Of a DNA stretch of 64,000 nucleotides, positions 1-64,000 are shown piece after piece; positions within the stretch are counted from its first letter, which is position 1, and the number at the start of each line of letters is the position of its first letter. The stretch is from Photorhabdus noenieputensis (GTDB taxonomy: Bacteria; Pseudomonadota; Gammaproteobacteria; Enterobacterales; Enterobacteriaceae). Where the stretch lies: the NCBI RefSeq assembly GCF_018448935.1, contig NZ_RCWC01000033.1, positions 1 through 64,000 on the forward strand. The letters run 5' to 3'. The notes below the pieces were generated by a model. The model did no database searches. It worked only from the letters and a program-made list of their open reading frames with translations, and was not told the DNA's origin. The translations under genes and the position numbers were made by a program.

Positions 1-649
1 CCCAGAACATCCCATTCATCACACTGCGGTGTTCAACATGTGGACGTCCTGCCTGCCCTGAACGTACAGGGGGCAAACAAGATTCTATCAATATCCAAGC
101 ATCATCAGAAATGTCGTAACGTGCCACCATTTTGTTCCTGCATCGAAATCAATCAGATAATAATACTATTAATTGATATTAAGGGACACAGCCTAGATAG
201 AAACTTACTCTATTGCCAAAGTTTCAGCCTGATTTTATTGGGAATTGGCGATTACTGTTAGAGATCGCCATTTTCACCAATAGCTAATATTATTATCCTC
301 ATTAAATTATTTCTCTAAATTAAATATAAATTCATTCCTATTTTTCTTGTACGGGGTATGAATATTCCTAATAAAAATAAACTTGGGATTCAATATAATA
401 TATATTTATTATTAGGAAGGCATAATTGGAATGTGAGTTAAAAACATATATTTAATGGTTTCTTTAAGAAATAAAAATAGATCCACTTATTTGTGGAGGT
501 TCTATAATTTTATAGAGTTTGGGAGTCAAGGGTTTTTAGCCATGACTAGTGGTTGTAAAAATAATTGATATTTTTGACTCGTAATTAAATACATGAAAAT
601 TCTCATATAACAAACATATAACTTTACGAAAATATTTAAGGATATAATC
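1..649. other. Left edge and AT-rich leader before the beta-trefoil gene
   Basis: No convincing gene. Bases 3-119 are open on the plus strand and end in TAA; the peptide has a short Cys/Pro-rich stretch (CSTCGRPACPE) and could be the tail of a gene that starts outside the window, but I do not recognise it. From about 290 on the DNA is very AT-rich with no ORF that has a good start. A promoter for the next gene is expected here but I cannot fix it. Confidence 0.3.
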
Positions 650-1219
650 ATGGCTAGTGTAATTTTGTACGGCGATAGTATTCATATTAAAAACAATTTT
701 AATAATGGAAATGGTGGTTATCTGGACACTAATGGTTATGCAACCGCGCAAGGCGCAAAATATAACGTATACACGGCTACTTCGCCGAACCGCGCTCCGG
801 GTACAGGTACGGGTACATGGCAAATTTTGTCTGCGAGCGGAAAAAGTGTAGGGCAAGAGATTTATAGTGGTGAAATTGTGTTTCTTTTCAATCTTTACCA
901 GAATAATGGGGGATATCTCGGCACTAATGGTTATGCGCCATCACCTGAACTCTACAATGTTTATACGGCGGATAAAGCAGCACGCCCGGTTGAGACCCTG
1001 ACATGGTACATTTTTTCAGATACAACCAGTGGATATGATGGTAAAGTTCGTGAAGGTGATGTTATCCGTTTTCTGAATGGTTATAATAGCGTACGTGGAG
1101 GATTTCTCGATACTTGTTTCAATGCTACTGTTCCTGGCGAATTATATAATGTATATACTTCACGTCTTTCTAATCGAGGCAATGGAACAGGTACTTGGAA
1201 TTTATCAAAAGTGATTTAA
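650..1219 (+). CDS. Three-repeat beta-trefoil-like protein, possible lectin or toxin component
   Basis: The 189-residue protein has no signal peptide, membrane segment or cysteine-rich core. It is built of three repeats of about 55-60 residues (roughly 8-62, 72-122, 134-187). Each holds a GG-Y/F-L-x-T motif (GGYLDTNGY, GGYLGTNGY, GGFLDT), then YNVYT and usually GTGTW. Threefold symmetry of this size with Gly and Trp turns is typical of beta-trefoil folds, used by lectins, Ca-binding adhesins and some insecticidal proteins. Many Photorhabdus secreted effectors are small and lack classical signals, so a host-directed role is an inference. Ribosome site AAGGA lies before the ATG. It stands alone, with a terminator-like stem behind it. 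Function unknown. Confidence 0.6.
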   Translation: MASVILYGDSIHIKNNFNNGNGGYLDTNGYATAQGAKYNVYTATSPNRAPGTGTGTWQILSASGKSVGQEIYSGEIVFLFNLYQNNGGYLGTNGYAPSPELYNVYTADKAARPVETLTWYIFSDTTSGYDGKVREGDVIRFLNGYNSVRGGFLDTCFNATVPGELYNVYTSRLSNRGNGTGTWNLSKVI

Positions 1220-1272
1220 TCAGAATAATATTCATCGATTAGTGTTCCATTAACTAATCCTTCTATATATGT

Positions 1273-1306
1273 AAGAGTCCGGAAATATAGTTATTTTCGG
1301 ATTCTT
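1273..1306 (+). terminator. Stem-loop after the beta-trefoil gene
   Basis: Imperfect inverted repeat: AAGAGTCCGGAAATA pairs with TATTTTCGGATTCTT around a 4-base loop, about 50 bases after the stop codon. A weak T-rich tail follows. Confidence 0.55.
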
Positions 1307-1429
1307 TATCTGATTTTTCATTGATATTATTTCTAAACGGGCTAAATAATTTCGTTGTTATTCTATTATATTGCCGATAATATTTTCAGCGGGATGATAA
1401 ACTAAGTTAAATTTATTGGTTTGAAAAGA

Positions 1430-1455
1430 CAGGGCACGAAAAAATCAATGCCCTG
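1430..1455 (-). terminator. Stem-loop after iclR
   Basis: CAGGGCA and TGCCCTG form a 7-bp stem just past the iclR stop codon on the minus strand, with an A/T-rich loop. Confidence 0.5.
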
Positions 1456-1484
1456 AGAAGAATATGATAATTTAAGAAAGAGAA

Positions 1485-2315
1485 TTAACGAATACCGCCA
1501 TATTCTTTATTGATCTCTTTGGCTGCACGGATCACCAAAGCACCAAGTTCAGTGATACGATCATCAGTGATCCGTGAGACTGGTCCGGAAATGGAAATAG
1601 CCGCAAAAGCTTGGTGATGCTCATCATAAATACAGGCAGCGATACAGCGCAGACCTAAAGCATGCTCTTCATCATCGAACGAATACCCTTGTTTACGTGC
1701 GTGCTCCAGATTTTCTTTTAAACTCGAAGGGGTTGTCTTGGTATATTGAGTGTAAGAATGAAGCCCTTTCTTATGCAGTAATTGAACCAGTTGGTTATCT
1801 GATAATGTTGAAAGAAATGCTTTGCCAGCACCGGAAGCGTGCATAGGCAATTTACCTCCGATAGGGGCGGACATTCTCATCAATGCATTACACTGTACCT
1901 GATCGACAATAACCGCTTCATATTCACTGTGATCAAGAATGGCTAAATTGACGGTTTCACCGGAATCTTCCATCAAGCGGCGGAGGATCGGGTGAATGAG
2001 TGCCAATAAATTTCGGCTCTGTAAGAAACTGCTGCCGACAATAAAAGTGTGTGAACCGATAACCCACAACCCTAAATCGCCAATCTGACGGACAAAACCG
2101 TGCTGTTGCAAGGTGGTCAAGAGGCGGTGAGTGGTGGAATTTGGTAATCCGGCTTGTTGGGCTAAATCAGTTAGGGCGATACCACCGGGTGACTCGGAAA
2201 TATATTCCAAAAGAGTCAAGCCGCGACTTAATGACTGTACTTGCCCGTTAGCAACAGCATTATTCGCCGTAATCTTAGTCTTTTTTGTTTTTTTACTGGT
2301 AACGGCAGTGCTCAT
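1485..2315 (-). CDS. iclR: IclR, repressor of the glyoxylate bypass
   Basis: A 276-residue IclR-family regulator, near-identical in key blocks to E. coli IclR. An N-terminal winged helix (about 28-90; GLPNSTTHRLLTTLQQHGFV is the recognition region) is followed by the IclR effector domain (about 105-270) with GGKLPMHASGAGKAFL and YSFDDEEHALGLRC. In E. coli it represses aceBAK and its own gene, with glyoxylate and pyruvate as effectors. aceBAK, the usual neighbour, is not in this window. The N-terminus is unusually Lys/Thr-rich (TSKKTKKTKIT). Start chosen because the start codon gives the family length. Its paralogues KdgR and YiaJ fit less well. Confidence 0.95.
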   Translation of the reverse strand: MSTAVTSKKTKKTKITANNAVANGQVQSLSRGLTLLEYISESPGGIALTDLAQQAGLPNSTTHRLLTTLQQHGFVRQIGDLGLWVIGSHTFIVGSSFLQSRNLLALIHPILRRLMEDSGETVNLAILDHSEYEAVIVDQVQCNALMRMSAPIGGKLPMHASGAGKAFLSTLSDNQLVQLLHKKGLHSYTQYTKTTPSSLKENLEHARKQGYSFDDEEHALGLRCIAACIYDEHHQAFAAISISGPVSRITDDRITELGALVIRAAKEINKEYGGIR

Positions 2316-3191
2316 CGAAATACCCTCTGAATAATAAGATGGAATTCATTTTCATTTCTCATTATGGACGATAAACCTGAAAAACACTCATCCGATGTGT
2401 GGAAAATGCTACCTATCATTGAGATTTAAAGAAATCTCAAGATATTGCCCAGAATCGGCAACGCTGGTTTGGGACTTGTAGCAAATATGAGCCGGATATA
2501 CAGAAGTGGCGAATGGTCAGTAATCGCATATTTTAGTTACCTGCTGATTGCTGCTTTTCCGGGTTTGTATTTCTTATCGCTTCGTGAGTTTATGATAGTT
2601 AATTCACTATAAATATACAATATTATTAATATTAAGATGGTTTCCTCTCTATAGATATATACCCGCCATCTTTCAAGTTGCTTCTTTGTTGGCTGCACTC
2701 ACTCACCCCGGTCACATAGTTATCTATGCTCCCGAGGATTCGCTCCCTTGCTGCCGCGATGCATCTTGAAATCCATAGGGTATAAAGATCTAACATTATT
2801 GGTTTAGTGCGATATAAATTGCTAAAATTTTGTGAGTATTTTCTGTATGTGAGATTGAATTCCTGTTATCCAGGTAATCTTCGTGGGATGGAATAATAGA
2901 TATTTTTAGGAATTAGCTAATTATATTAATAGTTTCTCAACATAGAAAATGTGTAAATAATACCTTGGGGTATTTATAGGAAATATGATTTTTATCTAAC
3001 TATTTTTTGATTATATAATTATAAAAGAGCGTCTGTTATTGTTATAAATAATGTTTTATATTGTTTTAAATTAGCCTGAATTATTATAATTAATTTTTTA
3101 TATTTTTATTTTAATTGTGAAAATATAAAAAAACATTATTAATTATATCAACGATAATATTTTGTTATTATTGTAGGAATGGGAGAATTGA
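2316..3191. other. Long AT-rich intergenic region with one ERIC copy
   Basis: Apart from the ERIC element at 2658-2784 I see no supported gene. The part after 2800 is extremely AT-rich and leads into the M28 peptidase start with ribosome site GGGAGA. Confidence 0.6.
2658..2784 (-). repeat. ERIC element, copy 1
   Basis: 127 bp, bounded by TATACCC and GGGTATA. The centre reads, on the minus strand, GCGAATCCTCGGGAGCATAG then CTATGTGACCGGGGTGAGTG, the core inverted repeat of enterobacterial ERIC/IRU sequences. Transcripts fold into one long hairpin. Confidence 0.9.
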
Positions 3192-4691
3192 ATGAAACGT
3201 ATTTTTTTGATTGTCTGTTTTTTAGCAGCTTTAATTGTTGCAATTATTCAGGGTATCGGTTTGGTACTTCCTGATAAAGTCCCTGTTGAATATTTCAAAG
3301 AAAGTGGATTTAAGAATGTGATGAGAACACTCGGTGTTATTGCCGCGGAACCTCATCCTGCGGCTTCAACACGGCAAGCGTTAGTTCGGGATTACCTGAT
3401 TAACGAAATGAATGATATGGGATATAGCGTCACTGAACAGACATTTCATTACAAGGCGGATGATTTAGCCTCTCGACAGAAGAGAATATATTCAGGCTTC
3501 AGTAGTCAACAACGTCGAGCTTTTGATAAAGAGTTTGCCAGGGTAAATACAGGCAACTTTGCAAAACAAGTGGCGGATCAATCAGAATTAACCGGAACGA
3601 ATCTTATCGCAAAGTTGGAGGTTCCTTCGCCAAAAGGAACTTTATTATTCGTTTCGCATTATGACAGTGTTAGGACTGCGCCAGGAGCCAGTGATAATGG
3701 TATGGCCGTCGCTTCGGTACTCCAGTTAATGCGGGATCTTGCTGAAAGAACGGATATAAAAAACAACGTTATATTCTTATTCTCTGATGCTGAAGAGTTG
3801 GGATTACTCGGTGCGTATCACTTTGTTAAGAATATTAATGAGATCGCTACTCAACCAATAGATGTTGTTTTTAATTTTGATGCTCGGGGAAATAATGGCG
3901 TGCCACTGTTATTTGAGACATCAGCAAAAAATCTTGCTCTTATTGCAGAATGGAATCGGAGCGCTTATAAGCCAGTAGCTTTTTCATTTAGTCCCATTGT
4001 GTACCGAATGTTGCAGAATAACACAGATTTTAGCGTCTTTCTGGATCGAGGGTTTACTGGGATGAATTTTGCTACGATCTTGGGTTACGAGCATTACCAC
4101 CGTATGAGTGATACTGTTGAGAATCTTAGCCTCGGAACTTTGTGGCGATATCAGCGAACGGTTCGGGATTTGGGAGCGCATTTTGTAGTAAAAGATGAGA
4201 TTAACCTGTTTAAAGAAAGTGTAGATGCAGTTTATTTTCCTGTTCCCTATATTGGGCTTATTATCATGTCTGTATTTGCCGCTTTCGCTACAGGTATTTT
4301 AACATTTTTACTCTCTATCTCATTAGCGATAAGAAATATATGGTTTTCATCTTCACCCCGAACGGTATCAAATATCCAGAGCATTTTAAGGATACTCGCT
4401 GGATTATTTAGCCTTATCGCAGCATTAATTGTACCTACTGCATCTTATCTTATTACGTTACCTGTTTTGTTGTTTTTATTAACGGATTTGATGTTGCGGG
4501 AGTTCAATAAATTTAGCGTTGCATTGATTTTATTAATTATCTGTACCTACATTACATCTATTCTCTATGTTCCAATTATATACCTTGTTGCTATCGGATT
4601 ACATGCTCCGATAGTGGGTAGTATTATCGCTCTTCTGCCAATACTTATTTTAGGATCTGGTATAGTCGGTTTTTGGAAACGAATAGCTTAA
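3192..4691 (+). CDS. Membrane-anchored M28-family zinc aminopeptidase
   Basis: 499 residues. An N-terminal membrane anchor (about 4-26) is followed by a PA-less M28 peptidase domain (about 38-335) and then four or more hydrophobic segments (about 345-495). The di-zinc ligands and base are all visible: His156 (SHYDS), Asp168 (ASDNG), Glu201/Glu202 (SDAEELG), Asp230 (FNFDARG) and His303 (YHRMSDT). This architecture resembles bacterial M28 proteins with a polytopic tail, in which the catalytic domain faces the periplasm. Substrate unknown. It precedes the candidate azoxy cluster by 660 bases of AT-rich DNA on the same strand; whether it belongs to it (for example removing an aminoacyl group) cannot be said. 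Start supported by GGGAGA 8 bases upstream. Confidence 0.85.
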   Translation: MKRIFLIVCFLAALIVAIIQGIGLVLPDKVPVEYFKESGFKNVMRTLGVIAAEPHPAASTRQALVRDYLINEMNDMGYSVTEQTFHYKADDLASRQKRIYSGFSSQQRRAFDKEFARVNTGNFAKQVADQSELTGTNLIAKLEVPSPKGTLLFVSHYDSVRTAPGASDNGMAVASVLQLMRDLAERTDIKNNVIFLFSDAEELGLLGAYHFVKNINEIATQPIDVVFNFDARGNNGVPLLFETSAKNLALIAEWNRSAYKPVAFSFSPIVYRMLQNNTDFSVFLDRGFTGMNFATILGYEHYHRMSDTVENLSLGTLWRYQRTVRDLGAHFVVKDEINLFKESVDAVYFPVPYIGLIIMSVFAAFATGILTFLLSISLAIRNIWFSSSPRTVSNIQSILRILAGLFSLIAALIVPTASYLITLPVLLFLLTDLMLREFNKFSVALILLIICTYITSILYVPIIYLVAIGLHAPIVGSIIALLPILILGSGIVGFWKRIA

Positions 4692-5355
4692 TTATATACA
4701 ATTAGTCTTTATAATTAAAACTAATATAAAACCAGTCGTAGAATAAAAGAATAGAATGGCTGGTTAATTTCATTAATTAAATAGTGGTAATGATATAATT
4801 CATGGATATTAATAATATCGCCATGTAAAATATATATAAAAATAATATAAACGAATTTATGAAAATAATGTTGGGAAATGATTTTTTGAATTGATTCATA
4901 AATAAATTTCATTTTTCTTATTTATTCTTTAAACTAAGATTATCTCTTTCTGCTATTAACTGTTTGTTTTATATGTTTATAGCTTTATGTCAATATTGTT
5001 TCATGTAAATTCAATACATTTAAAATTGATATTTTATTATTAACTTATCACTTATTTATTAATATTTAAATGGTATGATTTATATTTGAAACTAAATTTT
5101 TCTAATGTGTAAAATAATTTTTCCAGAAAATAATTTGTAAAATAATATATGTTCCTTGATTTATCCATAGCCTGTTACTAAGAAAGTATAAGGGGGATTT
5201 TATATTGGTTAATAACAAATTAGAAAATCACTAATAGCTCGGCGAGATGGACAACTATTTGACATCTATCGCATATTAAAACATAAAATTTTTTTGCGGA
5301 TTTATCGCTAATGCCAGTCACTGGAGCGTGATGTAGTTGTTGAGAGCATATAGAT
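4692..5355. other. AT-rich spacer before the candidate azoxy cluster
   Basis: No supported gene. The only open frames are short, low-complexity, AT-driven peptides on the minus strand. The region probably holds the promoter of the 5356-12289 gene group, but I see no clear -35/-10 pair or operator. Confidence 0.5.
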
Positions 5356-6192
5356 ATGAAAAATAATATTAACGGTAATCATTTTAAAGTGGCTGGTAAT
5401 TTTCTCTGTAATTATAAAGTTTATCAGGGAAATAGTCATGGCAGAGTTATTATATTGTTACCTGCTATTGGGGTGGAAATCAGGAAATATGAAACTCTAA
5501 TACAGCAACTGGTAAACGAGGGTTTTCAGGTTGTTACTGCTGATATGCCAGGCTATGGAGACAGTCAACCTAAACCAAGTCGAGAAAATGACTATAACTA
5601 TTCCGATCTGTTGCGGGATTATCTGCCGGCAATGCTAGACAAGGCTGTTGAATTAAATAGCAATGAAATTCCTATTGTCTTTGGTCACAGTCTTGGCGGG
5701 CATATTGCGACACTCTTTGCCTGCTCAACTGACAGACCATTTTCTCTGTTTTGTGTGGCAACTGGGAACGTGTGGTATAAGAATTGGCAAGGAATGGGGA
5801 GGGTACAGATAATAACAGCAGCGATTATTTTTAATGTTTTGACTGCGTTATATGGTTATCTCCCTGGGAAAAAGATTGGTTTTGGTATAAGAGAAGCTAA
5901 GGGATTAATGCGGGATTGGGCCAGAACTGCTTGTACGGGAAATTATCATCATGTCCGTGCTTATAAGGGTAAGGAGAATAAAAATTTATCTAAGGCTGTT
6001 TATATCTGTTTTAAAGGAGATGATTGGGCTCCGTTGAAGTCCACTCAAGTATTAGCAAGTCTTATACCTAACGCAGAAGTTAGGGAAATAACTTTATCTT
6101 TCAAAGGTAATCCTCATAGCGCCTGGATTAAACAGCCAGGAGATGTTATTGCAATCATGAAAAGAGAAATAATGGAGAATAGCGATGATTAA
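5356..6192 (+). CDS. Alpha/beta hydrolase, first gene of the candidate azoxy cluster
   Basis: 278 residues with a complete alpha/beta-hydrolase triad: nucleophile Ser112 in GHSLGGH, acid Asp222 or Asp223 (FKGDDWAP) and His254 (GNPHSAW). The strand-turn VTADMPGYGDSQPKP is the usual oxyanion-side loop. The fold is that of serine hydrolases acting on esters, amides or lipids; the substrate cannot be read from sequence. Its last 8 bases overlap the next gene, so the two are translated together. In the context of a pathway that passes through an aminoacyl ester and a fatty chain, roles in ester hydrolysis, proofreading or self-protection are possible. Ribosome site is weak (GAGAGC). Confidence 0.75.
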   Translation: MKNNINGNHFKVAGNFLCNYKVYQGNSHGRVIILLPAIGVEIRKYETLIQQLVNEGFQVVTADMPGYGDSQPKPSRENDYNYSDLLRDYLPAMLDKAVELNSNEIPIVFGHSLGGHIATLFACSTDRPFSLFCVATGNVWYKNWQGMGRVQIITAAIIFNVLTALYGYLPGKKIGFGIREAKGLMRDWARTACTGNYHHVRAYKGKENKNLSKAVYICFKGDDWAPLKSTQVLASLIPNAEVREITLSFKGNPHSAWIKQPGDVIAIMKREIMENSDD

Positions 6193-6568
6193 TACATTGA
6201 AAATTCTGCGTTGGGAGTTTCTAGGATTGTTTTTTATCAGTTTATTTCTGACCTGGCAGCTTGAAAGTTATATAAATTGGTGGCAATTTATTTTGTTATT
6301 TTTTCTGATTGATATTATTGGTTATTACCCAGGGCGGATCTGGAGTTTGCTAAATAAAAAAGAAACTCCTCCTTCAGCTTTTTATACCATTTATAATATT
6401 TGCCACAATGTATTCACACTCAGTGTGATTAGTTTGCTTTGGATCTGGTTCTTTAAGGACAATTACAGTGTGATTGCACTCTTTGTCCATATCTGCCTGG
6501 ATCGTGGTGTACTGGGAAATTTTCCTAAGTTATCTATTAATATATTTAAGCAACCCACTGTTCATTGA
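6185..6568 (+). CDS. Small integral membrane protein, VlmO-like candidate
   Basis: 127 residues with about three or four hydrophobic helices (about 10-26, 32-48, 66-88, 93-107) and polar patches around GYYPGRIW and CLDRGVLGNFPK. I do not recognise the family from sequence alone. Reason for the tentative call: it sits directly before a ferritin-like diiron gene, and in valanimycin biosynthesis a membrane protein (VlmO) works with the diiron protein VlmB at the N-N bond/azoxy stage. Conserved-looking polar residues within or next to the helices (His74, Asn75, Asp100, Arg101) would be candidates for catalysis. It overlaps the hydrolase gene and has GGAG seven bases before its ATG. Confidence 0.55.
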   Translation: MINTLKILRWEFLGLFFISLFLTWQLESYINWWQFILLFFLIDIIGYYPGRIWSLLNKKETPPSAFYTIYNICHNVFTLSVISLLWIWFFKDNYSVIALFVHICLDRGVLGNFPKLSINIFKQPTVH

Positions 6569-6615
6569 AATAGATCATTGTAGAGAGATAACTTACTTAG
6601 AGAGGCATTTATATT

Positions 6616-7512
6616 ATGAGTTTAATTAAACAGGCATCAGAAATAGAGATGCAGGCAAAAGATTGGGGCTTGGATGAATGGTTTACTGAGCAGATAAATG
6701 TTGAACAAAGAAAAAGAACCGATTATGCCAATGATCCTAAATTAACCTATTTGCCGGGCGATTTACGGGAGTCTCTGATCAGGGAACTCTCTTTTAAATC
6801 GATTTCGGAATATGAAGCAACGAAAGCATTATTGTTACTCGCAGATAAGGCACCTGACAATATCAACTTCGACTATATGTTGACTCAGATATTTGATGAA
6901 GGTAGACATGCTAAATTATTCAGAGAACATCTGGTCAGAATAGGCTTTGCGGATATCGACAATGTGGCTGGAAAGATGGAAAGCCTCTTACGAGGAAAAA
7001 TGACCAATATGTTGGAGACATTGAGAACCTATTTTGATAAGTGGGTGGTGTTGAGAAATGATTATATTGCAGGCGTGCTAATCATTACTGTCGTGCTAGA
7101 AGGCGTGCTTGCACCAACTTCTGAGCTTAGTGAGATCAAGTGGCGACCTTTTGATATTGCGGCGGCTGAGACCCAGGCCAGAGCTAATGCTGATGAATTA
7201 AGACATCTGACGGTGTGTGCAAATATCGTCAAGATGGCGCTCGAAAATGATAGTTCTCTAAAGCCATCGGCTCTTGAGTGTATAGAAGAAGGATTGGCGT
7301 TATGGAACCAAGTATCTGTTGATGATTTGTTTGTAGAGCGTGAAATGTTCTATCAACGGGGTATGCAGAACCATTTGCGCTTGATTGAAGGTTATGAATT
7401 GGTGCCTGGGATGTTGTTGTCCGATTCTACGGTGGAGTCTCGCCTTGAACTATCTCATTCCTTAGTTGAACAGATGCAGCAGTCACGCCTTAAATATATG
7501 GGCTTAGCGTAG
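6616..7512 (+). CDS. Ferritin-like diiron oxygenase, VlmB-like
   Basis: 298 residues, mainly helical. It has the ligand pattern of a four-helix-bundle diiron oxygenase: Glu67 (SEYEATKA), Glu95 and His98 (DEGRH), Glu162 (VVLEGV), and Glu194 and His197 (DELRH). These two E-x-x-H motifs on separate helices plus two lone Glu residues are what AurF-, ribonucleotide-reductase-like and VlmB-type enzymes carry. In the valanimycin pathway the diiron protein VlmB is needed to oxidise the N-N intermediate to the azoxy product; by context I assign the same step here. Soluble, no signal peptide. It lies between the small membrane protein and a flavoprotein of the ACAD fold on one strand. Other diiron N-oxygenases are the alternative. 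Confidence 0.75.
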   Translation: MSLIKQASEIEMQAKDWGLDEWFTEQINVEQRKRTDYANDPKLTYLPGDLRESLIRELSFKSISEYEATKALLLLADKAPDNINFDYMLTQIFDEGRHAKLFREHLVRIGFADIDNVAGKMESLLRGKMTNMLETLRTYFDKWVVLRNDYIAGVLIITVVLEGVLAPTSELSEIKWRPFDIAAAETQARANADELRHLTVCANIVKMALENDSSLKPSALECIEEGLALWNQVSVDDLFVEREMFYQRGMQNHLRLIEGYELVPGMLLSDSTVESRLELSHSLVEQMQQSRLKYMGLA

Positions 7513-7562
7513 ATATTGGCCTTATTCAGCAGGTTGTTTGAATAGGCTAAGGAGAATTAAAA

Positions 7563-8609
7563 ATGACAAATATTGTTGAAGAACTCAGGAAGAATAGTGG
7601 GAAATACCAACATTTGACACCAGATAGATTGAAAAGATTGTTATTAGGTTCTGAGGCCGCCTCACAATGCCTGCGTTTGATGGCTCAATCCAGTATGGAT
7701 GGGCTTTATCAAGTGGGTAATACTATCCGTGAAGCTTCTGCGTGGCTTCCCGCTGTTGGGATTGCCTTAACAATGCATAATCATATTGTACTGGCTTGCA
7801 GTAAATTTCCTGACATATTCGAAGACAGCAACGTATTATTGAATGAAGTGATGGCATCAAAAGCGTTGGTTGCTTCTGCTTTTGCTGAGGGGCTACCTGG
7901 AACGAATATTTTTACACCATCACTTAAAATGCATGCAAAAGGGGGAACGCTGTTTGTTAATGGTTCGAAGAAGCCTTGTTCTCTATCTTCGATTGCCGAC
8001 TATTATGTGTTATCAGTCAGCGATACTGATCATGATAATGAGATGAGAGTCGTGCTGATTTCTAAATCGGCGCAGAATCTTAAGGTTATTCCTTTTTGGA
8101 AATTGGGAATTTTAACTGAAAGTGATAATCAAGAAATCAAATTTTTGGATGCCGAAGTATCACCTAAACGACTTTCTCATTATAAGGGAATTGAACAACA
8201 GATGGTGCTTTCCTACGGTTTATCACTATTTAATTATTTTGCTGCAAATGCTTATTCTGGAATTCTTGATGGGCTTACTCACTTTATTCCTGAGAAAGTA
8301 GTAGAACAGCAGCCCATTAAATATAATCTGACTCAAGCTAATTATAAAATTAATGTTATTCTCGATCAGATGTTGATCATTGCCTTTTATGCTAGCCAGG
8401 ATGAAAATGCCGTCCATAAGATTCTCGCGTTACGTTATACCTTGGAAAAGATCCTTGAGGAAACTGCCAGTTTCATATTCCGATGTTGTGGTGGGATTAA
8501 AGTAATGACAACACCAGAAATTATGAATTTCTATTTGGCAGTACAGTTATTCAAATTTCATCCGATAGGAGAATTCCAAATGATTAACCAGATCATGCAA
8601 CAAGATTAA
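7563..8609 (+). CDS. Acyl-CoA-dehydrogenase-fold flavoprotein, likely amine N-hydroxylase
   Basis: 348 residues, somewhat shorter than true acyl-CoA dehydrogenases (about 380). Helical N-domain (about 1-115), beta-domain (about 116-215; SAFAEGLPGTNI corresponds to the flavin-side loop) and C-terminal helical domain with FRCCGG (about 300), near the position where the family has a GG turn. The catalytic Glu of dehydrogenases is not evident. VlmH, the two-component isobutylamine N-hydroxylase of valanimycin, is of this fold and uses reduced flavin from a separate reductase. With an amine-forming enzyme encoded next, N-hydroxylation of a long-chain amine is the best inference. No flavin reductase gene is nearby; a general Fre-type enzyme would have to serve. 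Confidence 0.7.
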   Translation: MTNIVEELRKNSGKYQHLTPDRLKRLLLGSEAASQCLRLMAQSSMDGLYQVGNTIREASAWLPAVGIALTMHNHIVLACSKFPDIFEDSNVLLNEVMASKALVASAFAEGLPGTNIFTPSLKMHAKGGTLFVNGSKKPCSLSSIADYYVLSVSDTDHDNEMRVVLISKSAQNLKVIPFWKLGILTESDNQEIKFLDAEVSPKRLSHYKGIEQQMVLSYGLSLFNYFAANAYSGILDGLTHFIPEKVVEQQPIKYNLTQANYKINVILDQMLIIAFYASQDENAVHKILALRYTLEKILEETASFIFRCCGGIKVMTTPEIMNFYLAVQLFKFHPIGEFQMINQIMQQD

Positions 8610-8700
8610 TTACTTTTTAGAATCACCTATTTATAACTCAAGGACTTTTCCGTGCTGTTTACAGCATGATTTTGTGCACCTAAAAAAAAGAGAGAAAACT

Positions 8701-11268
8701 ATGTTTGTTAATCAATATCGTGAGAATTTATTAAACTCTGTGGGCCTTGAACTGGACATTAAGTCTGCTCAAGATAACCGGCTTACATTATCGGACGGCC
8801 GGGTTGTTAAGGATTTTTTGGCTCAATATGGTGCACTGCCATTTGGGCATAACCCTGATTTCGCTATCGCTGAAATTAATAGATTCACTGAAAATAAAGA
8901 GCCTATCTTCTTTCAGCCTAATATTCACAAAAAGGTACGGCTATTAGCTGAAATGCTTGCAGAGCAAATAGATAAGGAAAAATATACCCACTGTACTTTT
9001 ACTAACAGTGGTGCTGAAACAGTAGAAGCTGCGATTAAATTTACCCGTCTGTTTACTGGCAGAAAGCGTATTCTGAGTTTGCATCGCAGTTTTCACGGTA
9101 AAACCTATTCGGCATTATCCGCTACGGGATCACATCGGTTTAAAGCCGATTTCATTTACGATGATAAATTATATGAGCAGGTTGATAGTGAAGATTTGGA
9201 TGAAATAAAAAGAAAACTGGAGAGCCGGGAATTTGCCGCATTTATCATTGAACCGGTGCAGGGAGAAGGTGGAATGAAAGTCATTCCACCAGATACGTTG
9301 TCCAGTATTTTGGCACTGTGTAAAAAAAATGGCACATTGTCAGTATTTGATGAAGTTCAGACGGGTATCGGTAGGCTTGGGGCATTCTGTGCGGCCACAC
9401 TCTACGCTTTGAAACCGGATGTGATCCTGTTTTCCAAGGCGTTAGGGGCCGGTATCTCGCCGATTGGTGCGATGTTGTATTCAGAGGAGCTTTATTTATC
9501 CGAGTTCGATAGGAAACATAGCTCTACTTTTGCCAATAACGTCTTGGCCGCAACGATGGGAATTGCTGTTATTGAGCATCTGACTAAAGATGACGGTAAG
9601 GCGTTAACCCATGTTCAAGAAGTCAGCCATTATGTTGATGAATGTCTTGAACAGTTGTCTGCTAAATACCCGAAGCATTTTTACTGGCAAGGAACTGGGT
9701 TGATGCGTGGTCTTGAAATACAGGACAGCAAAGCGGCTTCCAATATCTTTATCAATTTCAGTCAAAGAAGCGGTGGTCTGGCTTATATCATTTGTAGTTT
9801 CTTATTGAAATATTATGGCCTTTTCACCATGCCGTTAATGTCTCGCCCTTGTTCTGTACGTTTTGAACCACCGCTTAACGTTTCCAAAGAGGATATTAAG
9901 ACGTTTTTCACGGCTTTTGATGAGGTATGTCAACTGGTTCAGAATGGACGATATGACATTCTTTTCTCACACTTGATAGACATACCTGTTGCGAATCTCC
10001 CTCCATCTTCGGTGAGTTACCCAATTTCAAGGAACAATAATATTGCTCGGATTAAAGCGCCTATCTCTGGATTGGTGGAGGGTAAGAAATTCGCTTTCTT
10101 GATGCATACTACTTCGGTCAATGAGCTTGCTCACACTTATTGCCTGTCAATAAAGGAGAATTACACACTGGAGCAGCAGAAACAGCTCAGTGACTGGATC
10201 ATGCAGGTTTCCTCGATTGATTTTAATCCTGATGTCGCTATTGAATTTGGTGTTGAAAGTTCAGCGGCATATGCCAATGGTATGCTCCTTTTCTCACCTA
10301 TCAGTCCCGAAGATATGATGGCATTATCAGCGAAAGAAAGAGCGGTATTGATGAAGGAGTATCTTGATGTGGCAGAGAGAAATGGCGCTGAAATCGTCGG
10401 CTTAGGTGCTTATACCTCGGTTATTACTAACGGTGGTAATAGCTTGGTGAATAATCGGCAAGGCCGGATATTGACTAATGGCAACTCTCTGACAGCGGTG
10501 GCGGTGATTGAGGGGATACGCTCAATGTTGACGGAAAATGCATCCCGGCAAACATTGGCGGTAGTGGGTGCCAGAGGCTCCGTAGGCAGGCTTTCAGTCA
10601 CTGGCTTAGCGCATAACTTTGGCCGGATTATCTTGGTTAGTCGTCCTAATAAAGCGCGCGTATTGCTCTCTGAACTGACCAAAGCGCTTCTCTCCGCGGT
10701 GTTAAGAACGCATGATGTTATTCAGCCAGATTCGGTTATGGATAAGATGAGAAAATGGCTTTTCAAACAAAATCCGGGGGTGACAGATGCACAAGTATTA
10801 CATCAGCAAGTTCTTGAGGTCGTTGGTACCTTTGGTTTGGAAGCAATAGAGAGTTATGAGCACTCCTTGAGTCAGGCGGATTTTATCGTTTCGGCAACGA
10901 GTGAAGGTAAGCCTTTCTTGAATACGCATTACTTGAAAGATTCCGCTATCGTTTTTGATGCGGCCAGACCTTTTGATTTCATTCGGGATGGCAATCGTCA
11001 AATTTACGAGGGAGGATTGGTCTATCAGCCTGAAAAAGTGACTTACAGTGATTGCAACGTGATCGATGTACCTGCGGGGGTAAACCTTGCCTGTTTATCA
11101 GAAACGATCGCTGTGGCGCTTGAAGGGGTGAGTGTTCATCAAAGCATCGGTAAATCTATTGATTACAATGATGCATTGGCGATTCGGGATATCGCCAGAA
11201 AGCATGGGTTCATCCCTGTCCAGTATTCCCGAAATAATCAAGGTGAGCGTTATGAGCATGTTGCTTGA
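8701..11268 (+). CDS. Fusion of class III aminotransferase and long-chain acyl-ACP reductase
   Basis: 855 residues from the ATG at 8701 (ribosome site AAAGAGAG); a GTG at 8674 would add nine residues. Residues 1-430 are a class III PLP aminotransferase: TNSGAETVEAAIKF, IEPVQGEGGM, FDEVQTGIGR and PLP lysine Lys246 (FSKALGAG). Residues about 450-855 match the acyl-ACP reductase (AAR) family of cyanobacterial alkane synthesis: GLGAYTSV, TNGNSLTAV, a dinucleotide loop near 619 (VVGARGSVG) and Cys798 in ACLSETIAVALEG, the expected acyl-enzyme cysteine. The predicted job is acyl-ACP to fatty aldehyde, then transamination to the alkylamine without releasing the aldehyde. The next gene overlaps its end by 17 bases. 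I know of no described protein with this exact fusion. Confidence 0.85.
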   Translation: MFVNQYRENLLNSVGLELDIKSAQDNRLTLSDGRVVKDFLAQYGALPFGHNPDFAIAEINRFTENKEPIFFQPNIHKKVRLLAEMLAEQIDKEKYTHCTFTNSGAETVEAAIKFTRLFTGRKRILSLHRSFHGKTYSALSATGSHRFKADFIYDDKLYEQVDSEDLDEIKRKLESREFAAFIIEPVQGEGGMKVIPPDTLSSILALCKKNGTLSVFDEVQTGIGRLGAFCAATLYALKPDVILFSKALGAGISPIGAMLYSEELYLSEFDRKHSSTFANNVLAATMGIAVIEHLTKDDGKALTHVQEVSHYVDECLEQLSAKYPKHFYWQGTGLMRGLEIQDSKAASNIFINFSQRSGGLAYIICSFLLKYYGLFTMPLMSRPCSVRFEPPLNVSKEDIKTFFTAFDEVCQLVQNGRYDILFSHLIDIPVANLPPSSVSYPISRNNNIARIKAPISGLVEGKKFAFLMHTTSVNELAHTYCLSIKENYTLEQQKQLSDWIMQVSSIDFNPDVAIEFGVESSAAYANGMLLFSPISPEDMMALSAKERAVLMKEYLDVAERNGAEIVGLGAYTSVITNGGNSLVNNRQGRILTNGNSLTAVAVIEGIRSMLTENASRQTLAVVGARGSVGRLSVTGLAHNFGRIILVSRPNKARVLLSELTKALLSAVLRTHDVIQPDSVMDKMRKWLFKQNPGVTDAQVLHQQVLEVVGTFGLEAIESYEHSLSQADFIVSATSEGKPFLNTHYLKDSAIVFDAARPFDFIRDGNRQIYEGGLVYQPEKVTYSDCNVIDVPAGVNLACLSETIAVALEGVSVHQSIGKSIDYNDALAIRDIARKHGFIPVQYSRNNQGERYEHVA

Positions 11269-12289
11269 TGCTCCTCAGATTATTGCCACCGGGAACGCTC
11301 AGGATGTTCTTGGCAACAGTCATCTCAGAAAAATGCTTTGTTATGCAAAGCACCCATTGAGTAGCCTGTTGTTCAATAGTGAAACATATTGGTTTACTAA
11401 TCAAAAGGGGGCTATTGGTTTCTTTCAGGACAAAAATCTGCATATGTGTGTAGGCGGTATTTTGGCTCCTGGCGAAGAACGAGCTGCACTTTTGCACTCT
11501 TTTCTCAACTTCACCAGAGAAAAGCGGGCTTTCCCGGTTTTTCTGCACGGTGATGAGAGCGATTTTGTATTGTTGAAAAATAATGGCTTTTCTGTGAATC
11601 AGCTTGGAGCGAGTTATTCATTGAGTCTTGATGGATATGATATGAAAGGCAAACGGTTTCAACAGCTTAGAAATAAAATCAGTAAATCCAGAAGAACGGG
11701 GATTTCCGTTCGAGAGATCTGCTCGCAAGAGGAATATTATCGATTTAAACCACAACTAGAACATATTAATCAGCTTTGGTTGAAAGAAAAACACGCGAAA
11801 GCCCTGAAAAAATTGGTGATTGATTTCAACACCGTAGAAGTGAGTTCAGGCGAGCATAGAGTCTATATTGCAACACAGGGAGAACAAATTCAGGCATATA
11901 TTGTTTACAGTTACACTTGGGGGGAGACATCGGGATGGTTTCATAACCTATCTCGAAAAAAACCGGATATACCCGACGGCACTATGCAATTTATTAATGA
12001 AACTGCGATTAATGACTTCCTGAAAGAGGGCGTAGTTTCCTACCTTCATTTGGGCTTCACCCCTTTGGTGGAATTCGGTGAGGAGGGATATATTAATGAC
12101 TCAGCAATCTTTTATAAAGTTGCTAAGTGGTTGTCATCAAAAGGCGGCATTGTTTATCCTGCTGCTTCGCAACGTCAATATAAAATGAGCTGGCGGCCGT
12201 CGTTGATTGAACCGGAATATATTGCTTTCCCCAGAGGAAAGGCCATGAAAGCATTATGGTCAACATTGCGAACGACTAATAGTATCTAA
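11252..12289 (+). CDS. Aminoacyl-tRNA-dependent transferase of the LPG-synthase/DUF2156 type, VlmA-like
   Basis: 345 residues from the ATG at 11252, chosen because AAGGTGAG lies five bases before it; a longer frame from 11132 lies inside the preceding gene. It has the double-GNAT layout of the phosphatidylglycerol lysyltransferase C-domain: an N-terminal half up to about 125, then a second half with FQQLRNKISKSRRTGISVRE and SYLHLGFTPLV followed by a YPAASQRQYKMSWRP end. VlmA of valanimycin, of the same family, moves serine from seryl-tRNA onto isobutylhydroxylamine. Here the acceptor would be a long-chain alkylhydroxylamine. No dedicated seryl-tRNA synthetase (VlmL) is present, so the cellular SerRS would have to charge the tRNA. 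True lipid aminoacylation is the alternative. No membrane flippase domain is attached, unlike MprF. Confidence 0.75.
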   Translation: MSMLLDAPQIIATGNAQDVLGNSHLRKMLCYAKHPLSSLLFNSETYWFTNQKGAIGFFQDKNLHMCVGGILAPGEERAALLHSFLNFTREKRAFPVFLHGDESDFVLLKNNGFSVNQLGASYSLSLDGYDMKGKRFQQLRNKISKSRRTGISVREICSQEEYYRFKPQLEHINQLWLKEKHAKALKKLVIDFNTVEVSSGEHRVYIATQGEQIQAYIVYSYTWGETSGWFHNLSRKKPDIPDGTMQFINETAINDFLKEGVVSYLHLGFTPLVEFGEEGYINDSAIFYKVAKWLSSKGGIVYPAASQRQYKMSWRPSLIEPEYIAFPRGKAMKALWSTLRTTNSI

Positions 12290-12322
12290 GTTATAAAAAG
12301 TCTGCTTTTAATGCTAGGTAAC

Positions 12323-12362
12323 AGGTGATCAGTCGGGGCTAAAAATACCGGCCTGATCACCT
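12323..12362. terminator. Stem-loop between the azoxy cluster and lysC
   Basis: AGGTGATCAG at 12323-12332 and CTGATCACCT at 12353-12362 form a perfect 10-bp stem around a 20-base loop that can pair further (GG with CC). It lies between convergent genes and could stop transcription from both sides. No strong T run. Confidence 0.55.
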
Positions 12363-12445
12363 ATCATAGCTAATATTGCTTATTTACTGATATATTTCCA
12401 TGGTAAATCTATTTTCACTAAGCGAGGTATTAACTACCTGAAAAA

Positions 12446-13831
12446 TTATACTTGCTCAAACAAACGCTGATGAAGCGTTTGAACAATTTGTTCTGCATCT
12501 TTGCCTTGAACAAGCAAGCACAGGTTATGGTTACTGGCACCATGACTGATCATGCGGAGATTGAATCTTTCCAGCACGCTAAAAACCTTTTTTCCTAATC
12601 CGTTGGTTTGAGAAAGCTGATTACCAATAATTGCCACCAGCGCCAGATCTTCTTCCACTTCAACCCGACACAGTGTCGAAAGTTCCGTCATCAGTGCATT
12701 GGTCAGCAGGCTACCGTTTGTGCTAGTGGAGCCAGTCGTGTCGAGTGTTAATGCCACATTGACTTCGGAGGTGGTGATCAAATCCACTGAGATATTATGG
12801 CGTGACAGAATAGTAAATATTTCGGCCAAAAATCCCTGTGCGTGCAGCATTTTCAGGCTGTGTAATGTCAGTAACGTCTGTTTCTGGCGCAGGGTGATAG
12901 CGCGGAACTGTGGTGGGGCTTCGGTAGTATCACAGACTAGCGTGCCGCCGGCCTGTGGGTTTTTACTGGAACCAACAAATACTGGAATGCCACAGCGAAT
13001 AGCAGGAAACAGTGTTGCAGGATGTAGGATTTTGGCACCAAATGTTGCCATCTCCGCCGCTTCATCAAAGGCAATCTTATCAATTCGTTGGGCGGTTGGA
13101 ACAACTCGCGGGTCAGTGGTGTAAATGCCCGGAACATCTGTCCAGATATCAACGCGTTTCAGGCCAAGGGCTTCTCCTAAGAGTGCCGCAGTATAATCGC
13201 TGCCACCGCGCCCCAGTGTAGTGGTGCGACCGTTCTCTTCACACCCAATAAAACCTTGGGTGACAATCAGGGTATTTTTTAGCTGTGGTAAGAGATGTTC
13301 TGTTGCCAACGATTGAAGTTGTTCATGGTTTGGTTCTGCACGGCCAAAACTATCGTCGGTATACATCACTTTACGTATATCAAACCATTCGACATCTTTA
13401 CCACGCTGGCGAAGCAATTCGGTAAACAATCGTGTGGACATCAGTTCACCGTGGCTGACTAATTCATCTGTCAGAGCCGCAGAGGTTGCCAGAGATGCAG
13501 CTTTAGCAAGGGTTTTAATATTTTCCAGTAGATGATTAATCTCTTGACGAATCGTATCGGATTCATGCAAGCGATCAATAATTGCGTATTGAATGGTGTG
13601 AATCTGTTTCAAGTAGTCAGCCCGCTTATCTGCATTGCAGCCTTCCGCTAATGTAACTAGTAAGTTGGTTATACCGGCAGAAGCAGATAGCACAACCACG
13701 CGTACTGCTTTATTTGCCAGTACGATATCTGCACTGTTATTCATGGCATCGAAATTTGCCACGCTGGTACCACCAAATTTTGCGACTACATGCCCGCCAA
13801 TTTCTGGGCATTGGGATGAAACAGCACTCAT
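12446..13831 (-). CDS. lysC: Lysine-sensitive aspartokinase III
   Basis: 461 residues, slightly longer than E. coli LysC (449). The kinase domain begins with VVAKFGGTSVANF and contains TLGRGGSDYTAALL; two ACT domains form the C-terminal third (about 315-455), where lysine binds. It phosphorylates aspartate, the first step toward lysine, threonine and methionine. Pgi is divergent on the other side, as in E. coli. In E. coli a lysine riboswitch lies in the leader; the 298 bases between lysC and pgi show no convincing L-box sequence, so regulation at RNA level is doubtful here. Confidence 0.95.
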   Translation of the reverse strand: MSAVSSQCPEIGGHVVAKFGGTSVANFDAMNNSADIVLANKAVRVVVLSASAGITNLLVTLAEGCNADKRADYLKQIHTIQYAIIDRLHESDTIRQEINHLLENIKTLAKAASLATSAALTDELVSHGELMSTRLFTELLRQRGKDVEWFDIRKVMYTDDSFGRAEPNHEQLQSLATEHLLPQLKNTLIVTQGFIGCEENGRTTTLGRGGSDYTAALLGEALGLKRVDIWTDVPGIYTTDPRVVPTAQRIDKIAFDEAAEMATFGAKILHPATLFPAIRCGIPVFVGSSKNPQAGGTLVCDTTEAPPQFRAITLRQKQTLLTLHSLKMLHAQGFLAEIFTILSRHNISVDLITTSEVNVALTLDTTGSTSTNGSLLTNALMTELSTLCRVEVEEDLALVAIIGNQLSQTNGLGKKVFSVLERFNLRMISHGASNHNLCLLVQGKDAEQIVQTLHQRLFEQV

Positions 13832-14042
13832 TGCGATAACCTTCTGTTAACTGGATAGTCTTTTAGAAATATCGAGTTAACGGGTTTGAGTCAACGGAGT
13901 GAAGAGTGACATCAATATCTTTCATGACGCGATGAGAATCATAAAATAAATTGAGGATAGTAGAGAGAGGCAATTATTTTTTATACACCTCAGTAAATAG
14001 AACTAGAAAAACCTAATCGTTTTGACCAATATCAGCGATTAA

Positions 14043-15776
<1,734 letters not shown>

Positions 15777-15869
15777 TCACTTATTCTGAGTCAGGTATTT
15801 AATCGATATAGGCGAACTATGTTCATCATAATTCGCTTATTTTTAGTCAACAATATTTATAGAGTCTGT

Positions 15870-15996
15870 TATACCCGTCATCTTTCAAGTTGCCTCTTTG
15901 TTGGCTGCACTTGCTCACCCCGGTCACATCGTTATCTATGCTCCCGGGGATTCGCTCCCTTGCCGTCGCGATGCATCTTGAAATCCATAGGGTATA
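15870..15996 (-). repeat. ERIC element, copy 2
   Basis: 127 bp between TATACCC and GGGTATA, same core as copy 1. It fills most of the pgi-ubiC gap, so it may be transcribed with either gene. The rest of the 300-base gap has no recognisable gene. Confidence 0.9.
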
Positions 15997-16077
15997 TAAC
16001 TTTTTATTCTGTATACCTACAACGTGGTATTCTCTACGGTCATCAATTGTACTGTCGGATAAAAGAAATTTGTCCTA

Positions 16078-16602
16078 ATGGAAAATCGTATGTTAACTGA
16101 CTCAATATTAACAACGGAGCCTATTCAGTGGCTTTCGGTGGATTCGCCCATTTTGTCTGATGAGGTTTTAGACTGGTTGATGGAATTGGGCTCAATGACC
16201 CGCCGTTTTGAGCAATATTGTAACCGTGTGTGTATCATACCATTCAGAGAATGCTTTATTACCGAAGAACAATTTTCTGATGAAAGTAAGTGTTTGCCAA
16301 CGAGTCAAAGATATTGGCTGCGTGAGATCGTACTGTGCGGTGATAATATCCCCTGGCTATTGGGGCGAACGTTAATCCCTGAAGCAACATTAACCGGCCC
16401 TGATGAAAGTTTGGTTGATTTAGGAACAGTCCCACTGGGACGGTATCTTTTTAGTGGTAATAAATTGACGCGGGACTATATTCATGTAGGGCAGCAGGGG
16501 AACCGTTGGGCAAGACGATCATTGCTGAGGTTATCAGGCAAGCCATTATTATTAACCGAAGTCTTTTTACCTGAATCACCTGTATATAAAGGTAAAATTT
16601 AA
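16078..16602 (+). CDS. ubiC: Chorismate pyruvate-lyase
   Basis: 174 residues. Converts chorismate to 4-hydroxybenzoate and pyruvate, the first committed step of ubiquinone synthesis. Family blocks: [38 protein letters not shown] with the catalytic Arg, PLGRYLF, TRDYI and [20 protein letters not shown] with the terminal Glu that binds product. A second ATG twelve bases downstream (16090) is an equally possible start; neither has a strong ribosome site. ubiA follows after 15 bases, as in E. coli. Confidence 0.95.
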
Positions 16603-16617
16603 AAGGGGGAAACAGAA

Positions 16618-17484
16618 GTGGCGGGAAGTATGGCGCAAAGTAAATGGCTGGCCTATTGCCGTTTAATGCGTATTAATAAGCCTATTGGTGCATTGCTGTT
16701 GTTGTGGCCGACTTTCTGGGCCTTGTGGATGGCCGGTAAAGGTATCCCGGACATGCATATATTATTGGTCTTTACTGCCGGTGTGTTTCTGATGCGTGCG
16801 GCAGGGTGTGCAATCAACGATTTTGCTGATAGAAAATTTGATGGTTATGTCGAACGCACAAAAACACGTCCCCTGCCGAGTGGTGCTATCAGCGAAAAAG
16901 AGGGTAAGATCCTGTTTGTCGTGTTGGCGTTGATTTCTTTCGGGCTAGTGTTGACCTTGAATAAAATGGCGATCGGGTTATCAGTTGTCGGGTTGGCTCT
17001 GGCTTGGTTTTACCCCTTTGTTAAACGGTTTAGTCATCTTCCGCAGTTTGTGTTAGGGGCAGCTTACGGTTGGGCCATTCCTATGGGATTTGCTGCGGTT
17101 AGTGAGTCCTTACCACTAGAGTGTTGGTTATTATTCCTGATTAATATCTTCTGGTCAGTTATTTATGATACACAATATGCAATGGTCGATCGAAACGATG
17201 ATATAAAAATTGGCGTTAAGTCCACTGCTATCCTGTTTGGTCGTTTCGATAAATTGATTATAGGTTTATTGCAACTCGTTATGTTACTGGTATTGGTGCT
17301 GGTGGGTTATATGATGAATCTGGGCGGTATCTACTATTGGTCACTGTTGCTGGCGGGTACTCTGTTTATTTATCAGCAAAAACTGATCGCTGACCGGGAA
17401 AGAACACTTTGTTTTCAGGCATTCCTCAATAATAACTATGTAGGTTTGGTGTTATTCCTTGGCATCTTCTTTAGCTATGTTTGA
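16618..17484 (+). CDS. ubiA: 4-hydroxybenzoate octaprenyltransferase
   Basis: 288 residues with about eight to nine transmembrane helices. Attaches the polyprenyl tail to 4-hydroxybenzoate in the inner membrane. Both Asp-rich motifs for Mg-diphosphate are present: NDFADRKFD (about 68-76) and [12 protein letters not shown] (about 181-192). Start is GTG at 16618, seven bases after a GGGGGA ribosome site; the ATG at 16630 is an alternative. Transcribed together with ubiC. Confidence 0.95.
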
Positions 17485-17489
17485 AGCAT

Positions 17490-17524
17490 CTGGTGATAAT
17501 GTGAAGAACACCCATTATCACCAG
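17490..17524. terminator. Bidirectional stem-loop between ubiA and plsB
   Basis: CTGGTGATAATG and CATTATCACCAG form a perfect 12-bp stem around an 11-base loop, between two convergent stop codons. Confidence 0.75.
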
Positions 17525-17536
17525 TATTTAAGAAGA

Positions 17537-19993
17537 TTATCCTTCCTTGGCACTCTCTTCGGTATCGTTATGCTCTGGTGGCAAACTGACACTCTCGATA
17601 GTAAGACGAATCTCAGGTGACATCAGCTCACCTAATACCTGATACAGATCGTGGGTATTTGCTGTAATCGCATTACCACTGTCACTGATATAACCTTCTT
17701 CACGTAGTGTATTTACCGAGGTAGTAAATACCGCCTTATCAAAGAATTCAGGTGCGTTGATGCCATGCAATACCGACAGACGTTGCGCTAACATCCTGCT
17801 CTCTTTTTCCAGCGCTCCCCGGCTGATTATTGGGTTGGCGTTCAGTAAAGAGAGTGTGATGGCATAACGTTGCAGTGTTTCACGGATACCGGCTGCCAGC
17901 AATTGCAGGGGGCGGATACGTGCTGGATTAAGCACCAGCATGCCATGCTCCTTGTTGCAGATAAGGCACTGGCGGGTCAGTTCGTTGATCAGCGTATTAA
18001 CCACTTCTGGCAGCTCTGCTTTGCTATAACGCATAAACAACTCGGCTTTAAGGAGTGGATAAATGATTGCGATTTGGTTTAACAACGCTTCACGGCTGAT
18101 ACGGCGATGATGAATAACGATGCAGGCAATCAGTGATGGCAGTACTAAGAGATGTTGAATATTGTTGCGGTAGTAGGTCATCAAAACTGCACGCTCACGT
18201 GGCAGAATGATAATGTCACCCATACTGTCTTTGTCTACCTCGAACTTATCCATTTGCAGAGCGTGTTCTAACAACTCCTCCGCGGTTTTCTTGGGTACAG
18301 TGACATCGGTAGTGTAGGGCGCATTGTGCATGAGTTGTATATAACAATCCAGTTGCTCAAGCAGTTGCTCACGAGTGAGTGCTCGCTGACGTGACGAAAG
18401 CAGGGCAGTTGAACACAAGTTGATTGCGTTAGCTGCCGCAGTGTTGTTGATGTTTACCATGATCTTCTCAGACAGTTGATTGACTGTCGGGTTGAACCAT
18501 TCGGGGCGATGGAATTCTATTGGATCAATAGAATCGCGCCAGCTAGGAACATGGTTGTTAAGGTATTGGATCAACGGGATGGGTTCGCCAAAGTTGACGT
18601 AGCCTTGCCCCAGATTACGAAGTTTGCGTAAACCGCGTATCATCTGGAAAAAGCTCTCTTTCTCTTTGGTTGCGCCACGCAGCTCTTTGGCATAGGTGGC
18701 AACTTCCATCACATGTTCGTAGCCGATATAAATCGGAATAATGGTAATTGGGCGTGATTCGCCTCTCAACAGCGCCTGTAACGTCATGGACAGCGTACCC
18801 GTTTTGGGATCGAGTAAACGACCTGTCCTGGAGCGACCGCCTTCCATAAAGTATTCAACAGAATAACCTCGGGCAAATAACTCACCTAGATATTCCCGGA
18901 ATATCGTGGCGTAGAGTTTATTGCCCTTGAACGTGCGGCGGATGAAAAATGCACCAAGGCGGCGGAATATTGGTCCTGCCGGCCAAAAATTCAGGTTGAT
19001 GCCCGAAGCGATATGGGGCGGTACCAAGCCTTGATGATAGAGCACATAAGAGAGCAGCAAATAATCCATATGGCTACGGTGGCAGGGAGCATAAACCAGT
19101 TCGTGGCCATCCTGTGCCAGACGGCGGATGCGTTCAGCATTGTGAACATTGATCCCTTGATACAGGCGGTTCCAGGTCCAACCCAGTACACGGCCTGACA
19201 GCCGTACCGTTTCATAAGAGAAATTCGCAGCAATCTCTTCCATTATGTTGATGGCATTCTGTCGGGCTTTCTCATGTGAGATTTTCTTGCTGCGGGCCTC
19301 ATCAGAGACGACCTTTTCTATTGCTTTCGATGCCAGTAATTTGTTAAACAGCTCCTGACGAACCGGCAGGCGTGGTCCAACGGCTGCCAGGCGTTGACGT
19401 GAATAGTGCATTCGTGCCACGCGAGCCAGCTTATGGGCAATAGTCTTGTCAGTGCCATGCTCAGTTGCCATATAGCGTAGCGATACTGTGTTTGAAAAGC
19501 GCACAAAACTATCTCGGCCTAGCCAAAGAATGGCAAAGAATTTTTGGATACCATTGAGTAGCCGCAAATGTGGAGCGCTCTGTCCTTCGCGCCCGGGGGA
19601 ACGGCCGAACATGACAGAAACTGGCAGCAGTTGGATATCCAGATTTGGATTATTGCGATGCAGATCCAGATAATCATGGAAAATTTTTACGGATTCTTGC
19701 TTTGGCGCACAATAGCGGAATACACGTGGGCCATTATCGATAAATACATAGCTAGGAAGTTCAGTGTCACCGATTTCCAGTGAATTTAATGGGTCCGGCA
19801 GATCCTGCTCAAGACATTGCTGACGTAATGCCAGTAAGTCTGCTTTGGAGTGATACGGCAGTACGTACAGAATCGGGCGTGTCGTATCGAGCCGCAATTC
19901 AGTAATCGGATCTGTGGGGATAAGTTTGCTCTTTACCAGTATTTTTAGTGGTAAATTCAATAATTTATAATATATTTTACGCCAACTTGACAT
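17537..19993 (-). CDS. plsB: Glycerol-3-phosphate acyltransferase
   Basis: 818 residues from the ATG at 19993, which aligns with E. coli PlsB (807; starts M-S[14 protein letters not shown]). A frame extension of ten residues upstream is not conserved. The enzyme moves an acyl chain onto position 1 of glycerol 3-phosphate at the inner membrane. Acyltransferase motifs: [11 protein letters not shown] (H-x4-D), [22 protein letters not shown] and IIPIYIGYE. Divergent to dgkA, the usual arrangement in enterobacteria; both genes handle phospholipid precursors. Confidence 0.97.
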
Positions 19994-20122
19994 AAATATC
20001 TTGAAACCTCTTGTTAGCAACACGTTGCCAGCATATCAGAAACGGGTGTTGAGATCTGTTGTGTTAAGACAATAATAAAAGGGGAAAGTGTCAAATAACC
20101 TCATATTTGGTGTGAATAATTT

Positions 20123-20494
20123 ATGGCGAATCAATCTAAGGGCTTGACCCGTATCATTAAAGCAATCGTATATTCGGTGAAGGGCATTAGGGCAACATGG
20201 AAAAATGAAGCGGCTTTCCGTCAGGAAATAACTTTAGCGATATTGGCTATAATGGTTGCATTTTATCTGGACATCGGCGCAATTGAGCGCATTTTACTGA
20301 TTGGTTCCGTGATGCTGGTGTTGATTATGGAAATCTTGAATAGTGCTATTGAAGCAGTGGTTGACCGTATTGGCAGTGAGTTCCATGAACTGTCCGGTCG
20401 CGCGAAAGATATGGGATCGGCGGCTGTCTTTCTAACGATGATTCTGTCATTAATTGTCTGGGGAACCATCCTTTGGCGCTATTTTATGGCCTGA
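20123..20494 (+). CDS. dgkA: Diacylglycerol kinase
   Basis: 123 residues with three transmembrane helices. Phosphorylates diacylglycerol released by membrane-derived oligosaccharide synthesis, recycling it to phosphatidic acid. The conserved active-site block MEILNSAIEAVVDRIG and HELSGRAKDMGSAAV are intact, with the essential Glu and Asn residues. Starts 129 bases upstream-divergent from plsB. Confidence 0.97.
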   Translation: MANQSKGLTRIIKAIVYSVKGIRATWKNEAAFRQEITLAILAIMVAFYLDIGAIERILLIGSVMLVLIMEILNSAIEAVVDRIGSEFHELSGRAKDMGSAAVFLTMILSLIVWGTILWRYFMA

Positions 20495-20568
20495 TTTAGT
20501 TTAATAGTTAGGTATTATATTATAATTGGCTAATTTTCTACCCTGGTAGGTTCCCAATCGTTATTTAG

Positions 20569-20584
20569 CTGTATATACTCACAT
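20569..20584 (+). promoter_or_regulatory. LexA box 1 upstream of lexA (imperfect)
   Basis: CTGTATATACTCACAT. Fits CTG-N10-CAG except for the last base. E. coli lexA also has two boxes at this place, the first of the same sequence ending in CAG. Confidence 0.8.
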
Positions 20585-20589
20585 ATTGA

Positions 20590-20605
20590 CTGTATAAACA
20601 AACAG
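20590..20605 (+). promoter_or_regulatory. LexA box 2 upstream of lexA
   Basis: CTGTATAAACAAACAG, a full CTG-N10-CAG SOS box that lies just before the ribosome site GGGGA of lexA. Confidence 0.9.
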
Positions 20606-20613
20606 GGGACGAA

Positions 20614-21219
20614 ATGAAAGCACTTACCGCAAGGCAGCAGCAAGTTTATGACTTGGTGCGTGACCATATTTCGCAAACAGGTATGCCGCCGACGCGTGCT
20701 GAAATTGCAGCACGTCTTGGCTTTCGTTCACCTAACGCGGCTGAAGAGCATTTGAAAGCATTGGCTCGTAAAGGGGTGATAGAGATTGTCGCTGGGGCAT
20801 CTAGGGGTATCCGTTTGCTGGTTGAAGAATCTGGTTTACCGTTAATTGGCCGTGTAGCCGCAGGTGAACCACTGTTGGCGCAGGAGCATATTGAAAGTCA
20901 TTATCAGGTTGATCCGGCACTGTTTAAGCCAAGTGCGGATTTCCTGTTGCGAGTCAGCGGCATGTCTATGAAAGATGTTGGGATTATGGATGGTGATCTA
21001 TTGGCCGTGCATAAAACACAAGATGTTCGTAATGGGCAGATTATTGTTGCTCGCATTGAAGATGAAGTGACGGTAAAACGTTTTAAGCAGACTGGAAATA
21101 GAGTTGAATTGCTGGCAGAAAACCCCGAATTTAAGCCAATTGTGGTGGATTTGCGTGAGCAGAGTCTGACAATTGAAGGATTGGCGGTTGGGGTAATTCG
21201 TAACGGCAACTGGTCTTGA
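20614..21219 (+). CDS. lexA: LexA, SOS repressor
   Basis: 201 residues. N-terminal winged helix (about 1-70; [24 protein letters not shown]) and C-terminal S24 peptidase domain. Self-cleavage site Ala-Gly in GRVAAGEPL (about 84-85); catalytic Ser in SGMSMKDVG (about 119) and Lys in VTVKRFK (about 156). Represses DNA-damage genes, here including itself and the uvrA/ssb pair (see SOS boxes). dinF, which follows lexA in E. coli, is missing. Confidence 0.98.
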
Positions 21220-21374
21220 TAATAAAATATCAAATTGTTGTTTTTGAGATTATTAAAGAATTGCAATATTCCGGCAGAATCATGTTGTTGAATTTATCGT
21301 TGTGATTATCTTAAACGTGATTCTGCGGTTGTTTATTTCAGTCAGGCTTTGTACCAAAAGTAAGTATTTACTTA

Positions 21375-21884
21375 CTATTTCTTTTTTACTTCAATGCTGT
21401 GGTCATGCTGGCATTCATCTCGCTTAGCACAGGATTCGATCTCTTCACAGGATGAGCATAATCCATGCGCTTCGATGATGGTATGGCGTAAACTGAACCC
21501 GGCTGTTTTTGCGAGTTGTTGGATGGCGGATTCGACGGTTCCACCATCTCGTTCCGTAACAGAACCACAACGGTCACAAATAAACATCGCTGAAGTGTGA
21601 CTTGGTTGTTCAATATGGTGACATAGGACATAGCTGTTGGTGGATTCTATTTTATGAATAAACCCCTGTTCCAACAGAAATTCCAGTGCCCGATATACGG
21701 TGGGCGGTTTGGCCTGCGGTTCTGCTTTCCGTAGCAAATCCAGTAAATCATAAGCACTGATTGCCCCTGGCTGCTCTGAAATGAGACGCAAAACCTCAAG
21801 CCGCTGCGGAGTAAAGCGGACTCCACGAGCCTGGCAAATAACTTCGGCTTGTTCCAGTAACTTTTTTTGATTAATCAATTTCAT
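21375..21884 (-). CDS. zur: Zur, zinc-responsive Fur-family repressor
   Basis: 169 residues. N-terminal winged helix (RFTPQRLEVLRLI; AKPPTVYRALEFLLEQGF) followed by a dimerisation domain with the structural zinc site CDRCG and a second CSSC pair, and the His-rich end ECQHDHS. Very close to E. coli Zur throughout. Represses zinc uptake genes when zinc is sufficient. It is separated from lexA by about 150 bases and transcribed toward it. Confidence 0.96.
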   Translation of the reverse strand: MKLINQKKLLEQAEVICQARGVRFTPQRLEVLRLISEQPGAISAYDLLDLLRKAEPQAKPPTVYRALEFLLEQGFIHKIESTNSYVLCHHIEQPSHTSAMFICDRCGSVTERDGGTVESAIQQLAKTAGFSLRHTIIEAHGLCSSCEEIESCAKRDECQHDHSIEVKKK

Positions 21885-22103
21885 TGCGCCCCTTACAACC
21901 AGTACGATAATAATATTGTGATGTTATCATGTTTCTTCAATAGAAAATATTATCCAGCGAAGTTCATTGTGATTGTCCCCTGATGGAGTTAATTTGACTA
22001 AATTGGTACTTAGTAGCAAAAATAATGTTTTCTTGAAGTTTATGATAATACAGACAAGAATTATCGTATATGACAGATAATTTTCGGAAAGGAAGCATTT
22101 GTG

Positions 22104-23246
22104 ATGAAAGAGCTTTTACAAAATCAGCCTCATTATAGACAATTCCCAGTTAAAGGCTATCAGGTAATGAAACATATTATCTGTGAAAAAAGAAAGTTAC
22201 CTTTTCTCAGAGCATTATATGCATTGATTAATATTTTATTTGTAATTGCAGTATGTATGGGTATTGTATTATCTGTAGCAATTGTTTTATTTATAATAGG
22301 TAATGTATCTGTCCCTGATGCTGATTATTTACTTCTTGCACAAGTAGGAAGTGTAGCATTATTAGGTGTAATGTTACTCTCTGTGATTATTTATCGCATT
22401 GTTAAGCGTCCTGAATGGGAACAACGGCGTTATTATCAACAAGCAGGTTTGTCTCTTTTACCAGAAGATAAGCGCCAGGCATTACGGTTAAATATTGTTA
22501 GTGACTATTGGCTAGGTTTTTGGAGTGAAACTCTAGAGCATTATCCTCTACAGTCACGGGTTGCTCATGATAACTATCGTTACTGCCTGCTTCCATTATC
22601 TTTGACCCAAGAACATCAATCCCAATTATATAGCGACTGGGGAATTATTGATGAAGAAGGGTATATGAAAATGCTAACGGGTTTGTGGGAAGGGATACAT
22701 TCAAAACATTTTGCTATTGATGCTGCTCTTAGTGATGGGAAAATGTTTAAAGTGCTTGCCAAATTAGTTGAAGTAACACCCGACTATATTCATAAATGCG
22801 CCAAACCTATTAATAAACGCCCTCCTGCATTAGTGTGGGGATTTGATTTGTGGCTGGCAATCGTTTTAAGTCGCAACTGTTTTTGTGCCGGTTATATCAG
22901 TGAAGAAATGGCATGGAAAAATATGTTGAAAACCGCTGATTATGTTTATGAAATCTTCGGTAGTTTTGATGAGTTTTATACAAACTTTCGGCTAGGCAAT
23001 GCTTACTGGAGTAATGATTTTGATCGGTCTAAAGAACGGCTGGAACAATTTAATTATTATAAGTCACATTGTGACTGGCCAATTGCTAGTTTGCCGTGGC
23101 CTGAACCAAAAGGCATTATTATGGAAAGGCAGATGATGACAGGTTTTTCTGCATTAGTAGAAGATGTTTTACGCAGTAACATGGAAGAACAACAAAGTTA
23201 TGAATTTGATATTACTGAACTGTCAGCGTCTCGTGTACTCCATTAA
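22104..23246 (+). CDS. DUF1266 membrane-associated protein
   Basis: 380 residues from the ATG at 22104 (a GTG three bases earlier is equally placed for AAAGGAAG). Two transmembrane helices near 36-65 and 75-97, then a soluble domain with the DUF1266 signature: WGFDLWLAIVLSRN, CAGYISEEMAW, and a YxNFRLGNAYW block. This family includes E. coli YbeR/YbeU-type proteins and proteins near secretion or phage genes; no function is established. Codon use is more AT-rich than zur, which suggests an inserted gene. It opens the accessory block between zur and dusA. Confidence 0.75.
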   Translation: MKELLQNQPHYRQFPVKGYQVMKHIICEKRKLPFLRALYALINILFVIAVCMGIVLSVAIVLFIIGNVSVPDADYLLLAQVGSVALLGVMLLSVIIYRIVKRPEWEQRRYYQQAGLSLLPEDKRQALRLNIVSDYWLGFWSETLEHYPLQSRVAHDNYRYCLLPLSLTQEHQSQLYSDWGIIDEEGYMKMLTGLWEGIHSKHFAIDAALSDGKMFKVLAKLVEVTPDYIHKCAKPINKRPPALVWGFDLWLAIVLSRNCFCAGYISEEMAWKNMLKTADYVYEIFGSFDEFYTNFRLGNAYWSNDFDRSKERLEQFNYYKSHCDWPIASLPWPEPKGIIMERQMMTGFSALVEDVLRSNMEEQQSYEFDITELSASRVLH

Positions 23247-23262
23247 TATTTACATGAAAATG

Positions 23263-23292
23263 TTTCCCCTTGAAGAACATTTCGAGGGGAAA
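23263..23292 (+). terminator. Stem-loop after the DUF1266 gene
   Basis: TTTCCCC and GGGGAAA form the base of a stem whose inner part is imperfect. Lies 17 bases after the stop codon. Confidence 0.6.
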
Positions 23293-23401
23293 TAAGTAAT
23301 TAATATTGCATTCAGCATAATTAAAATATCAAAATGGTTTTAAGTGAGAGAACGAATTTTTTCATTATGGTACCTATTATTTCTAAAGGTAACATAATTT
23401 A

Positions 23402-23440
23402 CCCCGTTTCCTGAAATCACTTGTTTCAAATGAAACGGGG
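23402..23440 (-). terminator. Stem-loop after the alpha-hydroxy-acid oxidase gene
   Basis: CCCCGTTTC at 23402-23410 pairs with GAAACGGGG at 23432-23440, just past the minus-strand stop codon at 23468. An inner part (TGAAA/TTTCA) also pairs. Confidence 0.7.
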
Positions 23441-23467
23441 CCAATATTTGCTTTATTAGTTGATGGG

Positions 23468-24658
23468 CTAAATCAAGCTAATAAATTTTCTCTCTATATC
23501 TTTAATGGCCGCACATCCTGCTAGCTTCATGCTAAGTTTCAACTCATCCTTTAGTAGGTTTAAAATGGAAGTTACGCCTGGTGCTCCACCTAATGCCAGC
23601 GCATATAAAATGGGCCTACCGATAGCGACAGCTTTGGCACCTAATGCGAGAGCCTTGAACACATGGGTACCGCGGCGGATGCCTCCATCTAAATAGACCG
23701 GAATTTTAGATCCAACAGCTTCAACAATGTGCGGTAATGAAGCGATTGCTGCCGGGACACTATCCAACTGCCGACCACCGTGGTTAGAAACTTGAATCGC
23801 TGTGGCACCATGTTCAACACATTCTTTAGCATTTTCGGCGGATTGAATACCTTTTACGATGATTGGCAGACCTGATTCTTTGGCGAGGAACTCCAGGTCA
23901 TTAAAATCAAGATCCCGTTTAAATAGCGCTGTAATCTCTGATAAGCTTGCCCCTGCGGGAACGCCTGGAATATTAGGAAATGGTAATGAATGTGGGAAAA
24001 CAAATTTATTACGTTTATCGGTTTCTCTGTTACCACTCCACTCTAAATCGACCGTAAAGACGATTGCAGTTGCCCCCATCGCTTTGGCTCGGCGTATCAT
24101 TTCGCGGTTAATGCCCATATCTTTGGTAAAATAAATTTGGAACCATTTGGGGCCATTACTCACTTTTGCTATCTCTTCAAGAGATGAATTAGCCAGAGTT
24201 TGTGCGGTAAACAGTGTACCGGCATCGGCAGCGCCTCTTGCTGTTCCCAATTCAGCAGTAGTATGAGATAGCCCATGTGCGGCCATTGGGGGAATGAAAA
24301 TAGGCATATCCACTTTACTGCCGAGTAATTCGGTTGTTGTGTCAGGCTCTTTTACTCCTGCGAGATAGCGGGGAATAATTTGAAAATCGTCAAAGGCTCT
24401 AGTGTTTTCACGTAGCGTCCATTCATCACCTGAACCGCCGCTGATATAGCCAAATTGGGGCGCAGGAATCAATTTACGCGCTTCATCTTCCAGGTCATAA
24501 AGATTAATAATATCAAGGGATTTTTCTGCACTATTTGTTTTGTATGCTCCTGTCAGTTTTATGTTAGCAGTTGCAGCGTTGGCTGAGGATACAGCGGATA
24601 GCGTACCGGCAGCAGCAAGACTTAATCCTCCAACTATGACGTCTCTTCTTGATGGCAT
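23468..24658 (-). CDS. Tat-targeted FMN-dependent alpha-hydroxy-acid oxidase/dehydrogenase
   Basis: 396 residues. The N-terminus has a twin-arginine signal (SRRDVIVGGLSLAAAG, cleavage likely after SANA near 29). The mature part is an FMN TIM barrel like lactate oxidase, lactate 2-monooxygenase and glycolate oxidase: YISGGSGDEWTLREN, PIFIPPMA, QIYFTKD, FTVDLEWSGNRE, IVKGI, the active His and Arg in VSNHGGRQLD, and DGGIRRGTHVFKAL. Export of a folded FMN enzyme fits the Tat route. It would oxidise an L-2-hydroxy acid in the periplasm; with no membrane dehydrogenase partner nearby, oxygen and peroxide production are possible. The substrate is unknown. Confidence 0.85.
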   Translation of the reverse strand: MPSRRDVIVGGLSLAAAGTLSAVSSANAATANIKLTGAYKTNSAEKSLDIINLYDLEDEARKLIPAPQFGYISGGSGDEWTLRENTRAFDDFQIIPRYLAGVKEPDTTTELLGSKVDMPIFIPPMAAHGLSHTTAELGTARGAADAGTLFTAQTLANSSLEEIAKVSNGPKWFQIYFTKDMGINREMIRRAKAMGATAIVFTVDLEWSGNRETDKRNKFVFPHSLPFPNIPGVPAGASLSEITALFKRDLDFNDLEFLAKESGLPIIVKGIQSAENAKECVEHGATAIQVSNHGGRQLDSVPAAIASLPHIVEAVGSKIPVYLDGGIRRGTHVFKALALGAKAVAIGRPILYALALGGAPGVTSILNLLKDELKLSMKLAGCAAIKDIERKFISLI

Positions 24659-25155
24659 ATAATTTTCCCTTACTTAGTAGGTTTAATAAGTATTGACAAT
24701 AGAATTTGTCCTCATATTAAGAATAGACCTATTCTGGATAATTCAAGCTAATAAATCCTTGAGAATGTTTTTATAAGCTGACAAAGCCTATTGGGACTGG
24801 CGATTCTTTGTTGTGAGAGGAACATCACAAAACTCAGAATAAGGTATGGTGGCTTATTTTATTTGCTTACCTGAATTTTTGGGGAACAGTTCAAAAAGAT
24901 GGACTTTGGATGTTGAATGTAAATGAGAAACTTGGTGTAAATTTTATTTAAAACATTTAATTGTTATCTTGATTAATTATAATAAAATAGTTAATTTCAC
25001 TAAGTTATAAAAATATTTCATCATTCATTATCAGAAAAAGGCTATTATTGAAAGGCGTTCTAAAATTATATGCGATGAACAGGTGGATATTTTAATTTTC
25101 ATTATCTCAAAGTCTTATTTAATGAAAACATAAGTTTTTTCCTTAAGGAGAACTC
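24659..25155. other. Promoter-bearing gap between divergent oxidase and tail fibre genes
   Basis: 497 bases without a supported gene. TTAAGGAG precedes the tail fibre start. The sequence TTTGGGGAACAGTTCA (about 24879-24894) recurs on the minus strand near 51295-51310, perhaps from a shared small repeat. Confidence 0.4.
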
Positions 25156-25992
25156 ATGAGTAATAAGAATGACTTTAAAGCCTTTTCTATTGGCCCGGAT
25201 GCGAATATTGTTTCTCAGGAAGAATATGAAGAAAGTCAGGAATTGAATATGGGTATTTTACCCAATGTTATTTCCATTGATTTATTAAATAAGGTCTTGC
25301 GTCAATCGTCAACTATATCATCAGTAGTAGCTAATTTTATCTCTACACAATGTGGTGATGATGTTTTGGATGATGGTGATATAGACAAACTCACTAGCCA
25401 ATTAAATACAGCTTTAGAGCAAAAAGCTTTAATAGAAATTCCAAGTGCTTCATTAACACAAAAAGGTGTTATTCAACTTACAGATGTACTTGGTGATAGT
25501 GACGTGTTAGCTGTTACGCAAAAGCTTGCTCAGGGAATAGTAAATTCGCTTAGTGAAAATATCAATAGCAGAGTGCCCAACATTCGGCAAGTGAATGGTA
25601 AGGAATTATCTGAGAATATTGATCTGGATGCTGTGGATATTGGGGTATACACAAAAGAAGAAGTAGATAACCAAGTTAATGCTAAAGGTAATAAGAATAC
25701 TGCCAGTAAAGCGATTAATGGCTGGTGGAAATGTGGAGATACAGGCGTTATTTACCAATGGGGGCGTACTAAGGTCATTGACGCTGGCCATATAGAGCGT
25801 ATTCAATTGCCAATTAGTTTTTCCAATACGCATTACGCCGTCAATATTAATTCTATTCAAAGTAAAATGGGTTTTATGGGGGCATCTGTTGGCTATGTAA
25901 ATGTAATTGATCATTCATCTTTCGATTTATTAAATTCTTGGGTAAATGCCAAATGGGATAGCCCATTCTTTTGGATAGCGATAGGATATTAA
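25156..25992 (+). CDS. Orphan phage tail fibre protein
   Basis: 278 residues. The N-terminus (FKAFSIGPDANIVSQEEYE to about 62, with LLNKVLRQSSTISSVVANFIS) resembles the baseplate-attachment part of prophage side tail fibres. PSASLTQKGVIQLTD is the usual collar repeat (about 97-111). The end (NGWWKCGDTGVIYQWG, then FFWIAIGY) is the receptor-binding tip found in many enterobacterial phage fibres. It is short for a fibre because the shaft is nearly absent. No capsid, sheath or integrase genes flank it. Ribosome site AAGGAG is good, so it may be expressed. Possible roles: leftover of a prophage at dusA or a spare fibre for a tailocin encoded elsewhere. Confidence 0.85.
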   Translation: MSNKNDFKAFSIGPDANIVSQEEYEESQELNMGILPNVISIDLLNKVLRQSSTISSVVANFISTQCGDDVLDDGDIDKLTSQLNTALEQKALIEIPSASLTQKGVIQLTDVLGDSDVLAVTQKLAQGIVNSLSENINSRVPNIRQVNGKELSENIDLDAVDIGVYTKEEVDNQVNAKGNKNTASKAINGWWKCGDTGVIYQWGRTKVIDAGHIERIQLPISFSNTHYAVNINSIQSKMGFMGASVGYVNVIDHSSFDLLNSWVNAKWDSPFFWIAIGY

Positions 25993-25994
25993 TT

Positions 25995-26420
25995 ATGTAT
26001 TATTACAGTGCAAAAACAAATGCTTTCTACCCGATAGAACTGAAACAAAATTATATTGCTTCTGGCTCACTGCCGGATGATATTATAGAAGTCAGTAATG
26101 ATATTTATCAGGAATATGCTGCTAATCATGCGCCAGAAGGCAAACATCGTGTAGCAAATAAAAACGGTTTGCCGGAGTGGGCAGATATTCCCCCGCCAAC
26201 GAAAGATGAATTACGGCAACATGCTGAATTCCAAAAGCAACAACTCATTGCTGAGGCAACCAATCAAATTGCACCACTGCAAGACGCTGTTGATTTAGGT
26301 ATTGCGATTGAGGAAGAGAAAACAGCTTTATTGGCATGGAAAGAGTACAGAGTCATACTTAATCGGATAGATGTTTCACAGGCAATGGATATTGATTGGC
26401 CGGAAAAACCAAAGGGATAA
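25995..26420 (+). CDS. Tail fibre assembly protein (Tfa type)
   Basis: 141 residues from the ATG at 25995, three bases after the fibre stop codon; an earlier frame start inside the fibre gene is unlikely. N-terminal YYYSAKTNAFYP and the C-terminal region with QLIAEATNQIAPLQDAVDLG and EYRVILNRIDVS are typical of Tfa chaperones, which help the fibre trimerise and may remain bound to its tip. The intact pair suggests selection for function. Confidence 0.88.
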   Translation: MYYYSAKTNAFYPIELKQNYIASGSLPDDIIEVSNDIYQEYAANHAPEGKHRVANKNGLPEWADIPPPTKDELRQHAEFQKQQLIAEATNQIAPLQDAVDLGIAIEEEKTALLAWKEYRVILNRIDVSQAMDIDWPEKPKG

Positions 26421-26442
26421 ATAGACGCAATTTTTAAATCCA

Positions 26443-26474
26443 CCCCCAAAATTGACCTGTTTGATTTTTGGGGG
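26443..26474 (+). terminator. Stem-loop after the tail fibre assembly gene
   Basis: CCCCCAAAAT and ATTTTTGGGGG form a 9- to 10-bp stem around a 12-base loop, 23 bases after the stop codon. Confidence 0.75.
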
Positions 26475-26584
26475 ATATCCGGTTTTAAACTTAAATCTTA
26501 ATTGTTGATTATCTGCTGTAAGCTAGTTTTATTATTTGTTATTTTAGATGAAATTATACTCTATATAAACTAATGGAGAAAATA

Positions 26585-27163
26585 ATGATAGGCTTTAAAG
26601 GATTAGGTCATATTAATATTGTTGTAGATGATATGATGGCAGCAATAGACTTTTATAAAAATCTATTTGGGGCAATACCAAGACAATTCTTTCCTCATTT
26701 TAAAAATAAGGGTTTTGCAAAATCAGCCGGTTTTATTAATAACCCTGAACAGGTTGATGTATCAATGGCATTTTTGGAAATTCCTAGAGCTAGGGTTTTT
26801 ATTGAGTTAATGGAATATCACAGCCCAATTGGAATAAAAAGGATTGAAATAAAAGAAGTTAATGATATTGGTGGTATTGGGCATATTTGTCTTAGAGTAA
26901 AAAACATAGATAGTGTATTTGAGCATATAAAAAACTCGCCTGATGTCAGATTGATAAATTCATCACCATTATATAAGCCATACAAAATAGATGAAATCAT
27001 CCGTGATGAATTTATGTTCTTTAAAGAGGAGGATGAAAAGAACTCTGTTTTAAAACAAGAAACTTGCGAGATTATGGGCAAGATAAGATATTTTTATTTT
27101 ATCGACAAATATAATATTCAATGGGAATTCGAAGAAGGCCATGATGATATTGGCACGGATTAA
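26585..27163 (+). CDS. VOC (glyoxalase/bleomycin resistance fold) protein
   Basis: 192 residues from the ATG at 26585, which has GGAG seven bases upstream; the ATG at 26573 contains that site itself. Two beta-alpha-beta-beta-beta modules: the first with GHINIVVDDMMAAIDFYKNLFG and a Glu in FIELMEY, the second with GHICLRV and Glu in WEFEEG. These His/Glu pairs are the standard VOC metal ligands. The family covers dioxygenases, isomerases and resistance proteins, and the specific reaction cannot be inferred. AT-rich and flanked by remnants, so likely acquired. Confidence 0.75.
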   Translation: MIGFKGLGHINIVVDDMMAAIDFYKNLFGAIPRQFFPHFKNKGFAKSAGFINNPEQVDVSMAFLEIPRARVFIELMEYHSPIGIKRIEIKEVNDIGGIGHICLRVKNIDSVFEHIKNSPDVRLINSSPLYKPYKIDEIIRDEFMFFKEEDEKNSVLKQETCEIMGKIRYFYFIDKYNIQWEFEEGHDDIGTD

Positions 27164-27177
27164 GTAGTGCTTAATAA

Positions 27178-27462
27178 TTATTTGCCGATCTGCTGGCCAG
27201 TGTAGAAGAAATGGTGAAAATTGAGAATGGTGAGCTGACACCGAAACCGGAACATGTTCATACTTTCATCGAAATTGATGTTAAAGCAATACGCGAAGCT
27301 ACCGGCTTGAAGCAGCAAGATTTTGCTGTGGCGGTCGGGGTAAGTTATGACTTGGTGAAAAATTGGGAAAGCCAACGCCGTTATCCCACTGGCGCATCAA
27401 GAAAACTGTTGTTGTTGCTTCAGGCGAACCCTTTTATTATCAACCAGCTTAAAATGATTTAA
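27178..27462 (+). pseudogene. NadS-type HTH antitoxin lacking its start
   Basis: Starting at 27178 the frame reads LFADLLASVEEMVKIENGEL..., matching the second half of the leader of NadS/HigA-like antitoxins, and continues through an intact XRE helix-turn-helix (ATGLKQQDFAVAVGVSYDLVKNWE) to the normal end. A TAA lies directly before it in place of the usual MDKT-like start. The only remaining start is the internal ATG at 27211, giving 83 residues with the DNA-binding domain intact but a poor ribosome site. The toxin gene that normally precedes it is gone, replaced by the VOC gene. A reduced DNA-binding product may still be made. Confidence 0.7.
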
Positions 27463-27912
27463 TTGAGCGGCGATGCGCCTGTATGCTGTATGGGCGTGTT
27501 TTCGTTATTGTGTCAGATATTTGATAATCAACTCTTCTGCCATCGGCAGTCCTTCCGCTGAAAATTTTAAAAGTTAGCGCTGAGTGTAATCCACTTATGG
27601 TCTAAGTTCATTCGGTCTTGTCGATCGAACTGGTGAACATGGGCAATATACTGAAACTTACCAACAAAATAGAGGTCAGAGCTCTGTTGGTGTTCATCTT
27701 GGTTTTTAGGTACGTGTGGTACGTAATTTGCGAGTTAAAGTGACGTAGCTGAGGCTTACGGGAAGCAAAACCTGATAGTTCCATCAGTACGAGGGCTTTT
27801 TACTATGTTATAGTAAGCCGTATTCCAGTTAGTTCCTGCATCCGAGTACACCATGTATATGATGTACTTAATGGGGTACTGAGAATGTCAAAATAATCTA
27901 AAAAGTATAGCA
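27463..27912. other. Gap upstream of dusA with decayed sequence
   Basis: 450 bases without an intact gene. On the minus strand, about 27515-27575 reads KFSAEGLPMAEELIIKYLTQ and a stop, which looks like the C-terminus of a vanished gene. The 5' side of dusA is a described integration site for prophages and islands; I could not find a clean pair of direct repeats by eye. Confidence 0.3.
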
Positions 27913-28950
27913 ATGCATCAAAGTAAAGAAATTGAAAAAACGTTTAAATTCAGCGAGAAAGATAAAGAAACGGTTAAATATAGCCCTAACCGTTTCTCCG
28001 TCGCCCCGATGCTCGACTGGACAGATCGTCACTGCCGTTATTTCCATCGTTTATTAAGTCAGCAAACGCTGTTATATACCGAAATGGTGACAACCGGCGC
28101 GATTATTCATGGTAAAGGCGATTATCTGGCATATAGCGAAGAAGAACATCCGATAGCATTACAACTGGGTGGCAGTGATCCGCAGGCGTTGGCGCATTGT
28201 GCGAAGATTGCTCAGGAACGTGGCTATGATGAAATTAACCTAAACGTCGGTTGTCCTTCTGACCGGGTGCAAAATGGCCGTTTTGGTGCTTGCCTGATGG
28301 GGGAAGCTGAACTGGTCGCTGATTGCGTCAAAGCCATGCAGGATGTGGTTAATGTGCCGGTGACAGTTAAAACCCGTATTGGTATTGATGAACAGGACAG
28401 TTACCAATTCCTATGTGATTTTATTGATGTTGTTGTGCAACGCAGTGGTTGCAATATATTTACCATTCATGCTCGTAAAGCTTGGCTTTCTGGTTTAAGC
28501 CCAAAAGAAAATCGTGAGATTCCACCGCTGGATTACCCACGAGTTTATCAATTGAAAAAGGATTTCCCTCAATTAACGATTGCTATTAATGGCGGTATTA
28601 AATCGCTGGAAGAAGCGAAACAGCATTTACAATATGTGGATGGAATTATGGTCGGGCGTGAGGCTTATCAGAACCCGTCTATTCTGGCACAGGTTGATCA
28701 TGAATTATTTGATACTTCAATGCCGGTGGTTGATACTGTTGCAGTGGTCAGAGCTCTTTATCCTTATATAGAGCAGGAACTATCAAAGGGAACATATCTG
28801 GGGCATATTACCCGCCATATTTTAGGTATTTTTCAAGGAATTCCGGGAGCACGCCAGTGGCGTCGTCATCTTAGTGAAAATGCCCACAAACCGGGTGCGG
28901 ATATTTCTATTGTGGAACAGGCGTTAGCTATGGTGACTGAGCGGATGTAA
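27913..28950 (+). CDS. dusA: tRNA-dihydrouridine(20/20a) synthase
   Basis: 345 residues. FMN and NADPH reduce uridines 20 and 20a in the tRNA D-loop. Blocks: [53 protein letters not shown] with the catalytic Cys, [35 protein letters not shown] and SINGGIKS-like [11 protein letters not shown]. It lies downstream of zur as in E. coli, though here about 6 kb of accessory genes separate the two. pspG, which follows dusA in E. coli, is absent. Confidence 0.97.
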
Positions 28951-29530
28951 TACCCGCTCATTTTGCTGTTAAAGGCACAGTCATATATGAGACTTAAACA
29001 TTAAAATATTTATGGATGTCGCGATTTTTTGCCGTGCTGTAATCTGTTTTTTCGGGTTATCTTTTCATTATCGGACAAAAACAGATATCCATATATCTTT
29101 GCGAAATCTTGTGATGCTGTTCGAATAAATTAATTTTGTCATATTGGAATCTGGACAACTGTTCCGGGCAATAATATCCCAGTTTACGTGATTCGTGCTG
29201 ATAGTAAGTACATAGCAACCAGTTTGTTAGGTATTATCCAGAACGGAAGGTATGAGCATTAGGCATTTCTATTTTTTCGATAATGATATATTATGATTAT
29301 TAACAGTAGACAAGGACTAAGGTATCCAGAAATTATTGATTTCTTAATGGATATTAAATAAATATCGAATAGTAAGGTAAGTAACTAATGATAGCTTGTA
29401 AAGAAGAGACGTTATTTAAGATGAAACTTTTATGTTTGGATAACATTAGAATACAAACATAAGAGCACTGGTGTTAGTAAAACCACTAGGCTATTACACC
29501 AAAACGAAAAATTACCCTTGTGGAGGCTAG
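28951..29530. other. Gap between dusA and the GNAT gene, with a possible transposase remnant
   Basis: 580 bases with no intact gene. On the minus strand, 29057-29213 is open and reads CTYYQHESRKLGYYCPEQ and onward, which resembles the tail of an IS3-type transposase (R-x-x-LGY-x-x-P-x-Q). Too short to be sure. Confidence 0.3.
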
Positions 29531-30592
29531 ATGTTTATGGATAGTTTAAGGTATGAAAAATTCAGCTATTTCAATCATAATGATGCCTTTTTCGATTCAT
29601 TAAAAGAAAGTTATATTGAGTTTCCAGACTGGTTAAATAAGAAAGCTAGAAATAATGAATCAGCTTATGTATTGTATGATACTGCTGGGAAAATAGAAGG
29701 GTTTCTTTATTTAAAACTTGAGAATAATGTTTCAGATGTTGATCCTTCTTTACCTGGTAATACTCATCTTAAAATAGGTACATTTAAATTTGAATCAAAA
29801 GGGACATTGCGTGGACAGCGTTTTATAAAGAAGGTATTCGATACAGCAATAGTGATGGAAGTTGATAATATCTATGTGACTGTTTTTGAAAAACATGATT
29901 ACCTTATTCGCTTATTTGAAAAATATGGTTTCTATAAGCATGGCGAAAAACATACAGACAATGGTATAGAGTTTGTATATGTTAGAGACTTAACATTGAC
30001 AAATGGTGATATTTTTCTTGATTATCCGTTGATAGTTCATAAAACAAAAAATAAATACTTATTATCAATATATCCAGAATTTCATACACGCCTTTTTCCT
30101 GACTCTCGGCTTTTAACTGAGTCACCTGATATTGTTCAGGATGTTTCACACACTAATAGTATTCATAAAATATATATATGTGCAATGAAAGATGTTCTTC
30201 ATATGAAGAGAGAGGATATTATTGTTATATATAGAACGGCTGATAAGCAAGGGCCAGCACGGTATAGATCTGTGATTAGTTCACTTTGCGTTGTTGAAGA
30301 AGTCAGGTGTATTAATGAGTTCTCAACGTTAGAAAGCTATATTGATTATTGTAGTAAATTTAGTGTCTTTAGTGAAAATGAATTAATTGAAAAATATAAA
30401 ATAAGAAAGTACCCGTACATAATAAGATTTACTTATAATATGGCTTTACCCAAAAGAATTATTCGTGATAGACTCATTAATGAAGTCGGTTTAAACAGTA
30501 GTGATTATTGGGGTATGATGAAATTAACCGATGATCAATTTAATAAAATCATCAAACTGAGTGAAATTAATGAAAGTTTTATTATCAATTAA
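29531..30592 (+). CDS. GNAT acetyltransferase fused to a PUA-like domain
   Basis: 353 residues. The first 155 are a GNAT fold: VLYDTAGKIEGFLYLKLE, FESKGTLRGQRFIKKVFD around the acetyl-CoA loop, and LFEKYGFYKHGE. The second part (about 160-345) contains REDIIVIYRTADKQGPARYRSVISSLCVVEEVR, which has the look of a PUA-like/EVE/ASCH domain used to bind modified bases in RNA or DNA, and ends with YWGMMKLTDDQFNKI. Ribosome site GGAGG is four bases before the ATG. It overlaps the ASCH gene, so the two are made together. Acetylation of a nucleobase or of tRNA-bound amino acids, or a protein target, are all possible. Function not established. Confidence 0.65.
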   Translation: MFMDSLRYEKFSYFNHNDAFFDSLKESYIEFPDWLNKKARNNESAYVLYDTAGKIEGFLYLKLENNVSDVDPSLPGNTHLKIGTFKFESKGTLRGQRFIKKVFDTAIVMEVDNIYVTVFEKHDYLIRLFEKYGFYKHGEKHTDNGIEFVYVRDLTLTNGDIFLDYPLIVHKTKNKYLLSIYPEFHTRLFPDSRLLTESPDIVQDVSHTNSIHKIYICAMKDVLHMKREDIIVIYRTADKQGPARYRSVISSLCVVEEVRCINEFSTLESYIDYCSKFSVFSENELIEKYKIRKYPYIIRFTYNMALPKRIIRDRLINEVGLNSSDYWGMMKLTDDQFNKIIKLSEINESFIIN

Positions 30593-30947
30593 GCCTGAAT
30601 ATGTTGATAGAATACTTGATGGTTCAAAGAAATTTGAATTTAGGAAAGTTGCTTTTAAGAATAATCAAGTTCAATCTGTTGTTATATATGCAACTATGCC
30701 GATAGGAATGATTGTCGGTGAGTTTGAAATTAAAGAGATCATTTCTAACTCTCCTTCCGTTGTATGGGAAATGACTCATAAATTTGCAGGTACAACAAAG
30801 GATTTTTTTGATAGTTATTTTGAGGGAAGAGAAAAGGCTATCGCAATTAGTATTGGTAATGTTAAAAAATACGATAAGCCTTTGCCTTTAAATATGCTTG
30901 GCCAAGGGATAACAGCGCCTCAATCTTATCGTTACTTATCTGCATGA
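30570..30947 (+). CDS. ASCH-domain (PUA-like) protein
   Basis: 125 residues from the ATG at 30570; a GTG at 30561 is an alternative. It starts 23 bases inside the preceding gene. LLSIKPEYVDRILDGSKKFEFRK is the ASCH signature, with basic residues expected in the ligand pocket, followed by VVIYATMPIGMIVGEFEI. ASCH proteins bind RNA or nucleosides, and E. coli YqfB of this fold removes acetyl from N4-acetylcytidine. Beside a GNAT, an acetyl-mark writer and eraser or a toxin with its partner are both reasonable readings. Confidence 0.7.
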   Translation: MKVLLSIKPEYVDRILDGSKKFEFRKVAFKNNQVQSVVIYATMPIGMIVGEFEIKEIISNSPSVVWEMTHKFAGTTKDFFDSYFEGREKAIAISIGNVKKYDKPLPLNMLGQGITAPQSYRYLSA

Positions 30948-30991
30948 GGTATGATATCCCTACCAATAGGAGTATTGCTTTGTTTATCTCC

Positions 30992-31112
30992 TATACCCTA
31001 TGGATTTCAAGATGGATCGCGGCGGCAAGGGAGCGAATCCCCGGGAACATAGATAATTATGTGACCGGGGTGAGTGCAGCCACAAAAGGCAACTTGAAAG
31101 ATAACGGGTATA
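30992..31112 (+). repeat. ERIC element, copy 3
   Basis: 121 bp between TATACCC and GGGTATA; core GCGAATCCCCGGGAACATAG and TATGTGACCGGGGTGAGTG. Six bases shorter than the other copies. Sits between the ASCH gene and the end of qorA. Confidence 0.9.
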
Positions 31113-31153
31113 TTAGACTTGCTGGCTTAGTTAATAACCCACTTATCTCACCA

Positions 31154-32137
31154 TTAAGGGATCAGTAAACTTGATCCTTGCGTTGCCCGACTTTCCAGAA
31201 TCTGATGTGCCCTTGTCGCTTCACTTAACGGGAACTTCTGATTTTCTGGTACGTCCACATTAATTTTGCCGTTGGCAATCAGATCAAATAATTCTTTGCT
31301 CGCCTCATCCAACTCTTCGCGCGTTGAAATATAGCCGGCGATAGAAGGGCGGGTAACAAACAGTGAACCTTTCTGATTTAAAATCCCCAAATCGACACCG
31401 GTAACTGGCCCGGATGCATTGCCAAAGCTAACCATCAACCCGTGGCGTTTCAGGCAATCCAGTGAATCCAGCCAGGTCGATTTACCAACAGAATCATAAA
31501 CTACACCGACTTTTTCGCCGTTGGTGATTTCATAAATTCGTTCGACAATATTCTCACGGTTATAGTTAATAACCTGCCATGCACCGGCATCTTTAGCGCG
31601 TTGTACTTTCTCTTCAGAACCGACTGTTCCAATCAGTTTTGCACCCAAAGCTTTTGCCCATTGGCAGGCAATTAACCCAACGCCACCGGCGGCGGCATGA
31701 AACAAAAAGGGTTCGCCGGGCTGGATTTTGTAGGTACGGCGTAGAAGATAGTAGACTGTCAGCCCTTTTAGAAAAGAAGCAGCAGCTTGTTCGAAGGAGA
31801 TGGTATCCGGCAGAACAGCGACTCTGTTTTCCGCGATATTATGCACTTCACTGTAAGCGCCTAAAGTTGATTGCGCATAAACTACACGGTCACCCACTTT
31901 TATGGTCGTCACAGCGGAACCCACTTTGGTCACTACGCCTGCGGCCTCAGTGCCCAAGCCGCTTGGTAATTGTGCCGGTGGATACAGCCCGCTACGAATA
32001 TAAGTGTCGATGTAATTGATTCCAATCGCTCTATTTTCTACTTGTACTTCATTGTCAGCAGGAGCTTTGGGGGTGAATTCACAATATTGGAGAACTTCCG
32101 GGCCGCCAATAGAGGAAAATTCGATATGTTTTGCCAT
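31154..32137 (-). CDS. qorA: NADPH quinone oxidoreductase
   Basis: 327 residues, the same length as E. coli QorA. Zinc-free medium-chain dehydrogenase: GTEAAGVVTKVG, LKGLTVYYLLRRTY, nucleotide loop HAAAGGVGLIACQWAKALGA and VYDSVGKSTW. One-electron reduction of quinones in the cytoplasm. Divergent from dnaB as in E. coli. Confidence 0.96.
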   Translation of the reverse strand: MAKHIEFSSIGGPEVLQYCEFTPKAPADNEVQVENRAIGINYIDTYIRSGLYPPAQLPSGLGTEAAGVVTKVGSAVTTIKVGDRVVYAQSTLGAYSEVHNIAENRVAVLPDTISFEQAAASFLKGLTVYYLLRRTYKIQPGEPFLFHAAAGGVGLIACQWAKALGAKLIGTVGSEEKVQRAKDAGAWQVINYNRENIVERIYEITNGEKVGVVYDSVGKSTWLDSLDCLKRHGLMVSFGNASGPVTGVDLGILNQKGSLFVTRPSIAGYISTREELDEASKELFDLIANGKINVDVPENQKFPLSEATRAHQILESRATQGSSLLIP

Positions 32138-32306
32138 GACTCAACCTCATCAATGTAAGGGGAATGTATGCACGTAGTAATTGAATTCATTGTAAATGGG
32201 CTTTAATGTGCCAGAAATAATTACAAACTATATGTAATTACTCAAGGCACTTCATAGCGTATACTCTGTGCTGTTGTAAATTTATCAGTGGATTATTGCG
32301 GGATTC

Positions 32307-33716
32307 ATGGCGGGAAAAAAATCAACTCACAACAAAATGGCTGAACCAAAAGATCGCCAAATGGAAGGGCTGAAACTTCCGCCACACTCTTTGGAAGCAG
32401 AGCAGTCTGTGTTAGGTGGTTTAATGCTAGATAACGAACGTTGGGATAATGTTTCCGAACGTGTTACTAGCAATGATTTTTTCAGCCGTCCACATCGGCG
32501 CATTTTTGCTGAAATGCAGCGGTTGCTGGAGATGGGTAACCCCATCGACCTGATTACATTATCGGAATCCCTTGAGCAGAGTGGAGAGCTGAATAATGTA
32601 GGGGGTTTTGCTTATCTGGCTGAATTATCTAAAAATACGCCAAGTGCAGCTAACATTAATGCTTATGCGGATATTGTCCGCGAACGTGCTGTTGTCCGCG
32701 AGATGATCGCTGTCGCGAATGAAATTGCAGATGCAGGTTATGATCCTCAAGGCAGGAGCAGCGAAGAATTATTAGATCTGGCTGAATCTCGGGTGTTCCA
32801 GATCGCTGAAAATCGTGCCAGCAAAGATGAAGGGCCGAAAGGAATAGAACAGATCCTTGAAGAAACCGTCGAGCGTATTGAACAACTCTATCAACGCCCT
32901 CATGATGGTGTAACCGGTGTTTCAACCGGTTATCAGGATCTGGATAAGAAAACCGCAGGTTTACAAAAGTCAGACTTGATCATTGTGGCTGCGCGCCCTT
33001 CTATGGGTAAAACCACGTTTGCCATGAACCTGTGTGAAAATGCAGCCATGATGCAGGACAAGCCTGTTTTGATCTTTAGTCTTGAGATGCCCGGCAACCA
33101 GATCATGATGCGTATGCTGGCGTCCCTTTCACGGGTGGATCAAACCCGTATCCGTACCGGTCAGCTTGATGATGAAGACTGGGCGCGGATCTCCAGTACG
33201 ATGGGGATATTGCTGGAAAAGCGCAATATGTACATTGATGATTCGTCTGGCCTGACACCTACCGAAGTCCGTTCCCGAGCTCGGCGCGTCTTCCGTGAAA
33301 ATGGTGGATTAAGTCTAATCATGATCGACTACCTGCAATTAATGCGGGTTCCGGCCTTATCCGATAATCGTACTTTGGAAATTGCGGAGATTTCCCGTTC
33401 ACTCAAAGCCTTGGCTAAAGAGCTTCAAGTGCCGGTGGTTGCACTTTCTCAGCTCAATCGTAGCCTTGAACAGCGGGCAGATAAGCGCCCGGTTAACTCT
33501 GATTTACGTGAATCCGGCTCTATCGAGCAGGATGCCGACCTCATTATGTTTATCTATCGTGACGAGGTTTACCATGAGAATAGCGACATGAAAGGTGTGG
33601 CTGAAATCATTCTTGGTAAGCAGCGTAACGGCCCAATCGGTACAGTTCGTCTAACGTTTAATGGTCAATGGTCGCGGTTTGATAACTATGCCGGACCAAG
33701 TTATGACGACGAATAA
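32307..33716 (+). CDS. dnaB: Replicative DNA helicase
   Basis: 469 residues. N-terminal helical collar domain (about 20-130; HSLEAEQSVLGGLMLDN), linker, and RecA-like domain with Walker A ARPSMGKTTFAMNL (about 231-244), Walker B LIMIDYLQLM and the arginine finger region SDLRESGSIEQDADLI. Hexameric 5'-3' helicase of the replication fork. Followed at 39 bases by alr. Confidence 0.98.
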   Translation: MAGKKSTHNKMAEPKDRQMEGLKLPPHSLEAEQSVLGGLMLDNERWDNVSERVTSNDFFSRPHRRIFAEMQRLLEMGNPIDLITLSESLEQSGELNNVGGFAYLAELSKNTPSAANINAYADIVRERAVVREMIAVANEIADAGYDPQGRSSEELLDLAESRVFQIAENRASKDEGPKGIEQILEETVERIEQLYQRPHDGVTGVSTGYQDLDKKTAGLQKSDLIIVAARPSMGKTTFAMNLCENAAMMQDKPVLIFSLEMPGNQIMMRMLASLSRVDQTRIRTGQLDDEDWARISSTMGILLEKRNMYIDDSSGLTPTEVRSRARRVFRENGGLSLIMIDYLQLMRVPALSDNRTLEIAEISRSLKALAKELQVPVVALSQLNRSLEQRADKRPVNSDLRESGSIEQDADLIMFIYRDEVYHENSDMKGVAEIILGKQRNGPIGTVRLTFNGQWSRFDNYAGPSYDDE

Positions 33717-33755
33717 GTATTAACTACCAAAGAATGAATAAATTTAAGGAATAGA

Positions 33756-34835
33756 ATGAAAGCGGCAACCGCAATTATTGACCGCCGCGCTCTGCGACAT
33801 AACTTGCAACGGGTAAGGGAGCTTGCACCTAAAAGCAATCTGATTGCAGTTGTGAAAGCAAACGCTTATGGCCACGGTTTACTGGAGACAGCACATACGC
33901 TGGACGATGCCGATTGTTTCGGTGTAGCGCGAATTGGTGAAGCATTGACATTGCGTCATGGTGGTATCGTTAAACCGATTCTGTTACTGGAAGGATGCTT
34001 CGATGCGGCTGACCTGCCAGTACTGGTTGCTAACCATATTGAAACTGTGGTTCACAGCATTGAACAGTTGGAAGCACTGGAGCAGGCTAAGTTATCTCAT
34101 CCGGTAAAAGTATGGATGAAACTGGATAGCGGGATGCATCGCTTAGGTGTAAGGCCGGAAGATGCCGAAGAATTTTATCAACGGCTAAGTCGTTGTAAAA
34201 ATGTACAGCAGCCTGTCAATATTGTCAGCCATTTTGGCCGTGCTGATGAGCCAACGGTAGACACAACTTGCCAGCAGATAGCTTGTTTTCAGGCTTTCTG
34301 TGCTGACAAACCGGGAGAAAAATCCATTGATGCATCGGGAGGTATCCTGTTGTGGCCGGAAGTCCATCAAGATTGGGTGCGCCCTGGGCTGATTATGTAT
34401 GGTGTATCGCCATTGTCTGATAAAACGGCCGTGGATTTTAACCTGATCCCAGCAATGACCTTAAAGTCGAGCTTAATTGCTGTTCGTAAGCATAAAGCTG
34501 GTGAGTCGGTTGGCTATGGTGGGGCTTGGGTCAGTGAACGTGATACTTGTCTTGGGGTTGTGGCTATCGGTTATGGTGATGGTTATCCGCGCGGTGCGCC
34601 TTCGGGAACACCAATATATATTAATGGCCGAGAAGTGCCGATTGCTGGTCGTGTCTCGATGGATATGATCTCTGTTGATTTAGGGCCAGATGCGATAGAT
34701 AAAGTGGGTGATGAAGTCGTGCTCTGGGGAGATGTGCTGCCGGTGGAACGGATTGCTGAATGCACTGGTATCATCACTTATGAGCTGGTGACCAAACTCA
34801 CTTCCAGAGTAGTGATGGAATACCTGGACGAATAA
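33756..34835 (+). CDS. alr: Alanine racemase
   Basis: 359 residues. PLP enzyme supplying D-alanine for peptidoglycan. PLP lysine in [12 protein letters not shown] (about 34), [12 protein letters not shown], the catalytic Tyr in ESVGYGGAW region (about 254) and [13 protein letters not shown]. Gene order dnaB-alr-tyrB is conserved with E. coli, so this is the housekeeping alanine racemase. Confidence 0.97.
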
Positions 34836-34888
34836 TGTTGTAGGTTATATTGTTTATTAAATAACTGACTGATAAGGAGTAGAGCCTG

Positions 34889-36088
34889 ATGTTCCAGAAT
34901 GTTGATGCTTATGCTGGTGATCCTATTCTTTCGCTGGCTGAAGAATTTCAAAAAGATCCTCGTGCGGAAAAAATTAATCTGAGCATCGGGCTGTATTACG
35001 ATGAGCAGGGTGTGACTCCGCAATTGCAGGCCGTGGCTACCGCAGAAGAACAACTTAGAGCGTTGTCACAGACTGCTTCTCTTTATCTGCCGATGGAAGG
35101 ATTGGAATCCTATCGTCTTGCGGTTCAGGAACTGTTATTTGGTAAAGATCATCCGGTGTTGAAACAACGGATAGTGGCAACGATTCAATCATTAGGCGGT
35201 TCTGGTGCCCTTAAAATTGGTGCTGATTTTCTGCGTCGCTATTTCCCTGATTCAGAAGTGTGGTGTAGTGATCCAACTTGGGAAAACCACGCAGCTATTT
35301 TTGCGGGGGCTGGTATTAAGGTGAACTATTACCCTTATTTTGATACACAGACTAAAGGGGTAAAATTTAATGAAATGCTGGAGACATTCAGGAAATTGCC
35401 GGCGAAAAGCATTATTGTGATGCACCCTTGTTGCCATAACCCAACCGGATCGGATCTGACCTATGATCAATGGGATCAAGTTGTTCAGATTGTTAAAGAG
35501 AGAGAATTACTGCCGTTCCTTGATCTTGCTTATCAGGGGCTTGCGGATGGTATGGAAAAAGATGCTTATGCTGTTCGTGCTATGGCGACAGCCAGTTTGC
35601 CTTGTCTGGTGAGCAACTCTTTCTCCAAAATATTTTCTATGTATGGTGAGCGAGTGGGTGGCTTGTCTGTTATTTGTGATGATGAACAGACCAAAGAGCG
35701 GGTATTGGGACAGTTGAAAGCGGGTGTGCGTCGCGTCTACTCTAGCCCACCAAATTTTGGTGCACGGGTTGTGGCGAAAGTACTGACTGATCCTGCTTTG
35801 AAGGCACAATGGTTGACAGAAGTTGAACATATGCGCTTGCGTATTTTGGAAATGCGCACGGTGCTGGTGGATGCTCTGAAAACTGCATTACCAGAGAAAA
35901 ACTTTGAGTATTTCCTGAAGCAGCGCGGGATGTTCAGCTATACCGGTTTTAGCCAGAAACAGGTGGATCGCTTGCGCCAAGAATTTGCTGTTTATCTAGT
36001 CGGTAATGGCCGAGTCTGTATGGCGGGCGTCAACCATCGTAATGTTGCACGTATTGCTGAAACATTTGCGGCGGTAAATAAGTCATAA
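34889..36088 (+). CDS. tyrB: Aromatic amino acid aminotransferase
   Basis: 399 residues (E. coli TyrB 397). Class I PLP fold: [45 protein letters not shown] lysine in [16 protein letters not shown] (about 247) and substrate Arg near the end. Last step of tyrosine and phenylalanine synthesis, also leucine. Ribosome site AAGGAG. No clear TyrR box pair is visible in the 53-base gap to alr. Confidence 0.95.
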
Positions 36089-36161
36089 ATTTTAATGTAA
36101 ATGTTTTGCTATCGATGATAATGATCGACAATTTTGTAAGATAGCAGTAAACACCTCCTTA

Positions 36162-36190
36162 AAGCGCGCTACTTACGGTGCGCTTATTTT
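36162..36190 (+). terminator. Terminator after tyrB
   Basis: AAGCGC at 36162-36167 and GCGCTT at 36180-36185 around a 12-base loop, followed by ATTTTCC. Confidence 0.7.
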
Positions 36191-36317
36191 CCTTCCTAAT
36201 ATTAATTTAATGTGTCGAATTTATAGAAATTTCATTCACATATTCTTTTCAGTTTTCAATTCTATACTGAGTTAGTAACGAGTATTATTAATCTTAAATG
36301 GTGTTTATTTTTGTATA

Positions 36318-36336
36318 AATAATGACAATCATTATT
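36318..36336 (+). promoter_or_regulatory. Fur-box-like site before a decayed immunity gene
   Basis: AATAATGACAATCATTATT agrees with the 19-base Fur consensus (GATAATGATAATCATTATC) at 16 positions and is a near-palindrome. It lies 57 bases before the start of the broken immunity gene and no other gene is downstream on that strand before hicB. Confidence 0.65.
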
Positions 36337-36392
36337 GTTTGAGATCAATTTGTTTCTACTTTAATTATCTGTGTTTATATATGAAGTGAATT

Positions 36393-36649
36393 ATGGGATT
36401 AAAATTAAACATTATATGATTTGATAGAAAAAAGAAAGAATTTATCGGCGAGGGTATTCTGGAGATCTGGTTAAAAATGGTTAAGTAATAGAAAAATTAG
36501 AACTTCCCATTGAAAATAATATTAATAATGGTAGGTTCGATGTAAAAAAATAATTTGTGCCAATCCTTGAGAATATTTTAATAATAAAATTGAAATAGAT
36601 AAATGTTGGTATTAAATAATCATTAGACTATCGAAATAAATGGTCGTGA
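36393..36649 (+). pseudogene. Decayed colicin E3/cloacin-type immunity protein gene
   Basis: Read across three frames, the 257 bases recover most of the 85-residue Im3/cloacin immunity family: MGLKLNI-I then a TGA where the family has Trp9, FDRKKKEF, then (frame +1) YSGDLVKNG, a TAA, VIEKLELPIENNINNGRFDV, another stop, FVPILE, then (new frame) EYFNNKIEID, and finally SLDYRNKWS with a TGA at the expected length. In intact proteins these are the D-Y-S-K-D, VPFKDNVNNGCFDV, PYFNHQIDI and FDYRDGDW segments. At least three nonsense changes and three frameshifts make it dead. It once protected against an rRNA-cleaving bacteriocin; the killer gene is not nearby. Confidence 0.8.
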
Positions 36650-36672
36650 AGTTGTAATTTAAATTTAGTTAC

Positions 36673-36698
36673 TTAAACCTTGCTGCGGCAAGGTTTAA
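36673..36698. terminator. Perfect stem-loop between the immunity pseudogene and hicB
   Basis: TTAAACCTTGC, loop TGCG, GCAAGGTTTAA: an 11-bp perfect stem 24 bases after the pseudogene end and 20 bases before the hicB stop, able to end transcription in both directions. Confidence 0.8.
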
Positions 36699-36717
36699 GA
36701 CTATTTGATGGAGATGT

Positions 36718-37125
36718 TTAAATGGCAACAAGTTCCAGATGTTTGCCCAAGGCATTTAACGCATTCGCGATAGTGTCAATTTTAGTGCTATGACTTAATG
36801 ACACTATACGTTGAATTTCTTGTGGTCTAGTTCCCAATAACCGTGCAAGTTCCGCGTTGCTTGTTTTTGTTTGAAGCATCGTATTCAACAGTAAAACCTT
36901 AGCCGCTATACTGGCTGGTACTTCGACAAAAGCTTCACCTTTAGTCGATGGTGTTGGTATTTCGCGCCGGTCTTCAAAGTAGAAATCAAACGCAGTAACC
37001 AGAGCATCCTGCGCCATAGCTAATGCTTCTTCTCTGGTATCTCCGCCTGTTAAGGCTTCTGGGATATCTGGGAACATCACAGCCCAACCTGTTTCGTCAT
37101 GTTCGAATTTTACTGGGTATCGCAT
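36718..37125 (-). CDS. hicB: HicB antitoxin
   Basis: 135 residues. N-terminal partial RNase-H-like HicB domain (YPVKFEHDETGWAVMFPDIPEALTGGDTREEAL) that covers the toxin, and a C-terminal helix-turn-helix (NAELARLLGTRPQEIQRIV) for operator binding. Neutralises HicA and represses the operon. It follows hicA after about 50 bases on the minus strand. Confidence 0.95.
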   Translation of the reverse strand: MRYPVKFEHDETGWAVMFPDIPEALTGGDTREEALAMAQDALVTAFDFYFEDRREIPTPSTKGEAFVEVPASIAAKVLLLNTMLQTKTSNAELARLLGTRPQEIQRIVSLSHSTKIDTIANALNALGKHLELVAI

Positions 37126-37176
37126 ATTTTTACTCAGTGAATTTATGCGAGTAACCAGCCCCTTGGGGCCGGTCTG

Positions 37177-37353
37177 TCATTTGATGCCTAGCTGTTTTAA
37201 TATTAATTTCCTCAGTGGTTCTGGGATTTCTTTACTAGGGTGCCTTGGCATCGTGGTTTGCTTACCGTTCAGGAAAACTTTCAAGTGGTTAGTCCCATCT
37301 TTGAATTCTGCTCCTTGAGCTTTAAGCCACCGGCGAAACTCGCTTTGCTTCAC
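37177..37353 (-). CDS. hicA: HicA mRNA interferase toxin
   Basis: 58 residues from the GTG at 37353, five bases after AGGAGG. That start matches E. coli HicA (MKQSEFRRWL...), whereas a longer ORF would begin inside the operator region. dsRBD-like fold with the catalytic His in NHLKVFLNG and the PRHPSKEIPEPLRKLILKQLG ending. Cleaves mRNA and tmRNA during translation. Intact, so the module should be functional. Confidence 0.93.
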   Translation of the reverse strand: MKQSEFRRWLKAQGAEFKDGTNHLKVFLNGKQTTMPRHPSKEIPEPLRKLILKQLGIK

Positions 37354-37387
37354 TGCCTCCTCCTGTTTGTTTAACTTGAAAATAAAT

Positions 37388-37440
37388 ATAAACATTTTTG
37401 TTTATATCATCAAGAGGTTTATAAGCATTTTTGTTTATAA
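37388..37440 (-). promoter_or_regulatory. Two palindromes upstream of hicA, candidate HicB operators
   Basis: ATAAACATTTTTGTTTAT at 37388-37405 (7-bp arms) and TTATAAGCATTTTTGTTTATAA at 37419-37440 (arms with one mismatch) share a CATTTTTG centre and lie 35-90 bases before the hicA start. A weaker third relative (TTATAAACATTTATA) sits near 37454. Spacing of about 32 bases puts them on the same face of the helix. Confidence 0.65.
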
Positions 37441-37918
37441 GCGTAATAAGAGTTATAAACATTTATACTTATTCTTTATAGGATGAAATCTGACGTGAAA
37501 ATTATTCTAATTGCAGCGTATATAGTTTGTTCACGGATATTTTCGGCGATGAAATATGTTTTTTAATGTGAAACAGATCAATTTTTTATGAAACGTGTTT
37601 CAGATGGTGAAAATTATTTTTCACCATTTCAAGGTATACCCAAACATTTGTTAGCTTTCGACAAGGATTTACTTAGTGCTTTGTTTTATTGAATTTATTT
37701 CTAATATAGAACACCGGTTGATTATTAATATGCAAAAAAAAAAGATTTTTCAACAGGATTTAACTTGATGGTTATCACATAAAATAGAGTTGGTAACCCA
37801 GTTATAGACTCTTACGATCGTTCTCCCAACTTCGTTGCAAAGTAAAAAATCCCACTTTACTATTTTTCCTTTAACACATAAAACAAACGCGTGTTTAAGA
37901 ACAAACAAGTGTCCAAAA
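37441..37918. other. Gap between hicA and psuK
   Basis: About 480 bases, AT-rich. Apart from the third HicB-like site near 37454 I see no gene. The repeated CACCATTTC/TTTCACC motif around 37605-37633 could be part of the psuK promoter. Confidence 0.4.
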
Positions 37919-39010
37919 ATGACGAATCGGGAAAAACAAATATTGCAACTTCTGAGACGAGATCCGTTGATCCCACAGCAGGAAATTGCCGATATTTTAG
38001 GTATAAGTCGTTCCGGTGTTGCTGGCCATATTATGAATTTGATGAATAAGGGATATATAAAAGGGAAAGGTTATATTTTATCTGATCATAATTATGTGGT
38101 GACGGTTGGTTCTATTAATATGGATGTTTGCGGTTATGCATCGGGTAAACTTATTTATCAAGATTCTAACCCAGGAAAAATAAAATGTACCCCTGGTGGT
38201 GTAGGAAGAAATATTGCCCAAAATATCGCGTTATTAGGTAAAGAATGTCATCTTATTTCTGTTGTTGGCGATGATTTCTATGGTAGCACTTTACTGGATC
38301 AGGCCAGATGCGCAGGTGTTAATATCGACTACTGTTATAAGCTTTATGGTGAAAATACCTCGACATATGTCTCCTTATTAGATGACGGTGGGGAGATGTT
38401 GGTTGCCATTAATGACATGCATATTTTGGAAAAATTGACACCATCATTGTTAGCGAATCATTATGATCTTATTAAACATGCCGGCGTACTGGTTATTGAT
38501 TGCAATTTATCTGAAGAAGCTTTGGTTTGGCTGTTGACTAATGCCGGAACGGTACCGGTATTTGTGGATACAGTATCCGCATTTAAAGCGCCTAAGATTA
38601 AAAACTGGCTTTCCTATATTCACACCTTAAAACCTAATTGTCTGGAGGCGGAAGCACTGAGTGGAATGAAAATTACCCAACCTACCGATGTTCCGGCAGT
38701 GGCGCGGTGGTTTCACGATCAAGGTGTGCAGCGGTTAGTGCTCAGCATGGGCGTAGAGGGTGTCTACTTTAGTGAAAGCGATGGTGTGGCAGGTTGGTCA
38801 CTTCCCATCAGTATCAAGATTGTCAATGTAACAGGTGCTGGAGATGCCATGATGGCTGGGTTGGTGAACTGCTGGCTAGAAAATATGACGCTGGCAGAAA
38901 GTGTTCGTTTTGCTCAAGGGTGTTCCGCGCTCACGCTCTCTTGTGAACTTACCAATAATCCAAATCTGTCAAATGGCAGTGTCCAAAAACTGTTGGAATT
39001 ACAATTATGA
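37919..39010 (+). CDS. psuK: Pseudouridine kinase with N-terminal helix-turn-helix
   Basis: 363 residues from the ATG at 37919, where the homology starts (MTNREKQILQLLRRDPLIPQQEIADIL); a frame extension of 28 residues is low-complexity. An N-terminal winged-helix (about 1-55) suggests the kinase may also regulate. PfkB ribokinase-fold kinase domain: VGSINMDVCGYASG, PGGVGRNIAQNIALLG, and anion-hole motif NVTGAGDAMMAGL. Phosphorylates pseudouridine to the 5'-phosphate. Its stop overlaps the psuG start by four bases (ATGA), so the two are coupled. Confidence 0.9.
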   Translation: MTNREKQILQLLRRDPLIPQQEIADILGISRSGVAGHIMNLMNKGYIKGKGYILSDHNYVVTVGSINMDVCGYASGKLIYQDSNPGKIKCTPGGVGRNIAQNIALLGKECHLISVVGDDFYGSTLLDQARCAGVNIDYCYKLYGENTSTYVSLLDDGGEMLVAINDMHILEKLTPSLLANHYDLIKHAGVLVIDCNLSEEALVWLLTNAGTVPVFVDTVSAFKAPKIKNWLSYIHTLKPNCLEAEALSGMKITQPTDVPAVARWFHDQGVQRLVLSMGVEGVYFSESDGVAGWSLPISIKIVNVTGAGDAMMAGLVNCWLENMTLAESVRFAQGCSALTLSCELTNNPNLSNGSVQKLLELQL

Positions 39011-39969
39011 AAAATCATGCTATTAGCAATAAATATTTGGATATTTCCCCGGAAGTTGCAGAGGCTTTAGAGAATAACCGACCGGTTGTGGCGTTGGAAT
39101 CGACCATTATTGCTCATGGAATGCCTTACCCGCAAAATGTCAAGACTGCGCTACAAATTGAACAGAAAATCAGAGAAAATGGCGCTGTTCCTGCAACAAT
39201 TGCTGTTATCAATGGGATGATGAAAGCAGGTTTGTCGCATGAAGAAATAGAGTTTTTGGCTAGCGAAGGCGGCAAGATAACTAAAGTCAGTCGTCGTGAT
39301 TTACCCTTTGTTATCGCGGCCGGAAAAAATGGCGCGACGACGGTTGCTTCTACCATGATTATTGCGGCAATGGCTGGGATTAGAATCTTCGCTACCGGCG
39401 GCATTGGTGGTGTGCACCGTGGAGCGGAACAGACTTTTGATATTTCTGCCGATTTACAGGAATTAGCGAAAACCAGTGTGGCGGTAGTCTGTGCTGGTGC
39501 TAAATCCATTTTGGATCTTGGCCTGACAACAGAATATCTTGAAACTCATGGTGTGCCGCTGATTGGCTATCAGACTCATGCTTTACCGGCGTTTTTCTGT
39601 CGTACCAGCCCATTTAACGTCAATATTCGTCTGGATTCCCCAGAACAGATAGCTCAGGCGATGGCAGTAAAATGGGATACAGGATTACAGGGCGGTTTAG
39701 TAGTTGCCAATCCGATCCCTGAACCATACGCCATGCCGGAAGCGGAGATCAATGCTGCTATCGAACAGGCAGTACGCGAATCCATAGAACAGAGAGTAAA
39801 TGGCAAGGAGTGTACGCCATTTTTGTTATCCAGAGTGGCTGAATTAACTGGGGGTGATAGCTTGTCTGCCAATATTCAGTTGGTACTTAATAACGCTGAA
39901 CTGGCAGCGAAAATTGCCTGTTGTTACTGGGAAAACAGTCGTTACAGAAAACAGAGAACAGGAAACTGA
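39007..39969 (+). CDS. psuG: Pseudouridine-5'-phosphate glycosidase
   Basis: 320 residues. Splits pseudouridine 5'-phosphate at the C-C bond to uracil and ribose 5-phosphate. Mn-binding Indigoidine-A-like fold: VVALESTIIAHGMPYPQN, VAVINGMMKAGLS, Lys in KVSRRDLPFV, TTVASTMIIAA, FATGGIGGVHRGAEQTFDISADL, and PALPAFF-like HALPAFFCR. No pseudouridine transporter gene (psuT) is next to it. Confidence 0.93.
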   Translation: MKNHAISNKYLDISPEVAEALENNRPVVALESTIIAHGMPYPQNVKTALQIEQKIRENGAVPATIAVINGMMKAGLSHEEIEFLASEGGKITKVSRRDLPFVIAAGKNGATTVASTMIIAAMAGIRIFATGGIGGVHRGAEQTFDISADLQELAKTSVAVVCAGAKSILDLGLTTEYLETHGVPLIGYQTHALPAFFCRTSPFNVNIRLDSPEQIAQAMAVKWDTGLQGGLVVANPIPEPYAMPEAEINAAIEQAVRESIEQRVNGKECTPFLLSRVAELTGGDSLSANIQLVLNNAELAAKIACCYWENSRYRKQRTGN

Positions 39970-39980
39970 ACACAGGAAAA

Positions 39981-39999
39981 AGGGGCTTAAATCGCCCCT
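39981..39999. terminator. Stem-loop between psuG and uvrA
   Basis: AGGGGC and GCCCCT around a 7-base loop, with A-run before and T-run after (AAAA...TGTTTG), between convergent stops. Confidence 0.7.
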
Positions 40000-40014
40000 G
40001 TTTGCAGATTATGC

Positions 40015-42843
40015 TTATTTCTTCAATATAGGTTTCAGGAAACGTGCAGTATGTGATTTCTCACATTTGGCGACCTCTTCTGGTGTACCAGAAATCAGAA
40101 TCTCACCGCCGCCGCTACCTCCTTCTGGGCCAAGATCTACGATCCAGTCAGCGGTTTTAATCACATCAAGGTTATGTTCAATAACCACGATGGTATTCCC
40201 TTGATCGCGTAACTGATGCAGAACCGCTAATAGCTGCTGAATATCAGCAAAATGCAAACCTGTGGTTGGCTCATCAAGAATATATAACGTCTGCCCAGTT
40301 CCGCGTTTGGATAGTTCACGCGCCAGTTTTACTCGCTGCGCTTCACCACCTGATAACGTTGTTGCTGATTGACCCAGACGGATGTAAGAAAGACCGACGT
40401 CCATGAGAGTTTGTAGCTTACGGGCCAGAGCAGGAACTGCATCAAAGAATTCACGCGCTTCTTCGATCGTCATATCCAATACTTCATTGATATTCTTGCC
40501 CTTATATTTGACTTCCAGTGTTTCACGGTTATAACGCTTACCTTTGCACTGGTCACAAGGTACATAAATATCAGGCAAGAAGTGCATTTCTACCTTAATT
40601 ACGCCATCACCTTGGCAAGCTTCACAGCGTCCACCTTTAACGTTAAAACTGAATCGTCCGGGTGTGTAACCACGGGCGCGTGATTCAGGTACGCCAGCGA
40701 ATAATTCACGGACTGGTGTAAATACGCCGGTATAAGTTGCCGGGTTAGAGCGGGGAGTTCGGCCAATCGGGCTCTGGTCAATATCAATCACTTTATCGAA
40801 ATGCTCTAGCCCTTGAATATCGATATAAGGGGCAGGGGTGATATTGGTCGCGCCATTTAACTGGCGTTGGGCAATCGGGAACAGCGTATCATTGATTAGC
40901 GTTGATTTACCGGAACCAGAAACCCCGGTAATACAAGTAAATAACCCAACTGGCAGATTGAACGTCACATTTTTCAGGTTATTACCTTTCGCTCCGATCA
41001 GTTTCAGCACCTTTTTCGGATCTGCCGGGATACGCTTCTCTGGGATGGCAATTTCACGCTCTCCACTCAGGAATTGGCCTGTTAGTGAATCTTTGCTCAC
41101 CATAATATCTTTAACTGAGCCTTCCGCGACGATTTCACCACCATGTACGCCTGCGCCGGGGCCGATATCAATGATATGGTCGGCAGCTCGGATGGCATCT
41201 TCATCATGCTCAACCACAATCACGGTATTTCCCAGATTGCGCAAGTGGATTAGCGTTTCCAGCAGGCGTTCATTATCCCGCTGATGCAACCCGATAGAAG
41301 GTTCATCAAGTACATACATCACTCCCACTAAACCAGCGCCAATCTGGCTGGCAAGGCGGATACGTTGAGCTTCGCCGCCGGACAGGGTTTCGGCGGAACG
41401 AGAGAGCGTCAGATAATTCAGACCAACATTAACCAGGAATTTCAGACGGTCGCGGATCTCTTTCAGTACTTTTTCAGCAATTTGTGCACGTTGACCACTG
41501 AGTTTAATGTTTTGGAAAAAATCCATCGCATGGCCGATACTAAAATCTGAAATTTCCGGCAGAGTGGTATTCTCAATAAATACGTAACGGGCTTCTTTAC
41601 GTAAGCGAGTTCCGTGGCAGGAAATACATGAACGATTACTAATATATTTCGCCAGTTCCTCCCGAACGGCGGTGGATTCCGTCTCTTTATAACGGCGCTC
41701 CATATTATGCAGTACACCTTCGAACGGATGGTTACGCACTGTAGTATCGCCACGGTCATTGGTGTATTTAAATTCGATGGATTGTTTACCGGAGCCGTAC
41801 AACACTATTTTCTGAATATTGGCGCTGAGGGAATTGAAGGGCGCTTCGATATCGAATTTATAATGTTCTGCCAATGAACGTAGCATTTGGAAATAGTAGA
41901 AATTACGGCGATCCCAACCACGAATTGCACCGCCGGCCAGAGAGATATCACCATTTTGAATGACTCTATCAGGATCAAAAAATTGCTGAATGCCTAAACC
42001 ATCACAAGTCGGGCAAGCACCGGCAGGATTGTTAAAAGAGAATAAGCGAGGTTCCAGTTCACTCATGCTGTAGCCACATGCAGGACATGCAAAGTTAGCA
42101 GAGAAAATCAGTTCTTCGACTGTATTATCATCTATATTGGCGACAATAGCGGTGCCGCCTGAAAGTTCCAGCGCAGTTTCAAAAGATTCAGCCAGGCGTT
42201 GTGCCAGATCGGCACGAACTTTAAAGCGATCAATGACCACTTCAATGGTGTGTTTTTTCTGTAATTCTAATTTCGGCGGATCAGATAGATCACAGACTTC
42301 ACCGTCAATACGGGCGCGGATATAACCTTGTGCTGCCAGATTATCCAACAACTTAGTATGCTCGCCTTTCCGCTCTTTGACGATCGGTGCCAGCAACATC
42401 AGACGATGACCTTCTGGCAGTGTTAGCACATTATCCACCATTTGACTAACAGTCTGTGCCGTTAATGGAATATCGTGATCTGGGCAACGTGGTTCACCTA
42501 CGCGGGCAAACAGCAAACGCAGATAATCATGAATTTCGGTAATAGTCCCCACGGTTGAACGTGGGTTATGGGAAGTCGATTTCTGCTCAATAGAAATAGC
42601 CGGGGATAATCCTTCAATATGGTCAACATCAGGTTTCTCCATCAGGGACAGAAACTGGCGCGCATAAGCTGAAAGTGATTCCACATAACGACGCTGCCCC
42701 TCGGCGTAAAGCGTATCAAATGCCAGAGAAGACTTACCTGAGCCGGACAAGCCCGTGATAACGATCAGCTTGTCTCGGGGAATTATCAGATTGATATTTT
42801 TGAGATTGTGGGTACGTGCGCCCCGAACTTCGATGTTGTCCAT
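40015..42843 (-). CDS. uvrA: UvrA, excinuclease ABC subunit A
   Basis: 942 residues, damage sensor of nucleotide excision repair. Two ABC ATPase halves: Walker [15 protein letters not shown] (about 31) and [13 protein letters not shown] (about 641), signature [15 protein letters not shown] and [15 protein letters not shown], and zinc modules CPACGY/CPTC (about 254-283) and CEACQGDG plus CDQCKGKR (about 741-770). Minus strand, divergent to ssb with one SOS box between them. Confidence 0.98.
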
Positions 42844-42911
42844 GAACCATTTCCCGGGTTATTCATACGTGCATAAATAATAATAAGTGAGTTATTATTA
42901 CACAGAGTTGA

Positions 42912-42927
42912 CTGATTAGATATACAG
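42912..42927 (-). promoter_or_regulatory. SOS (LexA) box between uvrA and ssb
   Basis: CTGATTAGATATACAG on the plus strand, CTGTATATCTAATCAG on the minus strand: full CTG-N10-CAG. It is 69 bases from the uvrA start and 153 from ssb, as in E. coli where it controls uvrA and one ssb promoter. Confidence 0.9.
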
Positions 42928-43079
42928 TATTTAAGTGAAATAATGTAATAAGTACGGAATTAAATTACGGTGAGCTTCGCAAAGTTCGTTCTAAAGCGGC
43001 TACGTTTCATTTTTAGTATCGCATGTTAAACTGTGTTGCTTAATAATTGTAGAAATTCATTTCATCAGGAGTATTCCCA

Positions 43080-43613
43080 ATGGCCAGCAGAGGCATAAAC
43101 AAAGTTATTTTAATCGGTAACCTGGGGCAAGACCCGGAAGTCCGCTATATGCCAAACGGCGGTGCAGTGACTAACATTACTCTGGCGACTTCTGAAAGCT
43201 GGCGCGATAAACAGACTGGCGAGATGAAAGAGAAGACTGAATGGCACCGGGTTGTTTTGTTTGGCAAACTGGCGGAAGTCGCGGGTGAATACCTGCGTAA
43301 AGGTTCACAGGTTTATATTGAAGGTTCTCTGCAAACCCGTAAATGGCAGGATCAGAACGGTCAAGAGCGTTACACCACGGAAGTAGTGGTAAACATGGGT
43401 GGTACCATGCAAATGTTGGGTGGTCGTGCTGGTGGTGGTAGTTTCCAGGATAGCCAACCGCAAGGCGGTGGTTGGGGACAGCCACAGCAGCCACAACCAC
43501 AGCAACAATCTCAGCAGTTCAGCGGCGGCGGCGCTCCTTCGCGTCCAGCTCAATCCTCTGCTCCACAAAGCAATGAGCCACCAATGGATTTTGATGACGA
43601 CATTCCGTTCTGA
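43080..43613 (+). CDS. ssb: Single-stranded DNA-binding protein
   Basis: 177 residues. OB fold in 1-112 with the DNA-contact Trp residues (ESWRDK, EWHRVV, RKWQDQ), a Gly/Gln-rich flexible linker (about 120-165) and the acidic tip MDFDDDIPF that binds partner proteins. Ribosome site AGGAG. Separate promoter from uvrA on the other strand. Confidence 0.98.
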
Positions 43614-43641
43614 GTTCGATATTTTTCTTTATAAAACAAGT

Positions 43642-43667
43642 GATTATCATATTTCCTTATGATAATC
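43642..43667 (+). terminator. Stem-loop after ssb
   Basis: GATTATCATA, loop TTTCCT, TATGATAATC: perfect 10-bp stem 28 bases after the stop. AT-rich, no T-run directly behind. Confidence 0.6.
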
Positions 43668-43755
43668 ATAGGCTGTTGGAGTGCCTATTGAGAGCCTGAC
43701 TAATTCTTACTCAATCATGGGTTTGCACTTTGAAAGAGGTAGGAGAGTGTAGCAT

Positions 43756-43809
43756 GTCAGGAAAAGGCTGGTTGCGGGGAAATAACCTACTTTGCGCCAG
43801 CCACTCTTG
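43756..43809. repeat. Short hairpin repeat, copy A
   Basis: TCAGGAAAAGGCTGG then GCGGGGAAATAACCTACTTTG then CGCCAGCC: GGCTGG and CCAGCC pair as a stem. A related copy lies at 54951-55010 (TTTCAGGAAAAGG, CTTTGCACCGGCT), next to another biosynthesis/detox gene boundary. Otherwise this 240-base gap between ssb and crtB has no gene. Confidence 0.5.
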
Positions 43810-43852
43810 TTTTACATAAACAGATTCTTTTACCACAAAGTGGAGTTAATTT

Positions 43853-44779
43853 TTAATGAGGTCGCTGCCACAATTTGGGATCGCGAGGCGTTGTTGTCGC
43901 CACCCGAGACATAAGCGCCTTCATTGCGCCGGCCATTAATAAGGTAACCTTCTCTCCACGATTAGTTTTTTGTCTGCATTCCCAGGCCCGTACTCCTGCT
44001 TGTTGCACTTTAATGCCGATTTTACGATAGATACCATGAGCAGAAGCGATGACCCAGGCTGAACGCAAAGGTAAACCAACAAGTCCTGTTAGAGCGGAGG
44101 TATAATAAGACTCCGCTTCTACAATCAATCGGGATGCCACCCGAGCTAACGCAGGACGGTTTTCGGGATAAATAAGTGTGTCTGGCATTAGCCCTTCTTG
44201 GTAAAGCCATTCTAGCGGAAGATAGCAACGCCCGGCCTTCGCATCTTCAATAATATCCCGAGCAATGTTAGTTAACTGAAAAGCAATTCCTAGATCGCAG
44301 GCCCGATCCAGCACACTCGCCTCGCGAACCCCCATAACCCTCGCCATCATCAGCCCAACCACTCCCGCGACATGGTAGCAATATCTCAGAGTATCATCCA
44401 ATGTTCTGTAAGGCTCACAGAGTACATCCATTGCGAACCCTTCCAAATGCTCGAAAGCCTGTTGTTGAGGGATTTCATTACTCAGAGCGACTGTCTGAAA
44501 GGCTGCAAAAGCAGGTTCGGTCATCGGCAAACCGTCATAAGCCTGTTTCGTCAGGGATTGCAGCATTTGAAGTTTCTCGCGGGCGCTATATTTATCAACA
44601 CTGCTTATTTGTCTCCCCAGCTCTTGACCGTCTATTATATCATCACAATAACGGCACCAGGCGTACAGCATCATTGTGCTGTGTCGTGTTGCTGTATCGA
44701 AAAGTCGGGTGACACTGGCAAAACTTTTTGAGCCTTGCTCCATTATCTGAGTAACGTGTTTAAGTAGCGCGGGATTCAT
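43853..44779 (-). CDS. crtB: Phytoene synthase
   Basis: 308 residues, same size as Pantoea CrtB and similar along its length. Joins two GGPP to phytoene. Asp-rich motifs DDIIDGQE (about 45-52) and DIIEDAKAGRCYLP (about 171-184) bind Mg-diphosphate; YCYHVAGVVGLMMARVMG and QLTNIARD are conserved. Last gene of the operon, overlapping crtI by four bases. Confidence 0.95.
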   Translation of the reverse strand: MNPALLKHVTQIMEQGSKSFASVTRLFDTATRHSTMMLYAWCRYCDDIIDGQELGRQISSVDKYSAREKLQMLQSLTKQAYDGLPMTEPAFAAFQTVALSNEIPQQQAFEHLEGFAMDVLCEPYRTLDDTLRYCYHVAGVVGLMMARVMGVREASVLDRACDLGIAFQLTNIARDIIEDAKAGRCYLPLEWLYQEGLMPDTLIYPENRPALARVASRLIVEAESYYTSALTGLVGLPLRSAWVIASAHGIYRKIGIKVQQAGVRAWECRQKTNRGEKVTLLMAGAMKALMSRVATTTPRDPKLWQRPH

Positions 44780-46257
44780 CTAGCGATATCCTCTAGCATC
44801 AATGTGGCTGTGGCTTTTGCTGATCCAATCACGCCGGGAATACCTGCTCCAGGATGCGTGCCTGCGCCGACAAGGTACAGATTATCAATGCGGCTGTCCC
44901 GATTGTGTGGTCGGAACCAAGCGCTTTGTGTCAGTAATGGTTCAAAGGAGAAGGCTGAACCTAGATGGGCATTGAGTTGGTCACGAAAATCAAATGGGGT
45001 AAAAATACGATGAACGACTAACTGCTTGAGCAGACCGGGCATATAGTACTTTTCCAGATACGCGAAAATACGGTCACGTAAGCGTGGCCCCTCTATATCC
45101 CAGTTTAAATTAGCTGTCCCCAAGTGTGGTACAGGGGCCAGAACGTAGTAACTTGCGCATCCTTGGGGAGCAAGGGATGGGTCAGTAACAGAGGGGGCAT
45201 GAAGATAGAGTGAAAAATCTTCCGCCAGTCGATCATGATGAAAAATATCTTCGATGAGTTCCTTATAGCGTGGACCAAAGCAAACTGTATGATGGGCTAA
45301 TTGCGCATGGTGATGGTTCAGGCCGAAATAAAGCACGAACAGTGAGTTGCTCATTTGTTTACGCACCAGTGTTCGGGCGCGGGTTATTCCGACCGGATGC
45401 TGACCCAACAGGTGCTTATAGGTATGAATAACATCGGCATTTGAAGCAACAACGTCACATGTCATATTTCGTCCATCAGTTAATTGGACGCCTGTGACCC
45501 GATTGTCATGGGTGGTGAAGTGTTCTACCTTTGCATTAAGCTCAATTTCTCCACCAATGTCAGTAAACAATTTCACCATTGCCTCAACCAGAGCGCTGGT
45601 TCCTCCACGCGGAAACCAGACTCCCCATTCTCGTTCCAGTGCGTGGATCAAAGTATAGATAGAAGATGCAGCAAAGGGGTTACCTCCTATCAATAGCGAG
45701 TGAAATGAAAATGCCTGGCGCAGGCTCTCATCCTTGATAAAGCGTGCCACCTGACTATAAACACTACGCCATGCGTGTAGACGTATCAACTGTGGAGCCG
45801 CATTCAACATGTCGCGAAAAGAGAGGAAGGGCACCGTTCCAAGTTTCAGGTAGCCTTCATTAAAGGCTTCCCGGGAATAGTCCAGAAAGCGTCGATACCC
45901 ATTAACATCTTTTGGATTGAACGTATGGATTTGCGCTTCCAGATGTCGCTGATCATTGTCGTAATCAAACATCTTACCCGACTCCCAACAGAGCCGATAA
46001 AAAGGGCGTACGGGAAGTAAATCGACGTAATCAGCCATACGTCTACCAGCCTGTGTAAACAATTCTTCAATGACATTGGGAGCGGTGATTACGGTGGGGC
46101 CGGCATCAAAGGTGAACCCCTGTTCCTTATAAACATAAGCGCGTCCACCTGGTTTATCCCGTTGCTCCAAAATACATGTCGGAATCCCCGCGGACTGGAG
46201 CCTTATTGCCAGTGCCAGCCCACCAAAACCAGCACCAATTACCAGCGCTTTAATCAT
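44776..46257 (-). CDS. crtI: Phytoene desaturase, bacterial CrtI type
   Basis: 493 residues. FAD-dependent four-step desaturation of phytoene to lycopene. N-terminal GAGFGGLALAIRL dinucleotide loop, GGRAYVYKEQGFTFDAGPTVI, and the bacterial-type phytoene dehydrogenase end GAGTHPGAGIPGVIGSAKATA. Overlaps crtY by eight bases upstream and crtB by four bases downstream: coupled translation. Higher GC than the oxygenase at the operon head. Confidence 0.95.
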   Translation of the reverse strand: MIKALVIGAGFGGLALAIRLQSAGIPTCILEQRDKPGGRAYVYKEQGFTFDAGPTVITAPNVIEELFTQAGRRMADYVDLLPVRPFYRLCWESGKMFDYDNDQRHLEAQIHTFNPKDVNGYRRFLDYSREAFNEGYLKLGTVPFLSFRDMLNAAPQLIRLHAWRSVYSQVARFIKDESLRQAFSFHSLLIGGNPFAASSIYTLIHALEREWGVWFPRGGTSALVEAMVKLFTDIGGEIELNAKVEHFTTHDNRVTGVQLTDGRNMTCDVVASNADVIHTYKHLLGQHPVGITRARTLVRKQMSNSLFVLYFGLNHHHAQLAHHTVCFGPRYKELIEDIFHHDRLAEDFSLYLHAPSVTDPSLAPQGCASYYVLAPVPHLGTANLNWDIEGPRLRDRIFAYLEKYYMPGLLKQLVVHRIFTPFDFRDQLNAHLGSAFSFEPLLTQSAWFRPHNRDSRIDNLYLVGAGTHPGAGIPGVIGSAKATATLMLEDIAR

Positions 46258-47425
46258 GATAAAAACCCTGAAGCTTCTTGTGTTGTTTAAACATTGCCTT
46301 TAAGGCACCCTTTATCGGCACTGGTGGTTTACCTATGAGAATCCGGGCCTTATCGACGGAATTAAGTTGCTCCGCATAAAAACGCGCAATCAGATCTGGG
46401 GAAAGTTGATAGAAACGTTGCATTACCTGCCAACGTTGTTGTGGCTCCCCAGCCAGGAAGAGCATGCGATTTAGAAGACGGAAAAAGCGCTGGTGTTGCC
46501 ACTGCTGCCGTGCGTAATCCCTGAGGGTAATGAATAAGGAGGTATCGGTAAACTCCGGCAGAGCAACAATACGATCTGCCAACCGAATGGCGTGTGGCAG
46601 AGAGTAGCCTGTTGTGGGGTGAAACAAAGCTGCACGTAACCCACAGGTGGGCTGTCCTGCTAGCTGTGCCCAGAAAGAGGTAAAATCTCCCGTAAGTGTA
46701 ATTGGAAGACAACCGCTCTCTTCTCGAATGAGTTTACCCAGTTTCCAGCCATGTTTTTTCGCGTACTCTGCGATAGTAGCCTGCGACAAAGCCTTATCAG
46801 GTGGCCCCTGATCAACGTAATGAGTGTCCTCTATCAGCAGACGAGTTGAGGTGAACGGCAGGACATAGATAAATCGATAACCTGTATCCTGCCCCACACT
46901 GGTATCCATTAAAATCGGGTGGGTTAAAAAGTGCGACTCTTCCAGCTCCCATTCCTGACCAAAAAATGCCTGGGTACCACTCCCCATAAATGGTCCTGGT
47001 CGCCAGCCTCTCCCATCAATGACTGCGCCTGCACTTAGAGACGTGCCGTCTTGTAAGTAGACTTTCTGTGGAGTCAGATCCTGTACCAATAAATCAGTCT
47101 GTATACGCTCGCCCAAATACGCATGGAGTGTGTTTGCAAAGTGTTGGGATGTGATACTGAAATATGAATGTGGCAATGTGCGTTGAAATGCTGGAAAAAT
47201 GACGTCGTAACCTGACCAGTGATAGGTGATCAGCGGCGCGATCCACCTATGTTCCTCCTCAGTAAGATCATGTTGATGAAATGACCACGTGTGATTGCCT
47301 CCTATTGTTTCTGCGCTTTCAATAAGCAACACTCGCAAATGTGGTTTACACTGCTGGAAACGCATTGCGATCAGTCCGTTGGCCAATCCTCCTCCCACCA
47401 AAATCAGATCCCAGTCGTACATCAT
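46250..47425 (-). CDS. crtY: Lycopene beta-cyclase
   Basis: 391 residues. Cyclises both ends of lycopene to beta-carotene. N-terminal LILVGGGLANGLIA dinucleotide motif, GGNHTWSFHQHD, VIDGRGW, FIYVLPFTSTRLLIEDTHYVD and GLRAALFHPTTGYSLPHAIRLAD are the CrtY blocks. Two ATGs in a row at the start. crtZ and crtX are missing, so beta-carotene rather than zeaxanthin should accumulate, unless hydroxylated by enzymes elsewhere. Confidence 0.95.
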   Translation of the reverse strand: MMYDWDLILVGGGLANGLIAMRFQQCKPHLRVLLIESAETIGGNHTWSFHQHDLTEEEHRWIAPLITYHWSGYDVIFPAFQRTLPHSYFSITSQHFANTLHAYLGERIQTDLLVQDLTPQKVYLQDGTSLSAGAVIDGRGWRPGPFMGSGTQAFFGQEWELEESHFLTHPILMDTSVGQDTGYRFIYVLPFTSTRLLIEDTHYVDQGPPDKALSQATIAEYAKKHGWKLGKLIREESGCLPITLTGDFTSFWAQLAGQPTCGLRAALFHPTTGYSLPHAIRLADRIVALPEFTDTSLFITLRDYARQQWQHQRFFRLLNRMLFLAGEPQQRWQVMQRFYQLSPDLIARFYAEQLNSVDKARILIGKPPVPIKGALKAMFKQHKKLQGFYHD

Positions 47426-47536
47426 TTTGTTGATCCTCCGACAATCACAAAGTTATTAACCTCACCAAGAGTCACATCCATCACGGAAATTCGTGTTTGT
47501 TGAAAGAGATTTAAGATATTCAGTCATAGCGAAGGC

Positions 47537-48568
47537 TCATGTTGGTAGCAAAATAGCTGTACGCAGCGCAGCAATATCGGCGCTCCCTGTGCAAAAGCAG
47601 GCGATTTTTATCTGCTCAATAATTAATTGGAAATGTTCTATAACTGCATCAGTGGAGAGGGCTGCGCTATGTATGACGGCAGCGGCTTGGCCGACCAATT
47701 GTGCCCCCATGCAATAAGCTTTGGCAGCATCAACACCATTTCTGATACCGCCAGAGGCGATCAGTGGCATATTTGGAAGTGCCTCGCGTATTTCACGCAG
47801 TGCTGTCGCGGTCGGAATTCCCCAGTCAGCAAATGCCATAGCTAATGCGCGGTGATACGGTGTGGATGCTCGTTCTGCTTCAATCGCTGCCCAACTGGTT
47901 CCCCCAGCCCCGGCTATATCCAGCATACTGACTCCAGCTTCTGCCAATTGGCGTGCGACAGGAAGCGATAAACCTGAACCTACTTCTTTAACAATTATAG
48001 GAACCCCAAGTTTTGTTACGAGTTGTTCAATAGCATATAGAATATGGCACCAGTTACGGTCTCCTTCCTGTTGCAGCGCCTCCTGTAGCGGATTCAGATG
48101 GATAATTAGAGCATCGGCTTCAATCATCTGTACTGCTCGCAGAGCATAATTAAACCCACGCTCGCCACGAATTTGGGCTGCCCCGAGATTAGCGAAAAGG
48201 GGAATATCAGGAGCTATCTGGCGTAGTGAGCGACTAAGCCCATCGTTTGCTTCATTTTCAAGAGCAACACGTTGCGACCCGACCCCCATTGAAATTCCCA
48301 GTACTTGAGCTGCTTCTGCAAGATGATGATTAATCGCATGAGCACGATGAACCCCTCCGGTCATAGAGCTTATGAGCAGTGGTGCCTGCAAAATTTTTCC
48401 AAAGAGGGAACACTTAAGATCTATACTGTCTAGATCCAATTCTGGCAGAGCACAATGCTGAAATCGCCACTCAGCAAACCCCGTACTTACTTGGGACTCA
48501 GTTTGAGGAGGACGGAATATAATATCCAGATGCTCATTCTTGCGCTGAGTGTGATCGATCTTTTTCAT
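47537..48568 (-). CDS. fni: Type 2 isopentenyl-diphosphate isomerase
   Basis: 343 residues from the ATG at 48568; an extended frame reaches into crtE but is not conserved. FMN TIM barrel: R-K-x-E-H near the start, LISSMTGG, MGVGSQRVALE, FANLGAAQIRG, HLNPLQEALQQEGDRNW, VKEVGSGLS, DIAGAGGTSWAAIEAER and ASGGIRNGVDAAKA. Equilibrates IPP and DMAPP and thus supplies the prenyl starter for crtE. The type 2 enzyme inside a crt operon is the arrangement known from some Pantoea and related clusters. Confidence 0.93.
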   Translation of the reverse strand: MKKIDHTQRKNEHLDIIFRPPQTESQVSTGFAEWRFQHCALPELDLDSIDLKCSLFGKILQAPLLISSMTGGVHRAHAINHHLAEAAQVLGISMGVGSQRVALENEANDGLSRSLRQIAPDIPLFANLGAAQIRGERGFNYALRAVQMIEADALIIHLNPLQEALQQEGDRNWCHILYAIEQLVTKLGVPIIVKEVGSGLSLPVARQLAEAGVSMLDIAGAGGTSWAAIEAERASTPYHRALAMAFADWGIPTATALREIREALPNMPLIASGGIRNGVDAAKAYCMGAQLVGQAAAVIHSAALSTDAVIEHFQLIIEQIKIACFCTGSADIAALRTAILLPT

Positions 48569-48590
48569 TTTTTTCGGGCCAAGGTTGAAA

Positions 48591-49493
48591 TTAATTAAAC
48601 ATCGCAATATTTTTATCAAACCAGTGTCGTATAAAATATCGTGAAGCTAAATTTCTGCGATACACCACCGCCAAATATTTATCAATGTATCTGATGTGCC
48701 TGCGTAATTGTTTATGCACTTTAGATTTTCCGAGCAGCGTAACCATTGTTAACTTTTCCTTATCCTGATACATATCTTTCCCTGTATTATTCAAGTCATC
48801 GCTCAAGTCATCCAGTAATTGAAACGCTTGCCCCAGATGTTGTGATACATGACGCAATGCTTGGCGAATTATATCAGGTGCATTCACAGCAATTGCTGCT
48901 AACTGAAATGTTGTGTCGAAAAGCAAACCCGTTTTTAAATCGTTGGTGGTAGCAATGGCATGATAATTACCAGCACATAATGTATTGTTCAGATCGCGAA
49001 ACTGCCCTTGGACAAGACCGTTTAAACCCACTGCATGGGAAAGTATGGCGACAGCAGCAGATTTATCGTATTCAGAAAGGTTTGTTTCTACAATGAGGCC
49101 AAAAGCCCGGCTCAGCAAGGCTACAGCCGCTAGGATCGCTACACTTTCACCATACTGCCGATGAATAGCCGGGCGTCCGCGCCGATACTCGGCATTATCC
49201 ATACAGGGAAGATCGTCTAAAATTAATGAGGCTGCATGCACTATTTCAATTGCGGATGCCAGTTGTAGAAAGTCAGTCTTCCTAGGGTTTTCTCCAAGAT
49301 CCAGGACTATGAGTAGCAATAAGAGGGGGCGGACACGTTTTCCAGAAACTAGTGTACTTTCTCGCATGGCTGCGCAGACTTTATCATCTGGCGCTCCTGA
49401 AGGAAGTACCAGTTCTAGGTGCTGTTGTAGCGCACTCTGTAGCTCCAGTAATGTCTCTTCGTAATTCATAGCTCGTGCAGTACTGACGTTCAT
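48591..49493 (-). CDS. crtE: Geranylgeranyl diphosphate synthase
   Basis: 300 residues from the ATG at 49493 (GGGA seven to eight bases before); extra 17 upstream codons are low-complexity. Trans-prenyltransferase with first Asp-rich motif DDLPCMDNAEYRRGRPAIHRQYG (about 84-106) and second DDLSDD (about 229). Condenses IPP with farnesyl or shorter allyl diphosphate to GGPP, the carotenoid precursor. Sits between the oxygenase and idi genes. Confidence 0.93.
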   Translation of the reverse strand: MNVSTARAMNYEETLLELQSALQQHLELVLPSGAPDDKVCAAMRESTLVSGKRVRPLLLLLIVLDLGENPRKTDFLQLASAIEIVHAASLILDDLPCMDNAEYRRGRPAIHRQYGESVAILAAVALLSRAFGLIVETNLSEYDKSAAVAILSHAVGLNGLVQGQFRDLNNTLCAGNYHAIATTNDLKTGLLFDTTFQLAAIAVNAPDIIRQALRHVSQHLGQAFQLLDDLSDDLNNTGKDMYQDKEKLTMVTLLGKSKVHKQLRRHIRYIDKYLAVVYRRNLASRYFIRHWFDKNIAMFN

Positions 49494-49576
49494 AAATATT
49501 TCCCAAATCACGTAAATAATTTCGCTAAGCCATTTGAAAAACAATGATAAGCTTATTATTACAATAGGCTTCCGGC

Positions 49577-51004
49577 TTATAGCATAACTTCATTTATCCA
49601 GCAGTGATGCATTCCCATTGGAATATGGTGCGGCAAACGTAATCTGCACGCCATTGAGAGATCATCAGCATTTAAAACTACGACATCTGTACAGTGCAAT
49701 TTTTCGACATAAACCTTAAAAATAAGCCAACCATCATCTTCTTTAACCGCACCCGGTTTGGCTACAAAAACAGGTTCTTCCGGAAAATCATTATCAAAAC
49801 TGTGGCTTAATACACTCTTATCAAAACAATCAAATTTAATTATTGATCTCCCTTCACTTTCAGAATCCCCCCAACAAACGAACCAGGCATATCTGTGCTG
49901 TCTACCACAGACTGTAGGGTTTATGGCTGGGAAATCAGTATTCCCCCTGAATAAAATTTCTTTATCAACATTCCCGGATGCAGTGCATAAAGTAAAACGA
50001 CAAAGTTCTGAACTATTATTTTTAAATATGTTCTGTGTAAATACTGGGAATGACCTCCAAAATGAGGCGTCGAAAATCACATTTCCATCGGCATCTTCAT
50101 AACCATTTGCGAAATGAAAAATAAATCCAGGAACTGCATCATAGAATTTCGCATCATGGCATTCTCTTGAAACTAAAAGAACCCGGCCATCTTCACTTTC
50201 ACGTGAATTCATGGATGCAAGGATGCTTTCATTGCCAATTACATTCCTCAACTTAAGATTGATATGCGGCCCACCTAAAAAAAATAAAAAGTAATTTTTT
50301 GTCACTATGAAATCATGAATTAAATACCTTTTCTTAAGCGGAATGTTGCGTATAACCATCATGTCGCCGGCACTGTCTATTTTGTATAGCGTCAACTTAG
50401 ATCCAATACCATATGTCACACCAAATCCATACAAATTATCATCGTTTGGTATTTTTTTAGGATGTGCTGTAAATGGTACTTCACGAAGGTTAAGTTTGGG
50501 AAGGAAAGAAAATCGTGCTCTTAGCTTTCCAGAAAAGTCATATTTTGAAATTGTCTCAAGAGTTACCGGATTAATTAAATGTGGCATCCCTCCTTCCCAT
50601 AACGCCAGAAGTTTATGAGAGTGATACACAATATTTGTATTTGCTGGATTTTTAATAATAAAAAATCTCATCCTGAGTTTTAGTTTTCTGGGGACTGTTC
50701 CAATCGAGCGATACAGTAACCTTTGAGCTTCTTCCTCTTTTAAATATTCCTTTGTTAACACATGTCTGTTTCTATAGAATATCCCATTATCACTGAACGT
50801 TATTTTAAATATCATCCCATCCCCATCAAATGGATGATTATAATATTCGTCTCCTCTATGCAGGCGACCGGGACCAATTCTAAAGAAAGTACCTTTTAAC
50901 TCTGAAGGAACCTCTCCCTCAATAGGAACTAATTTTGAATCAAGTTCCTCCAACTGAGATTGAAAGGGGTTAATATGGTTTTTCGAGAATACAACGTTGC
51001 TCAA
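49577..51004 (-). CDS. Carotenoid cleavage oxygenase at the head of the crt operon
   Basis: 475 residues, the full size of the RPE65/apocarotenoid oxygenase family. All four iron-binding histidines are in place: His181 (TAHPK), His230 (LIHDF), His297 (FHFANGYED) and His466 (GMHHCW), along with second-sphere Glu in PEEPVFV (about 409). N-terminal GTFFRIGPG and HPFDGDGMIFKI are typical. It should cleave a carotenoid, with beta-carotene made by the same operon as the obvious substrate; central cleavage would give retinal, eccentric cleavage apocarotenals. The gene is far more AT-rich and has different codon use from crtYIB, so it was probably added later. No rhodopsin gene is in the window. Confidence 0.85.
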   Translation of the reverse strand: MSNVVFSKNHINPFQSQLEELDSKLVPIEGEVPSELKGTFFRIGPGRLHRGDEYYNHPFDGDGMIFKITFSDNGIFYRNRHVLTKEYLKEEEAQRLLYRSIGTVPRKLKLRMRFFIIKNPANTNIVYHSHKLLALWEGGMPHLINPVTLETISKYDFSGKLRARFSFLPKLNLREVPFTAHPKKIPNDDNLYGFGVTYGIGSKLTLYKIDSAGDMMVIRNIPLKKRYLIHDFIVTKNYFLFFLGGPHINLKLRNVIGNESILASMNSRESEDGRVLLVSRECHDAKFYDAVPGFIFHFANGYEDADGNVIFDASFWRSFPVFTQNIFKNNSSELCRFTLCTASGNVDKEILFRGNTDFPAINPTVCGRQHRYAWFVCWGDSESEGRSIIKFDCFDKSVLSHSFDNDFPEEPVFVAKPGAVKEDDGWLIFKVYVEKLHCTDVVVLNADDLSMACRLRLPHHIPMGMHHCWINEVML

Positions 51005-51488
51005 GTCTTCACCTCTATATTTCCAACCGAATAATAGGTAATGATTTAATACCGGAGCTCTATAAGAAGATATAACTATACTAAAATAACAGTACTGTAT
51101 TGAAGATGAACAGAACTATTTTTTTCCAAAGGGATTTTTGTAACTGAAATCACGAGGAAGAATTTTTCTATAACTATAAACAGTAACACACCTTTGGTGT
51201 GATGGCGTACATGTAGAAGGGTGACTGAAACATTAGGAGTAACGCCAGATAAACGTGTACTCAGGCTTGGAACATGAGAGAGTGCAAGCATGAACTGTTC
51301 CCCAAATGTTGGACACCAACCCGTACATAGGGAGACAGTTTAAAAATGGAAGGTTTATGTATACCTTATAGATTTCAAGATGCATCGCGGCGGCAAGGGA
51401 GCGAATCCCCGGGAGCATAGAAAACTATGTGACCGGGGTGAGTGAGTACAGCCAACAAAGAGGCAACTTGAAAGATGACGGGTATATA
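51005..51488. other. Promoter region of the crt operon, with ERIC copy 4
   Basis: Holds the ERIC element at 51360-51486. The 350 bases before the oxygenase start are AT-rich; the small open frames there have no support. The crt promoter presumably lies at about 51010-51150. Confidence 0.5.
51360..51486 (+). repeat. ERIC element, copy 4
   Basis: 127 bp from TATACCT to GGGTATA, core GCGAATCCCCGGGAGCATAG and CTATGTGACCGGGGTGAGTG. It ends two bases before the stop codon of the next minus-strand gene. Confidence 0.9.
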
Positions 51489-51818
51489 TTACAAAATATC
51501 GATCAAACCAAGATCATTGCTTAATGTCGTGCCACTAATATTATAGCTGGCAAGTACTTGGCTTCCTTTTTTGTATAAAAAAGCTTTACGGGCTTCATTA
51601 TCATTTCCCCATACTACAAACACATGCATAAAAACTATTGAGCCATCAGGAACTCCAAGATCGCCAGGGTCAACAGTATCTGTTAATCCAAGAGTAATAT
51701 TATTACCTTGTTTACTTAAATGCTTTTCGCCGTCGCCATCCATATAACTAAATTGGATTCTTGCAACAAATCCACCTGAATTTTTAAGACTCATCTTGCC
51801 AATTTCTTGTAATGTCAT
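51489..51818 (-). CDS. Small unknown protein, paralogue of the broken copy at 55235
   Basis: 109 residues from the ATG at 51818, five bases after AAGGAGA. No signal peptide, TM or known motif. Features: MSLKNSGGFVARIQFSYMDGDGEKHLSK with an acidic turn (DGDGE) that could bind calcium, GVPDGSIVFMHVFVVWGNDNEARKAFLY, and GTTLSNDLGLIDIL. The alternating hydrophobic pattern suggests a beta-sandwich. A second copy 3.4 kb away, about 70% alike by eye, is interrupted by a nonsense codon. I do not recognise the family; small secreted or inclusion proteins of Photorhabdus are a possible class. Confidence 0.65.
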   Translation of the reverse strand: MTLQEIGKMSLKNSGGFVARIQFSYMDGDGEKHLSKQGNNITLGLTDTVDPGDLGVPDGSIVFMHVFVVWGNDNEARKAFLYKKGSQVLASYNISGTTLSNDLGLIDIL

Positions 51819-52654
51819 TACAGTCTCCTTTTGAGAAAAAATTAATAACATTTAGCTATTCAATTACATAAGCCGTCTAAGATATGTTAAATAAAAGTAA
51901 ATCTTAATCTGTGAAATAAATAACACATTAAAACCACTAGGACAAATAATTGTTATGTGTGTTTTATAAAAAACAAAAATTATTTTAACAAGGACTAAAA
52001 TGAGTAATTTTCTTTCATTAGATATGTAATATGGTTCCTATTTTTTCTTTACAACACAATAAAATGAGATATTTATTTTTATACAACATGACTTTATTGT
52101 TTTGATTAGTAATAATTTCAATTTATAATGCTTAGTGGTTTTGCATGGTAATTGCAACATAATTACACCGTGAGTAAATAATTTCGTGTTTCTTTAATAA
52201 CTTATTAGATGTTTTATATCCTGATCTTTTCTCGGTAGATTATCTCATTGGTTTATGACAATGATTTATTTCTTAACATTTAATTAAAGTCTGTATATTT
52301 GCATAATAAGCTAAAATGACTTTATCTAAAATTATAAGATAATTTTTTAATTTAAAAATAATTCATTAGGTGTTTAATATCCTAATTCCTGATGTGGGAG
52401 ATTATTCAGTTTATTCATAACGAATCTTATTTTCCATTTTGTCACCGATAAAAAGTTTGTTCCTAATATCTTCTTCCCTTATTAAGCTATTCGAGTAACT
52501 CCTCATAAAGTTGTTGCAAGATTTGGTGGGATGCCGCTGGAGAACGCACTTCAAACCAGCGGCCTGCTCTACAGGATTGGCCCAAGGTAAATAGGGAAAA
52601 AATTTCTTTACTACCTTGTTAACCTAGGGCTTTTTGTCTGAATTCGTATGTAAT
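51819..52654. other. Long AT-rich gap with one hairpin
   Basis: No supported gene in 836 bases. At 52532-52564 GCCGCTGG and CCAGCGGC form an 8-bp stem with a 17-base loop, possibly a relative of the short hairpin repeats near 43756 and 54951. Confidence 0.5.
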
Positions 52655-53503
52655 TTATTGATTATCAGAACAAGTTCCCTTCAATACGTTGGCATGATAT
52701 GCGATATGCTCGCCGATAAAACTGGCGACGAAATAGTAGCTATGATCATAACCGGTGCGTAGGTTCAGCGTGTAGGAATGCCCACTGTTTTCGCATACAT
52801 TCTTCAACAGCTCAGGACGTAATTGCTCTTCAAGAAATGGGTCGTCGGTACCGATATCAATTAGCATATGCAATGATTTGGCACTATTGGTTAGCAGCTC
52901 GATTGTGTCATAGGCTTTCCATGTGTCACGATCTTCGCCCAGATAAGCACGAAAAGCTTTTTCTCCCCAAGGAACCTGAGAGGGAGCAACAATCGGTGAA
53001 AAGGCCGATACGCTGTGGTAACGATCTGGATTGCGTAGCGCGATCATCAGTGCGCCATGACCGCCCATAGAATGACCACTGATGGCCCGAGCGGTTGTTA
53101 CCGGAAAGTGTGCTTCGATCAGTATTGGTAGCTCTGACACCACATAATCATACATGCGATAGTGCGGTGCCCAAGGATCTTGTGTTGCGTTGAGGTAAAA
53201 ACCGGCTCCCTGACCCAAATCATAGGCGTCATCATCTGCAACTTTCTCACCGCGAGGGCTGGTATCTGGGGCGACAAGGATAATACCCTGTTCGGCTGCG
53301 TAGCGTTGAGCTCCCGCTTTTGTGATGAAATTCTGTTCATTACATGTTAAGCCTGAGAGCCAATACAGCACCGGTAATTTTTGATGTTCAGCCTGAGGAG
53401 GAAGGTAGACTGCAAAATTCATGGTACAGCCAAGCACGGTCGATTCATGCTGATAAACATCCTGCCATCCCCCAAAACAAGCGTGGCGTTCAATCCTCTC
53501 CAT
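52655..53503 (-). CDS. frmB: S-formylglutathione hydrolase
   Basis: 282 residues. Esterase-D-type alpha/beta hydrolase: LPVLYWLSGLTCNEQNF, DTSPRGEKVADDDAYDLGQGAGFYLNATQDPW, nucleophile Ser in SGHSMGGHGALMIALRNPD, Asp in IDIGTDDPFLEEQL and His in GYDHSYYF. Releases formate and glutathione from S-formylglutathione, the step after frmA. It follows frmA on the same strand after 120 bases. The E. coli paralogue YeiG is equally similar, so the gene name rests on the frmA neighbour. Confidence 0.93.
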   Translation of the reverse strand: MERIERHACFGGWQDVYQHESTVLGCTMNFAVYLPPQAEHQKLPVLYWLSGLTCNEQNFITKAGAQRYAAEQGIILVAPDTSPRGEKVADDDAYDLGQGAGFYLNATQDPWAPHYRMYDYVVSELPILIEAHFPVTTARAISGHSMGGHGALMIALRNPDRYHSVSAFSPIVAPSQVPWGEKAFRAYLGEDRDTWKAYDTIELLTNSAKSLHMLIDIGTDDPFLEEQLRPELLKNVCENSGHSYTLNLRTGYDHSYYFVASFIGEHIAYHANVLKGTCSDNQ

Positions 53504-53527
53504 TCTTTTTCCTCTCTGTAAAACTTA

Positions 53528-53555
53528 CAGGTTCACTCATTTGACGGTGAACCTG
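53528..53555 (-). terminator. Stem-loop between frmA and frmB
   Basis: CAGGTTCAC at 53528-53536 and GTGAACCTG at 53547-53555: perfect 9-bp stem in the 120-base gap. It may attenuate read-through from frmA to frmB. Confidence 0.55.
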
Positions 53556-53623
53556 AGGCTATCGTTTCCTGTTTTGTTAAAAACCGCTTATTACAGCATG
53601 GTCTTTAACTCCCTTAGAACAGC

Positions 53624-55234
<1,611 letters not shown>

Positions 55235-55564
55235 TTACGCAACATCGATCAAGCCGAGATAATTATTTAATGTCGTACCATTGATAACATAACTCGCAGT
55301 CAATTGACTTCCTTTTTTGTATAAAAAAGTTTGACGAGCTTCATTATCATTTCCCCATACTACAGACACATGCATAAAAATCATTGCCCCATCAGGAACA
55401 CCAAGAGCGCTTGGGTCAGCAGTTTTTGTTGCGCCAAGATTAATATCATTACCTTTATTACTTAAATGCTTTTCACCGTCGCCATCCATATAACTAAATT
55501 AGATTCTAGCAATAAATCCACCTGAGTTTTTAAGACTCATCTTTCCAATTTCTTGTAATGCCAT
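55235..55564 (-). pseudogene. Second copy of the small unknown protein, with a nonsense codon
   Basis: From the ATG at 55564 the frame reads MALQEIGKMSLKNSGGFIARI then TAA (55499-55501) where the intact copy has CAA (Gln), and continues as FSYMDGDGEKHLSNKGNDIN to the normal end. A single base change thus breaks the 109-residue protein. Translation could restart at the Met of MDGDGE, giving 84 residues, but the start has no ribosome site. The N-terminus differs from the 51489 copy by one residue over the first 19. Confidence 0.75.
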
Positions 55565-56080
55565 AACAGTCTCCTATTGGTATTTTGGAGAAAACAAAAA
55601 TCATCTTAATTAGCACGAAAAATAAGTAATTTTTTTGTTAGGTGTTTAATATAGTCACCATTTTTTCTTTATAATGCCAATCTAATGAGATATTTTTTAT
55701 ATAATAATATTTTCATTTTTTTGATTGGTATGGTGATACCGCTGTGCTGTGGGTTGCGCAGAAGGCCAGCTCCACTGCTCGTTGGGTTTTATCTTGATCT
55801 TTTGGTTAAGTAACCAGAGGATGGCAACCGTCTCGTGTAGTTGTTCCGGAATATTTCAGCATAAAACTGCTTTTCTGTGGAGAAAGCTCGCTCAGTGGTT
55901 TTTAGCCCCGACAACATCATACGCTCCCGCAGTTACTGGCTGAATGGATTTGTTGATCTGTATCTCCTACACCCATCAAGGTTAAAAAAATTTCATTTTT
56001 TAACGTAAAAAAGATACTATTCGTTTAAAAATACGTAATTTATTACGTAAATTCAATACTAAGTTAGCCAGGAAGCAAGC
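55565..56080. other. Gap upstream of dndB
   Basis: 516 bases. The first part is AT-rich. 55740-55960 has a higher-GC stretch with broken frames on both strands, probably a gene remnant I cannot name. The operator palindrome for dndB lies at 56032-56049. Confidence 0.4.
56032..56049 (+). promoter_or_regulatory. Palindrome before dndB, likely DndB operator
   Basis: TACGTAATTTATTACGTA, a perfect palindrome with 8-bp arms, 31 bases before the dndB start. It fits the TACG-N10-CGTA form reported for the DndB binding site in front of the Salmonella dptBCDE operon. This would let DndB repress its own operon. Confidence 0.8.
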
Positions 56081-57166
56081 ATGGTATATTTTGATACAGA
56101 CTATTTCTACTCATTCCCCGCAGTGCGTGGTGTTCAGGCTGGACGACCGTTCTATATCGCCACTTGCCCGATGCGCATTATTCCTAAGATTTTCAGTTTT
56201 GATGAGAATGAAGTGCCTCCTGAATTACGAGCACAACGTACACTGAACAAAGCTCGTATCCCTGAGATGGTTCGTTACTTGCTTGAAAATCCGAGGGACT
56301 ATGTATTCTCGGCCTTAACTGCATCTATAGCTGTTGATGTACAGTTTGATGAATTTCCGAGGTCTAACAACCTCGGGACATTGCGTGTTCCCATGGAAGC
56401 ACAAATTTTAATCAATGATGGTCAGCACCGTCGTAAAGCGATTGAGGATGCATTGGAAGAGCGCCCTGAGTTAGGACAGGATAATATTCCGGTCCTGTTT
56501 TTTGTGGATGAAGGGCTTAAACGAAGCCAACAAATGTTTGCTGATCTGAATAAATACGCCATCAGACCAAGCCCTTCGCTTTCAACACTTTACGACCACC
56601 GGGATATTAGCTCAAACCTAGCTCGTTATCTGGCAATGTCTGTAGAACCCTTTATTGGATTAACAGAGCTAGAAAAGTCCAGCATAAGCACATTGTCTAA
56701 TAAATTGTTTACATTGAGTAGCATTAAACAAGCTACCCGAGCTCTGTTAGGGCGAGACCCCAGAGATAGTGATATTGAAGAAAGCACCCACATTGCTACT
56801 CTATACTGGCAGACCATTTTTCAGGTTATGCCTGACTGGCAACTTGCAGCCAAAAAAGAAGTGTCTCCGGCACAGTTACGCCAAGAATTTGTTCATGCGC
56901 ATGGTATCGGCCTCCAAGCTCTGGGGTTACTGGGACGTAGCTTGCTACTTGAAGCACCGGAGGACTGGCAACACAAAATCACCAGTCTTAAATTATTTGA
57001 CTGGCGTAAAAGTAATCCCGAACTAATCAAGCGTGCGATGCAACACGGAAAACTAAGTAAAACCAATACCGCTATTCAGCTAACCTGCAATGCGCTGAAA
57101 ACCGCACTTTCACTCCCTCTTACTCCGGAAGAGCAAGAGCTCGAAGCTCAAATGGTTGTCTCATGA
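56081..57166 (+). CDS. dndB: DndB (DGQHR-domain regulator of phosphorothioation)
   Basis: 361 residues. DGQHR signature INDGQHRRKAIEDALEE (about 112) in a ParB-like fold, plus FADLNKYAIRPS and LYDHRD which are typical of DndB. In other dnd systems DndB represses the operon and limits the density of phosphorothioate sites. It overlaps dndC by four bases. Higher GC and more regular codon use than the accessory genes nearby. Confidence 0.95.
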   Translation: MVYFDTDYFYSFPAVRGVQAGRPFYIATCPMRIIPKIFSFDENEVPPELRAQRTLNKARIPEMVRYLLENPRDYVFSALTASIAVDVQFDEFPRSNNLGTLRVPMEAQILINDGQHRRKAIEDALEERPELGQDNIPVLFFVDEGLKRSQQMFADLNKYAIRPSPSLSTLYDHRDISSNLARYLAMSVEPFIGLTELEKSSISTLSNKLFTLSSIKQATRALLGRDPRDSDIEESTHIATLYWQTIFQVMPDWQLAAKKEVSPAQLRQEFVHAHGIGLQALGLLGRSLLLEAPEDWQHKITSLKLFDWRKSNPELIKRAMQHGKLSKTNTAIQLTCNALKTALSLPLTPEEQELEAQMVVS

Positions 57167-58785
57167 GTAAACTGATTCAAGCCCACGATCTGGGTGATTT
57201 TGAAGATTTTATTAACGATGAAAAATTTGCCGGACGACCTCTGGCAGAATATGTTTCCGAAGTGCAACGCATCTATTGTACAGACAAACGTCCATGGGTA
57301 ATTGGTTATAGTGGTGGGAAAGACTCCAGTGCAGTTATAACACTGGTTTATCTGGCATTGTTGGGGCTTCCACCAGAAATGCGCAATAAAGATGTTTTTG
57401 TTGTGTCATCAGATACATTGGTGGAAACACCTGTTGTAGTCGATTTGATCAAGAAAACTATGCAACAAATAGAGTCGGGAGCAAGACGAGATGGGCTACC
57501 GATAACGCAACATCCAGTCATGCCGAAAACTAATGAAACATTCTGGGTTAACCTACTTGGTAAAGGCTATCCAGCACCGACCCGCAGTTTCCGCTGGTGT
57601 ACTGAGCGCATGAAAATCAATCCGGTAAGTGATTTTATTAAAGAGAAAGTCAGCCAATTTGATGAAGTTATCGTTGTTTTGGGGTCTCGCAGTAGTGAAA
57701 GTGCATCGCGTGCACAGGTTATCGCAAAACACAAAATTGATGGTTCTCGCCTTGCTCGGCATACTACTCTGCCTAACGCATTCATCTATACGCCTATCGA
57801 CACTTGGGATGTGGAAGATGTATGGAAATTACTGCGAGGCGCATACCGCTATGCACCAGACGACATTGAAGAGTGGGAAAGCCCATGGGGGGGGAATAAT
57901 CGTCCTTTGTGGACTTTATACATGGATTCTTCCGCGCAAGGTGAGTGTCCCTTAGTGATTGATGATAGTACTCCTTCATGTGGGAATTCTCGCTTTGGTT
58001 GCTGGACATGCACAGTTGTAACAAAAGATAAAGCAATGGAAAGCCTAATCCAGAATGGAGAAGATTGGATGATGCCCTTGCTCAAATTCCGCGATCTATT
58101 GGCTTTTACTACCGATCCTGAGCAAAAGGATACTTTCCGCAATTATAAGCGTAGAACAGGTAAAGTTAGTTATCAGTATGCAAAGGAAGGTGAGGATTTT
58201 AGTGCGGAACGCAAGCATGTACCTGGGCCTTATTGGTTGAAATACCGGCAACAGTGGCTGAAAGAACTACTGGGAATTGAGCGTGATTTAAACGCTAAGG
58301 GATATCAAATTACCCTAATTACAGAACCTGAACTTCACGCTATTCGACAAGAATGGTTGAAAGATCCCAATGAGCCTGACTGGTACGATTCATTACCAGG
58401 TATCTATCGCTATGTATATCAACGTGATTTAGATTGGGTTATTGATGACCAATCTCGTTTTGATGCTAGTGATGCTGATTTACTGGTACAAATAGCACAG
58501 GGATTTGATGTTGTACCTGAGATGGTGATGAAGCTGATTGAGCTGGAAGTTTCAATGGAAGGATTGAGCCGACGTCAGGGGATTTTTGATAAATTAGGCA
58601 ACATCTTGAAGCAGGACTGGGGAAGCTTGGAAGAGATACAACAGAAGCAGGCAACATTACAGAAACGCAATGAACGTGATATTCATCAGGAAGAAGTACA
58701 AAAACTTGAAGCTGAACTTCAAGTTTTGCAGCGCAGAATTATAGCTGCTGGAGAATTATCTATGCACACTAATGAGGTAAAATAG
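57163..58785 (+). CDS. dndC: DndC (PAPS-reductase-fold sulfur transfer ATPase)
   Basis: 540 residues. PP-loop GYSGGKDSSAV (about 48-58) of ATP pyrophosphatases and conserved cysteine cluster (SFRWCTERMKI; CGNSRFGCWTCTVV) that should hold the iron-sulfur site. It activates the DNA phosphate for sulfur insertion. Sulfur is delivered by a cysteine desulfurase; no dndA is in the window, so IscS is expected to serve as in other gammaproteobacterial operons. Confidence 0.96.
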   Translation: MSKLIQAHDLGDFEDFINDEKFAGRPLAEYVSEVQRIYCTDKRPWVIGYSGGKDSSAVITLVYLALLGLPPEMRNKDVFVVSSDTLVETPVVVDLIKKTMQQIESGARRDGLPITQHPVMPKTNETFWVNLLGKGYPAPTRSFRWCTERMKINPVSDFIKEKVSQFDEVIVVLGSRSSESASRAQVIAKHKIDGSRLARHTTLPNAFIYTPIDTWDVEDVWKLLRGAYRYAPDDIEEWESPWGGNNRPLWTLYMDSSAQGECPLVIDDSTPSCGNSRFGCWTCTVVTKDKAMESLIQNGEDWMMPLLKFRDLLAFTTDPEQKDTFRNYKRRTGKVSYQYAKEGEDFSAERKHVPGPYWLKYRQQWLKELLGIERDLNAKGYQITLITEPELHAIRQEWLKDPNEPDWYDSLPGIYRYVYQRDLDWVIDDQSRFDASDADLLVQIAQGFDVVPEMVMKLIELEVSMEGLSRRQGIFDKLGNILKQDWGSLEEIQQKQATLQKRNERDIHQEEVQKLEAELQVLQRRIIAAGELSMHTNEVK

Positions 58786-58786
58786 A

Positions 58787-60787
58787 GTGTTAATTAAGCA
58801 ATTGGTGCTGCATAATTTCCGGGTATTCAATGGTACTCATATTGTCGATTTGGCTCCCAGAAAGCGTCCTAACGACAGTAATAATCGCCCTATTGTGTTG
58901 TTTGGCGGTTTAAATGGTGCTGGGAAAACATCAATTCTGACAGCTATCAGGTTAGCTTTGTATGGCCGACTGGCGTTTGGCCATGCAGTCCAGCAACAAG
59001 AGTATATCGAACAGCTTAGTGCTTTGATTCATAAAGGGGCTGACTGTATTCAAAACCCAGAAGAAGCATCAGTAGAGCTGACTTTTACTTATAATAAAGG
59101 TGGCAAAGAAGCTGAATTTACTGTAACTCGTACATGGCAAAAAGGTAAAAAAGATCGTCTTGTTCTACAACAAGATGAGCATATACTCAGTGAAATGAAT
59201 TACGAACAATGCCAAGGGTTTTTGAACGAATTAATCCCTCATGGTATTGCCGATCTTTTCTTTTTTGACGGAGAGAAAATTGCAGAACTGGCAGAAGATG
59301 AATCTGGCAACATCTTACGTACTGCTGTGCGCCGCCTGCTGGGACTAGATCTCATTGCTAAACTTCGCAATGATTTAGTTATATTTGTAAAGCGTCAACA
59401 GTCCAATCAATTAGATGGTACTGATCAACAGCAACTTATGGCACTGGAAACTCAAATTAAAGAGTTATCCCTCCGGACGGAAAAGTATCTGGAAAATGCA
59501 GATTTTGTTAAGGCTCGCATTGAGTTACTAACCAAAGATATCACTCGATATGAAGGTTTGCTAAATGCACAAGGCGGTGCTTTCGCACAAACTAAGGCAC
59601 AGGAAAAACATAAAGTTGAAACATTGTTAAAAGAAAAGGATCACCTTGAGAAAGTCTTACGCCAGGAATGTGACGGCTTGCTGCCCTATGCTTTAGCACC
59701 ACGGATATTGTCCAGGTTACTTAAACAAATTTCTGATGAAGCAAAAATCAAGCAGGCGAAGAGTTTCGAAAAAGAGCTTGTTAAGTTTTTGGAGCAACTT
59801 AAGCAAGATATCGCTTTACGATCCAGTACTACTAGCAAAATTGCTGTTGAAGCTATCACGGATAATTTGCATGATTATATGTCTGCCAAACCTAACGGAG
59901 ATTTATTGTTTGATATCTCTGAACGTGAAGCAGGCATGCTACAGCAGTCTATTGAACAAGGTAGTAAAAAGGCATGGAAAAGGTTTGATCTTTATAGAAA
60001 CCAACTGGCCGATATTGAGCAGCAACTGGAACAAGCGGCTGCTAATATTGCTCGGGCACCAGAAGATGATCAATTGATTGATATTTTTCAGAAACTACGC
60101 GAATTTGATCAGCAACGTGAAGCTCAGCGTCAAAAATATTGTTCGTTACTGGAAGAGGCTAAAAGAACAAAACAGCAACAGCTGGATTATGTCCGTCGAG
60201 TACAAAAAGTACATGACATTGCCCGTACTCAACATGGTCTTTCCAGTGCATTTAAAAATGCGCAAGAAACTATTAATTTGCTTAATTGCTACAGCGACGT
60301 TTTGACACAAGCACGAGTAAAAACACTCACAAAAAACTTCGAAGTTGCTTATCAGAAACTAGCTCGTAAAGAGGACTTACAACTTCATGCTCACATCAAT
60401 TCGGATACCTTTGATGTTGAATTAGTGGATGAAAATAAGTCGATTATTAATCGTAAATCTCTCTCTGCGGGAGAAAAACAAATCTACGCTATCGCGATTC
60501 TCGAAGCACTAGCTAAAACGTCTGGACGAGACCTACCTGTCATTATAGATACCCCTTTGGGGCGTCTTGATTCTAAGCATAGGGATAAATTGATTAATTA
60601 CTACTTTCCTTATGCCAGTCATCAAGTAGTATTATTGTCCACTGATACAGAAGTCGATGAACGTTACTTTGTCGATCAGCTGCGTGATGATATTTCGCAT
60701 GCGTATGAGATTATATTTAATGCCCACACTAAATCATCTTCTCTAAAACCTGGCTATTTCTGGAAATTGACTAAGGAGGTCATATGA
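58787..60787 (+). CDS. dndD: DndD (SMC/RecF-like ATPase of phosphorothioation)
   Basis: 666 residues from the GTG at 58787 with GAGGT eight bases upstream. Walker A FGGLNGAGKTSILT (about 40-53), a long coiled-coil centre (about 210-480) and the distal signature SLSAGEKQIYAIAILEAL with Walker B VIIDTPLGRLD. DNA nicking or bending for sulfur insertion is proposed for this subunit. One base separates it from dndC and ATGA overlaps join it to dndE. Confidence 0.95.
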   Translation: MLIKQLVLHNFRVFNGTHIVDLAPRKRPNDSNNRPIVLFGGLNGAGKTSILTAIRLALYGRLAFGHAVQQQEYIEQLSALIHKGADCIQNPEEASVELTFTYNKGGKEAEFTVTRTWQKGKKDRLVLQQDEHILSEMNYEQCQGFLNELIPHGIADLFFFDGEKIAELAEDESGNILRTAVRRLLGLDLIAKLRNDLVIFVKRQQSNQLDGTDQQQLMALETQIKELSLRTEKYLENADFVKARIELLTKDITRYEGLLNAQGGAFAQTKAQEKHKVETLLKEKDHLEKVLRQECDGLLPYALAPRILSRLLKQISDEAKIKQAKSFEKELVKFLEQLKQDIALRSSTTSKIAVEAITDNLHDYMSAKPNGDLLFDISEREAGMLQQSIEQGSKKAWKRFDLYRNQLADIEQQLEQAAANIARAPEDDQLIDIFQKLREFDQQREAQRQKYCSLLEEAKRTKQQQLDYVRRVQKVHDIARTQHGLSSAFKNAQETINLLNCYSDVLTQARVKTLTKNFEVAYQKLARKEDLQLHAHINSDTFDVELVDENKSIINRKSLSAGEKQIYAIAILEALAKTSGRDLPVIIDTPLGRLDSKHRDKLINYYFPYASHQVVLLSTDTEVDERYFVDQLRDDISHAYEIIFNAHTKSSSLKPGYFWKLTKEVI

Positions 60788-61146
60788 TGCTTCCTAATCG
60801 AATGCAACTTAGTCGCCAGACTGAAGATCAACTTAAGCGGTTGAAAATTTATACTGGTTTAACGCCCAATGTTTCTGCTCGTTTAGCTTTTTTCTGTTCA
60901 GTGGAAGGGGGATTCCGCTACTTTCCAGCAGGAGATAGCAAAAAGTTAGACGGTACATTAGTGCTAGATAAAATCACTTGGTTAGGTGAAACACTCCAAG
61001 TCACTGAGCTGGTATTGAAAATGCTTTATCCTCATTTGGAACAAAAAGAGTTAATTAAGGCATGGGCAGCACACATTGAGGATGGGATTGCCGCATTACG
61101 AAATTATCGTAGTTTAAGGGATTTTGTTCAGGGAATTTCTGCTTAG
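60784..61146 (+). CDS. dndE: DndE (nicked-DNA-binding subunit)
   Basis: 120 residues (two ATGs, 60784 and 60787). NRMQLSRQTEDQLKRLKIYTGLTPNVSARLAFF is the conserved first half of DndE, with several Lys/Arg expected to bind nicked double-stranded DNA. Last gene of the modification operon. dndFGH, the usual restriction genes, do not follow. Confidence 0.93.
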   Translation: MMLPNRMQLSRQTEDQLKRLKIYTGLTPNVSARLAFFCSVEGGFRYFPAGDSKKLDGTLVLDKITWLGETLQVTELVLKMLYPHLEQKELIKAWAAHIEDGIAALRNYRSLRDFVQGISA

Positions 61147-61159
61147 GTGTAGTTCAGTA

Positions 61160-61195
61160 AAAGTACCATCTACCTATATGGTTAGATGGTACTTT
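61160..61195 (+). terminator. Terminator of the dnd operon
   Basis: AAAGTACCATCTA and TAGATGGTACTTT form a perfect 13-bp stem with a 10-base loop, 13 bases after the dndE stop, followed by ATTG. Confidence 0.85.
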
Positions 61196-61504
61196 ATTGC
61201 AACTTAATAATGTTTTGATATTGTTTTCAACTACAGCATTACAGTTTAAATAATCAAAAAAATCATTCAAAAGTTATTATAAACCCTATGTTTTCCAAAG
61301 AAAGAGTACTAATGACAGGATTTAATGATATGTTTTTACTAGATGAAATAATGGGTTAAATATCTATATAAAGAATCACTATCATAATTTTTATAGTTAT
61401 GCTGACTAATATTTAATTAGCGAAAGATATTTATCTGAAAAGATAACTAATAAAAAGTTGACCGGAGTTTTATAAATAAATGTACCTAATATTATTACAA
61501 TTTT
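61196..61504. other. AT-rich gap after dndE
   Basis: No gene seen. Sequence of about 300 bases is highly AT-rich with no long frame. Confidence 0.5.
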
Positions 61505-62123
61505 GCCAGTCCATATTTTGCCCTGGAAAAGGTGAGGCAACCACCATAAACTGACGGACGCCCTGTTGTAACTGCCAGAGATATTTTCGTTGATGATTGA
61601 GAGTCACTGTTTCGTGCAGAATTAACTATAGTAATTCGATTTTATTCATCCACGGAGAATAAACTGGTTGGTAAGGCAATGTGAACTTCGGGTTTTTTGT
61701 CAGCCATAACTGGACCTAATGATTTTTGTGAATAGTAAAATTATCGGCTATCTGGGTTATTGTTTTCGCTCGGCGGTAAGTCCGGCGTGGCTATCCATTT
61801 CTGTTGCCCTTTTACCTGCCAGTCAGCACCGATTTTGGAGTTCAGGTCGATGTCCACTTTGTCTTCGTAAAAAACCGGATGTTGGGCGTTGCACTGGCTC
61901 AGTATCTGATTTATCGCGGTTCTTTTATCGGGTCACGCAAGTGTAGTGTCGGAGCTGTTCTCTGCCAGACCAGCGATGAACCTGACAACTCTTTTCGCAA
62001 GGTTCTCGGATGAAGTGCGAGCCGGAATAATAGATGATTAATCATGAGGTCATGATTTCTGTGCTCCAGCGGGCTTTGCATCATTCGTCGTTCATCACAG
62101 AGTATAGGTGCTATGATTGACAT
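61505..62123 (-). mobile_element. Degenerate IS630-type transposase gene
   Basis: On the minus strand MSIIAPILCDERRMMQSPLEHRNH is the N-terminus of IS630-family transposases; further on, PVFYEDKVDIDLNSKIGADWQVKGQQK is the catalytic DDE core start and YSPWMNKIE the end motif before the last Glu. These are spread over different frames with many stops, so it is a dead copy. Terminal repeats were not found. Confidence 0.8.
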
Positions 62124-62430
62124 AATTCAGTCCGGTTGGGTAGATTTTTTCTTTTCAGTGATTGAGCAAGATCACTAAAACCGGATTGAGTTCCCTTAAC
62201 TGATCTACTATTTGGCACAGCTCTTTAGTGTAGGAACTGACTAGCACCTGCTAACTCTTGATATAGGGATTGAATATGTAAATAATATTGTACATAATCG
62301 CTAGTAAAAATCTGGTTAAGCCTACTGATCAAGAGCGATTACAGGTTAGAGATATTATGTTTCAACTAAATTATAGGCTTTAGGAACTAAGATTTTGTAC
62401 GTAATTGATTATTTTAAATGAGCGTACCTT
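62124..62430. other. Gap before the DUF262 gene
   Basis: No gene recognised. The upstream part is likely IS630 flank; the last 100 bases, AT-rich, probably hold the promoter of the next operon. Confidence 0.5.
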
Positions 62431-63612
62431 ATGAAAATAGAAGATAGAAAGGATAAAGTAATAAATTTATATAATGATATAAACTCGGGCGAGATTAATA
62501 CACGTCCGGATTTTCAGCGAGGGGAGGTATGGTCTTCTGCTAAGAAAAAAATGCTTATTGATACCATTTTAAGAAAGTGGCCAATTCCCCCAATACATTT
62601 AGTTAAGATTGATGATGCGACTTTTGAAGTTCTTGATGGGCAACAGAGGTTAACTGCTATAAGAGATTTTATTGATAATAAGTTTTCTATAGATGGGAAT
62701 ATTCAGCCCTTAGACGATGAAATACAAGTATTACATGGTAAAAAGTATAAGCAATTAAATGAAGATATAAAAAGAGAGTTCAACACTTATCGTTTTATTA
62801 TCTATGAAATGATGGATTACACTGCGGGAGAGCCTGGTGAAATATTTCATAGATTAAATCAATCAGTAAAACTTACTTCGTCTGAGCAACGTAATTCTCT
62901 TTATGGTGAGTTACGTAGCCAAACTGCCGACTTTGTTAATTTGATGTTGTCGCAGGGAGTGAATAAGGATCTCCTTGGATTTACTAATTCAAGGTTAGCC
63001 TATAATGACTTAATTGCTAAGGTTGGTTATCTATTGGAACAGGAGTCTTTACGCTCTACATTAAATGATAAGATACTAAATTATAGATTCAGAGATGAGT
63101 CAGGCTTTGACGAAAATGTGATTGATAAATTAAAATTTTCAATTTCTATTCTTGCTGAAATAAGAAAAGAGCTAGATTATAATAATTTTGAGATCAATCT
63201 AACGAAAGCATCTTCCCTTAACTGGATTTATTTGATTTCAGATAAGAAAGACCGCTTGATTTGGTGTAAAGATGATTTGTTTAGAGCGTTTTTTAATCTA
63301 GAAAGGGCTAAAAATGCAGTAAAAAATAATGAACCAATTCCATTAGAAATCAATGTTTTTTTTAATTCTAAAGAAAATAACTTAAAAGAACTTTTGTTGA
63401 TTTATATAGAAAGGTCTTCATCAAGAGTTATGACTACGGCATCGATACTTATCAGGGATATAATTATTAGTTTTTCGCTGTTTAAATCCAAAATAGACAT
63501 ATTTGATGCTGATGAGAGAGAGGATCTTCAGCAACTTTCTGATAAAATAAATGCAGTAGAGTTTGATGTTAAAGAATTCATTGAGAATCTTTCTGATAAA
63601 TGGAAGGTGTAG
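62431..63612 (+). CDS. DUF262 domain protein (GmrS/SspE-like NTPase fold)
   Basis: 393 residues. N-terminal DUF262 with RPDFQRGEVWS (about 25-35), the central DGQQRLTAIRDF motif (69-80) and FHRLNQSVKLTSSEQRNSLYG (about 134-154). The rest (about 170-393) is helical and I see no DUF1524 HNH nuclease (no H-N-H motif), unlike SspE or GmrD fusions. In SspE and GmrSD the DUF262 domain senses modified DNA with its NTPase. One base separates it from an AAA-type ATPase, so the pair forms one unit. Likely defence; the target and the partner nuclease are unknown. Confidence 0.8.
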   Translation: MKIEDRKDKVINLYNDINSGEINTRPDFQRGEVWSSAKKKMLIDTILRKWPIPPIHLVKIDDATFEVLDGQQRLTAIRDFIDNKFSIDGNIQPLDDEIQVLHGKKYKQLNEDIKREFNTYRFIIYEMMDYTAGEPGEIFHRLNQSVKLTSSEQRNSLYGELRSQTADFVNLMLSQGVNKDLLGFTNSRLAYNDLIAKVGYLLEQESLRSTLNDKILNYRFRDESGFDENVIDKLKFSISILAEIRKELDYNNFEINLTKASSLNWIYLISDKKDRLIWCKDDLFRAFFNLERAKNAVKNNEPIPLEINVFFNSKENNLKELLLIYIERSSSRVMTTASILIRDIIISFSLFKSKIDIFDADEREDLQQLSDKINAVEFDVKEFIENLSDKWKV

Positions 63613-63613
63613 A

Positions 63614-64000
63614 ATGCGCAGTGCTAAAGTGAATGATATTTGGCGTCATGTTAGTGAAATCGAAAAGTATAAAACTAGAATAGTAAATATAGCTATAAGT
63701 AATTTATCAGGTTTTGAAGATATTAATATAACGCCTCAAAGTGCTATAACCGCTATTTGTGGAAAAAATGGTGTTGGTAAAACGACTCTACTAAAATTCA
63801 TTTATAATGCGATAAAAAATCAGAAAAAATATCTACCAGAGGATAGATTTGGTAACTATGATTTTATTATAAATTTAAATTATAATAATAATTATATAAC
63901 ATTAACTGAGAAAAGCGAACATAAATTAGATAATGTTTATTATTTAGAACCGAGTCAAGAATGTTCTAGAATATTAGAATATATCAGGAAAACCCGTAAT
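63614..64000 (+). CDS. AAA/SMC-type ATPase, cut by the window edge
   Basis: 129 codons read from the ATG at 63614 to the last base, with no stop. N-terminal LSGFEDINITPQSAITAICGKNGVGKTTLLKFIYN contains the P-loop GKNGVGKT (about 52-59), typical of RecF/SMC-like ATPases in defence operons (OLD-, Septu-like). The start is two bases after the DUF262 stop, so they are cotranscribed. What follows outside the window (TOPRIM or HNH partner) would settle the class. Confidence 0.75.
   Translation, partial: MRSAKVNDIWRHVSEIEKYKTRIVNIAISNLSGFEDINITPQSAITAICGKNGVGKTTLLKFIYNAIKNQKKYLPEDRFGNYDFIINLNYNNNYITLTEKSEHKLDNVYYLEPSQECSRILEYIRKTRN

Follow-up and report, generated by a model that had tools for sequence, protein, structure and literature searches.

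Few aliphatic azoxy natural products are known, and this rare N-N bond chemistry has been found mainly in soil actinomycetes; the Vlm-type clusters treated in the available parts of PMC9379638 and PMC11705231 come from Streptomyces and Kitasatospora. In valanimycin biosynthesis the amine is derived from valine, as isobutylamine (PMC9379638), and VlmR, a dedicated seryl-tRNA synthetase, and VlmJ/VlmK are present. In the azodyrecin (ady/azd) pathway of Streptomyces, an acyl chain is converted to an aldehyde and then to an amine, after which the same core acts (PMC9379638). The ady clusters encode a separate dehydrogenase (Ady2) and transaminase (Ady4), a VlmR-type protein (Ady10), a methyltransferase (Ady1), and a desaturase (Ady9), and late steps differ among azoxy clusters (PMC9379638). 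Alkylamine formation has also been described for PtTamH from the tambjamine YP1 pathway of Pseudoalteromonas tunicata. Together with its partner TamA, PtTamH converted a C12 acid to the C12 amine with NADH and accepted C7-C14 aldehydes; it depended on its partner acyl-ACP, and C12-CoA was not accepted (PMC9594044, available text). The related enzyme PigE has the reverse domain order and acts on a branched thioester (PMC8341465, available text). The reactions of VlmH, VlmA, VlmO, VlmB, and TamH have each been published for homologues (available parts of PMC11705231, PMC9379638, and PMC9594044).

The 64,000-nucleotide stretch of Photorhabdus noenieputensis DNA that we analyzed (contig NZ_RCWC01000033.1, referred to here as the window) belongs to a genome of 5.36 Mb and contains six ORFs at positions 5356 to 12289, all on the + strand, which we named A to F by order (Table 1). 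A overlaps B (6185/6192) and E overlaps F (11252/11268), in agreement with the initial annotation, which had described six genes on one strand, some of them overlapping. Its family calls also held: an abhydrolase, a DUF4260-like/VlmO-like membrane protein, a diiron protein, an ACAD-fold protein, a transaminase/reductase fusion, and a DUF2156 (LPG_synthase_C) protein. Judging from the sequence, we consider it very probable that A to F make up a full biosynthetic route to an aliphatic azoxy compound, with fatty acid synthesis as the origin of its alkyl half. Predicted proteins of all four types by which the Vlm azoxy family can be recognized (VlmO, VlmB, VlmA, and VlmH) are present, and one frequent part, VlmR, is missing. 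Compared with the valanimycin cluster, the Photorhabdus cluster is without VlmR, the seryl-tRNA synthetase, and VlmJ/VlmK and has E and A instead. A plasmid locus of Streptomyces sp. NBC_00212 (L016), which we assigned as a valanimycin-like set from its gene content, has VlmH, VlmA, VlmO, and VlmB homologues in common with Photorhabdus; its genes include a serine-tRNA ligase, a diacylglycerol-kinase-like gene, MmgE/PrpD, ilv genes, and a decarboxylase. The long-chain azoxy logic of azodyrecin matches that predicted for Photorhabdus, but by comparison with ady, made by description only, the Photorhabdus cluster has a single fusion enzyme and lacks tailoring genes.

TABLE 1 Predicted genes of the candidate azoxy cluster in the window
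Gene	Predicted product	Position	Strand	Evidence
A	alpha/beta hydrolase, 278 aa	5356..6192	+	Pfam Hydrolase_4, 3.2e-14; homologues in both Acinetobacter clusters
B	VlmO-type membrane N-N bond-forming enzyme (predicted), 127 aa	6185..6568	+	blastp to VlmO homologues; metal-site residues
C	VlmB-type diiron oxygenase (predicted), 298 aa	6616..7512	+	PDB 6d9f match; invariant residues
D	VlmH-type (ACAD-fold) amine N-hydroxylase (predicted), 348 aa	7563..8609	+	blastp; VlmH-only profile; tree
E	TamH-type fusion (predicted), transaminase + thioester reductase	8701..11268	+	Pfam Aminotran_3; PigE/acyl-ACP reductase matches; residues
F	VlmA-type aminoacyl-tRNA-dependent transferase (predicted), 345 aa	11252..12289	+	LPG_synthase_C; blastp; VlmA-only profile

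The start of E was placed at the ATG at 8701, later than that of the longest ORF; the GTG at 8674 sits directly past a stem-loop with a partial T tail (8651-8668), located between D and E, that could reduce transcription of E and F. For F, the ATG at 11252 was used rather than the GTG at 11132 of the longest ORF. Promoter-like sites were found at the frequency expected from shuffled sequences (25 observed versus 25.6 expected), terminator-like sites were no commoner than in shuffles (6 versus 4.9), and Rfam gave no match across positions 4000-13000 of the window. Upstream of the six genes lie iclR and an M28 peptidase gene, and downstream are lysC and pgi. The M28 peptidase gene (3192-4691), 5' of the cluster, is at the same place in only 6 of the 11 other Photorhabdus genomes.

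To place the proteins, we used as a blastp reference set four annotated Streptomyces plasmid loci out of the 11 that matched gene C. B matched the four VlmO homologues with E values of 1e-22 to 2e-17. The likely iron-binding residues of VlmO are D51, H82, H110, and D114 (PMC11705231, available text); they correspond at a constant offset of 8 to D43, H74, H102, and D106 of B, which were invariant in all 12 aligned rows. B also gave a weak Pfam match to DUF4260, as Ady6 likewise does (PMC9379638). C matched PDB 6d9f, "Putative VlmB homolog," at 4.6e-43, was 31-34% identical to 11 Streptomyces plasmid genes annotated as "VlmB-like protein," and matched the VlmB homologues of the four reference loci at 2e-56 to 2e-46. 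Conservation of the diiron ligands, anticipated in the initial annotation, is borne out by the residues of C that we presume to be ligands: E65, E95xxH98, E162, and E194xxH197 were invariant in 12 of 12 rows. We assign these Glu and His residues as putative diiron ligands from the ferritin-like pattern. VlmB has been termed heme-oxygenase-like (PMC11705231, available text) and Ady8 ferritin-like (PMC9379638); the predicted residue pattern of C fits the latter description.

D and F resemble members of larger families with other functions. D matched the VlmH homologues of the four reference loci with E values of 9e-26 to 1e-16, shared only some 27% identity with VlmH across an alignment of 290-302 residues, and is short at the N terminus; in Pfam it gave a weak Acyl-CoA_dh_M match under the cut-off. 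On a VlmH-only profile built from the four Streptomyces homologues, D reached 92.6 bits, and its two Acinetobacter counterparts described below 103.9 and 111.1, versus 38.8 for the best ACAD relative in a comparison set of ORFs of at least 300 aa from the 30 loci returned for 37 matches. Among PDB families, the D/VlmH profile was closest to the monooxygenase DszC. We then built a tree of 31 rows (5 D, 11 VlmH, and 15 ACAD), in which the ACAD rows came from 28 non-D loci after 13 were dropped, mostly long FadE types. D and VlmH rows fell together, split from the 15 ACAD rows at 100/99, with a long-branch warning. The VlmH rows formed a single group at just 74/67, and because of this support and the long-branch warning the precise position of D among the VlmH proteins is unsure. 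By-eye reading of the alignment showed that the catalytic-Glu column does not discriminate, since Glu occurs in only 5 of 15 ACAD rows; at the same column, an HP pair is present in all 16 D and VlmH rows and absent from the ACAD rows. On the profile and the tree, we rejected D as a true acyl-CoA dehydrogenase. F gave a Pfam match to LPG_synthase_C (2.2e-40) and matched the VlmA homologues of the four loci at 2e-51 to 7e-45. A VlmA-only profile scored F at 195.4 bits and the Acinetobacter F proteins at 194.9 and 184.4, versus 66.0 for a single Acinetobacter MprF. F is the sole PF09924 protein found in the genome and, at its 345 aa, is without a further domain, whereas full-length MprF has a flippase domain. 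An MprF-type lipid aminoacyltransferase was rejected for F on these two grounds, its siding with VlmA on the profile and its lack of an extra domain. The VlmO, VlmB, VlmH, and VlmA assignments proposed in the initial annotation are thus upheld by blastp, PDB 6d9f, the two profiles, and the tree; the outcome it had named as contrary, a grouping of D and F with true ACADs and lipid aminoacyltransferases, was looked for with the profiles and the D tree and was not found.

The amine would be supplied by E. Its front portion (about residues 1-420) is a class III transaminase (Pfam Aminotran_3, 9.7e-62) that matched one transaminase in the Streptomyces loci with a blastp E value of 4e-35, and its back half (about 421-855) resembles thioester (acyl-ACP) reductases. 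In profile comparison the back half matched the reductase half of PigE (4ppm, 5e-28) and a cyanobacterial acyl-ACP reductase (6jzq, 4e-23), with the reductase cysteine aligned. The residues K246, GxxGxxG (623-629), and C798 are present. E and PtTamH, likened here by layout and motifs, share domain order, GxxGxxG, and the catalytic cysteine (PMC9594044, available text); E therefore has a TamH-type layout, from which acyl-ACP-to-amine activity is predicted. This architecture strengthens the earlier proposal that the amine would come from fatty acid synthesis. PtTamH acts together with TamA and supplies a bipyrrole pathway, whereas E is encoded next to a putative azoxy core and, unlike the TamA-TamH pair, has no TamA-like gene, carrier protein, or acyl-activating gene within the six-gene cluster. 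Since C12-CoA was no substrate for PtTamH and E lacks a TamA-like neighbor, we name the acyl donor only tentatively; it is probably the cell's own acyl-ACP. A is likely a serine hydrolase, with a putative catalytic triad of S112, D222, and H254.

Pfam found no clustered VlmR-type flavin reductase among the six genes. One PF01613 flavin reductase was found elsewhere in the genome; judged by its sequence, it may resemble HpaC. Among 68 listed non-Photorhabdus loci with VlmB homologues (see below), a flavin reductase was undetected in 22, at least 1 of which is cut by a contig end. A clustered VlmR is therefore not strictly defining for Vlm-type azoxy clusters.

By analogy, we infer that the B to F proteins carry out the same reactions as their Vlm and TamH homologues, and we likewise infer the acyl-ACP source and the product. 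E would take an acyl chain from acyl-ACP onto its cysteine, convert it to the aldehyde, and transaminate the aldehyde, yielding a primary alkylamine. Using flavin reduced by an enzyme encoded outside the cluster, D would convert the alkylamine to an N-alkylhydroxylamine, and F would transfer an amino acid from tRNA to the hydroxylamine oxygen. The resulting O-aminoacyl hydroxylamine would be rearranged by B, in the membrane, to an N-N bonded hydrazine, which C would oxidize through the azo stage to an azoxy compound, roughly R-CH2-N(O)=N-CH(R')-COOH. The putative hydrolase A has no step in this scheme.

The same N-N chemistry could act on something other than a long fatty amine, such as a short or branched amine, if E took another thioester. 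Chain length, including the C6-C12 range suggested in the initial annotation, is not legible in the sequence; valanimycin is built from isobutylamine (PMC9379638), and PigE, a relative of E, works on a branched thioester (PMC8341465, available text). We nevertheless regard such an amine as unlikely: E shares its domain order with TamH, which gave a C12 amine and took C7-C14 aldehydes (PMC9594044, available text), its back half matches long-chain acyl-ACP reductases, and the cluster contains no special acyl-starter gene.

Hydrolase A travels with the set and azoxy clusters vary in their late steps (PMC9379638), and the core might therefore run to an end product that is not azoxy, halting at or proceeding from the hydrazine or azo intermediate through A or host enzymes. 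This is improbable given that C is retained with all six presumed ligands and that VlmB was demonstrated to take a hydrazine on to azoxy (PMC11705231, available text). Broad library names (LPG_synthase_C, the MprF model at 2.9e-15, and the sub-cut-off Acyl-CoA_dh_M match) could also be read as a system for lipid or membrane modification, in which F would aminoacylate a lipid like MprF and D would be a true acyl-CoA dehydrogenase. We give this reading almost no credence, as the profiles and tree place F with VlmA and D with VlmH, and it leaves the VlmO and VlmB homologues without a role.

The proposed azoxy cluster is conserved throughout the sampled genus. Gene C was found in 12 of 12 Photorhabdus genomes, at 91-98% identity in the 12 records and without inner stops. 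In all 11 of the other genomes, the tblastn alignments extended across 97% or more of every one of the six proteins, with the genes in one order. Of these 11 genomes, all have iclR beside the cluster and 8 have lysC inside the retrieved region. The intact C in 12 of 12 genomes, together with the near full-length alignment of the six genes in the 11 others, led us to reject the idea that the cluster is decayed or patchy. Comparison of the window with one congener gave dN/dS values of 0.17 (A), 0.05 (B), 0.04 (C), 0.11 (D), 0.07 (E), and 0.08 (F), with 0.05 for iclR; the six genes are under purifying selection. A comparison of metabolites with a natural strain lacking the cluster, as proposed earlier, has no candidate, since all 12 genus genomes searched carry C.

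Outside the genus, gene C or its profile was detected in 2 of 149 genomes of a family sample (both Photorhabdus), in 1 of 369 of a class sample (the window's own), in 1 of 398 of a phylum sample (again the window's own), and in 12 of 195 relatives (all Photorhabdus). Other sampled genera of the family gave no VlmB homologue. Wide spread near Photorhabdus was rejected from these four samples; absence from a sample is not proof, because the class sample missed the Acinetobacter clusters found later.

Among the papers listed, searches of the open-access literature found no azoxy cluster for Photorhabdus, Xenorhabdus, Acinetobacter, or Gammaproteobacteria, which agrees with the earlier statement that no such cluster was known from Photorhabdus-type bacteria, and did not find a Vlm core combined with a TamH-type fusion in Gram-negative bacteria. 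In the available text of PMC10974133 and PMC12186527, the only azoxy mention is the fungicide azoxystrobin, and the available main text of PMC9594044 has 0 occurrences of Photorhabdus. antiSMASH 8 gained a rule for azoxy compounds (PMC12230676, available text), so the region may already be marked in some annotations. The class of biochemistry is itself known; judging from these searches, the features that appear new are the fusion enzyme that would form the amine, the hydrolase conserved with the set, and the occurrence throughout the sampled members of a Gram-negative genus. A compact six-gene version is present in 12 of 12 genus genomes searched, between housekeeping genes, and this conservation hints at a basic role rather than a strain-specific antibiotic. 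Photorhabdus lives with nematodes and kills insects. We lean slightly toward the view that a fatty-amine-derived azoxy compound is a core trait across Photorhabdus, made by a TamH-type fusion wired to a Vlm core in a Gram-negative type of its own shared with a few Acinetobacter, and that it may be a signal or defense factor in the insect-nematode cycle. The small VlmO homologue (127 aa) and the fusion amine source offer material for the study of membrane N-N bond formation.

A scan of genome contigs confirmed 165 of 244 stretches, of which 80 were kept: 12 from Photorhabdus, one from Acinetobacter rudis, one from an Acidobacteriota metagenome-assembled genome (MAG), and 66 from Actinomycetota (counted by name). 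The 68 non-Photorhabdus loci among these 80 were compared by tblastn at an E value of 1e-4. VlmO homologues were found in 67, in each case beside VlmB, VlmH homologues in 62, and VlmA homologues in 56; 46 showed a flavin reductase, 53 an aldehyde dehydrogenase resembling the one in locus L015, and 7 an A-like hydrolase. A. rudis is tallied without D, E, and A solely because a contig end truncates its locus. The reductase half of E was detected in 0 of the 66 listed actinomycete loci within the stretch examined at this threshold. The single TamH-type reductase among the 68 is in the Acidobacteriota MAG, in frame with a transaminase. This locus (L048, 2403-9897) encodes VlmO, VlmH, and VlmB homologues, with the TamH-type fusion on the opposite strand; no VlmA homologue was detected within its 18.9 kb, and the aminoacyl step may be done another way or be encoded further off.

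In Acinetobacter, the cluster was found in 2 of 149 genomes, that of A. rudis and a second one, G1004. Both contain all of A to F, and the A. rudis proteins are 38-49% identical to those of the window. The presence of this six-gene set in Photorhabdus and in two Acinetobacter genomes indicates that A to F stay together as a unit in two distant genera. The Acinetobacter clusters carry an extra HD-domain protein, a 171 aa protein, and an iron alcohol dehydrogenase (FeADH), and the Photorhabdus cluster does not. The order of the G1004 operon is HD protein-A-B-C-171 aa protein-FeADH-D-E-F-flavin reductase; A. rudis has the same genes minus the flavin reductase, at two contig ends, with A cut by a contig end. 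The 171 aa protein (L124, 8306-8821), inside the azoxy operon of G1004 and also in A. rudis, is without a Pfam or NCBIfam match. The HD protein (L124, 10917-11687), likewise also in A. rudis, is related to cyanamide hydratases (TIGR03401, below the cut-off). Among the actinomycetes, the seven azoxy loci with an A-related hydrolase are L059, L072-L074, L076, L085, and L103, none of which showed a VlmR-type flavin reductase; three of them (L059, L076, and L103) have the hydrolase gene immediately after VlmB.
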